Position numbers and translations under genes: made by a program
Assembly (NCBI RefSeq): GCF_029946165.1
Contig: NZ_JAQSDZ010000005.1
Span: 310,001 to 374,000 of the forward strand
DNA length: 64,000 nt
DNA from: Methylotenera sp.
GTDB lineage: Bacteria; Pseudomonadota; Gammaproteobacteria; Burkholderiales; Methylophilaceae
Direction: 5' to 3'
Notes under the pieces: model-generated
What the model was told of the DNA's origin: nothing
The model's database searches: none
What the model saw: only the letters and a program-made list of their open reading frames with translations
Shown here: piece after piece, positions 1-64,000 of the stretch
How the letters are laid out: each line of letters starts with the position of its first letter
Position numbering within the stretch: position 1 is the stretch's first letter

Positions 1-1482
1 CCTTACCAAAAAAGTCACTCAGGCAATCATCAAGTTAAAAGTAATTATCAAAATAATTACAGTTTAAACTTAATAAGTTTAATCAGCTTGCTACTGACAC
101 TCAATGGCTGTGCGCTGATTAACCCCAGCCATCCTGAATCCGAAAAAATTGAGGTGTCAGCGAAGTGGTCAGTGGATGAAGCGGTGGCGATTTCAAGTTC
201 AAGCTCGCTCAATCATTGGTGGCAGCGGTTTAATGATCCGCTTTTGGTGAACCTTGTACAGCAGTCTTTGCAAAGTAATACCAACATCAATAGCGCAAAG
301 TCAGCACTGCAAGAGGCGCGAGCCTTGCGCGATGTTGCCGCGGCTACCTTGTTGCCAACGCTTGATACTTCAGCATCGGCTGGACGAAATAAATCGGGTC
401 AAAAAAGTGCAGTGAATAACTTTTCAGCACGTTTGGATGCAAGCTGGGAGTTGGATATTTTCGGCGCTAATCGAAGCGGACTCAACGCAATTGAAGCCAC
501 TGCTCAGGCAAGTGAGGCTAATTTAGGTGATGTTCAGGTGTCAATTGCAGCTGAAGTCGCGCTGGCTTATATTTCTCTACGCAATGCACAGGCTCGCTTG
601 GTGATTGCTAATAGCAACTTAACTAGCCAGCTAGAAACCTTGCAAATTACCGGGTGGCGTACTCAAGCAGGGCTAGTTTCCGCTTTAGATGCTGAACAAG
701 CGAGGGTTTCAGCCGAGCAAACACGCGCTATTATTCCTCCATTACAGACCTCCATTGCACAGATGAGCCATGCGCTTGCGGTACTCACTGGTCAGCCACC
801 AGCCGCTTTGTTGCAGCAATTGTCAGTAGCCAACCCAGTGCCCCAAGCAGCGAATGACTTGGCTTTGAATTTTCCTGCTGAAACTTTGCGTCAACGTGCC
901 GATGTGCGTGCTGCCGAGTATCGGGTGACGGCTGATTTAGCCAAGTTGGCGCAAGCGGATGCGGCGCGATTGCCCAATTTTTCTTTGAGTGGCTCGCTTG
1001 GTTTAAGTGCGCTTACTTTGGGCTCTTTAACTAGCGGTTCTTCTGTGGTGAGTTCATTACTGGCGAACGTGGCTATGCCATTATTCGATGGAGGCTCTAG
1101 GCGGGCTAAAGTGCGCGCTCAAGAAGCGGTATTGGCGCAAACACATTTAACTTATAAAGCTACTGTGCTCACTGCGCTGCAAGAAGTTGAGGATGCTTTG
1201 GTTGCCTTGCGTGGGGATATTCAGCGTGTATCTCGTCTGAACTTAGCCTCTGAAGCAGCTAGCAATGCCGCGATTATGGCGCGTCAACGCTACGATAGTG
1301 GGCTAGTTGATTTTCAAACGGTGCTTGAAACGCAACGTTCATTATTAAGTACGCAAGACAGCGTAGCTAGTGCAAATGCCGCTGTAAGCTCAGACCATGT
1401 GCGCCTGTATAAGGCGTTAGGCGGTGGCTGGCAGGCAAGCGAAGCTGAAAAAACAACATCAATTACTGAAAAATCGAAATGA
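1..1482 (+). CDS. TolC/NodT-family outer-membrane efflux lipoprotein (5' end outside window)
   Basis: Outer-membrane channel of a tripartite exporter. The reading frame is open from the first base with no ATG, GTG or TTG before 88. A hydrophobic stretch followed by LTLNGC (lipobox) begins upstream of that TTG, so the true start and part of the signal peptide lie left of the window. The body shows the two duplicated OEP coiled-coil/strand repeats of the family, including LRQRADVRAAEYRV and a late QRYDSGLVDFQTVLETQRSLL segment. The adaptor gene starts 10 bases downstream, and the ATPase and permease follow, which makes this the partner channel of a MacAB-type pump. Substrate unknown. Confidence 0.9.
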   Translation, partial: PYQKSHSGNHQVKSNYQNNYSLNLISLISLLLTLNGCALINPSHPESEKIEVSAKWSVDEAVAISSSSSLNHWWQRFNDPLLVNLVQQSLQSNTNINSAKSALQEARALRDVAAATLLPTLDTSASAGRNKSGQKSAVNNFSARLDASWELDIFGANRSGLNAIEATAQASEANLGDVQVSIAAEVALAYISLRNAQARLVIANSNLTSQLETLQITGWRTQAGLVSALDAEQARVSAEQTRAIIPPLQTSIAQMSHALAVLTGQPPAALLQQLSVANPVPQAANDLALNFPAETLRQRADVRAAEYRVTADLAKLAQADAARLPNFSLSGSLGLSALTLGSLTSGSSVVSSLLANVAMPLFDGGSRRAKVRAQEAVLAQTHLTYKATVLTALQEVEDALVALRGDIQRVSRLNLASEAASNAAIMARQRYDSGLVDFQTVLETQRSLLSTQDSVASANAAVSSDHVRLYKALGGGWQASEAEKTTSITEKSK

Positions 1483-1492
1483 ATTTCCCTTT

Positions 1493-2830
1493 ATGAACAC
1501 CAATAAAGCTTCAACTGAAACTATGACCTCTAAAGACGCAGCCATTGATATTGCGACCTTACTAGATGAGCCCGCAAAAGCTGCTTGGTATCGCCGCTCG
1601 ACTTTGTGGGGTGGATTGGTGTTGCTTATTATCATTGTTGCGGCTTACTTATACTGGCAGGCGGAACGTGCGAAAGAAGCATTACCTAAATATACAACGC
1701 AAGAAGTGACGCGTGGTGATTTGACTCTAACCGTGACGGCCAACGGCACCATTCAGCCGACACGTTCTATCAATATTGGTAGTGAACTTTCAGGTACTGT
1801 ACGCAAGGTGAATGTTGATGTGAATGATGTGATTAAAAAGGGTCAGGTGTTGGTGGAGCTTGATACTTCAAAATTAAGTGATCAGGTGTTGCGTTCAAAA
1901 GCATCTTTGGCTGCCGCGATTGCTAAGGTTGCACAGACCGAAGCGACCATCAAAGAAACTTCCGCTTCTTTGCAAAGACTCGAAGAAGTGTCGCGTTTAT
2001 CAGGTGGAAAAGTGCCATCTAAATCTGAGCTTGATACGGGTCGCGCTACCTATGACAGAGCCGTAGCGGATGACCTGAGTGCGAAGGCGGGTGTTAATGA
2101 TGCACGTGCTGCGCTATCAACAGACCAAATTAACTTAAGTAGAGCCTCAATAGTTGCGCCCTCAGATGGTGTGGTGCTCACGCGGGCAGTTGACCCAGGC
2201 AATGCTGTGGCTGCTTCGCTGCAAGCGGTGACTTTGTTTACGATGGCGGAAGACTTAACAAAGTTACGTCTTTGGGTGTATGTAGATGAAGCGGATGTTG
2301 GCTCGGTTAAGTTAGGCCAAGATGCTACTTTTACCGTGAGTGCTTATCCAACACGCAAGTTTCCAGCAAATATTACACGCGTAGGTTTTGGCTCAACCAT
2401 TACTGATAATGTCGTGACTTACCTGACTTATTTAGATGTTGATAATTCAGACCTTAGTCTACGCCCAGGTATGACCGCGACTGCCGCGATTAAAGCCCAG
2501 CAGGTGAGTGATGCGGTGTTAGTGCCTAACACCGCGCTACGATTCACGCCCGCATCTGCCGATTCTGATAAATCGCCAGTAGCTAAAAAGGGACTCGCCA
2601 CGAGCTTAATGCCAAGTATGCCGCGCAATAAAAGTAACCGTAAATCTGGTGCTGAAAGAGCAAATATAGCCTTAGCTAAACAAGTGTGGGTATTGCCTAA
2701 AGATGGCACAGCGGCAATCGCCGTCGCAGTGAAACCTGGTATAAGCGACGGTCACATGACACAAATAATCGGTGGTGAGTTGAAAGTAGGCATGCAAGTA
2801 ATAACCGATCAGAAAGTCGTAGCACCGTGA
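1493..2830 (+). CDS. macA: MacA-like periplasmic adaptor (membrane fusion protein)
   Basis: Links an inner-membrane MacB-type ABC transporter to the outer-membrane channel. After a ~35-residue cytoplasmic stretch there is one transmembrane helix (LWGGLVLLIIIVAAYLYW). Then come HlyD-type lipoyl half-motifs (GTIQPTRSINIGSELSGTV and, later, APSDGVVLTRAVDPGNAV) flanking an alpha-helical hairpin, and beta-barrel and membrane-proximal domains. ATG 1493 was chosen because the upstream in-frame extension overlaps the preceding gene and encodes an unlikely basic leader. The 3' end overlaps the ATPase gene by 4 bases (GTGA), indicating translational coupling. A Ser/Lys/Arg-rich insert near residues 360-395 is unusual and may be a loop. 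Confidence 0.88.
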   Translation: MNTNKASTETMTSKDAAIDIATLLDEPAKAAWYRRSTLWGGLVLLIIIVAAYLYWQAERAKEALPKYTTQEVTRGDLTLTVTANGTIQPTRSINIGSELSGTVRKVNVDVNDVIKKGQVLVELDTSKLSDQVLRSKASLAAAIAKVAQTEATIKETSASLQRLEEVSRLSGGKVPSKSELDTGRATYDRAVADDLSAKAGVNDARAALSTDQINLSRASIVAPSDGVVLTRAVDPGNAVAASLQAVTLFTMAEDLTKLRLWVYVDEADVGSVKLGQDATFTVSAYPTRKFPANITRVGFGSTITDNVVTYLTYLDVDNSDLSLRPGMTATAAIKAQQVSDAVLVPNTALRFTPASADSDKSPVAKKGLATSLMPSMPRNKSNRKSGAERANIALAKQVWVLPKDGTAAIAVAVKPGISDGHMTQIIGGELKVGMQVITDQKVVAP

Positions 2831-3594
2831 GTGAGCCACTAATCAATCAGCCCCAGCAGTTGCCATTTATACAGTTAATTGATGTTAAGAAAACCTACGG
2901 CTCAGGCGCAACTGAATTCCTTGCCTTAAAAGGCATTGACTTAAGTATTTATGCAGGTGAGTTCGTCGCTATTATGGGTCCAAGTGGTTCAGGAAAATCT
3001 ACCGCCATGAATATTCTAGGCTGCCTAGATAGCCCTAAACATGGACAATACCTATTTAAAGGTGCGCATGTAGAAGACTTAACTCGCGACCAGCGTGCAA
3101 GACTGCGCAGACGCTACCTTGGTTTTGTTTTTCAAGGTTTTAATTTACTCGCACGTACCACCGCGCAGGAAAATGTAGAACTGCCTTTACTCTATCGCGG
3201 TGATGATGCTAAAAAGCGGCAGATAGCCGCTAGCAAGGCCTTAGCGGCAGTAGGACTGACTGGTTGGGAGCATCACACACCAGCAGAACTTTCAGGTGGT
3301 CAGCAACAACGTGTCGCAATTGCCCGCGCCATTGTGACTGAGCCAGCGGTGTTACTTGCTGATGAACCTACTGGGAATTTAGACACGCAGCGCAGCCATG
3401 AAATTATGGCGCTTTTAGTGGCACTTAATAGAGACCAAGGCATAACCGTGTTAATGGTGACACACGAGTTGGATATGGCGGCATATGCACATCGAATAGT
3501 GACTTTTGTCGATGGCAAAATTGCAAAAGATGAGCTGAATGAACATCCCACCATGCCTACAACCATGTCTACAGATACGACTGAGGTTATTTAA
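2827..3594 (+). CDS. macB: MacB-type ABC transporter ATP-binding subunit
   Basis: ATPase of the MacAB/LolD-like type VII ABC family. Walker A is GPSGSGKS, the signature is LSGGQQQRVAIARA and Walker B is VLLADEPTG. The Q-loop reads GFVFQGFNLL and the H-loop VTHELDMA. The start is GTG, inside the stop of macA. At 255 residues it is an ATPase domain only. In E. coli this domain is fused to the permease, whereas here the permease is the next gene (TAATG overlap of one base). It probably drives export of a periplasmic or envelope substrate through the adaptor and channel encoded upstream. Confidence 0.92.
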   Translation: MSEPLINQPQQLPFIQLIDVKKTYGSGATEFLALKGIDLSIYAGEFVAIMGPSGSGKSTAMNILGCLDSPKHGQYLFKGAHVEDLTRDQRARLRRRYLGFVFQGFNLLARTTAQENVELPLLYRGDDAKKRQIAASKALAAVGLTGWEHHTPAELSGGQQQRVAIARAIVTEPAVLLADEPTGNLDTQRSHEIMALLVALNRDQGITVLMVTHELDMAAYAHRIVTFVDGKIAKDELNEHPTMPTTMSTDTTEVI

Positions 3595-4811
3595 TGTTAT
3601 TCAGTGTTTTTATGTTGGCGTTGCGGTCGGTTAGGCGCAATCTGCTTAGGTCGTTTTTGACCATACTCGGCATTGTGATTGGTGTTGCTGCGGTGATTAC
3701 TATGGTGACATTAGGTAACGGCGCCACCCAAGCAATCAAGAAGCAAATTTCTAGCCTCGGCACTAATTTGTTAATGGTTAATCCTGGTCAACGTCAACCT
3801 GGCGGTGGAGGGGGTGGTGGCGGCGTACCGCAATTCACCGAGGCAGATGCTGTTGCCATACAGTCAGAAATTGGAGGCGTAGCTGCAGTTGCGCCCCAAG
3901 GTCGCACTAGTGTAACGGTGATCGCCAATGGGCGAAATTGGTCTAGCACTGTTTACGGCAGTACTAACGCATGGTTTCTGACTGGAAACTGGAAGTTGGC
4001 GAGCGGCCGTGTTTTTGACCCAGACGAACAAACCGCTGGTGCAGCCGTTTGCGTCATTGGTGAAACGGTACGCCGAGAACTTTATGCGGGCACAATAGGG
4101 CAGACTGGCCTTGGCGAACAATTACGTATCAAGCAGTTTTCATGCACTGTTGTAGGGATTCTGAATGCTAAAGGTCAAGGCGGTATGGGCGATCAAGATG
4201 ATGTAGTGCTGGTGCCACTTCATACCCTTCAACGCCGTGTGACGGGTAGTTTAAAAGTGAGTACGCTGCTAGTTTCAATGCAAGATGGCCGAGATAGCGG
4301 CCCATTAAAAGCTAGCCTGCGCGATTTGCTGCGTGAGCGTCGTAAACTTGCCGAGAATGATGACGATAATTTTAATATTTTCGATACGCAACAACTCGCC
4401 GAAACACTCTCTAGCACGACCAAGGTAATGACCACGCTGCTCGGTGCGGTTGCCGCGGTAAGCTTGCTGGTAGGCGGCATTGGTATTATGAATATCATGC
4501 TAGTGAGCGTTACAGAACGCACACGAGAGATTGGGCTGCGCCTTGCGATTGGCGCGTTAGAGAGAGAAGTCTTGTTGCAGTTCTTGATTGAGGCCGTTGT
4601 GCTGTCAGCGCTTGGTGGGCTGATAGGCATCATCATTGCATCCATTGCCTCTTACGGACTTTCTATTTTGATGAATGTGCCGTTTATTTTTGATGTCACC
4701 ACTAACGTAATGTCCTTTCTATTTTCTGCAGGTATTGGCGTGTTGTTTGGTTACTTTCCAGCTAGACGCGCTGCGCAAATGGATCCGATTGAAGCGTTAA
4801 GGCATGAGTAG
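3594..4811 (+). CDS. MacB-type ABC transporter permease (FtsX-like)
   Basis: Membrane subunit paired with the preceding ATPase. The N-terminal TM1 follows a basic start (LRSVRRNLLRSFLTILGIVIGVAAVITMV). A MacB_PCD periplasmic domain spans roughly residues 45-250, and an FtsX domain has three C-terminal helices and the usual RTREIGLRLAIGA and PARRAAQMDPIEALRHE motifs. A run of eight consecutive glycines near residue 75 sits at the start of the periplasmic domain. That is probably a flexible linker and possibly prone to length change. This is the last gene of the four-gene exporter operon; no clear terminator follows. Confidence 0.92.
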   Translation: MLFSVFMLALRSVRRNLLRSFLTILGIVIGVAAVITMVTLGNGATQAIKKQISSLGTNLLMVNPGQRQPGGGGGGGGVPQFTEADAVAIQSEIGGVAAVAPQGRTSVTVIANGRNWSSTVYGSTNAWFLTGNWKLASGRVFDPDEQTAGAAVCVIGETVRRELYAGTIGQTGLGEQLRIKQFSCTVVGILNAKGQGGMGDQDDVVLVPLHTLQRRVTGSLKVSTLLVSMQDGRDSGPLKASLRDLLRERRKLAENDDDNFNIFDTQQLAETLSSTTKVMTTLLGAVAAVSLLVGGIGIMNIMLVSVTERTREIGLRLAIGALEREVLLQFLIEAVVLSALGGLIGIIIASIASYGLSILMNVPFIFDVTTNVMSFLFSAGIGVLFGYFPARRAAQMDPIEALRHE

Positions 4812-4837
4812 CATTTGTTTCAAAGGGTCTGAACGGC

Positions 4838-4869
4838 TTTTCGCGTAGACACTTTTTTCGCGTAGACGC
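4838..4869. repeat. Short direct repeat TTTTCGCGTAGACRC
   Basis: Two 15-base copies at 4838-4852 and 4855-4869, start to start 17 bases, differing at one position. They lie between the permease gene and the convergent LapA-like gene. Function unknown; possibly a small duplication. Confidence 0.6.
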
Positions 4870-4882
4870 ATTGAATGAGTGG

Positions 4883-5374
4883 TTAACTTTTTGTAGATGA
4901 AGTTCTAATCGATTCAAGACGATCTTCCAATTCCCCTATGTACGCTGCAAGCGAATTACCTGAATGCTCAATTGTGGTTCGAAGATTGTGCTCAATCAAT
5001 TCAATTTTGGTATTAATTTCGGATTTTGATTCCGCATGTAAGTTTGTTAATTTCACAAGCTCTGCTTTTAAAAAAAATTGTAACTCATTAAATCGCGATG
5101 CTTCTGCTTGATCTGCAAGCTCGCGGCTGGATTGTAGTTCTTTTGTGTGTCGGCGAGTTTCCAGAAGGGATGACGCTTGAAGATAGAACACAAAGCCTAG
5201 AAATAAAATCGTAAGAAGTACCAACAGTCCAAGCATGGTTAGCCCTAACGGGATTTTGGTCGTAGTGAAACCTAATGACAACTCAGTTGGTGTAACAAAA
5301 ACACTCCAATTAAGCGCCGAAAAGGCGGCGATAAGAGTTAGAGTCAGAATTAACAGCAGGGTAGAAAACTTCAT
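4883..5374 (-). CDS. LapA-domain-like (DUF1049-like) inner-membrane protein with coiled-coil tail
   Basis: Small membrane protein of 163 residues. Two transmembrane helices are visible (about residues 3-22 and 43-67), separated by a short loop containing LNW. A charged coiled-coil follows, beginning LLETRRHTKEL and running to the C terminus. The double-helix hairpin followed by an Arg-rich coil is the pattern of the LapA/YciS domain, which in E. coli assists LapB in controlling LPS synthesis. The tail here is longer than in LapA (about 100 residues). ATG 5374 was chosen over the in-frame TTG nine bases upstream. It stands alone, far from lapB at 57696-58877. Family assignment is by pattern only. 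Confidence 0.55.
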   Translation of the reverse strand: MKFSTLLLILTLTLIAAFSALNWSVFVTPTELSLGFTTTKIPLGLTMLGLLVLLTILFLGFVFYLQASSLLETRRHTKELQSSRELADQAEASRFNELQFFLKAELVKLTNLHAESKSEINTKIELIEHNLRTTIEHSGNSLAAYIGELEDRLESIRTSSTKS

Positions 5375-5590
5375 GAGGAGCAACTCCAGTGATTAATCAA
5401 AGTATATTAAGGTTAACGATTGCTATGTGGGCGAGTGCGTCCGTCCGATTATTAATGTTGTGAGTACTTGTTTTTTTACGCGCGCTTTTCTTTTTTTAAA
5501 TCTTATAATTAAACACTGCCAGTTTGTATAGTAATTAATCTCGAGTGCGTATGCAATTTAAAATGTTTAGCTCATTCGGATTCAGTTAAT

Positions 5591-7144
5591 TCATTGCCTT
5601 AACGCAGTTTGTATAACCTCTGCCAGCTTACTTCCATACTCCGTAATATGCTCCGTGGCGGAATACGCATAGCCGATAATTAAGCCTTTTTCTGTGCTTT
5701 TGCCCATGCAGTAGTGCGACAGCGGGTATACGCGTAGGCCATGAACTGAGGCTAGTTCAGCGACGCGCACGTCGTCGCATATTGCATCAAACTCCACCAC
5801 TAAGTGCAGGCCAGAATCTACGCTGGAAAGCCTTGCGCCTACTGTGGCGATTGGTGCTAGTGCTGCTTGTAGTAGCCGTCTGCGTTCACCGTATATTTGT
5901 CGTAGTCTTCTAATATGGCTTGCGAAGTGGCCTTCTTCTATGAACTCTGCCAGTGCGGCTTGAATAACGACTTGTCCAGGGCGTTGTAGTTCGTATAAGC
6001 CACTTTTAAAGCTTTCTACCAAATTGGGTGGCACCACTAGATAACCTAAGCGTATGCCTGGGTACATGACTTTAGAAAAGGTGCCTAAATAAAGTACACG
6101 ACCATTTTGATCCATGCCTTGTAAGGATGAAATAGGACGGCCTTCAAAACGAAATTCGCTATCGTAGTCATCTTCAATAATCCATGCTTTGCAGTTTTGC
6201 GCATAATCTAACAATAAGCGGCGGCGGCCATAACTCATGACCATGCCTTTGGGGTATTGGTGCGAGGGCGTAGTATAAATTAATCGCGGTATAGTTCGGT
6301 AATCTTTAATGCTTGGTGCCATGCCTTCTTTGTCTACATTTACTGGGTGTAGTTGTAGGCCATTCACTTCCAATACACGCCTTGCCGCCCAGTAGCCTGG
6401 GTTTTCTACCCATGCACAATCACCGTGGTCTGTGAGTAAGCGTGCGCATAAATCAATGGATTGTTGTGTGCCTGAGATAATCAGTACTTGGTCGAATGTG
6501 AGGTTGACCGCGCGAGAAACACGTAAATAATCGGCAATGGCTTTTCGTAAAGGTAAATAACCGCCATCGTGACTGGAGTCGAGCAGGGCAGGGTCTGGCG
6601 TGCGCCATTGCCGATTGAGTAATCGACGCCATAGCGCATAAGGAAAGCCTGCGTAATCATCCTCACCTGGGGTAAAAGGTTGAACTTCGTTACCTATTTT
6701 AATATTACTGTCTTTGCGTGAGCTACATGCAGCTAGGCCGCGCTTTGATAGGCCAATGGGATTGTTAACAGTTAAAGCAATATTTTCTGATTCAAATTCA
6801 CCGCTTGCATTGGCTGATTGGATTTCTGTAATGTTTTTTTGTGAAATGCTTTTTGTAAAGCCATCGTGCTGATTGTAGGTGACATAGGTGCCACTACCCG
6901 TTTGTGATGCGACATATCCTTCATCCAACAGTTGTTCAAAAGCCGCTAGAATGGTGTTGCGCGATACGGTTAAATCTTCTGCCAAACTTCTTGTAGATGG
7001 AAGGCGTTCTCCAGCTGCTAAAAGTTGTGTAGTAATAGCGCGGCGGATCACCTCGTAAATGCGCCTGTGGTTTGGCATGCGAGCAGGAAAATCTGAATGG
7101 TTAAGCTGAGTTAATAACCATTCTGAAAGCACATCTTGTTTCAT
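5591..7144 (-). CDS. GabR/MocR-family transcription regulator with PLP-binding aminotransferase domain
   Basis: Chimeric regulator of 517 residues. The N-terminal GntR-type winged helix (about 15-85; RRAITTQLLAAGERLPSTRSLAEDL and VSRNTILAAFEQLLDEGYV) is joined to a fold-I aminotransferase domain. That domain carries the PLP-lysine region YLGTFSKVMYPGIRLGYLV and the IIEDDYDSEF motif. Members such as GabR and PdxR sense PLP with an amino compound. It is divergent from puuD and ten polyamine genes, so a role sensing GABA, putrescine or PLP and controlling that operon is inferred. The shared 175-base gap holds a direct repeat suited to this family. ATG 7144 is preferred over an in-frame TTG at 7162. 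Confidence 0.88.
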   Translation of the reverse strand: MKQDVLSEWLLTQLNHSDFPARMPNHRRIYEVIRRAITTQLLAAGERLPSTRSLAEDLTVSRNTILAAFEQLLDEGYVASQTGSGTYVTYNQHDGFTKSISQKNITEIQSANASGEFESENIALTVNNPIGLSKRGLAACSSRKDSNIKIGNEVQPFTPGEDDYAGFPYALWRRLLNRQWRTPDPALLDSSHDGGYLPLRKAIADYLRVSRAVNLTFDQVLIISGTQQSIDLCARLLTDHGDCAWVENPGYWAARRVLEVNGLQLHPVNVDKEGMAPSIKDYRTIPRLIYTTPSHQYPKGMVMSYGRRRLLLDYAQNCKAWIIEDDYDSEFRFEGRPISSLQGMDQNGRVLYLGTFSKVMYPGIRLGYLVVPPNLVESFKSGLYELQRPGQVVIQAALAEFIEEGHFASHIRRLRQIYGERRRLLQAALAPIATVGARLSSVDSGLHLVVEFDAICDDVRVAELASVHGLRVYPLSHYCMGKSTEKGLIIGYAYSATEHITEYGSKLAEVIQTALRQ

Positions 7145-7190
7145 ATTATTAGAAAATTCCAAATGAAGCTGCGCGGTTTAAGCGTGTTAA

Positions 7191-7223
7191 AGTGGTTCTA
7201 TCTAAATAATCTAAATGGCTCTT
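7191..7223 (+). promoter_or_regulatory. Direct-repeat operator candidate for the MocR-type regulator
   Basis: Two copies of a TGGYTCT motif, AGTGGTTCTA at 7191-7200 and AATGGCTCTT at 7214-7223, lie 23 bases apart (about two helical turns) in the same orientation. They lie directly upstream of the -35 box of the puuD promoter. MocR/GabR proteins are known to bind direct repeats at divergent promoters. Assignment to the adjacent regulator is inference. Confidence 0.5.
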
Positions 7224-7224
7224 G

Positions 7225-7254
7225 TTGCATTACCAATTATAGGAATAGTATACT
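7225..7254 (+). promoter_or_regulatory. Candidate sigma-70 promoter of the puu/spu operon
   Basis: TTGCAT at 7225-7230, an 18-base spacer, and TATACT at 7249-7254, about 65 bases before the puuD ATG. The TGGYTCT repeats end one base before the -35 hexamer, an arrangement typical of activator control. Confidence 0.45.
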
Positions 7255-7319
7255 TAGCTATAAGGCAACGCAATTGCTGAATAGCAAAAACGTAAGTCTA
7301 TAAACTCAATCTGAAAACG

Positions 7320-8090
7320 ATGACAACAAAACGAAAACCAGTCGTATTAATCCCAGCGGATGTTAAGCCGCTCGGTGAGCATCCATTTCATATGGTGGGT
7401 CATAAGTATTTAGTAGCGGTGGCAGAGGCAGCAGACGCAATACCTTTAGTGGTTCCAGCCATCGGAGATTTATTAGATATAGCAGCTTTAATCAACATTG
7501 CTGATGGTATTCTGCTCACCGGCTCCGTTTCAAATGTCCATCCCTCCCATTTCGATCAAGAAGTGCACAATCCAGCTTTACCCTTAGACCGTGCACGTGA
7601 TGCGCTCACTTTAAAACTCGTGCAAGCAGCCGTTAAAGCAGAAGTGCCTTTATTGGCTATCTGTCGAGGCTTTCAAGAAGTAAACGTTGCATTTGGTGGA
7701 AGTTTGCACCAAGCCGTTCAAGAAGTATCTGGTTTGAAAGATCACAGGGAAATTAAAGATGTTTCTAGCGAGATTCAATATGCGCATGCTCATCACATTG
7801 ACTTAGTACCGAATGGTCAATTGGCTAAAATAATCGGCGCATCGCAGATGATGGTGAACTCTTTACACGGTCAGGGCGTAGATAGGCTTGGCACAGGATT
7901 GGTAGCAGAGGCATACGCGCCAGATGGTTTGGTAGAAGCTATACGTGTCGAAAAGGCCCAAGCTTTTACTTTGGCTGTGCAGTGGCACCCCGAGTGGAAA
8001 GTCATGGAAAACCCACAGTATTTGGCTATTTTCCAAGCATTTGGTGATGCTTGTAGATTTAGATTGAAAAGGCACGAGCCACCAGATTAA
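7320..8090 (+). CDS. puuD: Gamma-glutamyl-GABA hydrolase (class I glutamine amidotransferase-like)
   Basis: Cleaves gamma-glutamyl-GABA to glutamate and GABA in the gamma-glutamylated putrescine pathway; corresponds to SpuA of Pseudomonas. The 256-residue peptidase C26 domain has the nucleophile elbow LLAICRGFQEVNVAFGG (Cys) and the C-terminal catalytic VQWHPEWK (His, Glu). HHIDLV and VNSLHGQGVD are also characteristic of PuuD. It is the first gene of the operon, 79 bases ahead of puuA. The ribosome site is weak (no GGAG visible near the ATG). Confidence 0.9.
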   Translation: MTTKRKPVVLIPADVKPLGEHPFHMVGHKYLVAVAEAADAIPLVVPAIGDLLDIAALINIADGILLTGSVSNVHPSHFDQEVHNPALPLDRARDALTLKLVQAAVKAEVPLLAICRGFQEVNVAFGGSLHQAVQEVSGLKDHREIKDVSSEIQYAHAHHIDLVPNGQLAKIIGASQMMVNSLHGQGVDRLGTGLVAEAYAPDGLVEAIRVEKAQAFTLAVQWHPEWKVMENPQYLAIFQAFGDACRFRLKRHEPPD

Positions 8091-8169
8091 CGCAAAAGAT
8101 GCAAAACCTAAGAACTCATTTTAGGCGGTTAATAACAAGTGGTTAAAAAAGCAGTACAGGAGAATAAAA

Positions 8170-9540
8170 ATGACAGAACAAGTAGCAATGAACCATATGG
8201 ACATGGATAAGTGGTTAACGGAAAACAACATTACTGAGATTGAGTGCTTGGTGCCTGATTTAACAGGGGTAGCACGTGGCAAGATTCTACCTCGCGAGAA
8301 ATTTTCAACAGACCGCGCTATGCGTCTACCAGAAGCTGTGTTTGGCATGACAGTAACGGGCGAATCGCCTGATGGAAATGAAGGCTATGATCGTGTATTT
8401 GGCTTCACCGATAAAGACATGGTGCTTATTCCAGACCCCACCACACTTAGATTAGTGCCTTGGGCGGTAGACCCAACAGCACAGGTCATTATGGATTGTG
8501 TAGATCATCACGGTAAACCCATTGATTTTGCGCCCCGAAATGTGCTTCGCCGTGTGACTAACTTATACAAAGACTTAGGTTGGACGCCAATCGTGGCGCC
8601 AGAGTTAGAATTTTATTTGCTTGAGCGTAATCCTGACCCTGATATTGCTTTAAGCCCACCAGTTGGACGTAGCGGACGTAAAGAAACTAGTCGCCAGTTA
8701 TACAGTATTGATGCGGTGAACGAGTTCGATCCCTTATTTGAAGATATTTACGATTATTCAGCACTCATGGGTTTAGAGCTTGATACGCTTATTCATGAGT
8801 TTGGCGCCGGGCAAATGGAGATTAACTTTTTGCATGATGAGCCCTTGATTTTGGCTGATAAATCTTTTTTCTTTAAACGTTTATTGCGTGAGGCTGCGAT
8901 GCGACACGGCATGTATGCAACTTTTATGGCAAAACCCATGCAACATGAGCCAGGTTCCGCCATGCATATTCATCAAAGCGTGATTGACAGCCAAACTAAA
9001 CAGAATATTTTTAGTAACGCTGATGGCACAGCTTCACCAATATTTTTCCATTACATTGCTGGTTTGCAAAAATACTTACCTGCGGCAATGGTGTTGCTGG
9101 CGCCTTATGTTAACTCCTATCGTCGCATTGTACGAAATGGTGCCGCGCCAATTAATATTGAGTGGGGCTACGATAACCGCACTGTGGGTATCCGCGTGCC
9201 GATTTCTGAACCATCAGGTCGCCGCATTGAAAATCGCGTAGTCGGTGCAGATGCTAATCCTTACCTAGCCATGGCCGTTACCTTGGCTTGTGGTTACTTA
9301 GGCATTAAAGAAAAACTTAAACCAACTGAGGTCACCACTGGTAGCGCTTACGCTTCTGATTATCAATTGCCACGTGGTTTGTCTGAAGCGATACGTGAAC
9401 TAGAACACTCACAAGTCTTACAGGAGGTGTTAGGCAAAGATTTCGTGGATGTATATTTAGCTGTGAAAGATGCCGAGCACGACGAGTTTATGCGCGTGAT
9501 TAGCCCTTGGGAGCGTGAACATCTTTTAATGCATGTTTAA
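8170..9540 (+). CDS. puuA: Glutamate-putrescine ligase (glutamine synthetase family)
   Basis: ATP-dependent ligation of putrescine to glutamate, equivalent to PuuA of E. coli and SpuB of Pseudomonas. The 456-residue protein has an N-terminal beta-grasp domain (LVPDLTGVARGKILP) and a GS catalytic domain with metal and ATP motifs APELEFYL, FGAGQMEINF, PGSAMHIHQS and NRTVGIRVP. An AGGAG ribosome site lies just before the ATG. In methylotrophs the related gamma-glutamylmethylamide synthetase is an alternative, but no mgs/mgd N-methylglutamate genes are near. The flanking puuD, spuC and pot genes point to putrescine instead. Confidence 0.85.
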   Translation: MTEQVAMNHMDMDKWLTENNITEIECLVPDLTGVARGKILPREKFSTDRAMRLPEAVFGMTVTGESPDGNEGYDRVFGFTDKDMVLIPDPTTLRLVPWAVDPTAQVIMDCVDHHGKPIDFAPRNVLRRVTNLYKDLGWTPIVAPELEFYLLERNPDPDIALSPPVGRSGRKETSRQLYSIDAVNEFDPLFEDIYDYSALMGLELDTLIHEFGAGQMEINFLHDEPLILADKSFFFKRLLREAAMRHGMYATFMAKPMQHEPGSAMHIHQSVIDSQTKQNIFSNADGTASPIFFHYIAGLQKYLPAAMVLLAPYVNSYRRIVRNGAAPINIEWGYDNRTVGIRVPISEPSGRRIENRVVGADANPYLAMAVTLACGYLGIKEKLKPTEVTTGSAYASDYQLPRGLSEAIRELEHSQVLQEVLGKDFVDVYLAVKDAEHDEFMRVISPWEREHLLMHV

Positions 9541-9582
9541 TAAATACTCACGCGATTAAAAATTAAAAAATAGAGTAAAAAA

Positions 9583-10959
9583 ATGATTAATACTAAAGAA
9601 ATACAAGCAATAGATTCAGCGCACTATCTGCACCCTTTTACCGATCATAAAAGCTTGTCGGATAAAGGCTCACGTATTATTGTTAAGGCTGATGGCATTT
9701 ATATTTGGGATTCGGTTGGTGAAAAAATCCTAGATGCGATGTCTGGTTTATGGTGCGTCAATGTGGGCTATGGGCGTAAAGAGCTAGTCGATGCCGCAGC
9801 TAAACAAATGCTAGAGCTTCCTTACTACAATAGTTTTTTTCAAACGACTAATGTCCCTGCGGTTAAACTCGCAGAAAAAATCATTCAGTTGGCTGGTGAT
9901 GATTATAGCCATGTGTTTTTTAGTAGCTCAGGCTCTGAGTCTAATGATACTAATGTTCGCATGGTGCGCCATTATTGGGCAACGCTAGGTCAGCCAGAGC
10001 GTACGGTTATAATCAGCCGTAATAACGCCTATCATGGCTCAACGCTAGTTGGGTCATCCTTAGGCGGTATGGAAGGCATGCATATGCAAGGCGGCATGAT
10101 TCCTGGCATAGAACACATCGAACAGCCATACCATTATGGACTAGCGCCAAATCAAGATAGTGATGCATTTGGCATAGAAGCTGCAAGTTGGTTAGAGAAG
10201 AAGATTTTAGAGGTTGGCGCAGGTAAAGTAGCCGCATTCATAGGTGAGCCTGTGCAAGGCGCGGGCGGAGTGATCATTCCCCCCCAAACTTATTGGCCTG
10301 AAATTCAACGCATCTGCGATAAATACGGCATTTTGCTGATTTGTGATGAAGTGATTTGCGGTTTTGGTCGTCTTGGTAAATGGTTTGGTTCACAATTATT
10401 AGGTTGTAAACCCGATTTAATGACTTTTGCTAAAGGTGTGACTTCTGGCTACATTCCTTTAGGCGGCGTAGTTGTTGGCAAGCGTGTCGCTAAAGTCTTA
10501 ATTGAGCAGGGTGGTGAATTCAATCATGGCTATACCTATTCAGGGCATCCAACCGCTTGTGCAGTGGCTTTAGCGAATATTGAGATTATGGAGCGTGAAG
10601 GCTTAGTGGATAAAGTGCTCAATGAAACTGGCCCATACTTAGCGAAAAAATACGCCGAGCTAGCCAAACATCCATTGGTAGGTGGCGCAGAAACACTGGG
10701 ATTAGTGGCTGGCTTCATGTTGATGAAAGATAAAGCAAATCATGTAGCCTTTGATGAAGACGTTGGTGTAGGCATGATTTGTCGTGGACATTGCTTTGGC
10801 AACGGATTGATTATGCGAGCGGTCGGCGACCGTATGATTATTGCGCCACCGCTAGTGATAACTAAGGTGCAGATTGATGAAATGGTGGCGTTAATTCAGA
10901 AATGTCTAGATGCAACATTGGCTGATTTGAAAGCGCAAGGGCTTTATGATAATACGTGA
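9583..10959 (+). CDS. spuC: Putrescine-pyruvate aminotransferase (class III)
   Basis: PLP enzyme transferring the amino group of putrescine (or a related omega-amine) to pyruvate, giving 4-aminobutanal and alanine. At 458 residues it has the class-III pattern: FFSSSGSESNDTNVRM (phosphate binding), AYHGST, ICDEVICGFGRLGKWFG, and the PLP lysine in DLMTFAKGVTSGYIPLGGV. Its neighbours copy the Pseudomonas spuABC order. No puuB (gamma-glutamylputrescine oxidase) is present, so this transaminase may do that step. Assignment to spuC rather than another omega-transaminase rests on similarity and context. Confidence 0.85.
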   Translation: MINTKEIQAIDSAHYLHPFTDHKSLSDKGSRIIVKADGIYIWDSVGEKILDAMSGLWCVNVGYGRKELVDAAAKQMLELPYYNSFFQTTNVPAVKLAEKIIQLAGDDYSHVFFSSSGSESNDTNVRMVRHYWATLGQPERTVIISRNNAYHGSTLVGSSLGGMEGMHMQGGMIPGIEHIEQPYHYGLAPNQDSDAFGIEAASWLEKKILEVGAGKVAAFIGEPVQGAGGVIIPPQTYWPEIQRICDKYGILLICDEVICGFGRLGKWFGSQLLGCKPDLMTFAKGVTSGYIPLGGVVVGKRVAKVLIEQGGEFNHGYTYSGHPTACAVALANIEIMEREGLVDKVLNETGPYLAKKYAELAKHPLVGGAETLGLVAGFMLMKDKANHVAFDEDVGVGMICRGHCFGNGLIMRAVGDRMIIAPPLVITKVQIDEMVALIQKCLDATLADLKAQGLYDNT

Positions 10960-11124
10960 TTTTACGAGGCTATTAATAGGGTTGTAGTTGGTTTTTAGGG
11001 CCGCCTATTGTAAGATTGCTTCGAATCTATTTGGTCAGCATGTGCGATTCTATAGCGCAAAAAGTTAGTAAACATTTTTAGCAATACTTTCTCTGTCAAA
11101 TACTTTTTAAATGGGTTAATAAAT

Positions 11125-12288
11125 ATGAATTTTTCTTATAGTAAATACTTGCTCGGTATGGCGATTATTACTGGGTTAGCTACGGTTTCTTGTAGCAAAT
11201 CTGACAACACTACAGCTGAGGCAGCCAAATCAACAATGGCAACGGCGAGCGAACAAGAAGAAAAAATCCTCAATATTTATAACTGGTCAGACTATATTGC
11301 ACCAGATACGATCGCAAATTTTGAGAAAGAAACGGGCATTAAAGTTCGTTATGATGTGTTTGACAGTAACGAAATTTTGCATGCAAAACTAATTGCTAAA
11401 AATACTGGTTACGACATCGTTGTGCCAGGTTCAAATTGGGCAAAATTGCAAATTGAGGGTGGTTTGTTACAAAAGTTAGATAAATCTAAATTACCTAATT
11501 GGAAAAATCTTGATCCGGGCATCTTGAAACAAATGGCAGCGCTAGATCCTGGTAACAATTATTTAATTGACTGGATGTGGAGCTATAACACCGTTGGCAT
11601 TAATGTAGATAAAGTAAAAGCAGCGCTTGGCGACACGCCTATGCCAGATAATGCATGGGATTTAGTGTTTAACCCGACATACACTCACAAATTAAAGTCA
11701 TGCGGGATTACCTTTTTAGATACTCCAGCCGATGTATTCCAGGCTGCATTGCATTATTTGGGTAAACCTGTTTTCACAGGCACACAAGATGATTACCAAG
11801 CAGCTTTTGATATGTTGATGAAAGTACGTCCAGACATTAAAAAGTTCAATTCTGGTGGTCAGATTGATGACTTAGCGAGTGGTAATGTTTGTGTGGCTTA
11901 TGGCTGGGCTGGCGACTTTAACTTAGCGCATAAACGTTCAATCGAGAATAAAGCCGAGCAAAACATCGAAGCGCTAGTGCCAAAAACGGGTGGCATCATG
12001 TTTATGGATACCATGGCGATTCCCGCTGATGCCAAACACCCTAATAATGCGCATTTATGGATGGACTATATTATGCGTCCACAAGTAACAGCGGCCATTA
12101 CGAATGAAGTGACTTATGCGAACCCGAATAAGGCCGCCACTGAGTTTGTTGACCCTGAAATTAAAAACAACAAATCTATTTTCTTATCTGATGAAGATAT
12201 TGCAAAGTTGGTGTCACCGGGTGTTGAAAGCGCACAAACTAAACGCAACATGACTCGCCTCTATACCAAGTTTAAAACAGGCATTTAA
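11125..12288 (+). CDS. potF: Putrescine-binding protein of the PotFGHI transporter
   Basis: Extracytoplasmic solute-binding protein of the polyamine ABC importer. A signal segment ends at TVSC, so the mature protein may be lipid-anchored, unlike the soluble E. coli PotF. The body starts LNIYNWSDYIAPDTI, the hallmark of PotD/PotF proteins. It continues with GYDIVVPGSNW and WMWSYNTVGINVD, with aromatic and acidic pocket residues including TPADVFQAALHYLG. The 387-residue length is about standard. Only one binding protein is present, whereas the Pseudomonas spu operon has two (SpuD, SpuE). A 165-base gap separates it from spuC and 278 bases with repeats separate it from potG. Confidence 0.92.
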   Translation: MNFSYSKYLLGMAIITGLATVSCSKSDNTTAEAAKSTMATASEQEEKILNIYNWSDYIAPDTIANFEKETGIKVRYDVFDSNEILHAKLIAKNTGYDIVVPGSNWAKLQIEGGLLQKLDKSKLPNWKNLDPGILKQMAALDPGNNYLIDWMWSYNTVGINVDKVKAALGDTPMPDNAWDLVFNPTYTHKLKSCGITFLDTPADVFQAALHYLGKPVFTGTQDDYQAAFDMLMKVRPDIKKFNSGGQIDDLASGNVCVAYGWAGDFNLAHKRSIENKAEQNIEALVPKTGGIMFMDTMAIPADAKHPNNAHLWMDYIMRPQVTAAITNEVTYANPNKAATEFVDPEIKNNKSIFLSDEDIAKLVSPGVESAQTKRNMTRLYTKFKTGI

Positions 12289-12302
12289 TTGTTGTTTTAT
12301 TT

Positions 12303-12330
12303 GTAGGGGCGTTGTTGACTACGTCTCTAC
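12303..12330 (+). repeat. Imperfect hairpin after potF (REP-like or weak terminator)
   Basis: GTAGGGGCGT and ACGTCTCTAC can pair with two G-U pairs around an 8-base loop, 15 bases after the potF stop. No T-run follows, so it may be a degenerate REP copy or an mRNA-stabilising hairpin rather than an intrinsic terminator. Confidence 0.4.
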
Positions 12331-12383
12331 AAAGTTTAACCCCGATTGTCCATTAGAAATAATAAAATTAACATAAATCCAAT

Positions 12384-12460
12384 GTAGGAGGGGCTTGTAG
12401 CCCCGAATGGCGATGGCGATTCGAAGTGATATTTTGTTCGGGGCTACAAGCCCCTCCTAC
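12384..12460. repeat. REP-type inverted pair, copy A
   Basis: A left unit (GTAGGAGGGGC, then TTGTA, then GCCCC) and its reverse complement at 12439-12460 enclose about 33 bases. Each unit begins with GTAG and forms its own small stem, and the two units also pair with each other. This matches the layout of REP/BIME elements mobilised by RAYT (TnpA-REP) proteins. It lies in the potF-potG gap, where a stable hairpin could set different transcript levels for binding protein and transporter. Confidence 0.75.
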
Positions 12461-12566
12461 AGCCATCCGCAACAGTTTGAGTGGAAAATTCTACAAAATT
12501 AAATGTTCTAATGGATTATCTGCGTTTAATACGCAACAGTTTTCAATATCATAGATAAGGGTTTTT

Positions 12567-13688
12567 ATGGCAACAGCTCCTAAAGAAGCTAATAAAGCTG
12601 CGCAGGAAATTTTACTACGTGTTGAAAATGTCACCAAAGTCTACGATGGTACGGTCAAAGCTGTCGATGATGTTTCTCTCACGGTAATGAAAGGTGAGAT
12701 ATTCGCGCTACTAGGCGGTTCAGGTTGCGGGAAGTCTACCTTACTGCGCATGATGGCTGGCTTTGAAACGCCTACTAAAGGTAAGATTTTTTTAGCAAAT
12801 CAAGATATTACTAATCTGCCGCCGTTTCAACGTCCAATCAATATGATGTTTCAATCTTATGCGCTATTTCCGCATTTAAGCGTTTGGGAAAATGTAGCTT
12901 TCGGTTTAAAGCGCGATGGCATGCCTAAAGATGAAATTGCCGAGCGGGTTGAAAAAATGTTGAGTTTGGCGCAACTTAATCAATATGCAAAACGTAAGCC
13001 GCATCAATTGTCAGGTGGTCAGCAACAACGGGTTGCCTTGGTTCGCAGCCTAGCAAAACGTCCACAATTATTGCTATTGGATGAACCTCTAGGTGCACTA
13101 GATAAAAAATTACGTGAAAGTACTCAGCTTGAACTGGTGAATATTATTGAAGAAGTCGGCGTGACTTGTGTGTTGGTGACGCATGACCAAGAAGAAGCCA
13201 TGACCATGGCATCGCGTATTGCCGTGATGTCTGAGGGTTACTTCTTGCAGGTCGGTGAGCCTGATACAGTGTATGAAATGCCAAATAGTCGCAAAGTGGC
13301 TGACTTCATTGGTAATGTAAATATTTTTGAAGGTAAGATTGAAGAAGATGAGCCTGACCATGTGACTGTGCGTTGCCCAGAGTGCGTGCATTATGTGGGG
13401 CATGGCGTGAGTGGTCATTCAGGGATGGATGTAGGCGTGGCCTTGCGACCTGAAAAAATCATGTTATCTAAAGATAAGCCGAATAGTGAATACAACTGGT
13501 GCGCGGGAGAAGTCATTGAAATAGTGTACTTTGGCGCCCATACAACTTATCACTTGAAACTTGATAGTGGCAAGGTAATTAAGGCTCAAGAGCTTAACAA
13601 TACGCGCGATTTAAGTTGCGGTTTAACTTGGGGTGATCGCGCTTATGCAAGTTGGAGCGATTTAGCCATGGTGGTGTTAACTCAATAA
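12567..13688 (+). CDS. potG: Putrescine transporter ATP-binding subunit
   Basis: ATPase of the polyamine importer, 373 residues. Walker A is GGSGCGKS, the Q-loop region FQSYALFPHLSVWENVAFGL, the signature LSGGQQQRVALVRSLA and Walker B LLLLDEPLGALD. The H-loop is VTHDQEEAMT. The C-terminal TOBE_2 domain begins near residue 285. A C-x-x-C pair (RCPECVHYVGH) just before the TOBE domain is seen in many PotG proteins. Followed after 59 bases by potH. Confidence 0.93.
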   Translation: MATAPKEANKAAQEILLRVENVTKVYDGTVKAVDDVSLTVMKGEIFALLGGSGCGKSTLLRMMAGFETPTKGKIFLANQDITNLPPFQRPINMMFQSYALFPHLSVWENVAFGLKRDGMPKDEIAERVEKMLSLAQLNQYAKRKPHQLSGGQQQRVALVRSLAKRPQLLLLDEPLGALDKKLRESTQLELVNIIEEVGVTCVLVTHDQEEAMTMASRIAVMSEGYFLQVGEPDTVYEMPNSRKVADFIGNVNIFEGKIEEDEPDHVTVRCPECVHYVGHGVSGHSGMDVGVALRPEKIMLSKDKPNSEYNWCAGEVIEIVYFGAHTTYHLKLDSGKVIKAQELNNTRDLSCGLTWGDRAYASWSDLAMVVLTQ

Positions 13689-13747
13689 GGTTAACTAAAC
13701 TTTTAATTCATTAAGAAATTCATTAAGAATTCATAAGGAAAATTGCT

Positions 13748-14650
13748 GTGGCTAAAAAACAAAGTTTCTTCACCAGTCTTTCAGCTGGGCGCCTTGTGGT
13801 TATTGGTGTTCCATATTTCTGGTTTTTGTTGCTCGCAGCTATCCCGCTTCTCATTGTGCTTAAAATTAGCTTGTCTGAAATGGAGTCAACTAGCATTTCG
13901 CACATGATAGATTGGAGTCATGGCTGGCCTAGATTGACTTTAAACTTTGGCAGTTATCAGTTTCTTGCCACTGACTCGCTTTACTTTAAAACGTATTTAT
14001 CCTCTATTAAATACGCCGCCATTACTACATTGTTATGTTTAGTTATTGGCTATCCATTTGCCTACTACATGGCGCGCTCACCAAAACATATGCAGCCAAC
14101 CCTGTTAATGCTGATTATGTTGCCGTTTTGGACATCATTTTTATTACGCATCTATGCCTGGAAAACCTTGTTGGTGAGTAATGGCGTCATCAATAATATA
14201 CTCATCAGCTTGCATGTGATTGATACACCTATCGAGATGATGAATAACTCTTTTTCATTGTTATTAGGTATGGTGTATTCATATTTGCCGTTTATGATTT
14301 TGCCGCTATACGCCAATTTATCTAAGATGGATATGCGTTATTTAGAAGCTGCCGCAGACCTTGGCACCAGCCCATTTAAAGCATTTTGGCTCATTACCGT
14401 ACCACTTTCAAAAGCGGGCATTATCGCAGGGTCAATGTTGGTATTTATCCCAGCGGTAGGTGAATATGTAATTCCTGAATTACTAGGCGGCTCAAGCACC
14501 TTAATGATAGGTCGCGTATTGTGGGATGAGTTCTTTAGTAATAATGACTGGCCAATGGCATCAGCCGTGGCAGTAGTCATGATATTGCTAATCTTAGTAC
14601 CAATGGGTGTTTACAATAAAGCCCAAGCAGAGCAAATGGAGGGTAAATAA
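13748..14650 (+). CDS. potH: Putrescine transporter permease, first subunit
   Basis: Inner-membrane permease of the BPD transporter family with six predicted helices. The EAA loop reads EAAADLGTSPFKAFWLITVPLSKAGI, the docking site for PotG. The start is GTG, supported by AAGGA nine bases upstream. The gene overlaps potI by one base (TAATG), as expected for co-translated permease partners. Confidence 0.92.
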   Translation: MAKKQSFFTSLSAGRLVVIGVPYFWFLLLAAIPLLIVLKISLSEMESTSISHMIDWSHGWPRLTLNFGSYQFLATDSLYFKTYLSSIKYAAITTLLCLVIGYPFAYYMARSPKHMQPTLLMLIMLPFWTSFLLRIYAWKTLLVSNGVINNILISLHVIDTPIEMMNNSFSLLLGMVYSYLPFMILPLYANLSKMDMRYLEAAADLGTSPFKAFWLITVPLSKAGIIAGSMLVFIPAVGEYVIPELLGGSSTLMIGRVLWDEFFSNNDWPMASAVAVVMILLILVPMGVYNKAQAEQMEGK

Positions 14651-15495
14651 TGAACAGCGCTTCAAATAAAATATTTGCTAAAGCTTGGATGGCTATCGTT
14701 TATTTGTTTTTATATTTGCCAATCATCACACTGGTTGTATTTTCTTTTAATGATTCAAAATTGGTCACCGTTTGGTCTCATGCCAGCTTTCGTTGGTATG
14801 CCGCACTGGCAAAAGACTCTGATTTAATTTCAGCCGTATTGTTATCACTAGAAATTGCAGGATTGTCTGCGTTAATGTCAGTATTTTTTGGTACGTTTAC
14901 TGCATTTGCATTAAATCGTTATAAGCGTTTTCATGGGCGTACTCTGCTCACTTCTATGTCTAGCATGCCGTTGGTGATGCCAGATGTGATTGTGGGTTTG
15001 TCGCTTTTATTAATGATTGTTTCTGTGCAAAATTGGCTAGGTTTTCCAGAACGAGGCTTGTTCACCATTTTGTTAGGTCACGCATTATTAGGCACGGCTT
15101 ATGCTGCAGTGGTCGTTACTTCACGCTTACGTGAAATGGATAGTAAGTTGGATGAAGCGTCGATGGACTTAGGTTGTAAGCCAATGCAGGTGTTTACTTT
15201 GGTCACTTTCCCTTTGTTAGTGCCTGCGCTAGTTTCGGCATTTTTACTAACATTTACCCTGTCGTTTGATGATGTTGTGCTGTCTTCATTCCTCTCTGGT
15301 CCTGGCTATTCAACAATGCCCATGGTGATTTTCTCGCGTGCTCGATTAGGCTTAAACCCAACCATTAATGCAGTGGCAACGGTGACAATTGCCGTGGTCA
15401 CCATTGCGGTGATTGCTTCAAGTTTTTACACCTCGCAACAAGAGCGCAAACGTAAGCGCGAAGAGGCGCAAGCTTACAGCAATAGCAATAAGTAG
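14650..15495 (+). CDS. potI: Putrescine transporter permease, second subunit
   Basis: Second permease, 281 residues, six predicted helices. The EAA motif is DEASMDLGCKPMQVFTLVTFPLLVPAL. PotI-type residues include FNDSKLVTVW in the first periplasmic loop and SFDDVVLSSFLSGPG after the EAA loop. The C-terminal tail is highly charged (QQERKRKREEAQ). It ends five bases before a REP-type element that separates it from gabD. Confidence 0.92.
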   Translation: MNSASNKIFAKAWMAIVYLFLYLPIITLVVFSFNDSKLVTVWSHASFRWYAALAKDSDLISAVLLSLEIAGLSALMSVFFGTFTAFALNRYKRFHGRTLLTSMSSMPLVMPDVIVGLSLLLMIVSVQNWLGFPERGLFTILLGHALLGTAYAAVVVTSRLREMDSKLDEASMDLGCKPMQVFTLVTFPLLVPALVSAFLLTFTLSFDDVVLSSFLSGPGYSTMPMVIFSRARLGLNPTINAVATVTIAVVTIAVIASSFYTSQQERKRKREEAQAYSNSNK

Positions 15496-15500
15496 AATCT

Positions 15501-15574
15501 GTAGGAGGGGCTTGTAGCCCCGAAACCATGGTGCAATTATTGCCAACGTTTTCGCGGTCACAGACCGCGCCTAC
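15501..15574. repeat. REP-type element, copy B (two different half-units)
   Basis: A left unit GTAGGAGGGGC-TTGTA-GCCCC (15501-15521) faces a right unit in the opposite orientation (about 15553-15574) whose stem is CGCGGTC/GACCGCG and which ends CCTAC. The two units keep the GTAGG ends but have unrelated stems, as if two REP units of different subtypes were paired. Located between potI and gabD. Confidence 0.65.
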
Positions 15575-15610
15575 CAAACAAAAAAATTAAACCAAATCAA
15601 GCAGAAAATT

Positions 15611-17071
15611 ATGTCCATTCAATTAAAGCACTCCGCATTACTTAAAACCAATCTTACCTTGCTGGCTGGGCAATGGGTGAGCGCAGATTCAGGTGGAACG
15701 ATAAGCGTCACTAATCCTGCTACAGGTTCAATTGTCGCGTCAGTGCCGTTAATGGGTCACGCCGAAACTGAGCGTGCGATTGTGGCCGCTGAAACTGCGC
15801 AAAAATCATGGAAAACCCTCACGGCTGCGGCACGTGCTGCAATACTTAAGCGTTGGTTTGACCTGATTATTCTGCACCGAGAAGATTTGGCGCAATTACT
15901 GACTGCCGAACAAGGCAAGCCATTAGCCGAAGCACGTGGTGAGGTGAATTATGGCGCAAGTTTTATCGAATGGTTTGCTGAAGAAGCTAAACGTGTCTAT
16001 GGGGAAACAATTCCAGCGTCTATGAGTGACCGTCGATTATTGGTGCTAAAACAGCCAATAGGTGTCACTGCGGCTATCACACCCTGGAATTTCCCAATCG
16101 CGATGATTACCCGTAAAGCGGCGCCTGCGCTTGCTGCTGGTTGCAGCATGATTATTAAACCTGCCGAACAAACACCATTATGCGCCATTGCTTTAGCTGT
16201 ATTGGCCGAGGAAGCTGGCGTGCCGAGTGGCGTATTGCAAGTGATTACAGGCGATGCACGTCAAATCGGCGCAGCTTTGTGTGCGAGCCCAGTCGTCGCC
16301 AAACTTTCGTTCACAGGATCAACCGAAGTTGGACGTATCTTAATGCGCCAATGTGCCGATACCATTAAAAAGCTATCACTTGAATTGGGCGGTAATGCGC
16401 CATTTATCGTGTTTAATGATGCAGACTTAGACGCAGCAGTTGAAGGCGCGATGATGAGTAAATACCGTAATGCTGGGCAGACCTGTGTATGTTCAAATCG
16501 CTTATTTGTGCAAGATGGCGTGTACGATGAATTTGCCAAAAAACTAGCGGTCAAAGTAGCGCAACTTAAAGTAGGTGCTGGTAATGAGGAGGGCGTTACG
16601 CAAGGCCCATTGATTGATGCAGCAGCGATTGAGAAAGTTGAAAGCCATGTGGCAGATGCAGTTGCCAAAGGTGCAACGGTGTTACAAGGCGGCAAGCGCC
16701 ATACATTAGGTGGCACATTCTTTGAGCCTACCGTACTAGCCAATGTGAGTGATGATGCGCTCATTTTTAGTGAAGAAACCTTTGGCCCTGTGGCGCCATT
16801 ATTCCGCTTTAAAACAGATTTAGAAGTGATTGAATTAGCAAACCGCACCGAATTTGGTTTAGCCTCATATTTTTACAGCCGAGATATAGGTCGAATCTGG
16901 CGCGTGGCAGAGGCGCTGGAATACGGCATGGTGGGCGTGAATACGGGCATGATTTCCAATGAGGTGGCGCCATTTGGTGGCGTTAAGCAATCAGGACTAG
17001 GCCGCGAGGGCTCGCATCATGGTATTGATGAATATTTAGAATTGAAATACGTTTGTATGGCGGGGTTATAA
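15611..17071 (+). CDS. gabD: Succinate-semialdehyde dehydrogenase
   Basis: NAD(P)-dependent aldehyde dehydrogenase oxidising succinate semialdehyde, the product of GabT, to succinate. The 486-residue length is typical of GabD. Motifs: ITPWNFPIAMITRK (nucleotide binding), SFTGSTEVG, the general base in LELGGNAPF and the catalytic Cys in NAGQTCVCSNR, a characteristic GabD signature. FGPVAPLF and FGGVKQSGLGREG are near the end. It ends one base before puuC starts. It completes the route from putrescine to the TCA cycle. Confidence 0.9.
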   Translation: MSIQLKHSALLKTNLTLLAGQWVSADSGGTISVTNPATGSIVASVPLMGHAETERAIVAAETAQKSWKTLTAAARAAILKRWFDLIILHREDLAQLLTAEQGKPLAEARGEVNYGASFIEWFAEEAKRVYGETIPASMSDRRLLVLKQPIGVTAAITPWNFPIAMITRKAAPALAAGCSMIIKPAEQTPLCAIALAVLAEEAGVPSGVLQVITGDARQIGAALCASPVVAKLSFTGSTEVGRILMRQCADTIKKLSLELGGNAPFIVFNDADLDAAVEGAMMSKYRNAGQTCVCSNRLFVQDGVYDEFAKKLAVKVAQLKVGAGNEEGVTQGPLIDAAAIEKVESHVADAVAKGATVLQGGKRHTLGGTFFEPTVLANVSDDALIFSEETFGPVAPLFRFKTDLEVIELANRTEFGLASYFYSRDIGRIWRVAEALEYGMVGVNTGMISNEVAPFGGVKQSGLGREGSHHGIDEYLELKYVCMAGL

Positions 17072-17072
17072 A

Positions 17073-18566
17073 ATGATAGAGATTAAAATTGATTGGCATG
17101 AACGCGCAAGAGATTTAAAAATCGACGGACGCGCTTTTATTGACGGACAGCGGGTGGATGCGCTTGATGGCACTATTTTTGAGTGCTTTTCACCGATTGA
17201 TGGCCGTAAATTGGCCGATGTCGCCAATAGTAAAGCCGCAGATGTAGACCGTGCTGTAGTGGCCGCACGCGCGGCTTTTAAAGATAGACGCTGGGCGGGT
17301 TTATCACCGCGCGAACGCAAACAAACTATGATTCGTTTTGCAGATTTAGTGACTGCACATAAAGCTGAATTGGCCCTGTTAGAAACGCTAGATATGGGTA
17401 AACCTATCTCGGCCAGCTTGAGTGTAGACGTCAATTCAGCCGCCAATAGTTTGCGCTGGTTTGGTGAGGCGATTGACAAGGTTTACGATGAAATTGCACC
17501 AACGGCAGACCATACACTTGCCATGATTACACGTGAGCCAATTGGCGTAGTCGGTGCAATCGTGCCGTGGAACTATCCTATTTTAATGGCTTGCTGGAAA
17601 ATTGCACCGGCCTTAGCTTCAGGCAATAGTATCGTTCTTAAACCTTCTGAAAAATCACCGCTGACTGCATTGAGATTGGGTGATCTAGCAATCGAAGCGG
17701 GTATACCAAAAGGCGTGTTGAATGTGGTTCCAGGCTTTGGCTCAGAGGCAGGCACGCCACTGGCTATGCACATGGACGTAGATTGCATCGCCTTTACAGG
17801 TTCAACTGGAGTGGGTAAAAAAATTCAAATCATGGCAGGGCAGAGCAACCTCAAACGCGCTTGGTGCGAGCTAGGTGGCAAATCACCCAACATTGTATTT
17901 GCCGATTGCAAAGATTTGGATAAAGCTGCCGCTGCTTCTGTTGGCTCAATTTTTTATAATCAGGGTGAAAGTTGCAATGCGCCTTCGCGTTTACTCGTTG
18001 AGCGCTCAATCAAAGATGAGTTTGTTAAAAAACTTTTGACACATTTACCTGAATATCAGCCAGGTGACCCATTAGATGTCAATACTACGATGGGCGCAAT
18101 TGTAGACCGCGGCCAAATGGAAAATGTACTGAAATACATTGAAAGCGGTAAAACGCAGGGTGCAAAATTGTGCGCTGGCGGTGAGCGCGTATTAACTGAA
18201 ACAGGTGGCTTTTATATCAGCCCAACTATATTTGATGATGTGACCAATGATATGAAAATCGCTGCTGAAGAGATTTTTGGACCGGTGCTATCTATCATTA
18301 CATTTGATACAGAAGAAGAGGCTATCGCGATTGCTAATGACACAGAATACGGCCTTGCCGCTGCGATTTGGACGCAAGATCTAACTCGCGCACATATGGT
18401 GTCACGTGCCTTGCGAGCAGGCACAGTCCATGTGAATAGCTATGATGAAGATGATATTACCGTGCCTTTTGGTGGTTATAAGCAGTCTGGTAATGGTCGC
18501 GATAAATCCCTACATGCTTTGGAAAAGTACACAGAGCTTAAAACGACTTGGATAAGATTAATTTAA
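17073..18566 (+). CDS. puuC: Gamma-glutamyl-gamma-aminobutyraldehyde / 4-aminobutanal dehydrogenase
   Basis: Aldehyde dehydrogenase of 497 residues, the usual length for PuuC/KauB. Visible motifs are IVPWNYPILMACWK, FTGSTGVGKK, the base in CELGGKSPN and the nucleophile in NQGESCNAPSR, with FGGYKQSGNGRDKSLHALEKYTE at the end. KauB/PuuC enzymes are broad and accept both the free and gamma-glutamylated aminobutanal, which suits either route encoded here. It sits one base after gabD and about 40 bases before the gabT ATG. Confidence 0.85.
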   Translation: MIEIKIDWHERARDLKIDGRAFIDGQRVDALDGTIFECFSPIDGRKLADVANSKAADVDRAVVAARAAFKDRRWAGLSPRERKQTMIRFADLVTAHKAELALLETLDMGKPISASLSVDVNSAANSLRWFGEAIDKVYDEIAPTADHTLAMITREPIGVVGAIVPWNYPILMACWKIAPALASGNSIVLKPSEKSPLTALRLGDLAIEAGIPKGVLNVVPGFGSEAGTPLAMHMDVDCIAFTGSTGVGKKIQIMAGQSNLKRAWCELGGKSPNIVFADCKDLDKAAAASVGSIFYNQGESCNAPSRLLVERSIKDEFVKKLLTHLPEYQPGDPLDVNTTMGAIVDRGQMENVLKYIESGKTQGAKLCAGGERVLTETGGFYISPTIFDDVTNDMKIAAEEIFGPVLSIITFDTEEEAIAIANDTEYGLAAAIWTQDLTRAHMVSRALRAGTVHVNSYDEDDITVPFGGYKQSGNGRDKSLHALEKYTELKTTWIRLI

Positions 18567-18607
18567 AAAAACAAGAGCATCTAAAAATTAGATGTGAGGA
18601 AGAGAAT

Positions 18608-19891
18608 ATGAGTAGCACACCATTGACCAATCAAGATTTACACAACAGACGCTTAGCAGCCACGCCACGCGGCATAGGTGTAATGGCTAATTTCTTTATA
18701 GAACGCGCGCTTAACTCAGAAGTGTGGGATGTAGAAGGTAAGCGTTATATTGACTTTGCAGGCGGTATTGCTGTGCTTAATACGGGGCACAGGCACCCGA
18801 AAATAGTCGCGGCAATTGAAGCGCAGTTGCAGCAGTTTACGCATACTTGTTATCAAGTCCTCCCTTATGAAAGCTATGTCACATTAGCGGAACGTATTAA
18901 TAAGCTTACGCCCGGCACGCATGCTAAGAAAACTTGCTTTTTTTCGAGCGGCGCAGAAGCCTTAGAAAATGCTATTAAAATTGCACGCGCAAGTACTGGG
19001 CGCCCAGGTATTGTAGCTTTTGCAGGTGCATTTCATGGGCGGACTATTATGACCAGCGCCATGACCGGTAAAGTTTCCCCTTACAAAATTGGGTTTGGGC
19101 CATTCCCAGCTGAGATATATCACATTCCATTTCCGATTGATTTGCATGGCGTGAGTGTTGAAGACTCTATCAATGCGCTGCACTTGTTATTTAAAGCTGA
19201 TATTGATCCTAAGCGCATCGCCGCGATTGTGATTGAACCTGTACAGGGTGAAGGCGGTTTTTATGTAGCGCCACCAGCCTTGATGCAAGCGCTACGCCGC
19301 GAATGCGATGAACATGGCATTCTGCTGATTTACGATGAAGTACAAACGGGCTTTGGTCGTACAGGTAAATTATTTGCGGCAGAACATTATGACGTGATTC
19401 CTGACATTATCACTATGGCAAAAAGCTTAGCAGGCGGTACTACGCTATCAGCGGTTTGCGGTAAAGCTGAAGTGATGGATGGACCAGCGCCGGGTGGCTT
19501 AGGTGGCACCTATGCAGGTAACCCATTAGCAATCGCGGCTTCTCACGCCGTGCTAGATATTATTGAAGAAGAGAAGTTAGTTGAGCGCGCTAATATATTG
19601 GGAGCCAAGCTCACGGCGCGCCTCAAAGCGGCACAGGCAAAAGTGCCTGCGATAAAAGATGTGCGCGGCTTGGGCTCTATGATTGCCGCTGAGTTTTTTG
19701 ATCCCGCCACCAATGAACCATCTATGGATGTAGTAAAACGCGTACAACAGGCGGCATTAGCAGAGGGATTGATTCTGCTTACATGCGGTGTTTACGGTAA
19801 TGTGATTCGTTTCTTGTATCCATTGACTATTCAAGATGAAGTATTTGATGAAGCACTAGATATTATTGATAGAGCCTTAGCGACAGCCTAA
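18608..19891 (+). CDS. gabT: 4-aminobutyrate aminotransferase
   Basis: Class-III PLP transaminase converting GABA and 2-oxoglutarate to succinate semialdehyde and glutamate (GabT/PuuE). ATG 18608 is preferred because GAGGAAGAG lies just upstream; the in-frame extension back to 18548 overlaps the end of puuC. The 427 residues include FFSSGAEALENAIKIAR, AFHGRT, IYDEVQTGFGRTGKLFA and the PLP lysine in DIITMAKSLAGG. Last gene of the polyamine operon. It could equally be named puuE; the sequence does not separate the two. Confidence 0.9.
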   Translation: MSSTPLTNQDLHNRRLAATPRGIGVMANFFIERALNSEVWDVEGKRYIDFAGGIAVLNTGHRHPKIVAAIEAQLQQFTHTCYQVLPYESYVTLAERINKLTPGTHAKKTCFFSSGAEALENAIKIARASTGRPGIVAFAGAFHGRTIMTSAMTGKVSPYKIGFGPFPAEIYHIPFPIDLHGVSVEDSINALHLLFKADIDPKRIAAIVIEPVQGEGGFYVAPPALMQALRRECDEHGILLIYDEVQTGFGRTGKLFAAEHYDVIPDIITMAKSLAGGTTLSAVCGKAEVMDGPAPGGLGGTYAGNPLAIAASHAVLDIIEEEKLVERANILGAKLTARLKAAQAKVPAIKDVRGLGSMIAAEFFDPATNEPSMDVVKRVQQAALAEGLILLTCGVYGNVIRFLYPLTIQDEVFDEALDIIDRALATA

Positions 19892-19970
19892 ACCCATTTT
19901 TTTAATTTAATTTTATAAATCTCTCACGTGCCGCCGCCATGCGGCATATTGCTCGCTATAATGGTACTAA

Positions 19971-21638
<1,668 letters not shown>

Positions 21639-21645
21639 CCTTACT

Positions 21646-21734
21646 GTAGGAGCGGCTTGCAGCCGCGAAACCATGGTTAATCGAAAACTATGCTAAATGT
21701 CGCGCAAAACTTCGCGGCTGCAAGCCGCTCCTAC
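21646..21734. repeat. REP-type inverted pair, copy C
   Basis: GTAGGAGCGGC-TTGCA-GCCGC at the left and its exact reverse complement ending CTCCTAC at the right enclose about 45 bases between convergent pgm and the retropepsin gene. The stem is GCGGC/GCCGC where copy A has GGGGC/GCCCC, so both stem strands changed together. Confidence 0.75.
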
Positions 21735-21763
21735 ACAACCATTGGTTCGCGAGAATACTTGTA

Positions 21764-22240
21764 TTAGTTTTCTATCTGCTTGATTGTCATCTCGCCTTTA
21801 TAAAGCCTAACATCCATGCGGCTTAGGAAGGACATGCCGAGTAACACATCGCCGTCTAAGCCAGGTGCAATCATTGCCGATACATTATTGGCATCAACGC
21901 CACCCAGTTTTACTGAGCGCAGTCGCACCATATAACCTACGCTAACACCATTAGCGGTATTTGTACGAATAGCGTCTATGCTTTTTAGATTAAGTCTGTC
22001 CGCAACACCTTGTGAAATGGCGACACCCGTTGCGCCAGTATCAACCAGCACATTCACTTTTACACCGTTGATAAGCGCTTCCGCTCGATAATGCCCATCC
22101 ATCCCACGTTTTAATACAACGGTGCTACTTTCACCCAATCGATTGATTTTATTCGGGTTTTGAATGTTATCTGAAAGGTAATAAATGACGCTTGCAAGAG
22201 CAATCCAAATGGCAGCAACTAAAATAGTATTTTTAGACAT
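21764..22240 (-). CDS. Retropepsin-like clan AA aspartic protease, membrane-anchored
   Basis: 158-residue protein with one N-terminal transmembrane helix (about residues 5-22) and a periplasmic single-domain aspartyl protease fold. The active-site motif is LVDTGATGVAIS and the second family motif is DGDVLLGMSFLSRMDVRLYKGEMTI. This matches the TIGR02281-type bacterial retropepsins, whose substrates are largely unknown. It is probably monocistronic and convergent with pgm. No strong ribosome site precedes the ATG. Confidence 0.82.
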   Translation of the reverse strand: MSKNTILVAAIWIALASVIYYLSDNIQNPNKINRLGESSTVVLKRGMDGHYRAEALINGVKVNVLVDTGATGVAISQGVADRLNLKSIDAIRTNTANGVSVGYMVRLRSVKLGGVDANNVSAMIAPGLDGDVLLGMSFLSRMDVRLYKGEMTIKQIEN

Positions 22241-22313
22241 GCTATTTTTATTGGGGCTACTTGATTAGTTGCAATAGCTTGAGTAGTTACAATAGAAGGT
22301 TTTAAACTAAAAA

Positions 22314-22508
22314 TTACTCAGCTTCATCAATCCAAGCCAGTTGTATCGCCTCTAATATTTTCTCACCGCAATGTTCTGGTAAATCATTAAAGCCATCAAG
22401 TGCCATTACCCAATCCATTAAATCGGTAAAGCGCACCGTTTTTGGGTCAATATCTGGATGTTTGTCGTAAAGCTCTTCAGCAATTCTTAGGCTGTCTGTC
22501 CATTTCAT
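22314..22508 (-). CDS. iscX: IscX-like Fe-S assembly accessory protein
   Basis: 64 residues. The sequence reads [15 protein letters not shown], then [19 protein letters not shown] and [16 protein letters not shown], the complete IscX/YfhJ pattern. IscX is a small acidic protein that binds IscS and iron and modulates Fe-S cluster assembly. GGAG lies just upstream of the ATG. In enterobacteria iscX ends the isc operon; here it is alone between a protease gene and divergent glyA, with no other isc gene in view. Confidence 0.92.
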
Positions 22509-22663
22509 GGTGTTACTCCAAATAGATATTTAAGTTAATTTATATTATAGCTTGCTACAGTTACGCAACTAAATCTTTTGCCTTTAATCTTAGTGCTTGA
22601 GCGTGTTAAAATGCGCAAACATTTTTTTCATTAAAATAATCTAGCATTTGGAAAACTAAAACC

Positions 22664-23923
22664 ATGTCGCAAGCACCATTTAACTATACCAATACCCTTA
22701 ACAAAGCAGATCCAGCCTTAGATGCTATGATTAATAGCGAAGTTGTTCGCCAACATGAGCATATCGAGCTAATTGCTTCTGAAAACTACACTAGCCCCGC
22801 TGTGATGCAGGCGCAAGGTTCTCAGCTAACTAATAAGTATGCAGAAGGTTATCCAGGAAAACGTTTTTATGGTGGTTGTGAATATGTAGACCAAGTTGAA
22901 CAGTTGGCCATTGACCGCTTGAAAGCTTTGTACGGCGCAGAGTATGCCAACGTGCAACCGCATTCAGGCTCACAAGCTAACCAAGCGGTGTATTTCTCTA
23001 TTCTAAAACCAGGCGATACCATCATGGGTATGAATCTTGGTCACGGCGGTCACTTAACGCATGGTTCGCCAGCTAATTTATCAGGCAAACTATTTAACAT
23101 CGTGCCATACGGCTTAAATGATAAAGAAGAAATCGATTACGACGAGATGGAACGCATTGCCATTGAATGCAAACCAAAATTGTTAATCGGCGGTGCGTCT
23201 GCTTATGCTTTGCGTTTTGACTGGGCGCGTATGGCTGAAATTGCTAAAAAAGTAGGTGCTTATTTCATGGTTGATATGGCGCACTATTCAGGTTTGATTG
23301 CCGCTGGTGTATATCCAAACCCAGTGCCGCATGCGGATTTTGTGACCTCAACTACACATAAAACTTTGCGTGGTCCTCGCGGCGGTATTATTTTAGCTAA
23401 AGCTGAATTTGAAAAATCATTGAATTCAAGCGTGTTCCCAGCTTTACAAGGCGGCCCATTGATGCACGTGATTGCTGCAAAAGCGACAGCGTTCTTAGAG
23501 GCTTCTCAACCAGAATTCAAAACCTATCAAGCGCAAGTCATTAAAAATGCACAAGCAATGGCTGAAGCCTTAACTGCCCGTGGTTTACGCATTATTTCAG
23601 GTCGCACTGAATCACATATGTTCTTGGTAGATTTACGTACAAAAGGCTTAACAGGTAAAGCCGCTGATGCAGCACTAGGCTTAGCGCATATCACTGTGAA
23701 CAAAAATGCGATTCCTAATGACCCAGAAAGCCCATTTGTAACTTCTGGCATTCGTATCGGTGCGCCAGCAATTACAACACGCGGCTTTAAAGAAGATGAA
23801 GCGCGTCAAGTAGCCAACTTGATTGCTGACGTGTTAGATAATCCAATAGATGAAGCGGTGATTGCGGCGACTAAAGCAAAAGTACATGCTTTAACTGCGC
23901 GCTTTCCTGTTTACCAAAACTAG
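22664..23923 (+). CDS. glyA: Serine hydroxymethyltransferase
   Basis: PLP enzyme interconverting serine and glycine with tetrahydrofolate, the main one-carbon donor reaction and central to biosynthesis in methylotrophs. 419 residues. SHMT motifs: [41 protein letters not shown], and the PLP lysine in [14 protein letters not shown]. It heads a glyA-nrdR-(unknown)-ribD-tatD gene string; nrdR begins 14 bases after the stop. Confidence 0.97.
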
Positions 23924-23937
23924 GTAATAGTTAATCA

Positions 23938-24381
23938 ATGAAATGTCCTTTTTGCGGTGATGCAGACACACAGGTAATCGATTCGCGCGTCAATGACGAA
24001 GGCGACTCTATACGCCGTCGCCGCAAATGTGGTGTTTGTGATAAGCGTTTTACGACTTACGAAACGGCAGAGTTACATATGCCGCAAGTGGTTAAAACCA
24101 ATGGTACACGTGAGGAATTTAACCGCGAAAAACTGCGCTTGTCATTCACGCGAGCATTGCATAAACGACCAGTGCCAACAGAGTATGTAGACCGTGCATT
24201 AGATAGAATCTCACAAAAATTGCTGAGTTTAGGCGAACGTGAAATTCCAGCCAGAGATTTAGGTGAAAGCGTGATGCATGAGCTTAAGTTGATGGACAAA
24301 GTCGCTTATATTCGCTTTGCTTCGGTGTATCGTAGCTTTTCGGATGTGGGTGATTTTAATGATGCAATTCGTGATTTGTAA
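23938..24381 (+). CDS. nrdR: Transcriptional repressor NrdR
   Basis: 147-residue repressor of ribonucleotide reductase genes. The zinc ribbon is CPFC at residues 3-6 and CGVC at 31-34, with the basic RRRRKC stretch. The ATP-cone domain follows ([16 protein letters not shown]). It senses ATP/dATP and binds NrdR boxes at nrd promoters, none of which is in this window. The position after glyA and before ribD is conserved in many proteobacteria. Confidence 0.97.
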
Positions 24382-24423
24382 GCCGTTTTATTTTCAGTAA
24401 TTATCACCATTAGGATGTAAAAC

Positions 24424-24801
24424 ATGAAATTTATTAACTGGGCTACCATTGTATTTACCGCATTTACGGTGTTGGTAACGGTTGTATTTTTCGGATGGTG
24501 GATGATGAAAGATAGCATCGTTTTTGGTGATGAAAAATTTGATCAAGTAAAGTGGATGCAAAGCGCGGCGACGATTGAGCAAGATTGTAAGCGTGGCGAT
24601 ATGGCTTATGATTTGCAACAGCATATTCTATCAAAAGGCACCAGCAAAGACGCTATTGGCGTGTTGCTAGGTCGCCCAAGCTACGAAGACGGCAATGCGG
24701 TGGAGTATGATTTAGGCAAGTGTATGCATGTTTATCATGGTCTATTACTCTTCTTCGATGAAAATAATCGCTTAATTAATAGTCGTATTTCATCACATTA
24801 A
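24424..24801 (+). CDS. Hypothetical membrane-anchored protein, BamE/OmlA-like C-terminal half
   Basis: 125 residues with one N-terminal transmembrane helix (about 5-27) and an extracytoplasmic domain. The segment SKDAIGVLLGRPSYEDGNAVEYDLGKCMHVYHGLLLFFDENNRL resembles the helix-plus-strand pattern of the SmpA/OmlA fold, in which a rule like LLG-P precedes an expressed strand pair. Two Cys residues (near 59 and 100) could form a disulfide. It sits 42 bases after nrdR and 19 before ribD, so it is probably co-transcribed. I do not recognise a specific family; the function is unknown. Confidence 0.7.
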   Translation: MKFINWATIVFTAFTVLVTVVFFGWWMMKDSIVFGDEKFDQVKWMQSAATIEQDCKRGDMAYDLQQHILSKGTSKDAIGVLLGRPSYEDGNAVEYDLGKCMHVYHGLLLFFDENNRLINSRISSH

Positions 24802-24820
24802 ATTCAAGCATGGCTATTAA

Positions 24821-25972
24821 ATGACCTCGTTTACAGTAGCCGACCACACTTACATGACGCTTGCTCTGCGCCTAGCAGAGCAAGGCTTTTATACTACTCA
24901 GCCTAATCCTCGTGTTGGCTGTGTCATCGTCAAAAATAATCAAATTGTAGGCCAAGGCGCGCATCTAAAAGCAGGTGAGCCGCATGCGGAAGTGTTTGCT
25001 TTGCGCGAGGCTGGTGCAAATGCAAAAGATGCTGTTGCTTATGTTACGTTGGAACCATGTAATCATCATGGCCGCACGCCGCCTTGTGTCGATGCATTGA
25101 TTAATGCTGGCGTGAAGCGCGTAGTCGTGGCAATGCAAGACCCCAATCCATTGGTTGCTGGAAATGGTATAAAACGTTTGCAGGAAAATGGCATCGAGGT
25201 TGATGTTGGGTTGATGGAAGCTGAATCTAAGTCATTAAACCTTGGCTTTATTTCACGCATGACTTCTGGCATGCCTTATGTGCGCTGTAAAGTCGCGGCG
25301 AGTTTAGATGGTCGCACGGCACTAAATAATGGCAAAAGCCTGTGGATTACTGGTGAGCCAGCAAGGTTGGATGTTCAATATTGGCGTGCGCAATCATGTG
25401 CAATCGTGACTGGCATTGGTACTGTACTCACAGATAACCCCAGCATGAATGTTCGCTTGGCAAAAACAAGTCGCCAGCCCTTACGAGTTATTGTCGATAG
25501 CAATCTGCAAACGCCAACAGATTGTAAAATGCTTATTCCTGAATTACTTTCTATGAGCCCCGTATTAATCGCTTATTCGCAAGATACAAATCATAAAGCC
25601 GATTTATTAACAGCTGTTGGCGCGCAATTATTGTATTTGCCTCACGAAAATGGCCGTGTAGATTTACAGGCTTTACTTACGAATTTAGGCTCACGTGGCG
25701 TCAATGAAGTGTTAATCGAAGCAGGGCAGGGCTTGAATGGCGCATTCTTGCAGGCAGGTTTGGTTGATGAGTTTATTTTCTATTACGCTCCCAAATTGAT
25801 GGGCGCAGATGCCAAGGCGATGTTTGCAATTTCTGCGTTAGTTGAAATGCAGCAAGCCACGGAACTACAGATACTTGATGTACGCCAAATTGGGCGCGAT
25901 ATTCGTTTGCGCGCAAAACCTGTTAAAAACTTAAGTTGGCCATATGCTGATAGATACCCATTGCCATCTTGA
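24821..25972 (+). CDS. ribD: Bifunctional riboflavin deaminase/reductase RibD
   Basis: Carries out deamination and then side-chain reduction of the GTP-derived pyrimidine in riboflavin synthesis. The N-terminal cytidine-deaminase-like zinc site is PHAEVFAL plus PCNHHGRTPPC. The C-terminal half is a DHFR-like reductase domain (CKVAASLDGRTALNNGKS, GVNEVLIEAGQGLNGAFL). 383 residues, full length. It overlaps tatD by 29 bases in another frame. No FMN riboswitch is evident upstream. Confidence 0.94.
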   Translation: MTSFTVADHTYMTLALRLAEQGFYTTQPNPRVGCVIVKNNQIVGQGAHLKAGEPHAEVFALREAGANAKDAVAYVTLEPCNHHGRTPPCVDALINAGVKRVVVAMQDPNPLVAGNGIKRLQENGIEVDVGLMEAESKSLNLGFISRMTSGMPYVRCKVAASLDGRTALNNGKSLWITGEPARLDVQYWRAQSCAIVTGIGTVLTDNPSMNVRLAKTSRQPLRVIVDSNLQTPTDCKMLIPELLSMSPVLIAYSQDTNHKADLLTAVGAQLLYLPHENGRVDLQALLTNLGSRGVNEVLIEAGQGLNGAFLQAGLVDEFIFYYAPKLMGADAKAMFAISALVEMQQATELQILDVRQIGRDIRLRAKPVKNLSWPYADRYPLPS

Positions 25973-26741
25973 TGCCCCTGAGTTTGATGAGGATCGAGAC
26001 AATATTGCCATACAGGCTTTGAAACAAGGGATTTCAATCATTGTTATACCTGCTGTAGCGCGCGAACACTTCGACGCTGTGATTCGGATATGCATTAAGC
26101 ATCAACATTGCGCCTACGCGCTTGGAATTCACCCCCTGTTTGTTGATAAAGCCCAGTTGAGCGATATTGACACTTTAAAAACCTTCATTGAAAAAAATAA
26201 TCCTGTGGCGATAGGTGAAATTGGTTTGGACTACTTTGTCACTAAAAGTAATTTACAGCAACAAACTTACTTTTTTACAGAGCAATTAAAGTTAGCTAAA
26301 CAGTATGATTTACCCGTCATTCTGCACGTAAGAAATGCAATTGACGATGTTTTGAAAAGTTTACGCAGATATCAATTGAAGGGCGGTATTGCCCATGCGT
26401 TTAATGGCAGTTTTCAACAAGCGGAGCAATTGATAGCGCTTGGTTTTAAATTGGGATTTGGCGGCGCAATGACTTATAGCCGTGCTTTAAAAATTAGAGA
26501 GCTCGCAAGAAAATTACCATTAGAATCTATCGTCTTAGAAACAGATTCACCAGATATACCACCCGAATGGGTAGGATCGAAAGGTAGAAATAGCCCGCTA
26601 GAACTGAATAGAATCGCCCAAGTTTTAGCTGATTTAAGAGGGGTAAATGTGGCTCAAGTGCTTGATATTACTAGCGCAAACGCCCTAAAAGTTTTGCCAA
26701 AATTAGCTGACTTATACACACCACCTCATGTGCTACTTTAA
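25944..26741 (+). CDS. tatD: TatD-family metal-dependent DNase
   Basis: TIM-barrel metallohydrolase of 265 residues with metal ligands in LIDTHCHLD, GEIGLDYF, ILHVRNA, GGIAHAFNGS and VLETDSPDIPPEW. TatD-family proteins act as 3'-5' exonucleases in DNA repair and turnover. It overlaps the end of ribD, indicating coupled translation. The YcfH/TatD subtype is not resolved. Confidence 0.92.
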   Translation: MLIDTHCHLDAPEFDEDRDNIAIQALKQGISIIVIPAVAREHFDAVIRICIKHQHCAYALGIHPLFVDKAQLSDIDTLKTFIEKNNPVAIGEIGLDYFVTKSNLQQQTYFFTEQLKLAKQYDLPVILHVRNAIDDVLKSLRRYQLKGGIAHAFNGSFQQAEQLIALGFKLGFGGAMTYSRALKIRELARKLPLESIVLETDSPDIPPEWVGSKGRNSPLELNRIAQVLADLRGVNVAQVLDITSANALKVLPKLADLYTPPHVLL

Positions 26742-26874
26742 CTATTGCTAAAAACCCTTATAAAACAATGTGATTAATTTAAGTTATTGATTTGTATAGG
26801 TTAAATATTAGGTTAAAATTTAAGCGATTTGAAAAAAGCCTTATAAATTGGTATGTTACATTTTCAAGTCACAG

Positions 26875-26906
26875 TTATTCACAAAGTTATCCACAGATAA
26901 TGTGGA
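26875..26906. promoter_or_regulatory. DnaA-box pair upstream of mtnA
   Basis: TTATTCACA at 26875-26883 and the exact consensus TTATCCACA at 26887-26895 lie in tandem, 12 bases apart. A degenerate inverted copy (TGTGGAGTA) follows and forms a TCCACA/TGTGGA dyad with the second box. The flanking 220-base gap is very AT-rich. This could be DnaA-responsive regulation or a DnaA-titrating locus. Confidence 0.55.
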
Positions 26907-26961
26907 GTATATTTTTAGTTTCAGGGAACTTTTTAAATGTCAACTTTTGAATTAAGCATTT

Positions 26962-28059
26962 ATGATAATAAACAATGAAAAATTTCGCACAATTTGGCCT
27001 AATGATGCTATGGCGATTGATGGTCGATTCGTATCGATAATTGACCAAACAAAATTACCTCATGCATTTGAGATTGTTGAAATTTACAGCGTGTCGCAAA
27101 TGATTGTTGCGATTAAAACCATGCAAGTTCGTGGTGCGCCATTAATAGGTGCCGCCGCCGCTTATGGGGTTGCGTTGGCCATGCAAGATGATTGTTGCGA
27201 CGAACATTTGCACCTTGCCGCAACGCAGTTAATACAAAGTCGCCCGACAGCAGTTAACTTGCGTTGGGCGGTAGAGCGCATGAAACAATTGTTATTACCA
27301 ATAGAGGTAGAGCTTCGTTTGCAAGCAGCTTGGGAAGAGGCTGCAAAGATTTGCGAGGAAGATGTTTTACTTAACCAAGCCATCGGTCAGCACGGCTTGA
27401 GATTAATCCAAAGTTTGCATGCTAATCACCTAAGTAATCATCCTGCACGCCAATTAAATATCCTTACACATTGCAATGCTGGTTGGCTAGCCACTGTGGA
27501 TTTCGGCACAGCGCTTGCGCCCATCTATGCCGCGCACGATGCGGGGGTTAAGGTGCATGTGTGGGTGGATGAAACGCGCCCACGCAACCAAGGCGCAAGT
27601 TTAACAGCTTGGGAGTTGGCGCAACATGGCGTGCCACACACCGTGATTAGCGATAACGCTGGCGGACACTTAATGCAACATGGTCAAGTGGATATGGTTA
27701 TCGTCGGGGCTGATCGTGTGACCAGTACAGGAGATGTATGCAATAAAATTGGCACCTATTTAAAGGCGCTGGCGGCGTTTGATAATCATGTGCCATTTTA
27801 CGCTGCAGTACCATCGCCCACCATCGATTGGACTATGTTAAATGGGCTGCGGGAAATAGAGATAGAAGAGCGAGATGGCCGTGAAGTTACTTGGATAACT
27901 GGGATGCTAGCCACTGGCGAAGTGGCAGAAGTCAATATTTTGCCAGAAAATACTCGGGTGGCTAATCCTGCGTTTGACGTTACGCCTGCACGTTTGGTCA
28001 CAGGCATCATCACCGAACATGGTGTATTTGCGCCAAGTCAGCTAAAAAGCATTCTTTAA
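26962..28059 (+). CDS. mtnA: S-methyl-5-thioribose-1-phosphate isomerase
   Basis: Isomerises 5-methylthioribose-1-phosphate to the ribulose form in salvage of methylthioadenosine. 365 residues of the eIF2B-like isomerase family. The substrate motif is VRGAPLIGAAAAYG, the catalytic Cys171 is in LTHCNAGWLAT and the catalytic Asp251 in VIVGADRVTSTGDVCNKIGTY. It is followed after 22 bases by a FucA-like aldolase rather than by mtnB, mtnC or mtnD. Confidence 0.93.
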   Translation: MIINNEKFRTIWPNDAMAIDGRFVSIIDQTKLPHAFEIVEIYSVSQMIVAIKTMQVRGAPLIGAAAAYGVALAMQDDCCDEHLHLAATQLIQSRPTAVNLRWAVERMKQLLLPIEVELRLQAAWEEAAKICEEDVLLNQAIGQHGLRLIQSLHANHLSNHPARQLNILTHCNAGWLATVDFGTALAPIYAAHDAGVKVHVWVDETRPRNQGASLTAWELAQHGVPHTVISDNAGGHLMQHGQVDMVIVGADRVTSTGDVCNKIGTYLKALAAFDNHVPFYAAVPSPTIDWTMLNGLREIEIEERDGREVTWITGMLATGEVAEVNILPENTRVANPAFDVTPARLVTGIITEHGVFAPSQLKSIL

Positions 28060-28081
28060 TTAATTAAAATATACATTAACT

Positions 28082-28750
28082 ATGCAAAACAAACGTGAGC
28101 AATTATTAAATATTAGCCAGCAGTTGGTGAGAATGGGACTAAATCGTGGCACGGCGGGCAATGCCAGCGTGCGTGCGGATAATGCTGAGGGACAGACAGG
28201 TTTTCTAATCACGCCTTCAGGTCTGGCAGCAAATAAAATGACACCATCCGACATGGTGTGGATAGATTTTGCAGGCAATGCAACTGGTACGCGCCCGCCA
28301 TCCAGCGAATGGCGATTTCATTTGGATATTTTGCAAAATAAACCACAAGTCAATGCAGTGATTCATACGCACAGTATCTATGCCAGCACTTTCAGCACCT
28401 TTCGCATGGATATGCCCCCATTTCACTATATGATTGCCCTAGCTGGCGGCGATAGTATCCGCTGTGCGCCCTATGCTTTGTTTGGCAGTCAGCAGCTTTC
28501 AGATAACGCCATAGAAGCACTAAAAGACCGCAAAGCTTGCTTGTTAGCCAATCACGGCATGATTGCAGTGGGTGAAACTTTAGAAAAAGCGCTCGACATT
28601 ACCCAAGAAGTGGAAACGTTGTGCGAGCAGTATTTACTTGCCCTGCAAGCAGGTGAGCCACATATTTTAAGTCAGCAAGAAATGTTGGATGTGCTAGAAA
28701 AATTCAAAAGCTATGGCGCGTGGACTGAGACTCGCGCAGATAATAAATAG
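28082..28750 (+). CDS. FucA-like class II aldolase, probable methylthioribulose-1-phosphate aldolase
   Basis: 222-residue zinc aldolase. Acid and zinc residues as in L-fuculose-phosphate aldolase: Glu76 in SSEWRFH, His95 and His97 in VIHTHS, and His158 in LLANHGMIA. GLNRGTAGNASVR, HYMIALAGGDSIRCAPYALFG and VLEKFKSYG match FucA closely and differ from MtnB dehydratases. Pairing with mtnA is the arrangement known for the DHAP shunt. In that pathway the aldolase splits 5-methylthioribulose-1-phosphate (or the 5-deoxy analogue) into DHAP and an aldehyde. No fucose genes are near. The substrate is inferred from context. Confidence 0.75.
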   Translation: MQNKREQLLNISQQLVRMGLNRGTAGNASVRADNAEGQTGFLITPSGLAANKMTPSDMVWIDFAGNATGTRPPSSEWRFHLDILQNKPQVNAVIHTHSIYASTFSTFRMDMPPFHYMIALAGGDSIRCAPYALFGSQQLSDNAIEALKDRKACLLANHGMIAVGETLEKALDITQEVETLCEQYLLALQAGEPHILSQQEMLDVLEKFKSYGAWTETRADNK

Positions 28751-30772
<2,022 letters not shown>

Positions 30773-30878
30773 AGCTTTATTAAAACCTATTAATTAGCAC
30801 GTATAAATCATTGCGGATTCTCTATTTAGAGTCACCAAGTATTAATTCGCTAAGTTAAAAAACTAATTTGTATATTGA

Positions 30879-32174
<1,296 letters not shown>

Positions 32175-32181
32175 TTCCAAA

Positions 32182-32267
32182 TGCATTCAAGCCGTTACGT
32201 CGTTGAGCCATCTAGGAGTACTTTTTGTACTATCTTTGAAGGTTCGCCTAGTCTCAGCTTGAATGCA
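32182..32267. repeat. Nested inverted-repeat element between eno and ftsB
   Basis: Terminal arms TGCATTCAAGC (32182-32192) and GCTTGAATGCA (32257-32267) are perfect 11-base complements. Inside, CTAGG (32212-32216) pairs with CCTAG (32247-32251), and AGTAC (32217-32221) pairs with GTACT (32227-32231) around a T5 loop. The ATG proposed for ftsB (32263) lies within the right arm. It resembles a small non-autonomous inserted repeat (MITE-like) more than a plain terminator; no coding potential. Confidence 0.6.
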
Positions 32268-32679
32268 ATTAGAGTTGAGTTTATCTGATTTGAAAGCCTT
32301 AACGCTCATATTCGTTATCCTCATTGCCTTGCTGCAGTATCCGTTGTGGCTAGGTAAGGGGAGTTGGTTGCGAGTATGGGATTTAAGTCGTCAGCTTGCC
32401 ACTCAGCAAGAGAAAAATAGCGCTTTAAAAGCACGTAATGAAACATTAGATGCTGAAGTGCGTGATTTAAAAAGTGGTAGTGCGGCTATTGAAGAACGCG
32501 CTAGAAGCGAGTTAGGCATGATTAAGCAAGATGAGGTTTTCTATCAAGTGCTTGATAACTCAGCGCATGCTCAGTCAGTTCAACCTATTCAAAACTCTAA
32601 TCCTAGTGAAGCTTCAAACCAAACACCTAGTAAAGATACGGTAATGCAACGCACTACTAATGCTAAGGCTTTGCCATAA
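32263..32679 (+). CDS. ftsB: Cell division protein FtsB
   Basis: Small bitopic septum protein of the FtsQLB complex. One transmembrane helix ([19 protein letters not shown]) is followed by [29 protein letters not shown], a coiled coil, and the [20 protein letters not shown] motif. Position after eno is conserved. Homologues usually begin M-(R/K)-x-L-T just before the helix, so TTG 32290 is a plausible alternative start. The ATG at 32263 lies in an inverted repeat and has no clear ribosome site. The C-terminal ~35 residues are a low-complexity Ser/Asn/Gln/Thr tail. Confidence 0.9.
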
Positions 32680-32769
32680 TTTTCTTAGTAAAATTTTACG
32701 TGATAAGCGCTAATTAGCAAGCATCACTAACTGTTCTCATACGGCCACTTAATAAACACCTCAAACGTT

Positions 32770-33807
32770 TTAATCAACAGTTTCTAATGAGTAGGGTAGT
32801 TGCTTGATGCTCAAGGCTATACTATTCCAATAAATATCAGACTGAGCCAAGTTCTCTAATCTGCATTCTGCTAACACCACAAACCCTGTATCGACCGCTG
32901 GCGCACTGCGTACAATCTTACCAATGGCTTGTTGATTCGCATCCATGACATCATCACCAACTGCTGGACAAACGTCACTGGCAATATGCGCTAGTTGTGT
33001 ACGGCGTTTTACTTTACCTAAGTAATGCGTACGCGCCACGATTTCTTGCCCTGTGTAGCAGCCTTTTTTATAGTTAATGGCGTTAAGCGCATCTAAATTT
33101 AGCATCTGCGGCACGAACTCCTCTTGGGTGCTCAGGTAAACATCTGGGATGCCTGCTTGAATTTCTAGCCACTCCCAACAGGATTTACCAACTGGTTTAC
33201 AGTCTTTTTTCAGAGCTTGCCATAAGCTCTTTGCCTGTTCAGTATTGCAAATTACCTGATAGCGTGGCAGCCCTGCATTAGGTAGGCAAATGATAGTGCC
33301 ATTTTCAGTACTTATGCTTTCATAAGCAAGTTTAGGCACTGTTGCAAAAAACGGAGCAAGTAAATCGAGGATGTTATTGCCACTTAAACCGATTCTGACG
33401 TTAGCATCAGATACATCATTAATCGTTACTTTTGAGCGCATCACGAACATTTTCAAGCGCTTGGCGATGGGTTCGAGCAGCTTTTGGTTGAATTCTAAAT
33501 GTAGTTTTTGATTGTGTGAGAAAGCAAAAAATAGTGCAAGTAAACGCCCTTTAGGGCTGCAGTAGCCTGTGTAATGCGCATGGGTGTCATCGAGCAACTT
33601 AACGTCATTAGTGACTTGACCTTGCAAAAACGTAACAGCATCATCGCCACTGATTTCTAGCAAGCCTAAATGCGACAAATCGCAAATAATGTTCTGACTT
33701 TGCGTACATACTAGCTCGTTTTCTATATTGCCGAATGAGGTGACGGTTTCGTTATTAAATACTGCGCCTTGAATGAATTGATATTCTTGCCAGTCATTGT
33801 TTGCCAT
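32770..33807 (-). CDS. ygfZ: YgfZ/GcvT-family folate-binding Fe-S protein
   Basis: Folate-dependent accessory factor for repair or assembly of certain Fe-S enzymes (also called IbaG-independent YgfZ/CAF17 family). 345 residues with the diagnostic motif YKKGCYTGQEIVART (KGCYTGQE with the essential Cys) and an N-terminal GcvT-like domain (LLEISGDDAVTFLQGQVTND). It is divergent from ygfX with overlapping 5' regions, echoing the ygfZ neighbourhood in E. coli. Confidence 0.93.
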   Translation of the reverse strand: MANNDWQEYQFIQGAVFNNETVTSFGNIENELVCTQSQNIICDLSHLGLLEISGDDAVTFLQGQVTNDVKLLDDTHAHYTGYCSPKGRLLALFFAFSHNQKLHLEFNQKLLEPIAKRLKMFVMRSKVTINDVSDANVRIGLSGNNILDLLAPFFATVPKLAYESISTENGTIICLPNAGLPRYQVICNTEQAKSLWQALKKDCKPVGKSCWEWLEIQAGIPDVYLSTQEEFVPQMLNLDALNAINYKKGCYTGQEIVARTHYLGKVKRRTQLAHIASDVCPAVGDDVMDANQQAIGKIVRSAPAVDTGFVVLAECRLENLAQSDIYWNSIALSIKQLPYSLETVD

Positions 33808-33839
33808 GTGGTACTCTTTTGTTTAATGAATTTTGTAAA

Positions 33840-34328
33840 TTGAACCAAGTATATTCTATCTTGAAGCCTATCACCCTTATTTTCAAGCCCTCGACTAAGT
33901 TAATAGCATTGCTCATATCAGCTGGAGTGTTTTTTAGCGCTATGCTTTTATTGACACCCATTCCGCTTAGTTTAAGTGTGTTGCTGCTACTAATAATAAT
34001 TTCGACTAGCTATTTCGTCATGCTGGATGGGACTTTAAGTCTGCCTAAATCATGGAAGTCGCTTAAGATAAATAAAGCAGGTGAGTGTCATATGATACAA
34101 AAGAATGACGAGGGTTTTGGTGTGCAGATCATGCCTGATAGCTTTGTCAGTGCTTATTTAACTATCTTACATGTGGTGCCAGAGGAATTTAAATGGTTTA
34201 AATTTTGGCAAAATCGTTACATCCTGCTACTGCAAGATAATACTGATGCGGAATCATTTCGCCAGCTTAGAGTGTATTTACGTTGGCATAAAAACGCTGT
34301 TAATCATCGTTCAAATTCAATAGATTAA
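33840..34328 (+). CDS. YgfX/CptA-like membrane protein
   Basis: About 160 residues with two adjacent transmembrane helices (KLIALLISAGVFFSAMLLL and LSVLLLLIIISTSYFVML) and a cytoplasmic domain ending in RQLRVYLRWHK. That layout and the divergent position next to ygfZ match YgfX. In E. coli YgfX is encoded with SdhE and has been linked to MreB/FtsZ and succinate dehydrogenase. No sdhE is present. The start is unresolved: TTG codons at 33801, 33840 and 33861 are in frame and none has a good ribosome site. Its stop codon lies inside a hairpin shared with the mxaL end. Confidence 0.65.
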   Translation: MNQVYSILKPITLIFKPSTKLIALLISAGVFFSAMLLLTPIPLSLSVLLLLIIISTSYFVMLDGTLSLPKSWKSLKINKAGECHMIQKNDEGFGVQIMPDSFVSAYLTILHVVPEEFKWFKFWQNRYILLLQDNTDAESFRQLRVYLRWHKNAVNHRSNSID

Positions 34329-34335
34329 CAGCGTT
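34289..34335 (-). terminator. Probable terminator of the mxa operon, overlapping the ygfX 3' end
   Basis: A perfect 13-base inverted repeat, AACGCTGTTAATC (34293-34305) and GATTAACAGCGTT (34323-34335), has a 17-base loop. Read on the minus strand it is followed by a run of T, so it suits termination after mxaL. It includes the ygfX stop codon. Confidence 0.6.
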
Positions 34336-34345
34336 CATAAATTGA

Positions 34346-35380
34346 TTAATTGATGTGATTGTCGTGCGCAATCGCTAGTTCGTTTTTAGTATGTTGTTTT
34401 CTTATTGCATTTTTTCTATACAAGCTAAGCGCTTCGCCAATTTGCTTAATTGGATGTTTGCTAAAGTACGCGGCTAGAAGCAGTAAACCAGCCAAAGAGG
34501 CTAACACCCAGCTTAAATCAAATGGGGCAACGTCCCGACGCGCAGGTTTTTGTTTTTTCATCGCATCTAAAATGTTATGTACGTTGTCACCATCAACATA
34601 AGTTGAGCCAATTTCTTTAGCGATACTTTTCATATACTCTGCGTTAAGTTTTGAAATAAAGCGATCTTGTTCGCCACTTGCCACGTTGTCATCTCTAACA
34701 CCAAGATTTGATTCGGAAATTTGCGCAATACCAGGTTGTAGTGCAAAGCTTTCATTTGACCAATATCCAATCAATTGATTTTTTTCACTGAGTTTTGGAA
34801 TTGATGCGCCTTTTTCCGAACCTACGCCGACTAATAACCAGCCGTCTGCACCCTGAAAGTTTGTGAGGTCTTTGGTATTGAACGCGTGTAATTTAGGCGC
34901 TTCTTCGCCATCAGTAAAGAATACTACTTGGGCAGTTTCGGGGAAGCTACGAATAGCTCTTGTAATGCTGAACATACCTTCACGAAGGCGGCTATTACCT
35001 GACCAAGCGGTTCTCCAGTCAAGATGGTCAATAGTGTCTTGAATTGCTGCGAAGTTATTGCACACCTCAATTGGGTTATACAAAGCCGCAACGCTACCGC
35101 CTGCAAATAAGCCCACACTGACTTTTGTACCACAAGGTAGTGAAGAAACAACTTCATGTAACATTTTTTGGGTATGTGCCATACGTGATGCTGGTTTACC
35201 ATTAATAGTCGTGTCAACAGTGTTCATGCTTTGTGTAATATCCGCGACTAGTAAATAGGTATAGATATTATGTCTTACTGGGACGGTAATATGAAACATG
35301 GACAACACAAGCATCAGCAAAGCGCCACCCAGTAATGCAGAGTCACGATGCGTTTTAAAATAGACGATAAGCTTTTTCAT
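34346..35380 (-). CDS. mxaL: MxaL-like von Willebrand A protein
   Basis: 344 residues: an N-terminal transmembrane helix (about 15-35), a periplasmic vWA domain, and a C-terminal transmembrane helix (DLSWVLASLAGLLLLAAYF). The metal site is degenerate: D47-x-T49-x-S51 instead of D-x-S-x-S, with a later FTDGEEAP that fits the conserved Asp of MIDAS. MxaL is one of the accessory proteins needed for assembly and calcium loading of MxaFI methanol dehydrogenase. Last gene of the mxaRSACKL run, 11 bases after mxaK. Confidence 0.85.
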   Translation of the reverse strand: MKKLIVYFKTHRDSALLGGALLMLVLSMFHITVPVRHNIYTYLLVADITQSMNTVDTTINGKPASRMAHTQKMLHEVVSSLPCGTKVSVGLFAGGSVAALYNPIEVCNNFAAIQDTIDHLDWRTAWSGNSRLREGMFSITRAIRSFPETAQVVFFTDGEEAPKLHAFNTKDLTNFQGADGWLLVGVGSEKGASIPKLSEKNQLIGYWSNESFALQPGIAQISESNLGVRDDNVASGEQDRFISKLNAEYMKSIAKEIGSTYVDGDNVHNILDAMKKQKPARRDVAPFDLSWVLASLAGLLLLAAYFSKHPIKQIGEALSLYRKNAIRKQHTKNELAIAHDNHIN

Positions 35381-35391
35381 TCACTATTTCT

Positions 35392-35946
35392 CTATGGAAG
35401 GCCAACAGGAATATTACCCATAATCAGTCCTGGTGAGTCGGATTCACCAACGCCAGGCGTGGGAGTTTCTGGTAGCAAAGTAATCACACGGTCTAAGTTT
35501 CGGCGTGTGCCCCAGTTGCTATTATCTAACTTGAGTGCCTGTTTGTATGAGCTATGAGCTTGCGTTAATAGATATTCAACTTCATCTCTCACTTTTGGGT
35601 CATTACCACCGCTGACTTGTAAGCTTTTTAAGAAAAACATATTGCCTATGTTGTGATGTACCGCAGCCCGTTGGCTAGGTGACCCTTTTTCGGTGAGCTG
35701 AGAAAACAGTAAAGTAGCTTCTTTATGCCTATCGTTATTAGCCAACCAATACGCTGTTGCAAACTTCGCTTCATAACTTAGCCTGTCGGTCTGTGGATTT
35801 TTACCAGTGCTAACCGCATGATTAAAAGCATTAATCTGACGTATCCGATTAAGTTCTGCAACAATGCCCGCTGTTGAAGCGACAGCAATTAAAATAAGTG
35901 TAATTGTCAGTTGTTTGACGGTAATAGATTTTAAGCTAAGGCTCAT
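35392..35946 (-). CDS. mxaK: MxaK-like membrane-anchored TPR-type protein
   Basis: 184 residues. One N-terminal transmembrane helix (about 10-30) is followed by helical repeats (AKFATAYWLANNDRHKEATLLFSQLTEKG, HHNIGNMFFLKSLQV, YKQALKLDNSNWGTRRNLDRVITLL), a TPR-like scaffold. The C-terminal tail is Pro/Gly-rich. ATG 35946 overlaps the mxaC stop by four bases (ATGA), preferred over an ATG 15 bases upstream. MxaK is an accessory factor of methanol dehydrogenase biogenesis; its biochemical role is not established. Confidence 0.82.
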   Translation of the reverse strand: MSLSLKSITVKQLTITLILIAVASTAGIVAELNRIRQINAFNHAVSTGKNPQTDRLSYEAKFATAYWLANNDRHKEATLLFSQLTEKGSPSQRAAVHHNIGNMFFLKSLQVSGGNDPKVRDEVEYLLTQAHSSYKQALKLDNSNWGTRRNLDRVITLLPETPTPGVGESDSPGLIMGNIPVGLP

Positions 35947-36932
35947 ATAGTTACTTTCCATGTTCTATGCTCCAGATATTTAACGCTAAGTAATAGAGCA
36001 ATCATAAGTGCTGCAATGATGTAACAGAGTTTTGTATAGTCATGGCCTGGAATTTTTTCCATATACTTAATCGGTTTTCTTTCTTTTTGATTAATATCGG
36101 CTATTGCTGCTGCCAATGATTTAGGATCCTCAGCCTCGTAGGCACTAAAAGGTGTACGCAGTGTTTTAAAATACTCAAAAAGCTCAATCTCTGAGGGCAG
36201 AGGGCCTTCTTCTTTGGGTAGGTATTCGTTAAAAATACTAATGCCTCCCGGCTGTCTTAATACAATCCAATACAGCGTAATATTGTATCTTTGCAACCAT
36301 TCGCGTAGTTTTTGTTGTACATCACCACCCATGCGACCGCCACCGTCAGAAAGAAGAATAATGGCGCGTGAACCTGAATCAGGCACATTTTCAAATAAAC
36401 TCACGGCGCTGGTTAATCCACCACCAATATTTGTTTGGAACAAGGAGTTTCCCGCCGTTGCCTTGATTGCAGCTTGAATAGCTTCGCGGCTTTCTGTAAG
36501 TGGTAATACATACATGGCGGAGTTGCTGAAAGTAATCACACCAATCATGTCATTTTGACGAGAGTTTACAAATTCAGTCATTAATCTTGCAGCAGCTACG
36601 GATTTAGTTTCGCCGACGCGACCTTCAGCAGTACCTCCTGAAAACGGATCGTCCATGCTGGCGCTTCTGTCGATTACCATGCCAATCTGAGCGCCGACAC
36701 CAACACGCTCCACTTTTTGTTCTAAGCTATGTGGCGCTGATAAGCCAATAATGATGCTGATTAGGCTGATTGTAGCTAAGATTTTAAGTAATAAACCAAT
36801 CAAATTTGAGAGTGGGTCACTTGGCAGCATATCTACCCAAGAGTAACTGCGGCTATTAGAACGCTCAAGTAAAATCGGCAGCAGTGCAAGTGGCAATAGC
36901 CATAACACTAATGGATGCAGAAATCCCATCAT
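35943..36932 (-). CDS. mxaC: MxaC-like von Willebrand A (BatA-type) membrane protein
   Basis: 329 residues with the BatA/aerotolerance pattern. Two N-terminal helices start FLHPLVLWLLPLALLPILLERS; then comes a vWA domain with a complete MIDAS (D88-x-S90-x-S92 in MVIDRSASMDD and a later LLSDGGGRMGG), and a C-terminal helix (LCYIIAALMIALLLSV). It is predicted to display a metal-binding vWA module at the membrane to act with MxaR. It overlaps mxaA by four bases. Confidence 0.87.
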   Translation of the reverse strand: MMGFLHPLVLWLLPLALLPILLERSNSRSYSWVDMLPSDPLSNLIGLLLKILATISLISIIIGLSAPHSLEQKVERVGVGAQIGMVIDRSASMDDPFSGGTAEGRVGETKSVAAARLMTEFVNSRQNDMIGVITFSNSAMYVLPLTESREAIQAAIKATAGNSLFQTNIGGGLTSAVSLFENVPDSGSRAIILLSDGGGRMGGDVQQKLREWLQRYNITLYWIVLRQPGGISIFNEYLPKEEGPLPSEIELFEYFKTLRTPFSAYEAEDPKSLAAAIADINQKERKPIKYMEKIPGHDYTKLCYIIAALMIALLLSVKYLEHRTWKVTI

Positions 36933-37924
36933 GCGCTCGCTTCTGGTCTCAAGCCACTTTCACAATCGCGCATGTGGCGGCAAAACTTCATTAACCAAAC
37001 TTTCGAATATTCGTTTAAGTTTTGTGCAGACTCTGCTTCAAAAAACACTTTCCGTGACAGCGCAAAGAACTTTTCAATATCTTTCTTCACTGGTGAAAAA
37101 GCTGGCTTATCTTGAATAAAACTGTCGATATTGTTACCAAACAAACTTGTGCCAGCTGTCTTGTTAAGTGACTCATGAATGCGCGCTGTAGCCTGCTGTA
37201 AACCTGCCGCAGTTTCAGGCATCTTACGAATATCACGATACGCTTTTGCGAAAGGTGCACCCATTCTAGGTAACCAAGCATGCATACCGAGTATATATAG
37301 CAGCCCTAGCAAGGATAAACTTAATATGCCAAAGAGCACTTTTAGCGTTAGTCTTTGTTTGCTTGAGTCGATGAGAAAAGGTGGCGTGAATGGACTCAGC
37401 TCTTCCTTGAGCTTCACCGAGCCAAATACAGATAGTGGCGAAACGCGAAAACTGAAAGAAGGCACACGATATTGCAATACTTCTTTATTCTCAGTGTTTC
37501 TCATTTTAAGGATTTCAGCTCTTAGCGCGGCTGGTTTGGCTAACTTGCCAGTGGTAAACACTTGGTAAGTTAGATGAATGACATGGGTTACGCTATCACT
37601 ATGTTGCATTTCTTCTGCACTGACTTTAGAAAGCTCGATGCCTGAGATTTGGCCTTTCCAGCGATGTTCATAGCCAACAATAGGGATAGATTCTTTCACT
37701 AGTTCATAAGGTTTTTTAACGGTAATAGTAATGGTTCTTTCCAATATATCACCTACAACATAACCTGCGTCTCGCGTTGGATTTTCTTGTTTAATGGTGA
37801 CATGTTTGGTATTAATATCTGGCAACACGACATCAGCTAGAACTGGCTGACTTATGAGAGATAATAATACGCTTGCCGCTAATAAAAATTTTGTATGGAT
37901 ACTTGTTTGCATAAATATACTCAT
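36929..37924 (-). CDS. mxaA: MxaA-like methanol dehydrogenase maturation protein
   Basis: 331 residues. Signal peptide (LLAASVLLSLISQPVLADV), a periplasmic beta-rich domain of about 160 residues (GYVVGDILERTITITVKKPYEL), one transmembrane helix near 195-215 (LFGILSLSLLGLLYILGMHAWL), and a cytoplasmic helical tail. MxaA in other methylotrophs is required for calcium insertion into methanol dehydrogenase. Assignment is by architecture and exact position in R-S-A-C-K-L order. ATG 37924 was used; a second Met four codons on is possible. Confidence 0.83.
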   Translation of the reverse strand: MSIFMQTSIHTKFLLAASVLLSLISQPVLADVVLPDINTKHVTIKQENPTRDAGYVVGDILERTITITVKKPYELVKESIPIVGYEHRWKGQISGIELSKVSAEEMQHSDSVTHVIHLTYQVFTTGKLAKPAALRAEILKMRNTENKEVLQYRVPSFSFRVSPLSVFGSVKLKEELSPFTPPFLIDSSKQRLTLKVLFGILSLSLLGLLYILGMHAWLPRMGAPFAKAYRDIRKMPETAAGLQQATARIHESLNKTAGTSLFGNNIDSFIQDKPAFSPVKKDIEKFFALSRKVFFEAESAQNLNEYSKVWLMKFCRHMRDCESGLRPEASA

Positions 37925-37927
37925 TAA

Positions 37928-38809
37928 TTAAGCTGCCACATATTGGTGGAAGTATTCTGACAGTTGGTCAGCATCGAAGCTGTTCTCCACGAAAAATGGC
38001 TGCATGTCGTAACGTAAAAACAAATTCTCTATGGCGATACGTCTATCGGAAAAACTTTTTAGAATGCGGTCACGATAGGATTTGCGTAAGAATAAGGTGC
38101 GTTTAGCGCCTGTTTCAGGATCGGTGACATTGGTGATGCCAAATTCTGGCAAGTCGCTATATTCAGAGGAGTCCCATAACACAATAGGCACAATATGATG
38201 GCGCTGCATTAACACCAGTGACTCCTCTAAATCGGCAATCGGCATATGAAAATCTGACACCATAAAAATAAGTGAGCGCTCTCTTGGCAGTAATCTTACG
38301 ATTTCTGTAACGCCACGGCTGCCAACTTCCTCTGCTTCATATGTCCTTAAACTTTCGGCCATTTCTAAGGTGGTATGTGGCCTAGCCGAGAGGGTGCATA
38401 ACCAGTCCTCACGCACTACGTCATCAAAACCGATAAAGCCAACCAAATCGCGATTACGGGTGGCAGATTGCGCAACCGATTGTGCAATATCTGCCGCAAT
38501 TTCAATTTTTTTCTTGGAGCTGCCATCTAGCTTAGTGCTGGCATACTGCATAGAGCCAGACATATCACACAGCACAAACACAGGCGTGACACTTTTTTGG
38601 TTGAAAATGCGTACATGAACCTGTTCAAGCGGATCACGTATGGTTTGGCGTATGTCTATGCGGCGCGGATCTGGGTAGGCGAGTAGGGTGGTATGCCCAC
38701 GAAACTCCATGCCCATGCCGCGCTGGTTGCTTTTGTGTCTGCCAGGTCTGCGTGAGCGTGAGCGCCACGCAATGTGATAACTGAATTCTTTTATATGGGC
38801 TTGTGACAT
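37928..38809 (-). CDS. mxaS: MxaS-like DUF58 protein
   Basis: 293-residue cytoplasmic DUF58 protein. It carries the family motif near the N terminus (RGHTTLLAYPDPRRIDIRQTIRDPLEQVHVR) and a vWA-like region with D82-x-S84-x-S86 in FVLCDMSGSM. DUF58 proteins are the standard partners of MoxR ATPases; MxaS is the partner of MxaR. Eight bases follow mxaR. Basic near the N terminus (RSRSRRPGRHK). Confidence 0.87.
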   Translation of the reverse strand: MSQAHIKEFSYHIAWRSRSRRPGRHKSNQRGMGMEFRGHTTLLAYPDPRRIDIRQTIRDPLEQVHVRIFNQKSVTPVFVLCDMSGSMQYASTKLDGSSKKKIEIAADIAQSVAQSATRNRDLVGFIGFDDVVREDWLCTLSARPHTTLEMAESLRTYEAEEVGSRGVTEIVRLLPRERSLIFMVSDFHMPIADLEESLVLMQRHHIVPIVLWDSSEYSDLPEFGITNVTDPETGAKRTLFLRKSYRDRILKSFSDRRIAIENLFLRYDMQPFFVENSFDADQLSEYFHQYVAA

Positions 38810-38817
38810 TTGAATTA

Positions 38818-39834
38818 CTAAGGCGCTGCAATCGCATGAATGATGCCGCTCAACATATCGCGTGCAATCTCCGTACGGCGCATTTCATATACTGGGCTGA
38901 ATACCAAACGGTGAGCAACAGTGGCATGAAATACATCATGAATATCTTCTGGTAAGACGGCAGTACGTTCATTCAGCCATGCATTTACACGCGCGGCGCG
39001 CAACACCATCGCCATCCCTCGTGGGCTTGCGCCAGATAACACCAAGCGGTTCATATCCACACCAGAAACTTTTACGCCAAATTCAGTTGGCGTTTTAGTC
39101 GCGCGCCACAAGTTAAGAACATAACTGCGTAGAGTTGGGCTTGCAGAAATGCTGTTTTGTAAAATACTGGCAAACTTATTTAACTGATCAAATTGCAAAA
39201 TATTTTCAGGTACGTTTGAAACTAGCGCATCTGCGTCATGGAAACGTGTGTCAAATACTAATGACTCCATAATGCTGTCGTCATTTGGCACAACAATTGG
39301 AATTTCCATCATAAAACGGTCACGCGCAGCTGATGGAATATCGAAAGTCTCTTCTTTTTCCACTTGGTTACGGTCAGCAAATACCAACATATGCGGGAAA
39401 TGATGCTCTTTATTAAACGCGGTTAAAGTACGTTCTGCCATTACACGCAATAACAAAGAGTGAACTTGAGGACGCGCGCGGTTAATCTCGTTAAAGAAAA
39501 ATACGGATAGATTTTCACCAGACATCAAAATAGGGCCAGGACTTACGTGAGGTTTACCATCTTCACCAAGATAAGTGTGATACACCAAATCATTAGGCAT
39601 CAAGTCGATGGTGCCCTCGATACGTTGATAGCCGCCACCGATACCGCGTGTAAACGCACGTAGTAGTGTGGTTTTACCAACGCCGACATCACCTTCAAGC
39701 AATACATGTCCGCGTGCGAATATTGACGTAGTAATCAAGCGAACTGGAATATGCTGACCCACAATCACTTTGTTGACTTCAGACTCCAAGGTAAGTGCAT
39801 GGTTGCGCCAGTCGGCTAGTTGTATATCGCTCAT
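38818..39834 (-). CDS. mxaR: MxaR, MoxR-family AAA ATPase
   Basis: 338-residue AAA+ ATPase of the MoxR group. Walker A GDVGVGKT at residues 48-55, Walker B-like VFFFNEINRARPQ, sensor-type ADRNQVEKEETFDIPSAARDRF, and the C-terminal lid (SGASPRGMAMVLRAARVNAWLNERTAVLPEDI). MoxR ATPases work with vWA proteins as chaperones for metal or cofactor insertion. First gene of the mxaRSACKL operon, with no mxaF, mxaJ, mxaG or mxaI upstream. Confidence 0.9.
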   Translation of the reverse strand: MSDIQLADWRNHALTLESEVNKVIVGQHIPVRLITTSIFARGHVLLEGDVGVGKTTLLRAFTRGIGGGYQRIEGTIDLMPNDLVYHTYLGEDGKPHVSPGPILMSGENLSVFFFNEINRARPQVHSLLLRVMAERTLTAFNKEHHFPHMLVFADRNQVEKEETFDIPSAARDRFMMEIPIVVPNDDSIMESLVFDTRFHDADALVSNVPENILQFDQLNKFASILQNSISASPTLRSYVLNLWRATKTPTEFGVKVSGVDMNRLVLSGASPRGMAMVLRAARVNAWLNERTAVLPEDIHDVFHATVAHRLVFSPVYEMRRTEIARDMLSGIIHAIAAP

Positions 39835-39898
39835 TTAATGTGCCCTAACTAAGTATTAGTGGTAATTGATTTGTAGGAATTTGTAACAGAATGTAGCT

Positions 39899-39927
39899 AG
39901 TGTAATTGTTTTATTTAAAGGTGTAAA
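39899..39927 (-). promoter_or_regulatory. Candidate mxaR promoter
   Basis: On the minus strand, TTTACA (39927 to 39922), a 17-base spacer, and TACACT (39904 to 39899), about 65 bases ahead of the mxaR ATG. The -35 box is inside the palindrome at 39919-39944. Confidence 0.45.
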
Positions 39928-39944
39928 CAGATCTGTATACACCT
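39919..39944. promoter_or_regulatory. 26-bp near-perfect palindrome, operator candidate of the mxa operon
   Basis: The left half AGGTGTAAACAGA pairs with the right half TCTGTATACACCT at 12 of 13 positions; the single mismatch is A opposite A. It covers the -35 hexamer of the candidate mxaR promoter, a position typical of repressor or dual regulator sites. No T-run follows it in either direction, which argues against a terminator. Confidence 0.6.
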
Positions 39945-40233
39945 GGCTACAATTTATTAATCTTAAGTAATAACTCCAGAAAAGCAGATATGGAAAGGTG
40001 ACAAGCTGAAGTTTTAAAGTTTATTGCTCATCAAGCTTTAATTAAGTGCTTCTGCTTGAAATAACCTATCATTTATTCAATAGATTATTAAGTAAGTGTA
40101 AATCCTATTGCTTATGAATTACCACACATGAAAAAATTCGACGCATGCTTGTAAAACTCACATATAACCCCATATTATGTTGAGCTAATAATCAAACTTG
40201 TGATAAAAAATGCTAATTAAGCGTGAATAAGAC

Positions 40234-40260
40234 TTTCGCTAAATCGGATTTCCAGCGAAA
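40234..40260 (+). promoter_or_regulatory. Hairpin in the fabA leader
   Basis: TTTCGCT (40234-40240) and AGCGAAA (40254-40260) are perfect 7-base arms around a 13-base loop, 38 bases before the fabA ATG. It could be an RNA leader structure or a dyad operator of a fatty-acid regulator. Confidence 0.4.
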
Positions 40261-40297
40261 ATAGCAACTTAGATAATTATATTTAGAATAAAAAAAC

Positions 40298-40813
40298 ATG
40301 CAAAAACAAAGCAGCTTTACAAAAGAAGAGTTACTTAAGTGTGGCAGGGGTGAAATGTTTGGTGAGGGCAATGCACAATTACCATTGCCTCCAATGTTGA
40401 TGTTTGATCGCATTGTTTCTATTACAGAAGATGGTGGTAAGTATGGCAATGGCCAAATTATTGCTGAGTTAGATATCAACCCAGATCTATGGTTTTTTCA
40501 ATGCCATTTCACTGGTGACCCTGTAATGCCAGGTTGCTTAGGCTTAGATGCTATGTGGCAGTTGGTTGGATTTTATTTAGGTTGGGCAGGTGGACCTGGT
40601 CGCGGACGTGCATTAGGTGCGGGTGAAGTTAAATTTACTGGGCAAGTGTTACCAAGCGCTAAAATGGCAACCTATACTATTGATTTGAAACGTGTGATTA
40701 TGCGTAAATTAGTGATGGGTGTGGCCGATGCCACCATGAGTTTAGATGGTCGTGAAATATATGCGGCTAATGATTTGCGTGTGGGTTTGTTCACACAAAC
40801 GGACAATTTTTAA
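40298..40813 (+). CDS. fabA: Beta-hydroxydecanoyl-ACP dehydratase/isomerase
   Basis: Introduces the cis double bond in anaerobic unsaturated fatty acid synthesis. 171 residues with the hot-dog active site [23 protein letters not shown] (His and Asp), [19 protein letters not shown] and the N-terminal [12 protein letters not shown]. Paired with fabB 42 bases downstream, the standard fabAB operon. A long leader with a hairpin precedes it. Confidence 0.96.
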
Positions 40814-40855
40814 TCATTATCTTAATACAATAAAAAATAATTTGAGGAGCACGAA

Positions 40856-42091
40856 ATGCGTCGTGTAGTGATTACTGGAATGGGAATCGTATCCAGTCTG
40901 GGTAATAACAAAGCTGAGGTGCTGGCGAGTTTACAAGCTGGTAAATCAGGTATTACTTATCAACCTGAATATGCTGAACGTGGTTTGCGTTCGCATGTAG
41001 CTGGATCAATTAAAAACCTTAATGTTGAAGAACTAATCGACCGTAAACTAATGCGCTTCATGGCAAAAGGGCATGCCTATGCTTGGCTTGCCATGCAAGA
41101 AGCAATTGCAGATGCTAGTTTGCCAGAAGAGCAAGTTTCCAATGTTCGTTCAGGTTTGATTGTGGGTGCTGGCGGAGCATCGCACGAAAGTATTTTAGAG
41201 GGTATTGATACCTTACGTGAAAAAGGCGTTCGTCGTGTTGGCCCATATATGGTGACCAAAGCCATGGCGAGCGGCGTTTCAGCTTGTTTGGCAACCGGCG
41301 CTAAAATTAAGGGTATCAATTACGGCATTAGCTCGGCTTGTTCTACTAGTGCGCATTGTCTCGGTGCAGGCGTTGAGCAAATTCAGCTAGGTAAACAAGA
41401 TATTATCTTTGCAGGTGGGGCAGAGGAAGAACACTGGACACTGTCATTTATGTTTGATGCCATGGGCGCATTAAGTAGCAAATATAACGAAACGCCAGAT
41501 AAAGCCAGCCGTACCTATGATGCAAACCGTGATGGCTTTGTAATTTCAGGCGGCGGCGGTATTGTGGTGCTAGAAGAATACGAGCACGCTAAAGCACGCG
41601 GCGCAAAAATATACGCTGAAGTGGTCGGTTATGGGGCTACGTCTGATGGTTACGACATGGTGGCACCAAGTGGTGAAGGTGCCGTTCGTTGTATGCGATT
41701 AGCGCTTCAAGGCCATGATGGTAAGGCGATTGATAAAGTAGATTACATCAATACGCATGGTACAAGTACGCCAGTTGGCGATACTAAAGAGCTTGAGGCT
41801 ATTCGTGAAGTATTTGGTGCAAATAACCCAGTTGCAATTGCTTCAACCAAATCACTATCTGGCCATGCGCTAGGCGCAGCTGGCGTGAATGAAGCAATTT
41901 ATACTTTGCTAATGATGGAAAATAACTTTATTGCCGCCTCGGCAAATATAGACACTTTAGATCCTGCTGCTGAGGGTTTGAATATCGTTCGCAAAGCCAT
42001 TGAAAATGTGAAGATAGAAACAGCTTTATCTAATAGCTTTGGTTTTGGCGGTACGAACGCAACATTAACCTTGTCAACAAAAAACCTTTAG
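40856..42091 (+). CDS. fabB: 3-oxoacyl-ACP synthase I
   Basis: Condensing enzyme that elongates the unsaturated intermediate made by FabA. 411 residues with the catalytic triad Cys ([14 protein letters not shown]), His ([14 protein letters not shown]) and His ([20 protein letters not shown]), and C-terminal [20 protein letters not shown] precedes the ATG. Confidence 0.96.
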
Positions 42092-42134
42092 TCTGCATTG
42101 CTAGATCAAGACTAATCCAATCTAAAGGTAAGCA

Positions 42135-42686
42135 GTGAAATTTAAATCGTTCTTATTGCTGATTGCATGCTTGACTACTATGCTTCTGAACGGTTGCGCC
42201 ATCATGGGCGACCGTACAGTGAGCATAACTGAAGCGCAATTACAGAAAAAACTAAATGAACGTTTAGCCATTCCTATATCGCTGCTAAAGATTTTTGACG
42301 TCAATTTAAGCAACTCAACCGTAAAGTTTGATAGTAAGACTGGACGCATGATGACTAGTCTAGATACCACTTTGACCAGTATTTTAAGTAATAAAGTGCT
42401 AGCTGGAAAATTAGATATCTCTGGCAAGCTACGCTTTGATGCGGCGACAAGCTCCATTGTATTAGACGACCCAAAAGTGGAAAGTCTGAATTTAGATGGC
42501 TTAGGTAGTCAATATGGCGAATTTTTTAATTTGATTGCACAAAAGCTTGGCGGTGAAATGCTTAATGGCTTACCCTTATATACTGTAAAGCCAGAAGATT
42601 TAATTGTTGGTTCAACGCAATATAATCCTAAAGATATGCAAATCACTGACAAAGGTTTGCAAATTACATTAAGCCCAGTTAGGTAA
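42135..42686 (+). CDS. DUF1439 (YceB-like) lipoprotein
   Basis: 183 residues, GTG start. Signal peptide with lipobox LLNGC, then a lipid-binding-like beta/alpha domain of DUF1439: VSITEAQLQKKLNERLAIP, LAGKLDISGKLRFD and GLQITLSPV. The fold is of the TULIP/BPI type in related proteins, suggesting lipid binding at the envelope, but the function is unknown. It follows fabB by 43 bases and may be co-expressed. Confidence 0.82.
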   Translation: MKFKSFLLLIACLTTMLLNGCAIMGDRTVSITEAQLQKKLNERLAIPISLLKIFDVNLSNSTVKFDSKTGRMMTSLDTTLTSILSNKVLAGKLDISGKLRFDAATSSIVLDDPKVESLNLDGLGSQYGEFFNLIAQKLGGEMLNGLPLYTVKPEDLIVGSTQYNPKDMQITDKGLQITLSPVR

Positions 42687-42703
42687 GGTTGTAGTTAATA
42701 GCC

Positions 42704-43072
42704 CTATAAGATTAAGGCAGCCAGCACATTGCGACCCTCGCTCATCAAAATGTTATAGGTTCTGCAAGCGGCTGCAGTGGTCATACATTCAATCGGAATG
42801 CCTTTAACAGCTAAGGATTGGTAGATTTTTGGATGCAAGAACTGGTGTTTCTCACCAGTCCCTAACAATACTACCTCTGAATTAAATTCAGCAATTTTTG
42901 ATAAGTGTTGTTCGGATAAATCAGAAAAGCTTAATACTCCCCAATCAAGAATAAGTTCTTGAGGCATGACGATTAAGCTGCCAGCGTGGCGTCGCTTATT
43001 CACTTCAATATAGCTCTCGCTATATCCAGTAATCAAATTGTTGTTATCAGCTGTAGTTAAATGTAGTTTCAT
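42704..43072 (-). CDS. Mth938-like (DUF498/NDUFAF3-type) protein
   Basis: 122 residues of the Mth938 fold. Diagnostic stretches are GSLIVMPQELILDWGV, VVLLGTGEKHQFLHP and GIPIECMTTAAACRTYNILMSEGRNVLAALIL. Mitochondrial relatives (NDUFAF3) help assemble complex I; the bacterial role is not established. Lone gene divergent from alaA. Confidence 0.85.
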   Translation of the reverse strand: MKLHLTTADNNNLITGYSESYIEVNKRRHAGSLIVMPQELILDWGVLSFSDLSEQHLSKIAEFNSEVVLLGTGEKHQFLHPKIYQSLAVKGIPIECMTTAAACRTYNILMSEGRNVLAALIL

Positions 43073-43173
43073 CGCGCGAGTTTCATTACTGGGTTTAATT
43101 GATAGACACTGCTATTCTAATGTAAACTAACGCCTTTAACTATTGTGCTTTTAAGGCAAAAAATAAGCGCGCT

Positions 43174-44472
43174 ATGCAGCCAATTAAATCAATCTCTTCG
43201 ACACAGCAAGATATCGTTCAGCCTATCAATCCAGGTCAACAGAAAGCGTTAGCTAAATCAAATAAGCTCGCCAACGTCTGTTATGACATTCGTGGGCCTG
43301 TATTACAGCGCGCGCGCCAAATGGAAGACGAGGGCCAACGAATCATTAAGTTGAATATTGGTAATCCAGGCGTGTTTGGCTTAGATGTGCCTGAAGAGAT
43401 GATGCAAGACGTGATGCGTAACATGAGCAAAGCTGGCATTTATACAGATAGCAAAGGTTTGTTTGAGCCGCGTAAGTCTATTATGCATTACACACAAAGC
43501 AAGCATATTGCTGGTGTCACGGTGGATGACATTATTATCGGTAACGGAGTTTCTGAGCTGATTGTCATGGCGATGCAAGGTTTGCTGAATAATGGCGATC
43601 AAGTGTTAGTGCCAATGCCTGATTATCCACTTTGGACTGCAGCCGTGACTTTAGCAGGCGGCACCGCGCGCCATTACTTGTGTGATGAAGCTACTGGCTG
43701 GTTGCCAGATTTAAAAGATATGGAAGCAAAAATCACTGCCAATACACGTGGCATTGTGGTGATTAACCCAAATAACCCAACAGGCGCTTTGTACCCACGT
43801 GAAACCTTAGAAGGCATTATTGAAATCGCACGTCATCATGGCTTGGTAATCTTTGCTGATGAGATTTATGACAAAGTGTTGTTTGATGGTAATACTCATA
43901 CTTCTATTGCTTCATTAGCTGATGATGTTTTATTTGTAACCTTTAACGGCTTGTCAAAAAACTATCGTGCGTGTGGTTATCGTGCAGGGTGGATGATTCT
44001 TAGTGGTGAGAAAAAGCATGCTAAGGATTATATAGAAGGCCTTAACATGTTGGCCTCTATGCGCTTATGTGCAAACGTACCTGGTCAATTGGCAATTCAA
44101 ACGGCATTAGGTGGCTATCAAAGTATTGATGATCTAGTCGCACCAGAAGGCCGTTTATGCAAGCAGCGTGATGTAGCTTATGAAATGCTAACTGCCATTC
44201 CTGGAGTGACATGTACTAAGCCAGCTGCGGCGATGTATTTGTTTCCAAAACTTGACCCAGAAATTTACCCGATTAAAGATGACCAACAGTTCATTTTAGA
44301 TTTGTTATTAGAAGAAAAAGTATTACTTGTACAAGGTACTGGTTTCAACTGGCATACTCCAGATCATTTCCGCGTGGTATTTTTACCGAATGTAGATGAT
44401 TTAACGGAAGCCATTCATCGTATCGCAAGATTTTTAGAAAATTATAGAAAAAAGCATGGAGCTAAAGTTTGA
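43174..44472 (+). CDS. alaA: Glutamate-pyruvate aminotransferase AlaA
   Basis: Main alanine-forming transaminase. 432 residues with the AlaA pattern KLANVCYDIRGPVLQRA, KLNIGNPGVFG, NGVSELIVMAMQGLLN, VINPNNPTGALYPRE, FADEIYDK, the PLP lysine in TFNGLSKNYRACGYRAGWM, and LASMRLCANVPGQLAIQTALGGYQS. An N-terminal extension of ~25 residues precedes the conserved start. It overlaps hom by four bases (TTGA), a conserved alaA-hom-thrC order in betaproteobacteria. Confidence 0.93.
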   Translation: MQPIKSISSTQQDIVQPINPGQQKALAKSNKLANVCYDIRGPVLQRARQMEDEGQRIIKLNIGNPGVFGLDVPEEMMQDVMRNMSKAGIYTDSKGLFEPRKSIMHYTQSKHIAGVTVDDIIIGNGVSELIVMAMQGLLNNGDQVLVPMPDYPLWTAAVTLAGGTARHYLCDEATGWLPDLKDMEAKITANTRGIVVINPNNPTGALYPRETLEGIIEIARHHGLVIFADEIYDKVLFDGNTHTSIASLADDVLFVTFNGLSKNYRACGYRAGWMILSGEKKHAKDYIEGLNMLASMRLCANVPGQLAIQTALGGYQSIDDLVAPEGRLCKQRDVAYEMLTAIPGVTCTKPAAAMYLFPKLDPEIYPIKDDQQFILDLLLEEKVLLVQGTGFNWHTPDHFRVVFLPNVDDLTEAIHRIARFLENYRKKHGAKV

Positions 44473-45782
44473 AGCAACTTAATGTAGGCCTTTTAGGCAT
44501 CGGTACCGTAGGTGGCGGTACTTATACAGTTTTAACACGTAATGCAGAAGAAATTAGCCGTCGCACAGGCGTGGCGATTAATGTTGTGCAAGTGGCAGAT
44601 CGAAATATTGACCATGCTAAAGCCGTTACAGGTGGAAATGTTGATGTCACCAATGATGCATTTGCAGTGGTGAATAACCCAGCGGTGGATGTTGTGGTTG
44701 AGCTGATTGGCGGCTATGGCTTAAGTAAAGAGCTCGTTCTTAAAGCAATTGAAAATGGCAAACACATTGTTACAGCTAATAAAGCTTTACTCGCTTTGCA
44801 TGGCAATGAAATTTTTACTGCAGCGCATGCTAAAGGGGTGATTGTTGCCTATGAAGCGGCAGTGGCGGGTGGTATTCCAATTATCAAGGCCTTACGTGAA
44901 GGCTTAGGTGCTAATAAAATTGAATGGGTTGCGGGCATCATTAACGGCACTACCAATTTTATTCTTACAGAAATGCGCGAAAAGGGTTTAACTTACCAAG
45001 ACGTAATTGGCGAAGCACAACGCTTAGGCTACGCAGAAGCAGACCCTACGTTTGACGTAGAAGGGATTGATGCAGCACATAAGTTAACTATCATGTCGGC
45101 CATTGCCTTTGGCATGCCAATGAAATTTGAGCAAGCTTACACTGAAGGTATTACCAAGCTTCAACAAACTGATATTAAATATGCTGAAGAGTTAGGCTAC
45201 CGCGTTAAATTACTTGGTATTACTAAGCGTACAGCGTCAGGTGTTGAGTTGCGTGTGCACCCAACATTGATTTCAGAAAAGCGCTTAGTCGCTAACGTAA
45301 ACGGCGCGATGAATGCGGTAGTTGTGAAAGGTGATGCCGTAGGGCCAACGCTTTACTACGGTGCGGGTGCAGGTGCTGAACCAACTGCTAGCTCTGTTGT
45401 TGCAGACTTAATGGATGTTGCACGTTTAAGCAGCGCCTCTGTTGAGCAACGTGTGCCGTATTTGGGCTTTCAAGCTGGTCAACTGAATGATTTGCCAATC
45501 TTGCCTATTAGTGAAGTGAACAGTGCTTACTATCTACGTTTACGCGTTTCAGACAAACCTGGTGTTTTAGCTGGCGTGACTAAAATATTGGCAGACCGCA
45601 ATATTTCGATAGATGCTATGTTGCAAAAAGAGCCTGCTGATAACGAAACCGAAGCAGACATTGTGATTTTGACGCATATCACGGTAGAAAAAAACATGGA
45701 CGCAGGTATTGCAGAAATAGAAGCTTTGCCTGCGATTGTTGGCAAAGTAGTCAAATTGCGCATGGAAGAATTAGGCAGGTAA
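44469..45782 (+). CDS. hom: Homoserine dehydrogenase
   Basis: NAD(P)H-dependent reduction of aspartate semialdehyde to homoserine. 437 residues; nucleotide site VGLLGIGTVGGGTY, substrate region GIINGTTNFILTEM and FDVEGIDAAHKLTIMSAIAFG, and a C-terminal ACT domain (YYLRLRVSDKPGVLAGVTKIL) for threonine feedback. The start is TTG, within the alaA stop region, with GGAG upstream. Its final codons are the first unit of a 14-bp tandem repeat. Confidence 0.96.
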   Translation: MKQLNVGLLGIGTVGGGTYTVLTRNAEEISRRTGVAINVVQVADRNIDHAKAVTGGNVDVTNDAFAVVNNPAVDVVVELIGGYGLSKELVLKAIENGKHIVTANKALLALHGNEIFTAAHAKGVIVAYEAAVAGGIPIIKALREGLGANKIEWVAGIINGTTNFILTEMREKGLTYQDVIGEAQRLGYAEADPTFDVEGIDAAHKLTIMSAIAFGMPMKFEQAYTEGITKLQQTDIKYAEELGYRVKLLGITKRTASGVELRVHPTLISEKRLVANVNGAMNAVVVKGDAVGPTLYYGAGAGAEPTASSVVADLMDVARLSSASVEQRVPYLGFQAGQLNDLPILPISEVNSAYYLRLRVSDKPGVLAGVTKILADRNISIDAMLQKEPADNETEADIVILTHITVEKNMDAGIAEIEALPAIVGKVVKLRMEELGR

Positions 45783-45840
45783 CTTTAGGCAAGTAACTTG
45801 AGCTTAGTATCAATAGGTAAGTCACTTTAGGTTAGTTAAT
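45771..45840. repeat. 14-bp tandem repeat, five units, hom-thrC spacer
   Basis: Units TTAGGCAGGTAACT (45771-45784), TTAGGCAAGTAACT (45785-45798), a degenerate unit (45799-45812), ATAGGTAAGTCACT (45813-45826) and TTAGGTTAGTTAAT (45827-45840). The array runs from the last codons of hom to one base before the thrC ATG. The first three units each keep GTA in phase; AGG in the final unit may serve as the thrC ribosome site. Confidence 0.7.
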
Positions 45841-45841
45841 A

Positions 45842-47269
45842 ATGAAATATATCTCTACTCGTGGGCAGTCGCCTGCTCTAAGTTTTACAGAAATTCTATT
45901 AGGTGGCTTAGCACCAGATGGTGGTCTGTACTTGCCAGAAACTTATCCGCAATTTACTGATGCAGACCTTACGGCCATGCGAGGCTTAAGTTATCCAGAT
46001 TTGGCATTTGCCATTTTAAGTCGTTTGGTTGATGATGTTCCAGCGGCTGATTTAAAAGCAATTATCGATAAAACTTATCGGGCGGATGTGTATGCAAACA
46101 CTCGTGCAGAGCAAAATGCTTCAGATATTACCCCAACAGTTAAATTAGAAGATAACTTGTATCTTTTGAGTCTTTCAAATGGCCCTACGTTAGCATTTAA
46201 AGATATAGCGATGCAACTGCTCGGAAATCTATTTGAGTACGTGCTTACTAAAGAAGGTAAAACCACTAATATTTTAGGTGCGACTTCTGGTGATACTGGC
46301 TCTGCGGCGGAATATGCAATGCGTGGCAAAAAAGGCATCCGCGTATTTATGCTTTCTCCACATAAAAAAATGAGCCGATTTCAAACTGCACAAATGTTCA
46401 GTTTGCAGGATGACAACATTTACAACATTGCCGTAAATGGCGTATTTGACGATTGCCAAGATATGGTAAAAGCCGTTTCAAATGACGCAGAGTTTAAAGC
46501 CCAATACAAAATTGGCGCGGTGAATTCAATTAACTGGGGTCGCATTATTGCGCAAGTTGTTTATTACTTTAAAGGCTATTTTGCCGTGACAAGTAATAAC
46601 GCACAAAAGGTAAGTTTTTCAGTGCCTAGTGGCAATTTTGGTAATGTTTGTGCAGGGCATATTGCGCGCATGATGGGCTTGCCAATTGATAAGCTAGTGG
46701 TTGCGACTAATGAAAATGATGTGCTTGATGAGTTCTTTAAAACTGGCGTGTATAGCCCACGTGGTTCAGCCAAAACTTACCATACCTCTAGTCCGTCAAT
46801 GGACATCAGCAAGGCTTCAAATTTTGAGCGTTTTGTCTATGATTTAGTCGGTCGCGATGGCGCTAAAACGCGTGCGCTTTGGAGTAAGGTGGATGCAGGT
46901 AATAGCTTTGACTTAAATGCTGATGGCTACTTTGCCAAAATTGCTGATTACGGCTTTCAATCTGGTAGCAGTTCACATGCAGACCGCATGAAAACCATTC
47001 GTGAAACCGCTGATAAATACCAAGTGACTATTGATACGCATACAGCTGACGGCCTTAAGGTGGCTTTTGAGCTTCGTGACGCTAATGTGCCTATGGTGGT
47101 ATTAGAAACGGCTTTGCCAGTTAAGTTTGAAGATTCCATTATAGAAGCTTTAGGTAAAGCCCCAGAGCGCCCAGCTAGCTTGCAAGGCATAGAAAGTTTG
47201 CCACAAAAGTTTACGGTAATGGATGCAAGTGTTGTGGCGATTAAAGATTTTATTATTAAAAACACTTAG
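45842..47269 (+). CDS. thrC: Threonine synthase
   Basis: PLP enzyme converting O-phosphohomoserine to threonine. 475 residues of the long (yeast/E. coli-like) class: YISTRGQSPALSFTEILLGGLAPDGGLYLPE at the start, the PLP lysine in GPTLAFKDIAMQLLG, LGATSGDTGSAAEYAMRGKKGI, and SVPSGNFGNVCAGHIARMMGLP. Follows hom with the tandem-repeat spacer between. Confidence 0.96.
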   Translation: MKYISTRGQSPALSFTEILLGGLAPDGGLYLPETYPQFTDADLTAMRGLSYPDLAFAILSRLVDDVPAADLKAIIDKTYRADVYANTRAEQNASDITPTVKLEDNLYLLSLSNGPTLAFKDIAMQLLGNLFEYVLTKEGKTTNILGATSGDTGSAAEYAMRGKKGIRVFMLSPHKKMSRFQTAQMFSLQDDNIYNIAVNGVFDDCQDMVKAVSNDAEFKAQYKIGAVNSINWGRIIAQVVYYFKGYFAVTSNNAQKVSFSVPSGNFGNVCAGHIARMMGLPIDKLVVATNENDVLDEFFKTGVYSPRGSAKTYHTSSPSMDISKASNFERFVYDLVGRDGAKTRALWSKVDAGNSFDLNADGYFAKIADYGFQSGSSSHADRMKTIRETADKYQVTIDTHTADGLKVAFELRDANVPMVVLETALPVKFEDSIIEALGKAPERPASLQGIESLPQKFTVMDASVVAIKDFIIKNT

Positions 47270-47320
47270 GCTGCCATTCTGATTCTCGCGAAGAATGAAG
47301 AAAGTGAAAATAGGTTTTAA

Positions 47321-48115
47321 ATGAAACAATATACTGACTTAATGCGCCATGTCTTACAGCATGGCAACAAAAAAGAAGACCGAACTGGCACTGGTACGCT
47401 TTCAGTTTTTGGTTATCAAATGCGCTTTAATTTAGCGGAAGGTTTTCCACTTCTTACCACTAAAAAAGTTCATCTCAAATCCATTATCCATGAGCTGCTT
47501 TGGTTTTTGCAAGGTAGTACTAATATTGCTTACCTTAAAGAAAATGGTGTACGCATTTGGGATGAGTGGGCAGATGAGAATGGAAATTTAGGCCCTGTGT
47601 ATGGCTATCAATGGCGTAATTGGCCTAAGCCAGATGGAACACATATCGACCAAATCACGCAGGTCGTGAATGCCATTAAAAACAATCCAGACTCACGTCG
47701 CTTGATTGTTTCAGCTTGGAATGTAGCTGATGTTGATCAAATGAAACTGCCACCTTGCCATGCTTTTTTTCAGTTCTATGTAGCAGACGGTAAGCTAAGC
47801 TGTCAGCTTTATCAGCGAAGCGCGGATATATTCCTCGGCGTGCCGTTTAATATTGCGTCCTACGCCTTACTTACTATGATGGTGGCGCAAGTTTGTGGCT
47901 TAAAGTTAGGTGATTTTGTACATACCTTGGGTGATGCGCATATTTACACCAATCATATGGAGCAAGTACACGAACAGCTTTCGCGAGATGTTCGGACACA
48001 GCCTCTAATGAATATCAATCCAGAAGTGCACAATATCTTTGATTTCAAATTTGAAGATTTCACCCTTGAAAATTACGACCCACACCCAGCCATTAAAGGC
48101 TTAGTGGCTGTTTAG
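47321..48115 (+). CDS. thyA: Thymidylate synthase
   Basis: Methylates dUMP to dTMP with methylene-tetrahydrofolate. 264 residues, the usual length. [33 protein letters not shown], the catalytic Cys in [14 protein letters not shown], and [20 protein letters not shown]. folA, often the next gene, is 7.7 kb away here. Confidence 0.97.
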
Positions 48116-48152
48116 AAATTTCTGAGTAATTAACAATTCATTTTTTTTAAAA

Positions 48153-48294
48153 CAAAAAAAAGGTTGCCCTAACTAATAGGGCAACCGTAAAAACTTGTGA
48201 TTCTAGGGGAGTGAATCACAAGCGCTCAAACGCTTACTAAATCAAAACAAAAACATGGTATTACTCGGTTAGTTAGCCATAAAGGCTAACTAAC
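48153..48294 (-). other. Three consecutive perfect hairpins between thyA and the EF-hand gene
   Basis: Hairpin 1 has arms GGTTGCCCTA/TAGGGCAACC (48162-48171, 48177-48186) and, on the minus strand, is followed by a T-rich run, so it acts as the terminator of the EF-hand gene. Hairpin 2 has arms CTTGTGATTC/GAATCACAAG (48194-48203, 48213-48222). Hairpin 3 has arms GTTAGTTAGCC/GGCTAACTAAC (48268-48278, 48284-48294). All stems are perfect (10, 10 and 11 pairs). The first two follow the EF-hand stop as a structured 3' region, possibly a small RNA. Confidence 0.6.
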
Positions 48295-48308
48295 ATGGCA
48301 AACGGCTA

Positions 48309-48707
48309 TCAGTTAGTAGTCGAAGCTGGGGGTTCAATACCAGTAGCTGACGCTGCTGTTTTGTAGCTAACGTATTCATCAGCTGATACCATGCCATCAT
48401 GATTTATATCTGCAGCGTCAAAATATGTCGTCAGTGATTTATCTTTAACAGCTTCTTTTAAAGAAATTTTTCCGTCTTTATTAGCATCAAGCTTTTTAAA
48501 ATCTGCTTCGCCAGAATTTGTTGCTGACACTTCTGTTTCGTTAGTAGCAGCAACTTGAGCTCCTGCTACATTAATATCTGTTTTGATTGCATCTTTCAAT
48601 GCAGCTGAGTTATCAGCCATCGCTAAATTATTTAGGCCTACTGTAAGTAACAAAGCGGCAAGACTTGCAGAAACTGGACGAATGATAGAGTTCGGATTTA
48701 ATTTCAT
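48309..48707 (-). CDS. Secreted two-EF-hand calcium-binding protein
   Basis: 132 residues. Signal peptide ending near NLAMA. Two canonical EF-hand loops, D74 to E85 (starts DANKDGKI) and D100 to E111 (starts DINHDGMV), joined by a short helix. A Pro/Ala/Thr-rich tail follows. Calcium binding in the periplasm is expected from the loops. Loop position 2 is Ala or Ile, not the Pro characteristic of lanmodulin, so there is no direct sign of lanthanide selectivity. Role unknown; possibly calcium buffering. Confidence 0.85.
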   Translation of the reverse strand: MKLNPNSIIRPVSASLAALLLTVGLNNLAMADNSAALKDAIKTDINVAGAQVAATNETEVSATNSGEADFKKLDANKDGKISLKEAVKDKSLTTYFDAADINHDGMVSADEYVSYKTAASATGIEPPASTTN

Positions 48708-49169
48708 ATTAATACTCCTATACTAATTTAAAGAGATTGCCCTATAGTATTAGCGATTATCGTGCCAACTTATTTTTTATAGTTAAATCAATGGGTTATG
48801 ACTTTTATTGGATTTCTGAGAAATTTCATGTGTCGCCTAAGCCCGACATATGTCTGTCGGTTTAGCTAAGCAATTGAATTTACTTAAATTTTTTTGTCGC
48901 TTTTTAACGACAAATTTTTGACTTGAATTTAAACGTGCTAATGAGTGATTAAATAATTCAAAACAACCACCTTGAATAATATAAATATGATCACGAATAT
49001 ACATCCAATACTTTGCCCGTACCTTTGGCTAAATGCTCCCAAGAAAATACATAATGCATATCCGCTTATCAACTATTTAAAACTCTCTTAAGTTTTAAAT
49101 AGTTAGCTTTTTTAAACCTTAATTGATGTATGTCATATTTCTGTAAATTAATTCCATTATAATGGAATT
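48708..49169. other. Gene-free stretch upstream of arsR
   Basis: 462 AT-rich bases with no convincing ORF. It holds a bulged hairpin (CTAAGCCCGACA near 48837 against TGTCGGTTTAG near 48855), of unknown role, and the arsR palindrome at the right end. The remainder looks featureless. Confidence 0.45.
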
Positions 49170-49170
49170 A
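49149..49170 (+). promoter_or_regulatory. 22-bp perfect palindrome with TATAAT directly at the arsR start
   Basis: The palindrome has half-site TAATTCCATTA and is exact over all 11 pairs. It includes TATAAT at 49158-49163 and ends at the A of the ATG. An ArsR dimer bound here would cover the -10 box. Transcription starting the usual 6-7 bases after -10 would begin at the start codon, so arsR may be leaderless. No convincing -35 hexamer at normal spacing. Confidence 0.6.
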
Positions 49171-49514
49171 TGAAAACTAAAGATTTCGTAAACGCTTTTA
49201 TCGCCCTTGGCCAGGAGTCTAGATTAAATGTATTTAGACTCATCGTGCAAAAAGGCGATGTTGGTGTAACGCCCACACAAGTCAAAGAGATGCTTGGTAT
49301 TCCGGCAGCAACGATTTCATTTCATATCAAACAACTCATGTCCGCTGACTTAATTGTCATGGAGCGGCAAAGTCGTAATTTGATTTACCGCCCTAATCCA
49401 TTAGCCGTTCAGCAATTGATGGATTTCTTGTTGGAGAATTGTTGTGGTGGCAAGTCATGTTCATCAACGCTAAATTCAAACAGATTAAATAGTAAGGAAA
49501 AAAGTGATGTCTGA
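49170..49514 (+). CDS. arsR: ArsR-family arsenic-responsive repressor
   Basis: 114-residue winged-helix repressor. DNA-recognition helix PAATISFHIKQLMSADLIVMERQSRNLIYR. The C terminus carries Cys91-Cys92-x4-Cys97 (ENCCGGKSC), a placement like the C-terminal arsenite site of Acidithiobacillus-type ArsR proteins rather than the CxCxxC of plasmid R773 ArsR. A perfect palindrome abuts the start. It overlaps arsC by 8 bases and begins arsRCDA. Confidence 0.9.
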   Translation: MKTKDFVNAFIALGQESRLNVFRLIVQKGDVGVTPTQVKEMLGIPAATISFHIKQLMSADLIVMERQSRNLIYRPNPLAVQQLMDFLLENCCGGKSCSSTLNSNRLNSKEKSDV

Positions 49515-50007
49515 AAAAATCTACAATGTACTAATTTTATGCACGGGTAATTCTGCGCGTAGCATCATGGCTGAAGCCTTGTTTAATACCATTGGAAAAG
49601 GCAAATTCAAAGCCTACAGTGCTGGTAGCTTTCCAAACGGCAAAGTAAATCCATTCGCGATTGAGCAAGTTAAATCAACTGGATATCCAACAGAAAATTT
49701 GCGTAGTAAAAGCTGGGATGAATTCGCACAACTTAATGCTCCGCAAATGGATTTTATTATTACTGTTTGTGACAATGCGGCTGGTGAAGTTTGTCCAATA
49801 TGGCCGGGGCAGCCTGTAACAGCCCATTGGGGATTTGAAGACCCCGCTGCGGTTGAAGGAACAGATAAGCAAAAACGAGATTCCTTTAAGCAAATATTTA
49901 ATCAAATCTATAACCGCGTTCGAGTGTTTTCTGCGTTGCCATTTGCCAGCCTTGACATGTTGGCCATCAAAAACGAGATGGATAAAATCGGTTTAACAAA
50001 ACCATAG
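49507..50007 (+). CDS. arsC: Arsenate reductase, low-molecular-weight phosphatase type
   Basis: Thioredoxin-coupled reduction of arsenate to arsenite. 166 residues with the P-loop C12-x5-R18 (CTGNSARS), the DNAAGEVCP region containing the redox Cys, and PVTAHWGFEDP. ATG 49507 has AAGGA upstream; a GTG directly before it is also in frame. It overlaps the end of arsR. Confidence 0.92.
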   Translation: MSEKIYNVLILCTGNSARSIMAEALFNTIGKGKFKAYSAGSFPNGKVNPFAIEQVKSTGYPTENLRSKSWDEFAQLNAPQMDFIITVCDNAAGEVCPIWPGQPVTAHWGFEDPAAVEGTDKQKRDSFKQIFNQIYNRVRVFSALPFASLDMLAIKNEMDKIGLTKP

Positions 50008-50023
50008 TCAATAAAGGATTTAT

Positions 50024-50380
50024 ATGAAAACGATACATGTGTTTGACCCAGCAATGTGCTGCAGTAGTGGCGTTTGTGGAACAGAAGTAGACCAGCAGTT
50101 GGTTAGTTTTTCTGCTGATGTTGATTGGGCAAAGCAAAACGGTGCAAAGCTTGAGCGCTTTAATCTTGCGCAGCAACCAATGGAGTTTGCTAACAATCAA
50201 GTGGTAAGAAATTTTCTAGAACGCTCTGGCCAGGAGGCTCTGCCGTTGATTTTAGTGGATGGTGAAGTTGCTCTGGCTGGTCGCTACCCAAGCCGTTCTG
50301 AACTTGCACGATGGGCAGGCATTGAACAAGCTGCTATTCCCGCATCAAGTGGCTGTTGTAGTGGTGGCAAGTGTTGTTAA
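50024..50380 (+). CDS. arsD: Arsenite metallochaperone ArsD
   Basis: 118 residues. Delivers As(III) to ArsA. The essential triad is Cys12-Cys13-Cys18 (DPAMCCSSGVCG). A C-terminal CCSGGKCC cluster adds two vicinal Cys pairs. The thioredoxin-like fold is visible in LERFNLAQQPMEFANNQVV and EALPLILVDGEVALAGRYPSR. Lies between arsC and arsA as in classic ars operons. Confidence 0.95.
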   Translation: MKTIHVFDPAMCCSSGVCGTEVDQQLVSFSADVDWAKQNGAKLERFNLAQQPMEFANNQVVRNFLERSGQEALPLILVDGEVALAGRYPSRSELARWAGIEQAAIPASSGCCSGGKCC

Positions 50381-50422
50381 GCAAGCCATCTGGCAACATC
50401 AATAAAATCTGAATTAGGAACT

Positions 50423-52189
50423 ATGCCCATGAAATTTCTCGAACAGCCTCCGCGTTTTCTTTTTTTTACTGGTAAAGGTGGCGTAGGTAAGACTTCAATT
50501 GCATGCGCTACAGCCATTCATTTAGCCTCCGTAGGAAAACGCGTGCTATTGGTTAGCACTGACCCCGCCTCTAATGTTGGGCAAGTATTTGGCATCAGTA
50601 TTGGTAACCACATTACCGCCATACCTGCCGTACCAAACTTAGCTGCATTAGAGATTGACCCACAAGCCGCCGCTCAAGTTTACCGAGACCGCATTGTTGG
50701 TCCTGTGCGTGGTATTTTGCCAGAAGCAGTGGTTAAAGGCATTGAAGAGCAATTATCAGGTGCCTGCACCACTGAAATAGCCGCGTTTGATGAATTTACT
50801 GCCTTGTTAACAGATACCGCACTTACCAAAGATTATGATCATGTGATTTTCGATACAGCGCCTACAGGGCACACGATACGTTTATTACAACTACCAGGTG
50901 CTTGGAGTGGATTTCTTGAGGAGGGCAAAGGGGATGCATCATGCCTTGGACCTCTCGCGGGTTTAGAAAAACAGCGTGAACAATATAAAGATGCCGTAGA
51001 TGCGCTTGCTGACAGCAATCGCACAAGGTTAATTCTAGTGGCACGTGCACAACTATCCACATTACGTGAAGTTGCACGCACGCATGATGAGCTTGCAGGT
51101 ATTGGTTTAAAACAACAATATCTGGTGATCAATGGTGTTTTACAGTCTAAAGATGTTTTAGATGACTCGTTAGCAGCAGCCATCTATCAAAGAGAGCAAC
51201 AAGCCATCAAAGCCATTCCTGAAGTATTGAAGTCGCTTCCCTACGATGAGGTGTCGCTAAAATCCTTCAATCTGGTCGGTTTGGATGCACTACGTCAATT
51301 GCTTGTTGATAACCCTTTCATTGGCAATGTTCATATAGATGAAGCAGTTAAGCTCAACGAACCAACGCTATCTCAATTGGTTGAAAGCATTGCGGAGGAT
51401 GAGCATGGCTTAATTATGTTGATGGGCAAAGGTGGGGTAGGCAAGACTACGATAGCAGCGGCAGTGGCCGTAGAGTTAGCGCATCGAGGTTTGGCGGTAC
51501 ATCTCACCACATCTGACCCAGCGGCGCATTTAAGCGAAACATTACATGGCTCATTAGAAAACTTAACTGTTAGCAAAATTGACCCACATGAGGAAACAGA
51601 GCGTTATCGTCAACATGTTTTAGCAACCAAAGGTACTAAGTTAGACGCACAAGGTCGAGCATTGCTAGAAGAAGACTTACGTTCGCCTTGCACTGAAGAG
51701 ATTGCTGTGTTTCAAGCGTTCTCGCGAATTATTAAAGAAGCTGGCAAGAAGTTTGTGGTCATGGATACCGCTCCGACAGGTCATACTCTATTGTTGTTGG
51801 ATGCTACTGGTGCTTATCATCGCGAGGTTACTCGCCAAATGGGCAAAACTGGTATGCACTACACCACGCCGATGATGCAACTTCAGGATAGCAAACGAAC
51901 CAAGGTATTAATCATAACCCTCGCAGAAACGACACCTGTACTAGAAGCTGCCAATCTTCAAGAGGATTTAAGGCGTGCCGGCATTGAGCCATGGGCATGG
52001 GTTGTAAACAATAGTATCGCAGCGACTTCTACAAACTCACCATTCTTAAGAAGAAGAGCAACTAACGAGCTGCATGAAATTGAAGCTGTAAAAAATAAGT
52101 ATGCCAAACGCTATGCTGTCGTGCCTCTTTTAAGTGAAGAACCTATCGGCGTTAAGCGATTGTTAGCGCTTTCAGAGCTACAAAATTAA
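50423..52189 (+). CDS. arsA: Arsenite-stimulated pump ATPase ArsA
   Basis: 588 residues with two homologous ATPase halves. Walker A GKGGVGKT at 17-24 and 335-342, and DTAPTGHT in both halves. The As(III)-binding cysteines Cys115, Cys174 and Cys423 occupy the places of C113, C172 and C422 in the E. coli plasmid enzyme. It normally energises ArsB, but no arsB or acr3 gene follows: the next gene is an unrelated regulator on the other strand. Confidence 0.95.
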   Translation: MPMKFLEQPPRFLFFTGKGGVGKTSIACATAIHLASVGKRVLLVSTDPASNVGQVFGISIGNHITAIPAVPNLAALEIDPQAAAQVYRDRIVGPVRGILPEAVVKGIEEQLSGACTTEIAAFDEFTALLTDTALTKDYDHVIFDTAPTGHTIRLLQLPGAWSGFLEEGKGDASCLGPLAGLEKQREQYKDAVDALADSNRTRLILVARAQLSTLREVARTHDELAGIGLKQQYLVINGVLQSKDVLDDSLAAAIYQREQQAIKAIPEVLKSLPYDEVSLKSFNLVGLDALRQLLVDNPFIGNVHIDEAVKLNEPTLSQLVESIAEDEHGLIMLMGKGGVGKTTIAAAVAVELAHRGLAVHLTTSDPAAHLSETLHGSLENLTVSKIDPHEETERYRQHVLATKGTKLDAQGRALLEEDLRSPCTEEIAVFQAFSRIIKEAGKKFVVMDTAPTGHTLLLLDATGAYHREVTRQMGKTGMHYTTPMMQLQDSKRTKVLIITLAETTPVLEAANLQEDLRRAGIEPWAWVVNNSIAATSTNSPFLRRRATNELHEIEAVKNKYAKRYAVVPLLSEEPIGVKRLLALSELQN

Positions 52190-52313
52190 GGTGAAGCTGT
52201 CTGCATGGAGCTCAACTTAGCCACTTTACATTTTGCAAGTATCGAATAACCTTGGCTAATTATAGTTAGTCTTTGCATCATAACTAGTGGCTCTTTTAGG
52301 TGCTTATATGCGC

Positions 52314-53684
52314 TTAATCGGTGGATTCGTCTTCGCTTGAGTTTTTGAATGTGCTGGCTTGAATATTGTGACGGTCTAACAAGCGATAAAATTCGGTACG
52401 GTTGCGTTGAGCAAGTCTTGCAGCTTGGGTAACATTGCCCTGTGTTGTTTTAAGGATGTTAATCAAATAATTAAACTCAAACTGTTGGCGCGCAACATCT
52501 AGTGGCACCACTGAGTTACTGCCTTCTTGTAATGCCTTTTGTACCAAATTGACTGGAATAACTTGGGTGGTCGCAAGTACCACGGTTTGCTCTACAATGT
52601 TTTGTAGCTGCCGCACATTGCCAGGCCAAGGGGCTGTAATCAGTGTTTCTAGGGCATCTGGTGCAAAGCTATGTAGCTTTTTCTTATATTTTTGACTAAA
52701 TACTTGCAGAAAATGATTGGCTAATAGGCTTACATCTTCACGGCGATTAGCCAGAGATGGAATTTCTAAGCTAACTACATTAATGCGGTAAAACAAGTCT
52801 TCACGAAAGCGACCTTCTTTCATTTCATTGACTAAGTTGCGGTGCGTTGCAGAAATTAATCGTAAGTCTATCGGTATGTTAGTTGTGCTCCCCACAGGGC
52901 GTATCACGCGTTCTTGCAAGGCACGTAATACTTTAACCTGCAAGGCTTGTGGCATGTCACCTATCTCGTCCAAAAATAGCGTTCCACCTTCAGCACTTTG
53001 AAAAAGACCTACATGGTTATTGATAGCACCAGTAAACGCACCTTTGTTGTGGCCAAACAGTTCTGATTCGAGTAGATTTTCAGGAATTGCGCCACAGTTG
53101 ATTGCTACAAATGGTTTTGCATTTCTTGCGCTATAACGATGAATGGCGCGTGCCAACAGCTCTTTACCAGAACCACTTTCACCTTGAATAAATACACTCG
53201 CATCCGTGTTTGCAACTAGTTTAGCTTGGCCAAGCAAGCTTTCCATGGTCGAACTGCGCGTTAAGATATCGGCACGCCAGGTATGATCTTCATTTGAGAT
53301 TGTTTGCGTATGTGTACCATTCAAGCGTAGTGCAGACGCAACTTGTTGCAATAGGGCTTGGCTATCAAAGGGCTTCGTTAGAAAGCTGAACACACCTCTT
53401 TGTGTTGCATTAACGGCGTCTGGAATAGAGCCATGCGCCGTTAGCATGATGACAGGTAGGCTAGGGTGGGATTGTTGAATCGCATCTAGCAAAGCCATGC
53501 CATCCATCGCTGGCATGCGTAAGTCGCTAATCACCAAATCAGGCCGTTGAAGTATGATGGCAGACATAGCCTCAGCACCGTTGTTTGCAGTAACTGTATT
53601 ATAGCCAGCAGCATTTAAGCGAATGCTTATAAGCTTGAGTATGTCTTTGTCATCGTCAACGATTAGAATGTTTGGAATTTGCAT
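52314..53684 (-). CDS. glrR: Sigma-54-dependent response regulator GlrR-like
   Basis: 456-residue NtrC-family activator. Receiver domain with phospho-acceptor Asp54 (VISDLRMPAM), AAA+ domain with Walker A GESGSGKE (168-175) and the sigma-54 contact loop GAFTGA (215-220), and a C-terminal Fis-type helix-turn-helix (GNVTQAARLAQRNRTEFYRLL). Encoded with its kinase and a lipoprotein in the order seen for glrK-qseG-glrR in proteobacteria. Confidence 0.9.
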   Translation of the reverse strand: MQIPNILIVDDDKDILKLISIRLNAAGYNTVTANNGAEAMSAIILQRPDLVISDLRMPAMDGMALLDAIQQSHPSLPVIMLTAHGSIPDAVNATQRGVFSFLTKPFDSQALLQQVASALRLNGTHTQTISNEDHTWRADILTRSSTMESLLGQAKLVANTDASVFIQGESGSGKELLARAIHRYSARNAKPFVAINCGAIPENLLESELFGHNKGAFTGAINNHVGLFQSAEGGTLFLDEIGDMPQALQVKVLRALQERVIRPVGSTTNIPIDLRLISATHRNLVNEMKEGRFREDLFYRINVVSLEIPSLANRREDVSLLANHFLQVFSQKYKKKLHSFAPDALETLITAPWPGNVRQLQNIVEQTVVLATTQVIPVNLVQKALQEGSNSVVPLDVARQQFEFNYLINILKTTQGNVTQAARLAQRNRTEFYRLLDRHNIQASTFKNSSEDESTD

Positions 53685-53698
53685 GGTCTTATCATATT

Positions 53699-54319
53699 TT
53701 AAGGTTTAATGACTGGCTTGAGAGATGCTTTGCTATCACGGTCACTAATGGTTTTTTCGATATTCTTTAAATCATTTAATTTCTTATCTAAAGCGTCATA
53801 TTTTTGCTGTAAGGATTCTAACTTTTGTTGATATAACTCGAGTCTTTTTAAATCTTCTTTATTTTTTTGAGCAACTTTAATATCGTCTAAAACATGTTCG
53901 TAAAACAAACTGGTTAAAGCTGACTCAGTAGGATTCAGACCATTTTCTTGTAATAAATCTTGCAACAAGACTTGAGCTTTTGCTGGGTCACGTACGCGAC
54001 TGCTTGGTAATGAAAACATAATAGCTAGCTTGATACGCTCTGTTAGGTCTGCTTTATTTTCTATGAGCGCACGATTCGTTTCGTTGAGCAATTTTTTTTG
54101 TGCTTCTAAAGTGCCGTTTGAAAAACGGTCAATAAACATAAGTAAGTTATTCACGCGATCTTGTTTGAAAGTTGAGGCATCTAATCTTTTAATCTGTAAC
54201 GTTTTATTCTCGTTGTACTCTTTATTTGTATTTGCAGGTATATTCGACAAACTTTTACTTGCGCATGCGCTTAGCGAAAGTATTAAAACACTTAACCACA
54301 TTATTACTTTTATTTTCAT
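53699..54319 (-). CDS. QseG-like lipoprotein between glrK and glrR
   Basis: 206 residues. Signal peptide with lipobox LSAC, then a helical domain (LLMFIDRFSNGTLEAQKKLLNE) and a C-terminal coiled coil (LQQKYDALDKKLNDLKNIEKTISD). Its position between kinase and regulator fits QseG/YfhG, an outer-membrane partner of GlrK in enterobacteria. Similarity is weak to the eye, so the assignment is by context. Overlaps the kinase gene by four bases. Confidence 0.72.
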   Translation of the reverse strand: MKIKVIMWLSVLILSLSACASKSLSNIPANTNKEYNENKTLQIKRLDASTFKQDRVNNLLMFIDRFSNGTLEAQKKLLNETNRALIENKADLTERIKLAIMFSLPSSRVRDPAKAQVLLQDLLQENGLNPTESALTSLFYEHVLDDIKVAQKNKEDLKRLELYQQKLESLQQKYDALDKKLNDLKNIEKTISDRDSKASLKPVIKP

Positions 54320-55749
54320 TTAATCTCCAATTGAGGGATGCTCACAATAAAATGTGCGCCTTGATCTGACTCAGTAAGTTTAATAACTCCTTGATGGGCA
54401 TTCACTAAATCTTTTGCGATGGTAAGTCCTAAACCACTGCTGCCGATTAGACTTTGATGCAATGTATTACCGCGATAAAACGGGTCAAATAATTGAGCTT
54501 GATCAAGCTCAGCTAGACCGGGACCATTATCTTGGACCTCAATCAACCAACTATCCTTTTCCAATCTAGTCTGCACTGAAATTAAGCCTTGTTGCGGCGT
54601 GTACTTAACTGCGTTTGAAATAAGGTTGTCCAAAATAATGGTCAATTTCTCCTCATCAGCTACGACAGTCTTAACATTGTAGTTGGTTTCTACTATCAGC
54701 TCTTTATTTCTAATACTTAGTGCATGTGCATGAATCACCTTATTAATGACTAAAAACAAGTCAACTTTTTCTAATGTTAGCTTGGCTTCAATTGACTCCA
54801 TCCGCGTGTAATTAAGTAGGTTTTCTATCATTCTTTGCAAGCGGATGCTATTTTCACGGAGAATCAAAGTAATCTCAGATTGCTGGGCTGAAAGCGCTCC
54901 ACCAATGCCGTCATATAATAGCTCAGTGGCCTCTCTTATTGCGGTAAGTGGGGTTTTAAGTTCGTGAGATACATGCCTTAAAAACTGCTGTTTTTGCTCA
55001 TCCACTTCTTTAAGTTCGTTTCGCAACCAATCTAAGCGCTGTCCTAGAATACGCAAGTCACCAGGCCCATCAATGGCAATGGGTTGGTCATATTCTCCTT
55101 TGCCTAAATGCCTTATGGCCGCATCCATACGCTTAATAGGTCTAGCTAATAAGTAGGTAATGGCTCCAGCTACTAGTAATGCTAGCGGGATAAGTACTAA
55201 GCTTTGCAGAAACAATTTTTTCTGTGTGTGTTGTACCGTGAGCGTCAATTGGCTAGAGGCAGCATCTATTGCCAAATTGTTTTCCTGCACAATGGTTTCT
55301 ACCAATTGGGTGATTTCACTATAGTTATGCAGAAAGCCTAAATCTGCTCCGTTGATTTGCTTGCTGCTTAAAATAGCATCATGTAATTGAGATGTTTTTA
55401 CGCTCAATAATTGCAGATTTTTATGCTGAGAAGGGGTGTTAGCCAAAGTTTCCAGCTGAGAAATTGCGTCATTAAATTTAATATGAGCTTGAGTATAGTT
55501 GTTAAACAGTACATTATCTTGCAGCACAAAATACTGCTTACTACTGCGTTCCATCAGGTTTAATTGTTCTTGTAAGACGCGCCCAGAGCGCGTGGTGACA
55601 ACAGCGTTTGAAATAGTAATTTGACTTTGTTTGGCAAGGTTATCAAAAGCAATATTGGCATTCGCAAATACCCATAACAACGGCACAATTGCAAACGCAA
55701 AGCCTATTAATAATAACTTTAAAAATGAGCTTGGGTATTGAAATCGCAT
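54316..55749 (-). CDS. glrK: Sensor histidine kinase GlrK-like
   Basis: 477 residues. Two transmembrane helices (about 10-30 and 180-202) flank a periplasmic helical sensor; then a HAMP domain, HisKA with His262 (FLRHVSHELKTPLTAIREATELL), and a HATPase domain (ILDNLISNAVKYTPQQG, VQDNGPGL, GSSGLGLTIAKDLV). Pairs with the sigma-54-type regulator downstream. The target genes are not visible here. Confidence 0.9.
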   Translation of the reverse strand: MRFQYPSSFLKLLLIGFAFAIVPLLWVFANANIAFDNLAKQSQITISNAVVTTRSGRVLQEQLNLMERSSKQYFVLQDNVLFNNYTQAHIKFNDAISQLETLANTPSQHKNLQLLSVKTSQLHDAILSSKQINGADLGFLHNYSEITQLVETIVQENNLAIDAASSQLTLTVQHTQKKLFLQSLVLIPLALLVAGAITYLLARPIKRMDAAIRHLGKGEYDQPIAIDGPGDLRILGQRLDWLRNELKEVDEQKQQFLRHVSHELKTPLTAIREATELLYDGIGGALSAQQSEITLILRENSIRLQRMIENLLNYTRMESIEAKLTLEKVDLFLVINKVIHAHALSIRNKELIVETNYNVKTVVADEEKLTIILDNLISNAVKYTPQQGLISVQTRLEKDSWLIEVQDNGPGLAELDQAQLFDPFYRGNTLHQSLIGSSGLGLTIAKDLVNAHQGVIKLTESDQGAHFIVSIPQLEIK

Positions 55750-55785
55750 GCTCTTAGTCTAAAAGGTTTCCTTCAAAACATCTAG

Positions 55786-55797
55786 TATAATAGAGGC
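55786..55797 (+). promoter_or_regulatory. TATAAT immediately before folA
   Basis: TATAAT at 55786-55791 is followed by six bases and then the folA ATG, the same spacing as at arsR. The AGAGG ending one base before the ATG is too close to act as a ribosome site. A leaderless transcript is likely. The -35 region is poor. Confidence 0.5.
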
Positions 55798-56280
55798 ATG
55801 ACTCAACTTTCTATCATTGTAGCTATTGCCAATAACCAAGTCATTGGTGTTAATAACACCTTACCATGGCACCTGCCAGAGGATCTCAAGCGTTTTCGCG
55901 CCTTAACTACAGGGCATCACATTATCATGGGGCGCAAAACTTATGAGTCGCTAGGACGCTTGTTACCAGGGCGTACCACGGTGATTGTTACCCGTAATAA
56001 AGACTATCAATTAGACGGTGCATTAATTGCCCATTCATTAGAAGCCGCAATCGCTTTATGCCAAGATGATGATGAGGTGTTTTTGATTGGTGGTGCTGAG
56101 TTATATCAAGATGGTTTAAAACTTGCGGATAAGCTATATATTACTGAGGTGAATTTAACGGTTGATGGGGATGCATTTTTCCCCGAATTTAATTTGAATT
56201 TATGGCAAGAAACCTCGCGAGAATCGCATATATCTGCGCAAGATTTACCGTTTAATTATATTACTTACACTCGAGAATAA
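55798..56280 (+). CDS. folA: Dihydrofolate reductase
   Basis: 160 residues. Regenerates tetrahydrofolate. Motifs: IVAIANNQVIGVNNTLPWHLPEDLKRFRALTTG (Met20 loop and substrate acid), IIMGRKTYESLG, and VFLIGGAELYQ. Divergent from glrK across 48 bases. Confidence 0.95.
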   Translation: MTQLSIIVAIANNQVIGVNNTLPWHLPEDLKRFRALTTGHHIIMGRKTYESLGRLLPGRTTVIVTRNKDYQLDGALIAHSLEAAIALCQDDDEVFLIGGAELYQDGLKLADKLYITEVNLTVDGDAFFPEFNLNLWQETSRESHISAQDLPFNYITYTRE

Positions 56281-56328
56281 AATTAACAGTAGTACAAAAC
56301 GCCTAAAGTTATTTCTCAGTTATTCTTT

Positions 56329-56366
56329 AAAAAACCTAAAATAGGTTGAAAATAACCTATTTTAGG
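56329..56366 (-). terminator. Intrinsic terminator of comEA, between convergent folA and comEA
   Basis: Perfect 13-base arms CCTAAAATAGGTT (56335-56347) and AACCTATTTTAGG (56354-56366) around a six-base loop. On the minus strand a T6 run follows, fitting termination of comEA. On the plus strand there is no T-run beyond the arm. Confidence 0.65.
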
Positions 56367-56421
56367 AAAGCTATACTTAATAAGTAAACAAAAGTTGCTT
56401 GCTTAATTGAGTGTCGGAATG

Positions 56422-56811
56422 TTATTTAGTTTTTGCTTTTTCATCCACTTTAACTATTTTTGAAGGCGCAGCAGGGGTTGCTTTTGCCACTTCTTTCTTT
56501 GGTGTTGCATATTTAACTGGCGTAGCTTTTGTTTTAGCTAGTTTTGCAATAGTAGTAGGGCCGCTTACAGAAATATCTTTACGAACACTTTGGGTAATTG
56601 CTGGACCTACGCCTTCAACTTTTTCCAGTTCATCAACTGATTTGAAGCCACCATTTTTTTTGCGATAATCTATAATGGCTTGAGCTTTCACTGGGCCAAT
56701 CCCGTTCAGGCTCTCGAGTTCCGCTTGAGTGGCTGTATTTAGATTGACTCCAGCCATCGCGCTAATGTTGAAGCTTAAGAAGGTAAATAATGCTAATAAT
56801 ATTTTTGTCAT
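56422..56811 (-). CDS. ComEA-like helix-hairpin-helix DNA-binding protein
   Basis: 129 residues: signal peptide ([16 protein letters not shown]), then tandem HhH motifs ([33 protein letters not shown] and [17 protein letters not shown]), then a Lys/Ala/Thr-rich tail. ComEA-type proteins bind incoming DNA in the periplasm during natural transformation. The basic C-terminal tail is longer than usual and could add non-specific DNA contact. No other com gene is nearby. Confidence 0.88.
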
Positions 56812-56976
56812 TTTTGATTCTCCAAAGTTAAAAAGCAGTTTTAAACTAATAATTAAAATTCTTACTCAAAAAAATTGAATTAGTTTTCCTATCATAACTT
56901 AAAGATAACAATGATACAAATAGTTACAAATAGTTACAAATAAATAATATCCTTCACGGTCTTACTTAAGCTAGGT

Positions 56977-57681
56977 TTACAAAGCCAAGTTACATTCTTG
57001 GTAAATTGCTTCTAATGCCTTACTAGGATTTTCTGCTTTAGTAATTGGGCGACCTATGACTAGGTAGCTAGAGCCATTCTTTAATGCATCTGCTGGCGTA
57101 ACAACGCGGGATTGATCGTCTTGGCTTGTATCAGCAGGGCGTATGCCAGGGGTTACTAGGCAGAATTTAGCACCTAATTTGGCACGTAACATTTTTGCCT
57201 CCAGCGCTGAGCAAACTACGCCGTCTAATCCAGCCTGCTGAGTAAGCGTAGCTAAATTTAGGACATGTGTGGCTAAGTCAGTTTGCACGCCTACTTGATT
57301 CAAACAAGCTTGGTTCATGCTAGTCAGTACGGTAACTGCTATGAGTAATGGTTTGGATTCACTTTCTTGAACGGCTTGTTGTGCCGCTTGCATCATTTCT
57401 AACCCGCCACTGGCATGCACATTGAGCATCCAAACACCTAAATTGCTTGCTGCAGAACATGCTTTTGCTACAGTATTTGGAATATCATGAAATTTTAGGT
57501 CTAAAAACACTCCGAAATTTGAGCGAGTGAGTTGTTCTACAAATTGCGGACCTGTCGCAGTAAATAGCTCCTTACCAACTTTTAATCGGCAAAGTGCTGG
57601 ATCTAGCTGTTCAACTAGTTTGAGTGCGCTTGCTGTGTCTTGGTAATCAAGTGCAACGATAATTTTAGGGTCGTTATTCAT
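56977..57681 (-). CDS. pyrF: Orotidine-5'-phosphate decarboxylase
   Basis: 234-residue TIM barrel completing UMP synthesis. [33 protein letters not shown], the catalytic DxKxxD region [13 protein letters not shown], and VTPGIRP plus [14 protein letters not shown] for phosphate binding. The start is at ATG 57681 (MNNDPK); the in-frame extension upstream overlaps lapB and has no family support. Position after lapB as in E. coli. Confidence 0.96.
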
Positions 57682-57695
57682 AGGTGAGGTATGCT

Positions 57696-58877
57696 TTAAA
57701 TGGTAGTTGGTTCTGCGGGCAGCGCTTCCCATGCGTTACATGCGGGGCATTGCCAATGATGATATTTGGCTTTAAACCCACATTGCCCACAGTGATAAGC
57801 GGTTTTATTGCCTACAGCATGACGCACGGTCTGTTGCATAAGCTGAATATCATTAAATGTAGTATTTTCTGAATGGTTGCTGTGCTGCTTGAGGGCAATA
57901 GTTCTAGCTTGTAATAGTTGATCTAGCACGCTTAAGCTTGGCATTTTAATGAGCTCTGTACGCGCCAATATAGCTGCGCTTTCAGGGCCTTTCTCTGCTA
58001 AAGTCGCTTCGTACAGTACATTAATCAGGGAGGCTAATTTGTAGTTTTGCAAATAGGTTTGTAGTAGCGCTAAGCCTTCCGAGGTTTGGTTAAGTGCTCT
58101 ATAGCTTGTCAGTAACTTGGGGGCGATTAAGCCTAAGTATTCTGGTTGTTGAAACTCTATTCTGCGCCAAGTGGAAATGGCTTCTTTGTGAGCATCGGCT
58201 TCGGCTTCCATATCGCCTAATAGTACATTAGCTCGCACACAGTTTTTATTCGCATTGAGTGCTTGTTCTAGTTCGAATCTTGCAGTGTGTAAATCATTTG
58301 CTAATTTGGATTTAACTGCCATTTCGCAATAATAATGCGCAACCTCCACACGGAAGGGTACGCCAGATAAGCGCTCTAACTCTGTGGCAGCTTTAATCGC
58401 GCGCTCCCATTCGCGCTCTCTTACATAAATTTCTAGTAAAGCACGCAGGGCTGGTTGACGGTACCTATCATCATCTAGCGATTCAAAGAGTTCTTCCGCG
58501 CGGTCTAACAAGCCAGCTTTTAGATAATCTTGGGCAAGCTCAGCAGTCACAGCTAATTTTTGTTGAGGTTCTAAATCTTTTTTATTTAACAGGCTTAAAT
58601 GCAAATGAATAGCGCGGTCTACTTCACCGCGTTTTCTAAACAAGCTGCCTAATGCAAAATGCAGTTCTAATGAGTCTGTATTCGCTTGTACGGCCTCAGA
58701 AAAAGCCTCTATGGCTTTGTCATGTTGATTCGTTATAAGGAAATTTAATCCTTTAAAATAAGCCGCAGGTAGGGCAGTAGATTCAGCTAGTAGTTGTTTA
58801 AGGTCTACGCGAGCAGCGAGCCAACCTAAGCTAAAAAATAGGGGCAGGGCTAATAACCACCAAAATTCAAATTCCAT
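57696..58877 (-). CDS. lapB: LapB/YciM-like tetratricopeptide protein
   Basis: 393 residues. N-terminal transmembrane anchor ([21 protein letters not shown]), eight or nine TPR repeats ([45 protein letters not shown] and so on), and a C-terminal rubredoxin-like zinc module ([23 protein letters not shown]). LapB controls LpxC turnover and LPS assembly in enterobacteria. lapA, its usual upstream partner, is missing here. The end overlaps no gene; pyrF starts 15 bases after it. Confidence 0.94.
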
Positions 58878-59043
58878 GAGGTTTCGCTTTTACTGATGCT
58901 AGTTTATATAGGAGGATATTCAATTGCGTTATACCAGTTGATTTGCATATATATTGCATACGTATAATTTTAGCTCAAATAATTCAATATAGTTCGCTTT
59001 ACTAAAGCTGTTTATTGGCTAGACAATAAAATTGATGAACAAT

Positions 59044-59075
59044 AAAAAACGGCAGCTTATGGCTGCCGTTTTTTA
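59044..59075 (-). terminator. Intrinsic terminator of ihfB
   Basis: Arms CGGCAGC (59050-59056) and GCTGCCG (59062-59068), loop TTATG, flanked by A6 and T6, so it can end transcripts in both directions. It follows ihfB on the minus strand by about 67 bases and separates that unit from lapB. Confidence 0.88.
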
Positions 59076-59141
59076 TTTAAACATTAATACTTAAAACTAA
59101 AAGTTAATTTAGATATTAACCAAGATAGTTAACTCAGATAT

Positions 59142-59423
59142 TTAACCTAAGTCCACACGTTCACGTAACTCTTTACCAGCTTTAAAGTGAGGTACATGTT
59201 TTTCAGGTACTTGAACTTTACTGCCAGTTTTAGGGTTGCGACCTAAACGTGGTGGACGATAATTTAAGCTAAAGCTACCAAAGCCACGTATCTCGATTCG
59301 CTCACCAGTAGCGAGGTTATCGGACATTGCATCTAAAATCGCCTTGACTGAGAGTTCCGCATCTTTAACTACTAACTGTGGAAAACGCTCAGCAAGCAAG
59401 GTGATTAGTTCAGATTTAGTCAT
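59142..59423 (-). CDS. ihfB: Integration host factor beta subunit
   Basis: 93 residues. DNA-bending protein of the HU/IHF family. [61 protein letters not shown]. The [12 protein letters not shown] arm with the intercalating Pro is typical of IhfB, and the position after rpsA is conserved. Confidence 0.96.
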
Positions 59424-59454
59424 GCTTTATGTGCCTTTATCTTAACTATTTAGT

Positions 59455-60966
59455 TTATTTTTTGCTGTCTAATTTAGCTTTTAATAAAGCACCAAGGTTT
59501 GTTGTACCAGCAGAAGCTGCGTCATTTGGTACTTGTGGTGCAGCATCTTTAGCTTTTGCAGATTTAGCTTTAGGTTTAGCATCTGATTTTTCTTCAGTTG
59601 AAGCAGTTGCGCCTGAAGGGTCAGCAGAAAGTTGTTTAACACCTAATGAAATACGCTCTTTTTCTACATCAATAGCCAAGATAACTGCTTGTAATTCGTC
59701 GCCTTTTTTGAAGTTGCGGATAGCTTCTTCGCCAGTTTGTGACCATGATAGATCTGACAAGTGAACTAAACCATCGATACCGCCTGGCAAGCCAATGAAC
59801 ACGCCAAAGTCAGTGATTGATTTGATTTGACCTGAAACGATATCACCTTTGTGATGTGTTGCAGAGAAATCGTCCCATGGGTTAGCTTTACATTGTTTCA
59901 TACCCAATGATAGACGACGACGAGCTTCGTCGATTTCAAGAATCATCACTTCAACTTCGTCGCCTAATTGAGCGATTTTGCCTGGGTGAATGTTTTTGTT
60001 AGTCCAATCCATTTCAGAAACGTGAACTAAACCTTCGATACCTGGTTCGATTTCAACGAATGCACCGTAATCAGTCAAGTTTGAAACTTTACCGAATAGA
60101 CGTGTTGAAACTGGGTAACGACGAGTTAATGCAACCCATGGATCGTCGCCCAATTGTTTGATACCTAGTGAAACACGGTTTTTCTCTTGATCAAATTTCA
60201 AGATTTTTGCTTCAACTTCTTCACCTACTGTTAATACTTCAGATGGGTGTTTTACACGACGCCATGCTAAGTCAGTAATGTGTAGCAAACCATCAATGCC
60301 GCCCAAATCAACGAATGCACCGTAGTCTGTAATATTTTTAACGATACCTTTAACCACTGCGCCTTCAGCCAATGTGCCCATTAATGCTTCGCGATCTGCA
60401 CCAGCACTAACTTCCATTACTGCACGACGTGAAACAACGATGTTGTTACGTTTGCGGTCGATTTTGATTACTTTTAGGTCACATTCTTTATTTTCGAATG
60501 GAGTAGTGTCTTTTACTGGACGTACATCAACCAATGAACCTGGCAAGAAAGCCATGATGCCATTTACAGAAACGCGTAAACCACCTTTAACTTTACCGCT
60601 TACGAAACCTTTAATGATGCGACCTTCGTTCATTGCATCTTCTAAATCTAACCATGTTTCCATGCGTTTAGCTTTTTCGCGTGAAAGCAATGTTGAACCG
60701 AAACCATCTTCTAGTTTTTCGATTAACACTTTAACGAAGTCACCAACTTGCACTTCGATTTCGCCTTGAGCGTTTTTGAATTCTTCAGCAGCGATAACGC
60801 TTTCTGATTTTAGACCAGCATTAACAATTACGTGATCTTGGTCAACTGAGATAACCTCAGCTGTAATCACTTCACCAGAACGCATTTCTTGGTGAGCTAA
60901 GCTTTCTTCAAAAAGCGCAGCAAATGATTCCATGGGTGAAGCAGTAGATGTAGAAGTAGAAGCCAT
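59455..60966 (-). CDS. rpsA: 30S ribosomal protein S1 with five S1 domains
   Basis: 503 residues, shorter than the ~557 of E. coli. Five S1 repeats can be followed (about 30-98, 115-180, 203-270, 288-357 and 375-444), each ending in LGxKQ or LSREK/VSRR. A ~58-residue Ala/Lys/Ser tail follows in place of a sixth domain. The first two repeats bind the ribosome (S2 contact), and repeats 3-5 are the RNA-binding ones. The gene lies between cmk and ihfB, as expected. The sixth domain seems absent rather than frameshifted, because the tail reads smoothly to [13 protein letters not shown]. Confidence 0.95.
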
Positions 60967-61154
60967 TAAATAAAATTACCTAAAAAATAATCCCACCTAG
61001 CAGTGGGGTGATTAAAAAAACCTGCGAATCAATGTAAAACGCAGACGAAAAATTCTTAAAATTACTAAAGATAGAATTATAACTAAAACATTGAAAAATA
61101 AAAGACTATTCGCTAAATTTATTAGTAATTTTCTACTAAAAACCGTATAAAAAC

Positions 61155-61829
61155 TTAACTAATTGGCAGAATTTGGTATTTTTGCAAAATATAGTCAACG
61201 GCTGCCGAAATACCTACATTGTCAGTTTCTAGTAAAATGGCATCATCAGCCATGACTAATGGTGCGCTTGCGCGTCCTTTATCCCTAGCGTCACGTTCAG
61301 TTAAGTCTTGCAGGATGCTCTCATAATTAGCGGGTTCGTTCTTGCCTAGCAGTTGTTTGTAGCGGCGTAGTGCGCGCGTTTCAGTACTTGCAGTGAGAAA
61401 TACTTTCAATTCTGCTTTCGGAAATATTACGGTTCCCATGTCGCGCCCATCCGCCACTAAGCCAGGGGCTTTGCAAAAATTATGTTGTATCTCGACTAGC
61501 GCTGCGCGTAATGGCGCGTGTACCGCTACTTGTGATGCGCCTTTGCCGATTTCTTCAGTGCGTATTTCGTTGGAAACATCTTTATTATTAAGTAAAACCT
61601 GCTCGTTGATAAATTCAATTTTGAGTGTTTTGCAGCATGCGGTAACGGCTAACGCGTCACTCCAAGCGATATTGTTTTGCTGCGCGGCAAAAGCAACGAT
61701 GCGGTATAACGCGCCAGAATCTAAATAATGAAAACCAAGCTTGCTCGCGACAAGCTGTGCAACAGTGCCTTTACCTGATGCGGAAGGCCCATCAATGGCG
61801 ATGACTGGAGTGGGGTTAACTAATGGCAA
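61155..61829 (-). CDS. cmk: Cytidylate kinase
   Basis: 224 residues from a TTG start at 61829. That start gives the family length and places the P-loop ([24 protein letters not shown]) near the N terminus, as in Cmk. The longer frame upstream runs inside aroA and has no family support. Phosphorylates CMP/dCMP. Motifs [20 protein letters not shown] and [15 protein letters not shown] are present. It overlaps the 3' end of aroA by 14 bases, so translation is probably coupled. Confidence 0.93.
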
Positions 61830-63138
61830 TATTTTTAAACTCTTTAAAATAGTTAGGGAATGTTTTATTAACGCAAGCAGGGTCGTTAATCGTAATAGGC
61901 ACGCCGCCGAGTGACACAAGTGAGAAGCACATCGCCATGCGGTGATCGTCGTAGGTATCAATCACTGCATTAGGTGTGAGTTGTGCAGGCGGGGTGATTT
62001 TAATGTAATCAGCACCTTCTTCTACAATCGCGCCAACTTTGCGTAACTCAGTTGCCATGGCTGCGATACGGTCTGTTTCTTTCACACGCCAGCTGGCGAT
62101 GTTACGCAAAGTTGAAGTGCCTTCTGCAAACAAGGCTACAATTGCTAAAGTCATTGCGGCATCAGGGATGTGGTTGCAGTCAATATTTAATGGTAGAAGT
62201 TTGCCTCCAACAGGGGCGCGAGATTCAATCCAGTTATCACCCCAGCTAATTATGGCATTCATGTAGCTTAAGGGGGCTGTAGTATATACAGGTTGACCTA
62301 AAGGTCCTGTAAATTTTACATCGCCCTGAATGCTATCTTTGCTTATGCCTATAACGCGCACTGGCCCACCACTAATCGCGCCCGCTGCCAAAAAATATGA
62401 AGCTGAAGAGGCATCACCTTCAACAAAAAATATGCCCGGGCTTTTATAGCTACAGTTTTCTGGAATTGTAAAACGTTCCCAACCATCTCGAACTACATCG
62501 ATACCAAACTTAGCCATTAAATTAAGCGTAATTTCAATGTAAGGTTTAGAAATTAATTCACCAACAACCTCAATAGTAGCTTTTTGTTTTGTGAGTGGAA
62601 GAGCCATGAGTAATGCAGTTAAAAACTGGCTTGAAACATCACCACGAATCTTAATTGGTTTAGATAAATCAATTTTAGGTGGGTAAAGTTTTAATGGTGG
62701 AAAGCCATTGTTAGCTAAGTAATGAACTTCTGAACCAGCTTGTTTTAATGCATCCACCAAATCACCAATAGGTCGTTCATGCATGCGTGGCACACCTGAA
62801 AGAGTGTAGTCCCCGCCTGCTAAAGCAAGGGCAGCTGTGAGCGGTCTAAAAGCCGTGCCCGCATTGCCAAGAAAAATTTCAGCGTTTTTATTCGGAAAAT
62901 TACCGTTACAACCTGTTACGCGCCAAGCATTTTCTGCAAAATTTTCTAGTTTAACTCCTAATGTTTGCAGGGCTTCTAGCATACGTGATGTGTCGTCAGA
63001 AGCTAGTAGGTCGCGAATCTCGGTAACGCCACTAGCTAAAGCAGCCAGCAATAAAGTGCGATTTGAGATGCTTTTTGAACCAGGAAGCGTAATAGTGCCT
63101 TGTGCTTTATGTCTTGCGGGTAGTGATAGTTGTTCCAT
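61816..63138 (-). CDS. aroA: 3-phosphoshikimate 1-carboxyvinyltransferase (EPSP synthase)
   Basis: 440 residues. Joins PEP to shikimate-3-phosphate in chorismate synthesis. Motifs [22 protein letters not shown], the PEP site [20 protein letters not shown], and [19 protein letters not shown]. Between tyrA and cmk, as in many proteobacteria. The catalytic site residues are consistent with the glyphosate-sensitive class I type (GNAGTAFRP). Confidence 0.95.
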
Positions 63139-63150
63139 TTTTACATTTCT

Positions 63151-64000
63151 TTATTGTTTATTTTTTGCCCAAGCATTGCGTGCAACACTGGCGCGCTCAA
63201 AAAGGGCTTGTATTCCAGCACCATCTTCGTTTGCAAGTAGGTTTTTAAGTTGGCTTAGTTCACTTTCAAAGGCTCTTATCTCACTTAAAAGAGCGTCTTT
63301 GTTAGCTAAACTGATGTCGCGCCACATTTCTGGGTGACTGCCTGCGATTCGGGTGAAATCTCTAAAACCACTTGCTGCGAAGCTAAATAGTTGTGCGGCA
63401 TTAGGGCGTGAGGCGATGTCATCGACTAATGCAAACGCTAATAAGTGCGGTAAATGACTCACTGCAGCAAAAATACTGTCATGCGTTTCAGCTGGCATTT
63501 CGCTCACATTAGCGCCACATTCACGCCAAAATTCAGCGACTATGGCTACGGCATCTTGGTTGGTTTCCGCGGTAGGCGTTAATACAACGTTTTTACCTAT
63601 ATATAAATCAGCCATTGCAGCGGTTACGCCACTTTTTTCTGCGCCCGCGATTGGATGGCCGCCAACAAACTGGTTGAATTGTTCACCTAATACTTCTTTT
63701 GCACACGCCAAAACGTCACACTTTGTGCTGCCTGCATCCGTAATAATGGTATTGCTTTTTATATGAGGTTTTATGCTGTATAAGATGCTTGCTGTTTGTG
63801 CAACTGGTGCAGCAATCATTACTAAATCAGCATCTTTAAGTGCTGCATGCATATTGACTTCTTGCGTATCAGAAAATGCATCAATCACGCTTAGATTAAG
63901 CGCTTCTTGCAGACTTTCTTGGCTGCGACCAATGCCTATAATATGTGTTGCGCTGGCCTTCTTAAGCGCTAGCGCAAAAGAACCACCAATCAAACCCACA
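63151..64000 (-). CDS. tyrA: Prephenate dehydrogenase (5' end outside window)
   Basis: NAD-dependent conversion of prephenate to 4-hydroxyphenylpyruvate. The visible part starts within the Rossmann loop (VGLIGGSFALALKKA), so the N terminus is cut by the window edge and the GTG near 63999 is not the start. Family motifs: TDAGSTKCDVL, FVGGHPIAGAEKSGVTAA, VVLTPTAETN and AAVSHLPHLLAFAL. Followed by aroA 12 bases later, giving a tyrA-aroA-cmk-rpsA-ihfB run. Confidence 0.95.
   Translation of the reverse strand, partial: VGLIGGSFALALKKASATHIIGIGRSQESLQEALNLSVIDAFSDTQEVNMHAALKDADLVMIAAPVAQTASILYSIKPHIKSNTIITDAGSTKCDVLACAKEVLGEQFNQFVGGHPIAGAEKSGVTAAMADLYIGKNVVLTPTAETNQDAVAIVAEFWRECGANVSEMPAETHDSIFAAVSHLPHLLAFALVDDIASRPNAAQLFSFAASGFRDFTRIAGSHPEMWRDISLANKDALLSEIRAFESELSQLKNLLANEDGAGIQALFERASVARNAWAKNKQ

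Follow-up and report, generated by a model that had tools for sequence, protein, structure and literature searches.

An mxaRSACKL operon beside fabA in a Methylotenera genome without MxaI, with XoxF as its probable client

The window (the whole 64,000-nt stretch of Methylotenera sp. DNA that was analysed) contains an mxaRSACKL accessory cluster: six co-oriented, tightly spaced ORFs, all on the minus strand at positions 34346-39834, in the order R-S-A-C-K-L. A sequence-only reading of this DNA had proposed these six genes, their order and their tight linkage, and all three were confirmed, with spacings of 8 nt (R/S), 3 nt (S/A), -4 nt (A/C), -19 nt (C/K) and 11 nt (K/L). The C/K value takes mxaK from its first ATG; a start at codon six, likewise an ATG, would make it -4. 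The flanks were likewise as that reading had placed them: fabA diverges from mxaR at a distance of 463 nt, and past mxaL lies ygfX (Pfam Cpta_toxin), convergent and separated from it by 17 nt. In addition, fabB diverges from mxaR along with fabA, and ygfZ lies past mxaL. The features are as follows.

mxaR, 38818..39834, minus strand: MoxR-type AAA+ ATPase, 338 aa; AAA_3, AAA_lid_2 and AAA_5
mxaS, 37928..38809, minus strand: DUF58/vWA protein, 293 aa; Pfam DUF58; no TM-like stretch
mxaA, 36929..37924, minus strand: 331 aa; two TM-like segments, at about residues 12-37 and 191-218
mxaC, 35943..36932, minus strand: BatA-like membrane vWA protein, 329 aa; VWA_2 and VWA
mxaK, 35392..35961, minus strand: 189 aa; one TM-like segment
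mxaL, 34346..35380, minus strand: membrane vWA protein, 344 aa; VWA_2; two TM-like stretches
mxaR-fabA intergenic region, 39835..40297, no strand: 463 nt; presumed promoters for both sides
fabA, 40298..40813, plus strand: TIGR01749; divergent neighbour and syntenic marker, not a component of the machine

The stretch 39700-40400 holds five promoter-like matches where shuffled sequence averages 2.8 (sd 1.5), a count little above chance.

Pfam recognised the MoxR ATPase, the DUF58 protein and the two membrane vWA proteins that had been described from the sequence; the TPR architecture given to MxaK found no support, as neither MxaK nor MxaA matched any Pfam or NCBIfam family (threshold E 0.001). 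Both are recognisable by pairwise matches to the second mxa cluster of the same genome (28% identity for MxaK) and to the mxaFI-linked set, and the name mxaA rests on position and on homologues, which were found in 36 of the 37 genomes of the genus that were searched (MxaI in seven). A single match of MxaA to PDB sequences, at E 0.92, was dismissed. MxaC gave a weak match to the BatA model. TM-like stretches are present in MxaC, MxaL, MxaA and MxaK; in MxaR and MxaS they were looked for and none was seen.

MoxR proteins usually carry an Asp in Walker B. The window MxaR has the Walker A motif claimed for it (GDVGVGKTT), but its Walker B, which had been taken as intact, reads FFFNEINRA, with Asn at the usual Asp position, so that the canonical Asp-Glu is missing. 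The first MIDAS motif is DxSxS in MxaC (DRSAS) and MxaS (DMSGS), as had been noticed, and DxTxS in MxaL (DITQS); Walker A and this motif, the pair found in MoxR-vWA chaperone systems, were thus read directly in the window copies. We also read 74 clusters in which R, S, A and C were present, the loci being chosen among the matches and not from all genomes. Walker A was found in 72/74, and so was a Walker B with Asn-Glu, the other two being unreadable by the pattern; DxSxS occurs somewhere in MxaS and MxaC in all 74, by a loose pattern. Because the Asn is common to those 72 clusters and to a single representative from each of four paralogue types, including an mxaFI-linked MxaR, it has the look of a family trait rather than of damage.

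The operon is under strong purifying selection and is not a leftover, and in this the claim that it is maintained was borne out. Against three close relatives, mxaR has a dN/dS of 0.002-0.010, the five remaining mxa genes lie at 0.019-0.090 and fabA, in the same comparison, at 0.021-0.029; a fourth comparison (L068) was left out, its silent sites being saturated for several genes. All frames of the operon are intact, and the proteins are 88-100% identical to those of the three relatives.

The genome (2.94 Mb in 27 contigs, listed as 100% complete) encodes five full-size PQQ alcohol dehydrogenases. For four of them the best PDB sequence match is a XoxF structure (6oc5 or 6dam), and for the fifth, of 619 aa, it is an ethanol dehydrogenase. 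An Asp in the motif WDYD marks lanthanide enzymes. All four MDH-type enzymes carry WDYD and none carries the MxaF motif WDFA, which is present in the MxaF of a relative (G036). Motif-matching ORFs of at least 450 aa in the loci examined numbered 40 with DYD and 9 with DFA, enzymes that are not independent since the loci overlap. Contig C17 carries an xoxFJG-like cluster. A genome-wide search with PF02315 found no MxaI; taken alone, the search of this genome was blind in its controls, but the same model finds MxaI in 7/61 relatives and in 44/187 family genomes, and therefore the negative counts. There is neither an adjacent mxaFJGI nor an mxaFI elsewhere in the genome. The absence of the enzyme that such a cluster normally serves, first noted for the window, thus extends to the whole genome (no mxaI, no MxaF-type enzyme, and four enzymes with the XoxF motif).

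A second, diverged mxaRSACKL set lies on contig C24, with 28-63% identity to the window copy gene by gene. A FastTree phylogeny (1267 columns) sorted the 74 clusters into 50 of type i, 10 of type ii (C24-like), three of type iii (mxaFI-linked) and nine of type iv, the remaining two coming from other families of the order, which was sampled outside the family by 24 genomes, one per family. Local supports were 0.97 for i, 1.0 for each of ii, i+ii, iii and iv, and 0.99 for iii+iv. The window copy belongs to type i, a clade separate from the mxaFI-linked clusters, of which the tree holds only three rows. Moreover, type i coexists with an mxaFI-linked cluster in G007, G025 and G036. On tree and coexistence we rejected a displaced classical mxaF cluster; the initial picture of a classical cluster bereft of its enzyme is not supported, the window copy being of a different clade, placed at fabA and of a type that coexists with the mxaFI-linked set.

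As to that placement, fabA is divergent and at most 3 kb from mxaR in 42 of the 50 type-i clusters, at 2450 nt in one and at 91-663 nt in the rest. In three of the remaining clusters the contig breaks off first, and the other five (L069, L081, L222, L223 and L225) lack fabA at that place. In other genera of the family, fabA is the neighbour at 16 of 20 loci; one locus (L209) runs out at a contig start and three are without it. A scan of named genomes with a single MxaA query gave eight loci, all in MAGs, the closest being Methylotenera, at 90% and 88% in MxaA.

Retention of the set in genomes that lack MxaI, which had been expected to favour another client, proved strong. Of 187 family genomes, 175 have MxaC, 44 have MxaI and 166 give a XoxF match (E 1e-60); for the 119 of high quality (completeness of 90% or more, contamination no higher than 5%) the corresponding numbers were 118, 40 and 112, all MxaC counts taking the paralogue types together. 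Likewise with the paralogue not typed, MxaC is present in 78 of the 79 high-quality MxaI-negative genomes. Two genera with small genomes (g26 and g40, 0.7-1.4 Mb) have no MxaI (0/31 and 0/16). MxaC occurs there in 24/31 and 16/16 genomes, 17 and 16 of which have just one match, and each of the seven MxaC-negative g26 genomes is at most 84% complete; exactly one XoxF match was obtained in 24/31 and 11/16. Six MxaC loci of g26 and g40 were read: type i was the best hit for every one, and the five long enough for the tree all fall within that type. Pelagic strains are described as possessing only XoxF4-1 (PMC6794327), and from their small genomes g26 and g40 would be strains of that kind.

There are exceptions on both sides. 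G170 (98% complete), the only high-quality genome without MxaC, has XoxF and no MxaI, and G026 (80% complete) has XoxF and no MxaC. No fabA was found in G026 either, and none was met in the roughly half of G170 that was read, so that loss and an assembly gap are indistinguishable in these two. Conversely, seven of the 119 high-quality genomes have MxaC and no XoxF match at E 1e-60 (G070, G099, G151, G152, G161, G183 and, by elimination, G204), all drafts of about 30-150 contigs. Fragmented assemblies may be the cause of the genomes without XoxF or without MxaC.

The explanation that we moderately favour is that these six genes specify a maturation machine of the MoxR AAA+/vWA kind, tethered to the membrane, with XoxF as its client. 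The XoxF in question is most likely the one encoded in the xoxFJG-like cluster on C17, which we call XoxF4 after the family literature, a clade label not taken from a tree. If other MoxR/vWA pairs are a guide, MxaR would hydrolyse ATP and would work through its vWA partners, MxaS in the cytoplasm and MxaC and MxaL in the membrane. Together with MxaA and MxaK, the machine may open or hold the apo-dehydrogenase, in which the metal, here a lanthanide, and PQQ would then be seated. XoxF had also been named among the possible clients by the sequence-only reading, in agreement with our best explanation; the client itself, like lanthanide insertion as the step and the topology, is what we infer.

A XoxF client is supported by the lack of MxaI and by the XoxF motif in all four MDH-type enzymes, and is favoured because some sister clusters are linked to xoxF and because the set is retained, also in small genomes that give one XoxF match. 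Purifying selection, and the insertion of metals by MoxR/vWA pairs elsewhere, speak for it as well. In the MxaI-negative G032, a WDYD XoxF gene ends 375 nt before a type-ii mxaR on the same strand (L152), the only one of the 10 type-ii clusters that adjoins xoxF. Looser linkage, to xoxF genes or pieces of them some 2.6-9 kb away, was seen in four further MxaI-negative genomes: type-iv sets lie about 4.5 kb (L144, G016) and 9 kb (L139, G001) from WDYD XoxF-like genes, a XoxF fragment lies 3.7 kb from the mxa cluster of G034 (L146), and in G037, which belongs to a different family, mxaL is followed at the contig end by xoxJ and a xoxF end of 110 aa (L134). For 4/9 type-iv clusters the sequence read, or the stretch adjoining it, contains a XoxF-like gene. 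On the biochemical side, Methylotenera mobilis XoxF4 produced in E. coli was inactive and its reconstitution failed, and from the native host it was active at less than 1 U/mg (PMC6028718), but Methylomonas XoxF5 from E. coli was inactive too, and therefore the XoxF4 failure is not specific. The main text of a transposon study (PMC7391723) does not name mxaR, mxaS, mxaA, mxaC, mxaL or MoxR, which says little.

An alternative that we regard as unlikely, though the best of the rivals, is that the operon matures some other family-wide membrane or periplasmic client, for example an envelope or respiratory protein, its kinship with the MDH set being one of ancestry only. Among the loci read, no type-i cluster stands next to xoxF or another dehydrogenase gene, most of them adjoining fabA-fabB and ygfZ-ygfX. 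In M. extorquens AM1, lanthanum lowered mxaRSACKL by 4.3-7.0 log2 units while xoxFGJ rose (PMC6414531), so that lineage apparently does without the set for its XoxF. The genomes with XoxF and no MxaC (G170 and G026) and the seven with MxaC and no XoxF match point the same way, and all of these observations count against a XoxF client. What speaks against this alternative is that other mxa paralogues lie beside or near xoxF or mxaF, and that XoxF matches (166/187) and MxaC (175/187) mostly occur together, which is weak evidence in a methylotrophic family.

Still less probable is that the operon serves a different PQQ alcohol dehydrogenase here, either another XoxF-type enzyme or the 619-aa ethanol-dehydrogenase-like one. 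With five such enzymes in the genome, two mxa clusters could split the clients between them; however, MxaC is also present in small genomes that give only one XoxF match, and the loci read there are type i, and therefore extra XoxF enzymes are not needed as an explanation. Finally, the operon might be the disappearing remnant of an MxaFI system that the lineage has lost. This would fit the lack of both MxaI and the MxaF motif, but it is very improbable and was rejected on selection and retention, given dN/dS of 0.002-0.090 over the six genes and intact frames at 88-100% protein identity, both against the three close relatives, family-wide retention and a clade distinct from the mxaFI-linked one.

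The client is thus probably XoxF. A broader proposal, which we offer tentatively and would not yet bet on, is that the fabA-linked operon is the ancestral, family-wide, ATP-driven machine (insertase) for loading lanthanide and PQQ into Methylophilaceae XoxF4, the mxaFI-linked set being a separate, patchy paralogue. Since small genomes that give one XoxF match also have one conserved mxa locus, a knockout could test the client question directly.

Known systems offer several comparisons. MoxR/vWA pairs insert metals in other systems (PMC13036017, PMC9976466). NorQ/NorD and other pairs of this type share with the mxa set the logic of an AAA+ MoxR protein plus a vWA protein, and differ from it in client and in the extra subunits, as compared by description. 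XoxJ has been suggested to hold the apo-enzyme for insertion of PQQ and metal (PMC12997753). The literature searched held no test of mxaRSACKL for XoxF. The classical mxaFI-linked cluster (type iii) has the same six genes in the same order as the window copy, but it belongs to the other clade, with 22-56% identity gene by gene, and is linked to mxaFI, whereas the window copy has no dehydrogenase beside it.

That mxaRSACKL occurs without mxaFI in Methylophilaceae is already published: PMC4109929 describes mxaRSACKL as core to the family, strains without mxaFI included, and its Table 4 gives Methylotenera mobilis JLW8 and M. versatilis 301 two accessory copies, no mxaFJGI, and xoxF. The mxaRSACKL(D) of these two strains has the same gene order, and the two copies, the lack of mxaFI and the presence of xoxF are as in this genome. 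The same paper describes additional mxa clusters without a strictly conserved location, whereas the type-i copy in our loci, among which JLW8 and 301 were not identified, is mostly at fabA. The separation of the type-i clade from the mxaFI-linked clade, plus its mostly fixed location, are therefore refinements on published knowledge.

The Walker B motif of MxaR reads NEIN in the window (38818-39834) and in 71 other clusters, that is, in 72 of the 74 loci chosen for reading in which R, S, A and C are present; the pattern used could not read the remaining two. The Asn was present in one example from each of the four paralogue types separated by the tree (i, the window operon; ii, C24-like, after the contig with a second mxa set; iii, mxaFI-linked; and iv). 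The residue usual at this position is Asp, and judged from this substitution ATP hydrolysis may be altered in MxaR's branch of the MoxR proteins.

In G170, a high-quality family genome without MxaI, locus L242 carries XoxF, xoxJ and xoxG-like genes. MxaC was not found in G170 in the search of the family genomes, and fabA was not met in the roughly half of this genome that was read.

In the window's own genome, xoxFJ on contig C17 is followed by a trio of short ORFs that resemble one another in size and start (194, 185 and 186 aa; L026:36-2211). One of them is named XoxG by its position, so the cytochrome partner may be present in multiple copies. At L025:6822-10783, a XoxF-type gene lies behind a 662-aa ORF that we take to resemble an acetyl-CoA synthetase, an arrangement that hints at ethanol use.

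Type-iv mxa sets are accompanied by xoxF-like and, presumably, response-regulator-like genes in L100, L139 and L144. This arrangement resembles an island described in PMC4109929. The window operon has a single mxaL, whereas in several relatives (loci L069, L071, L076, L149, L214, L222 and L225) a tandem pair of mxaL-like genes closes the operon.
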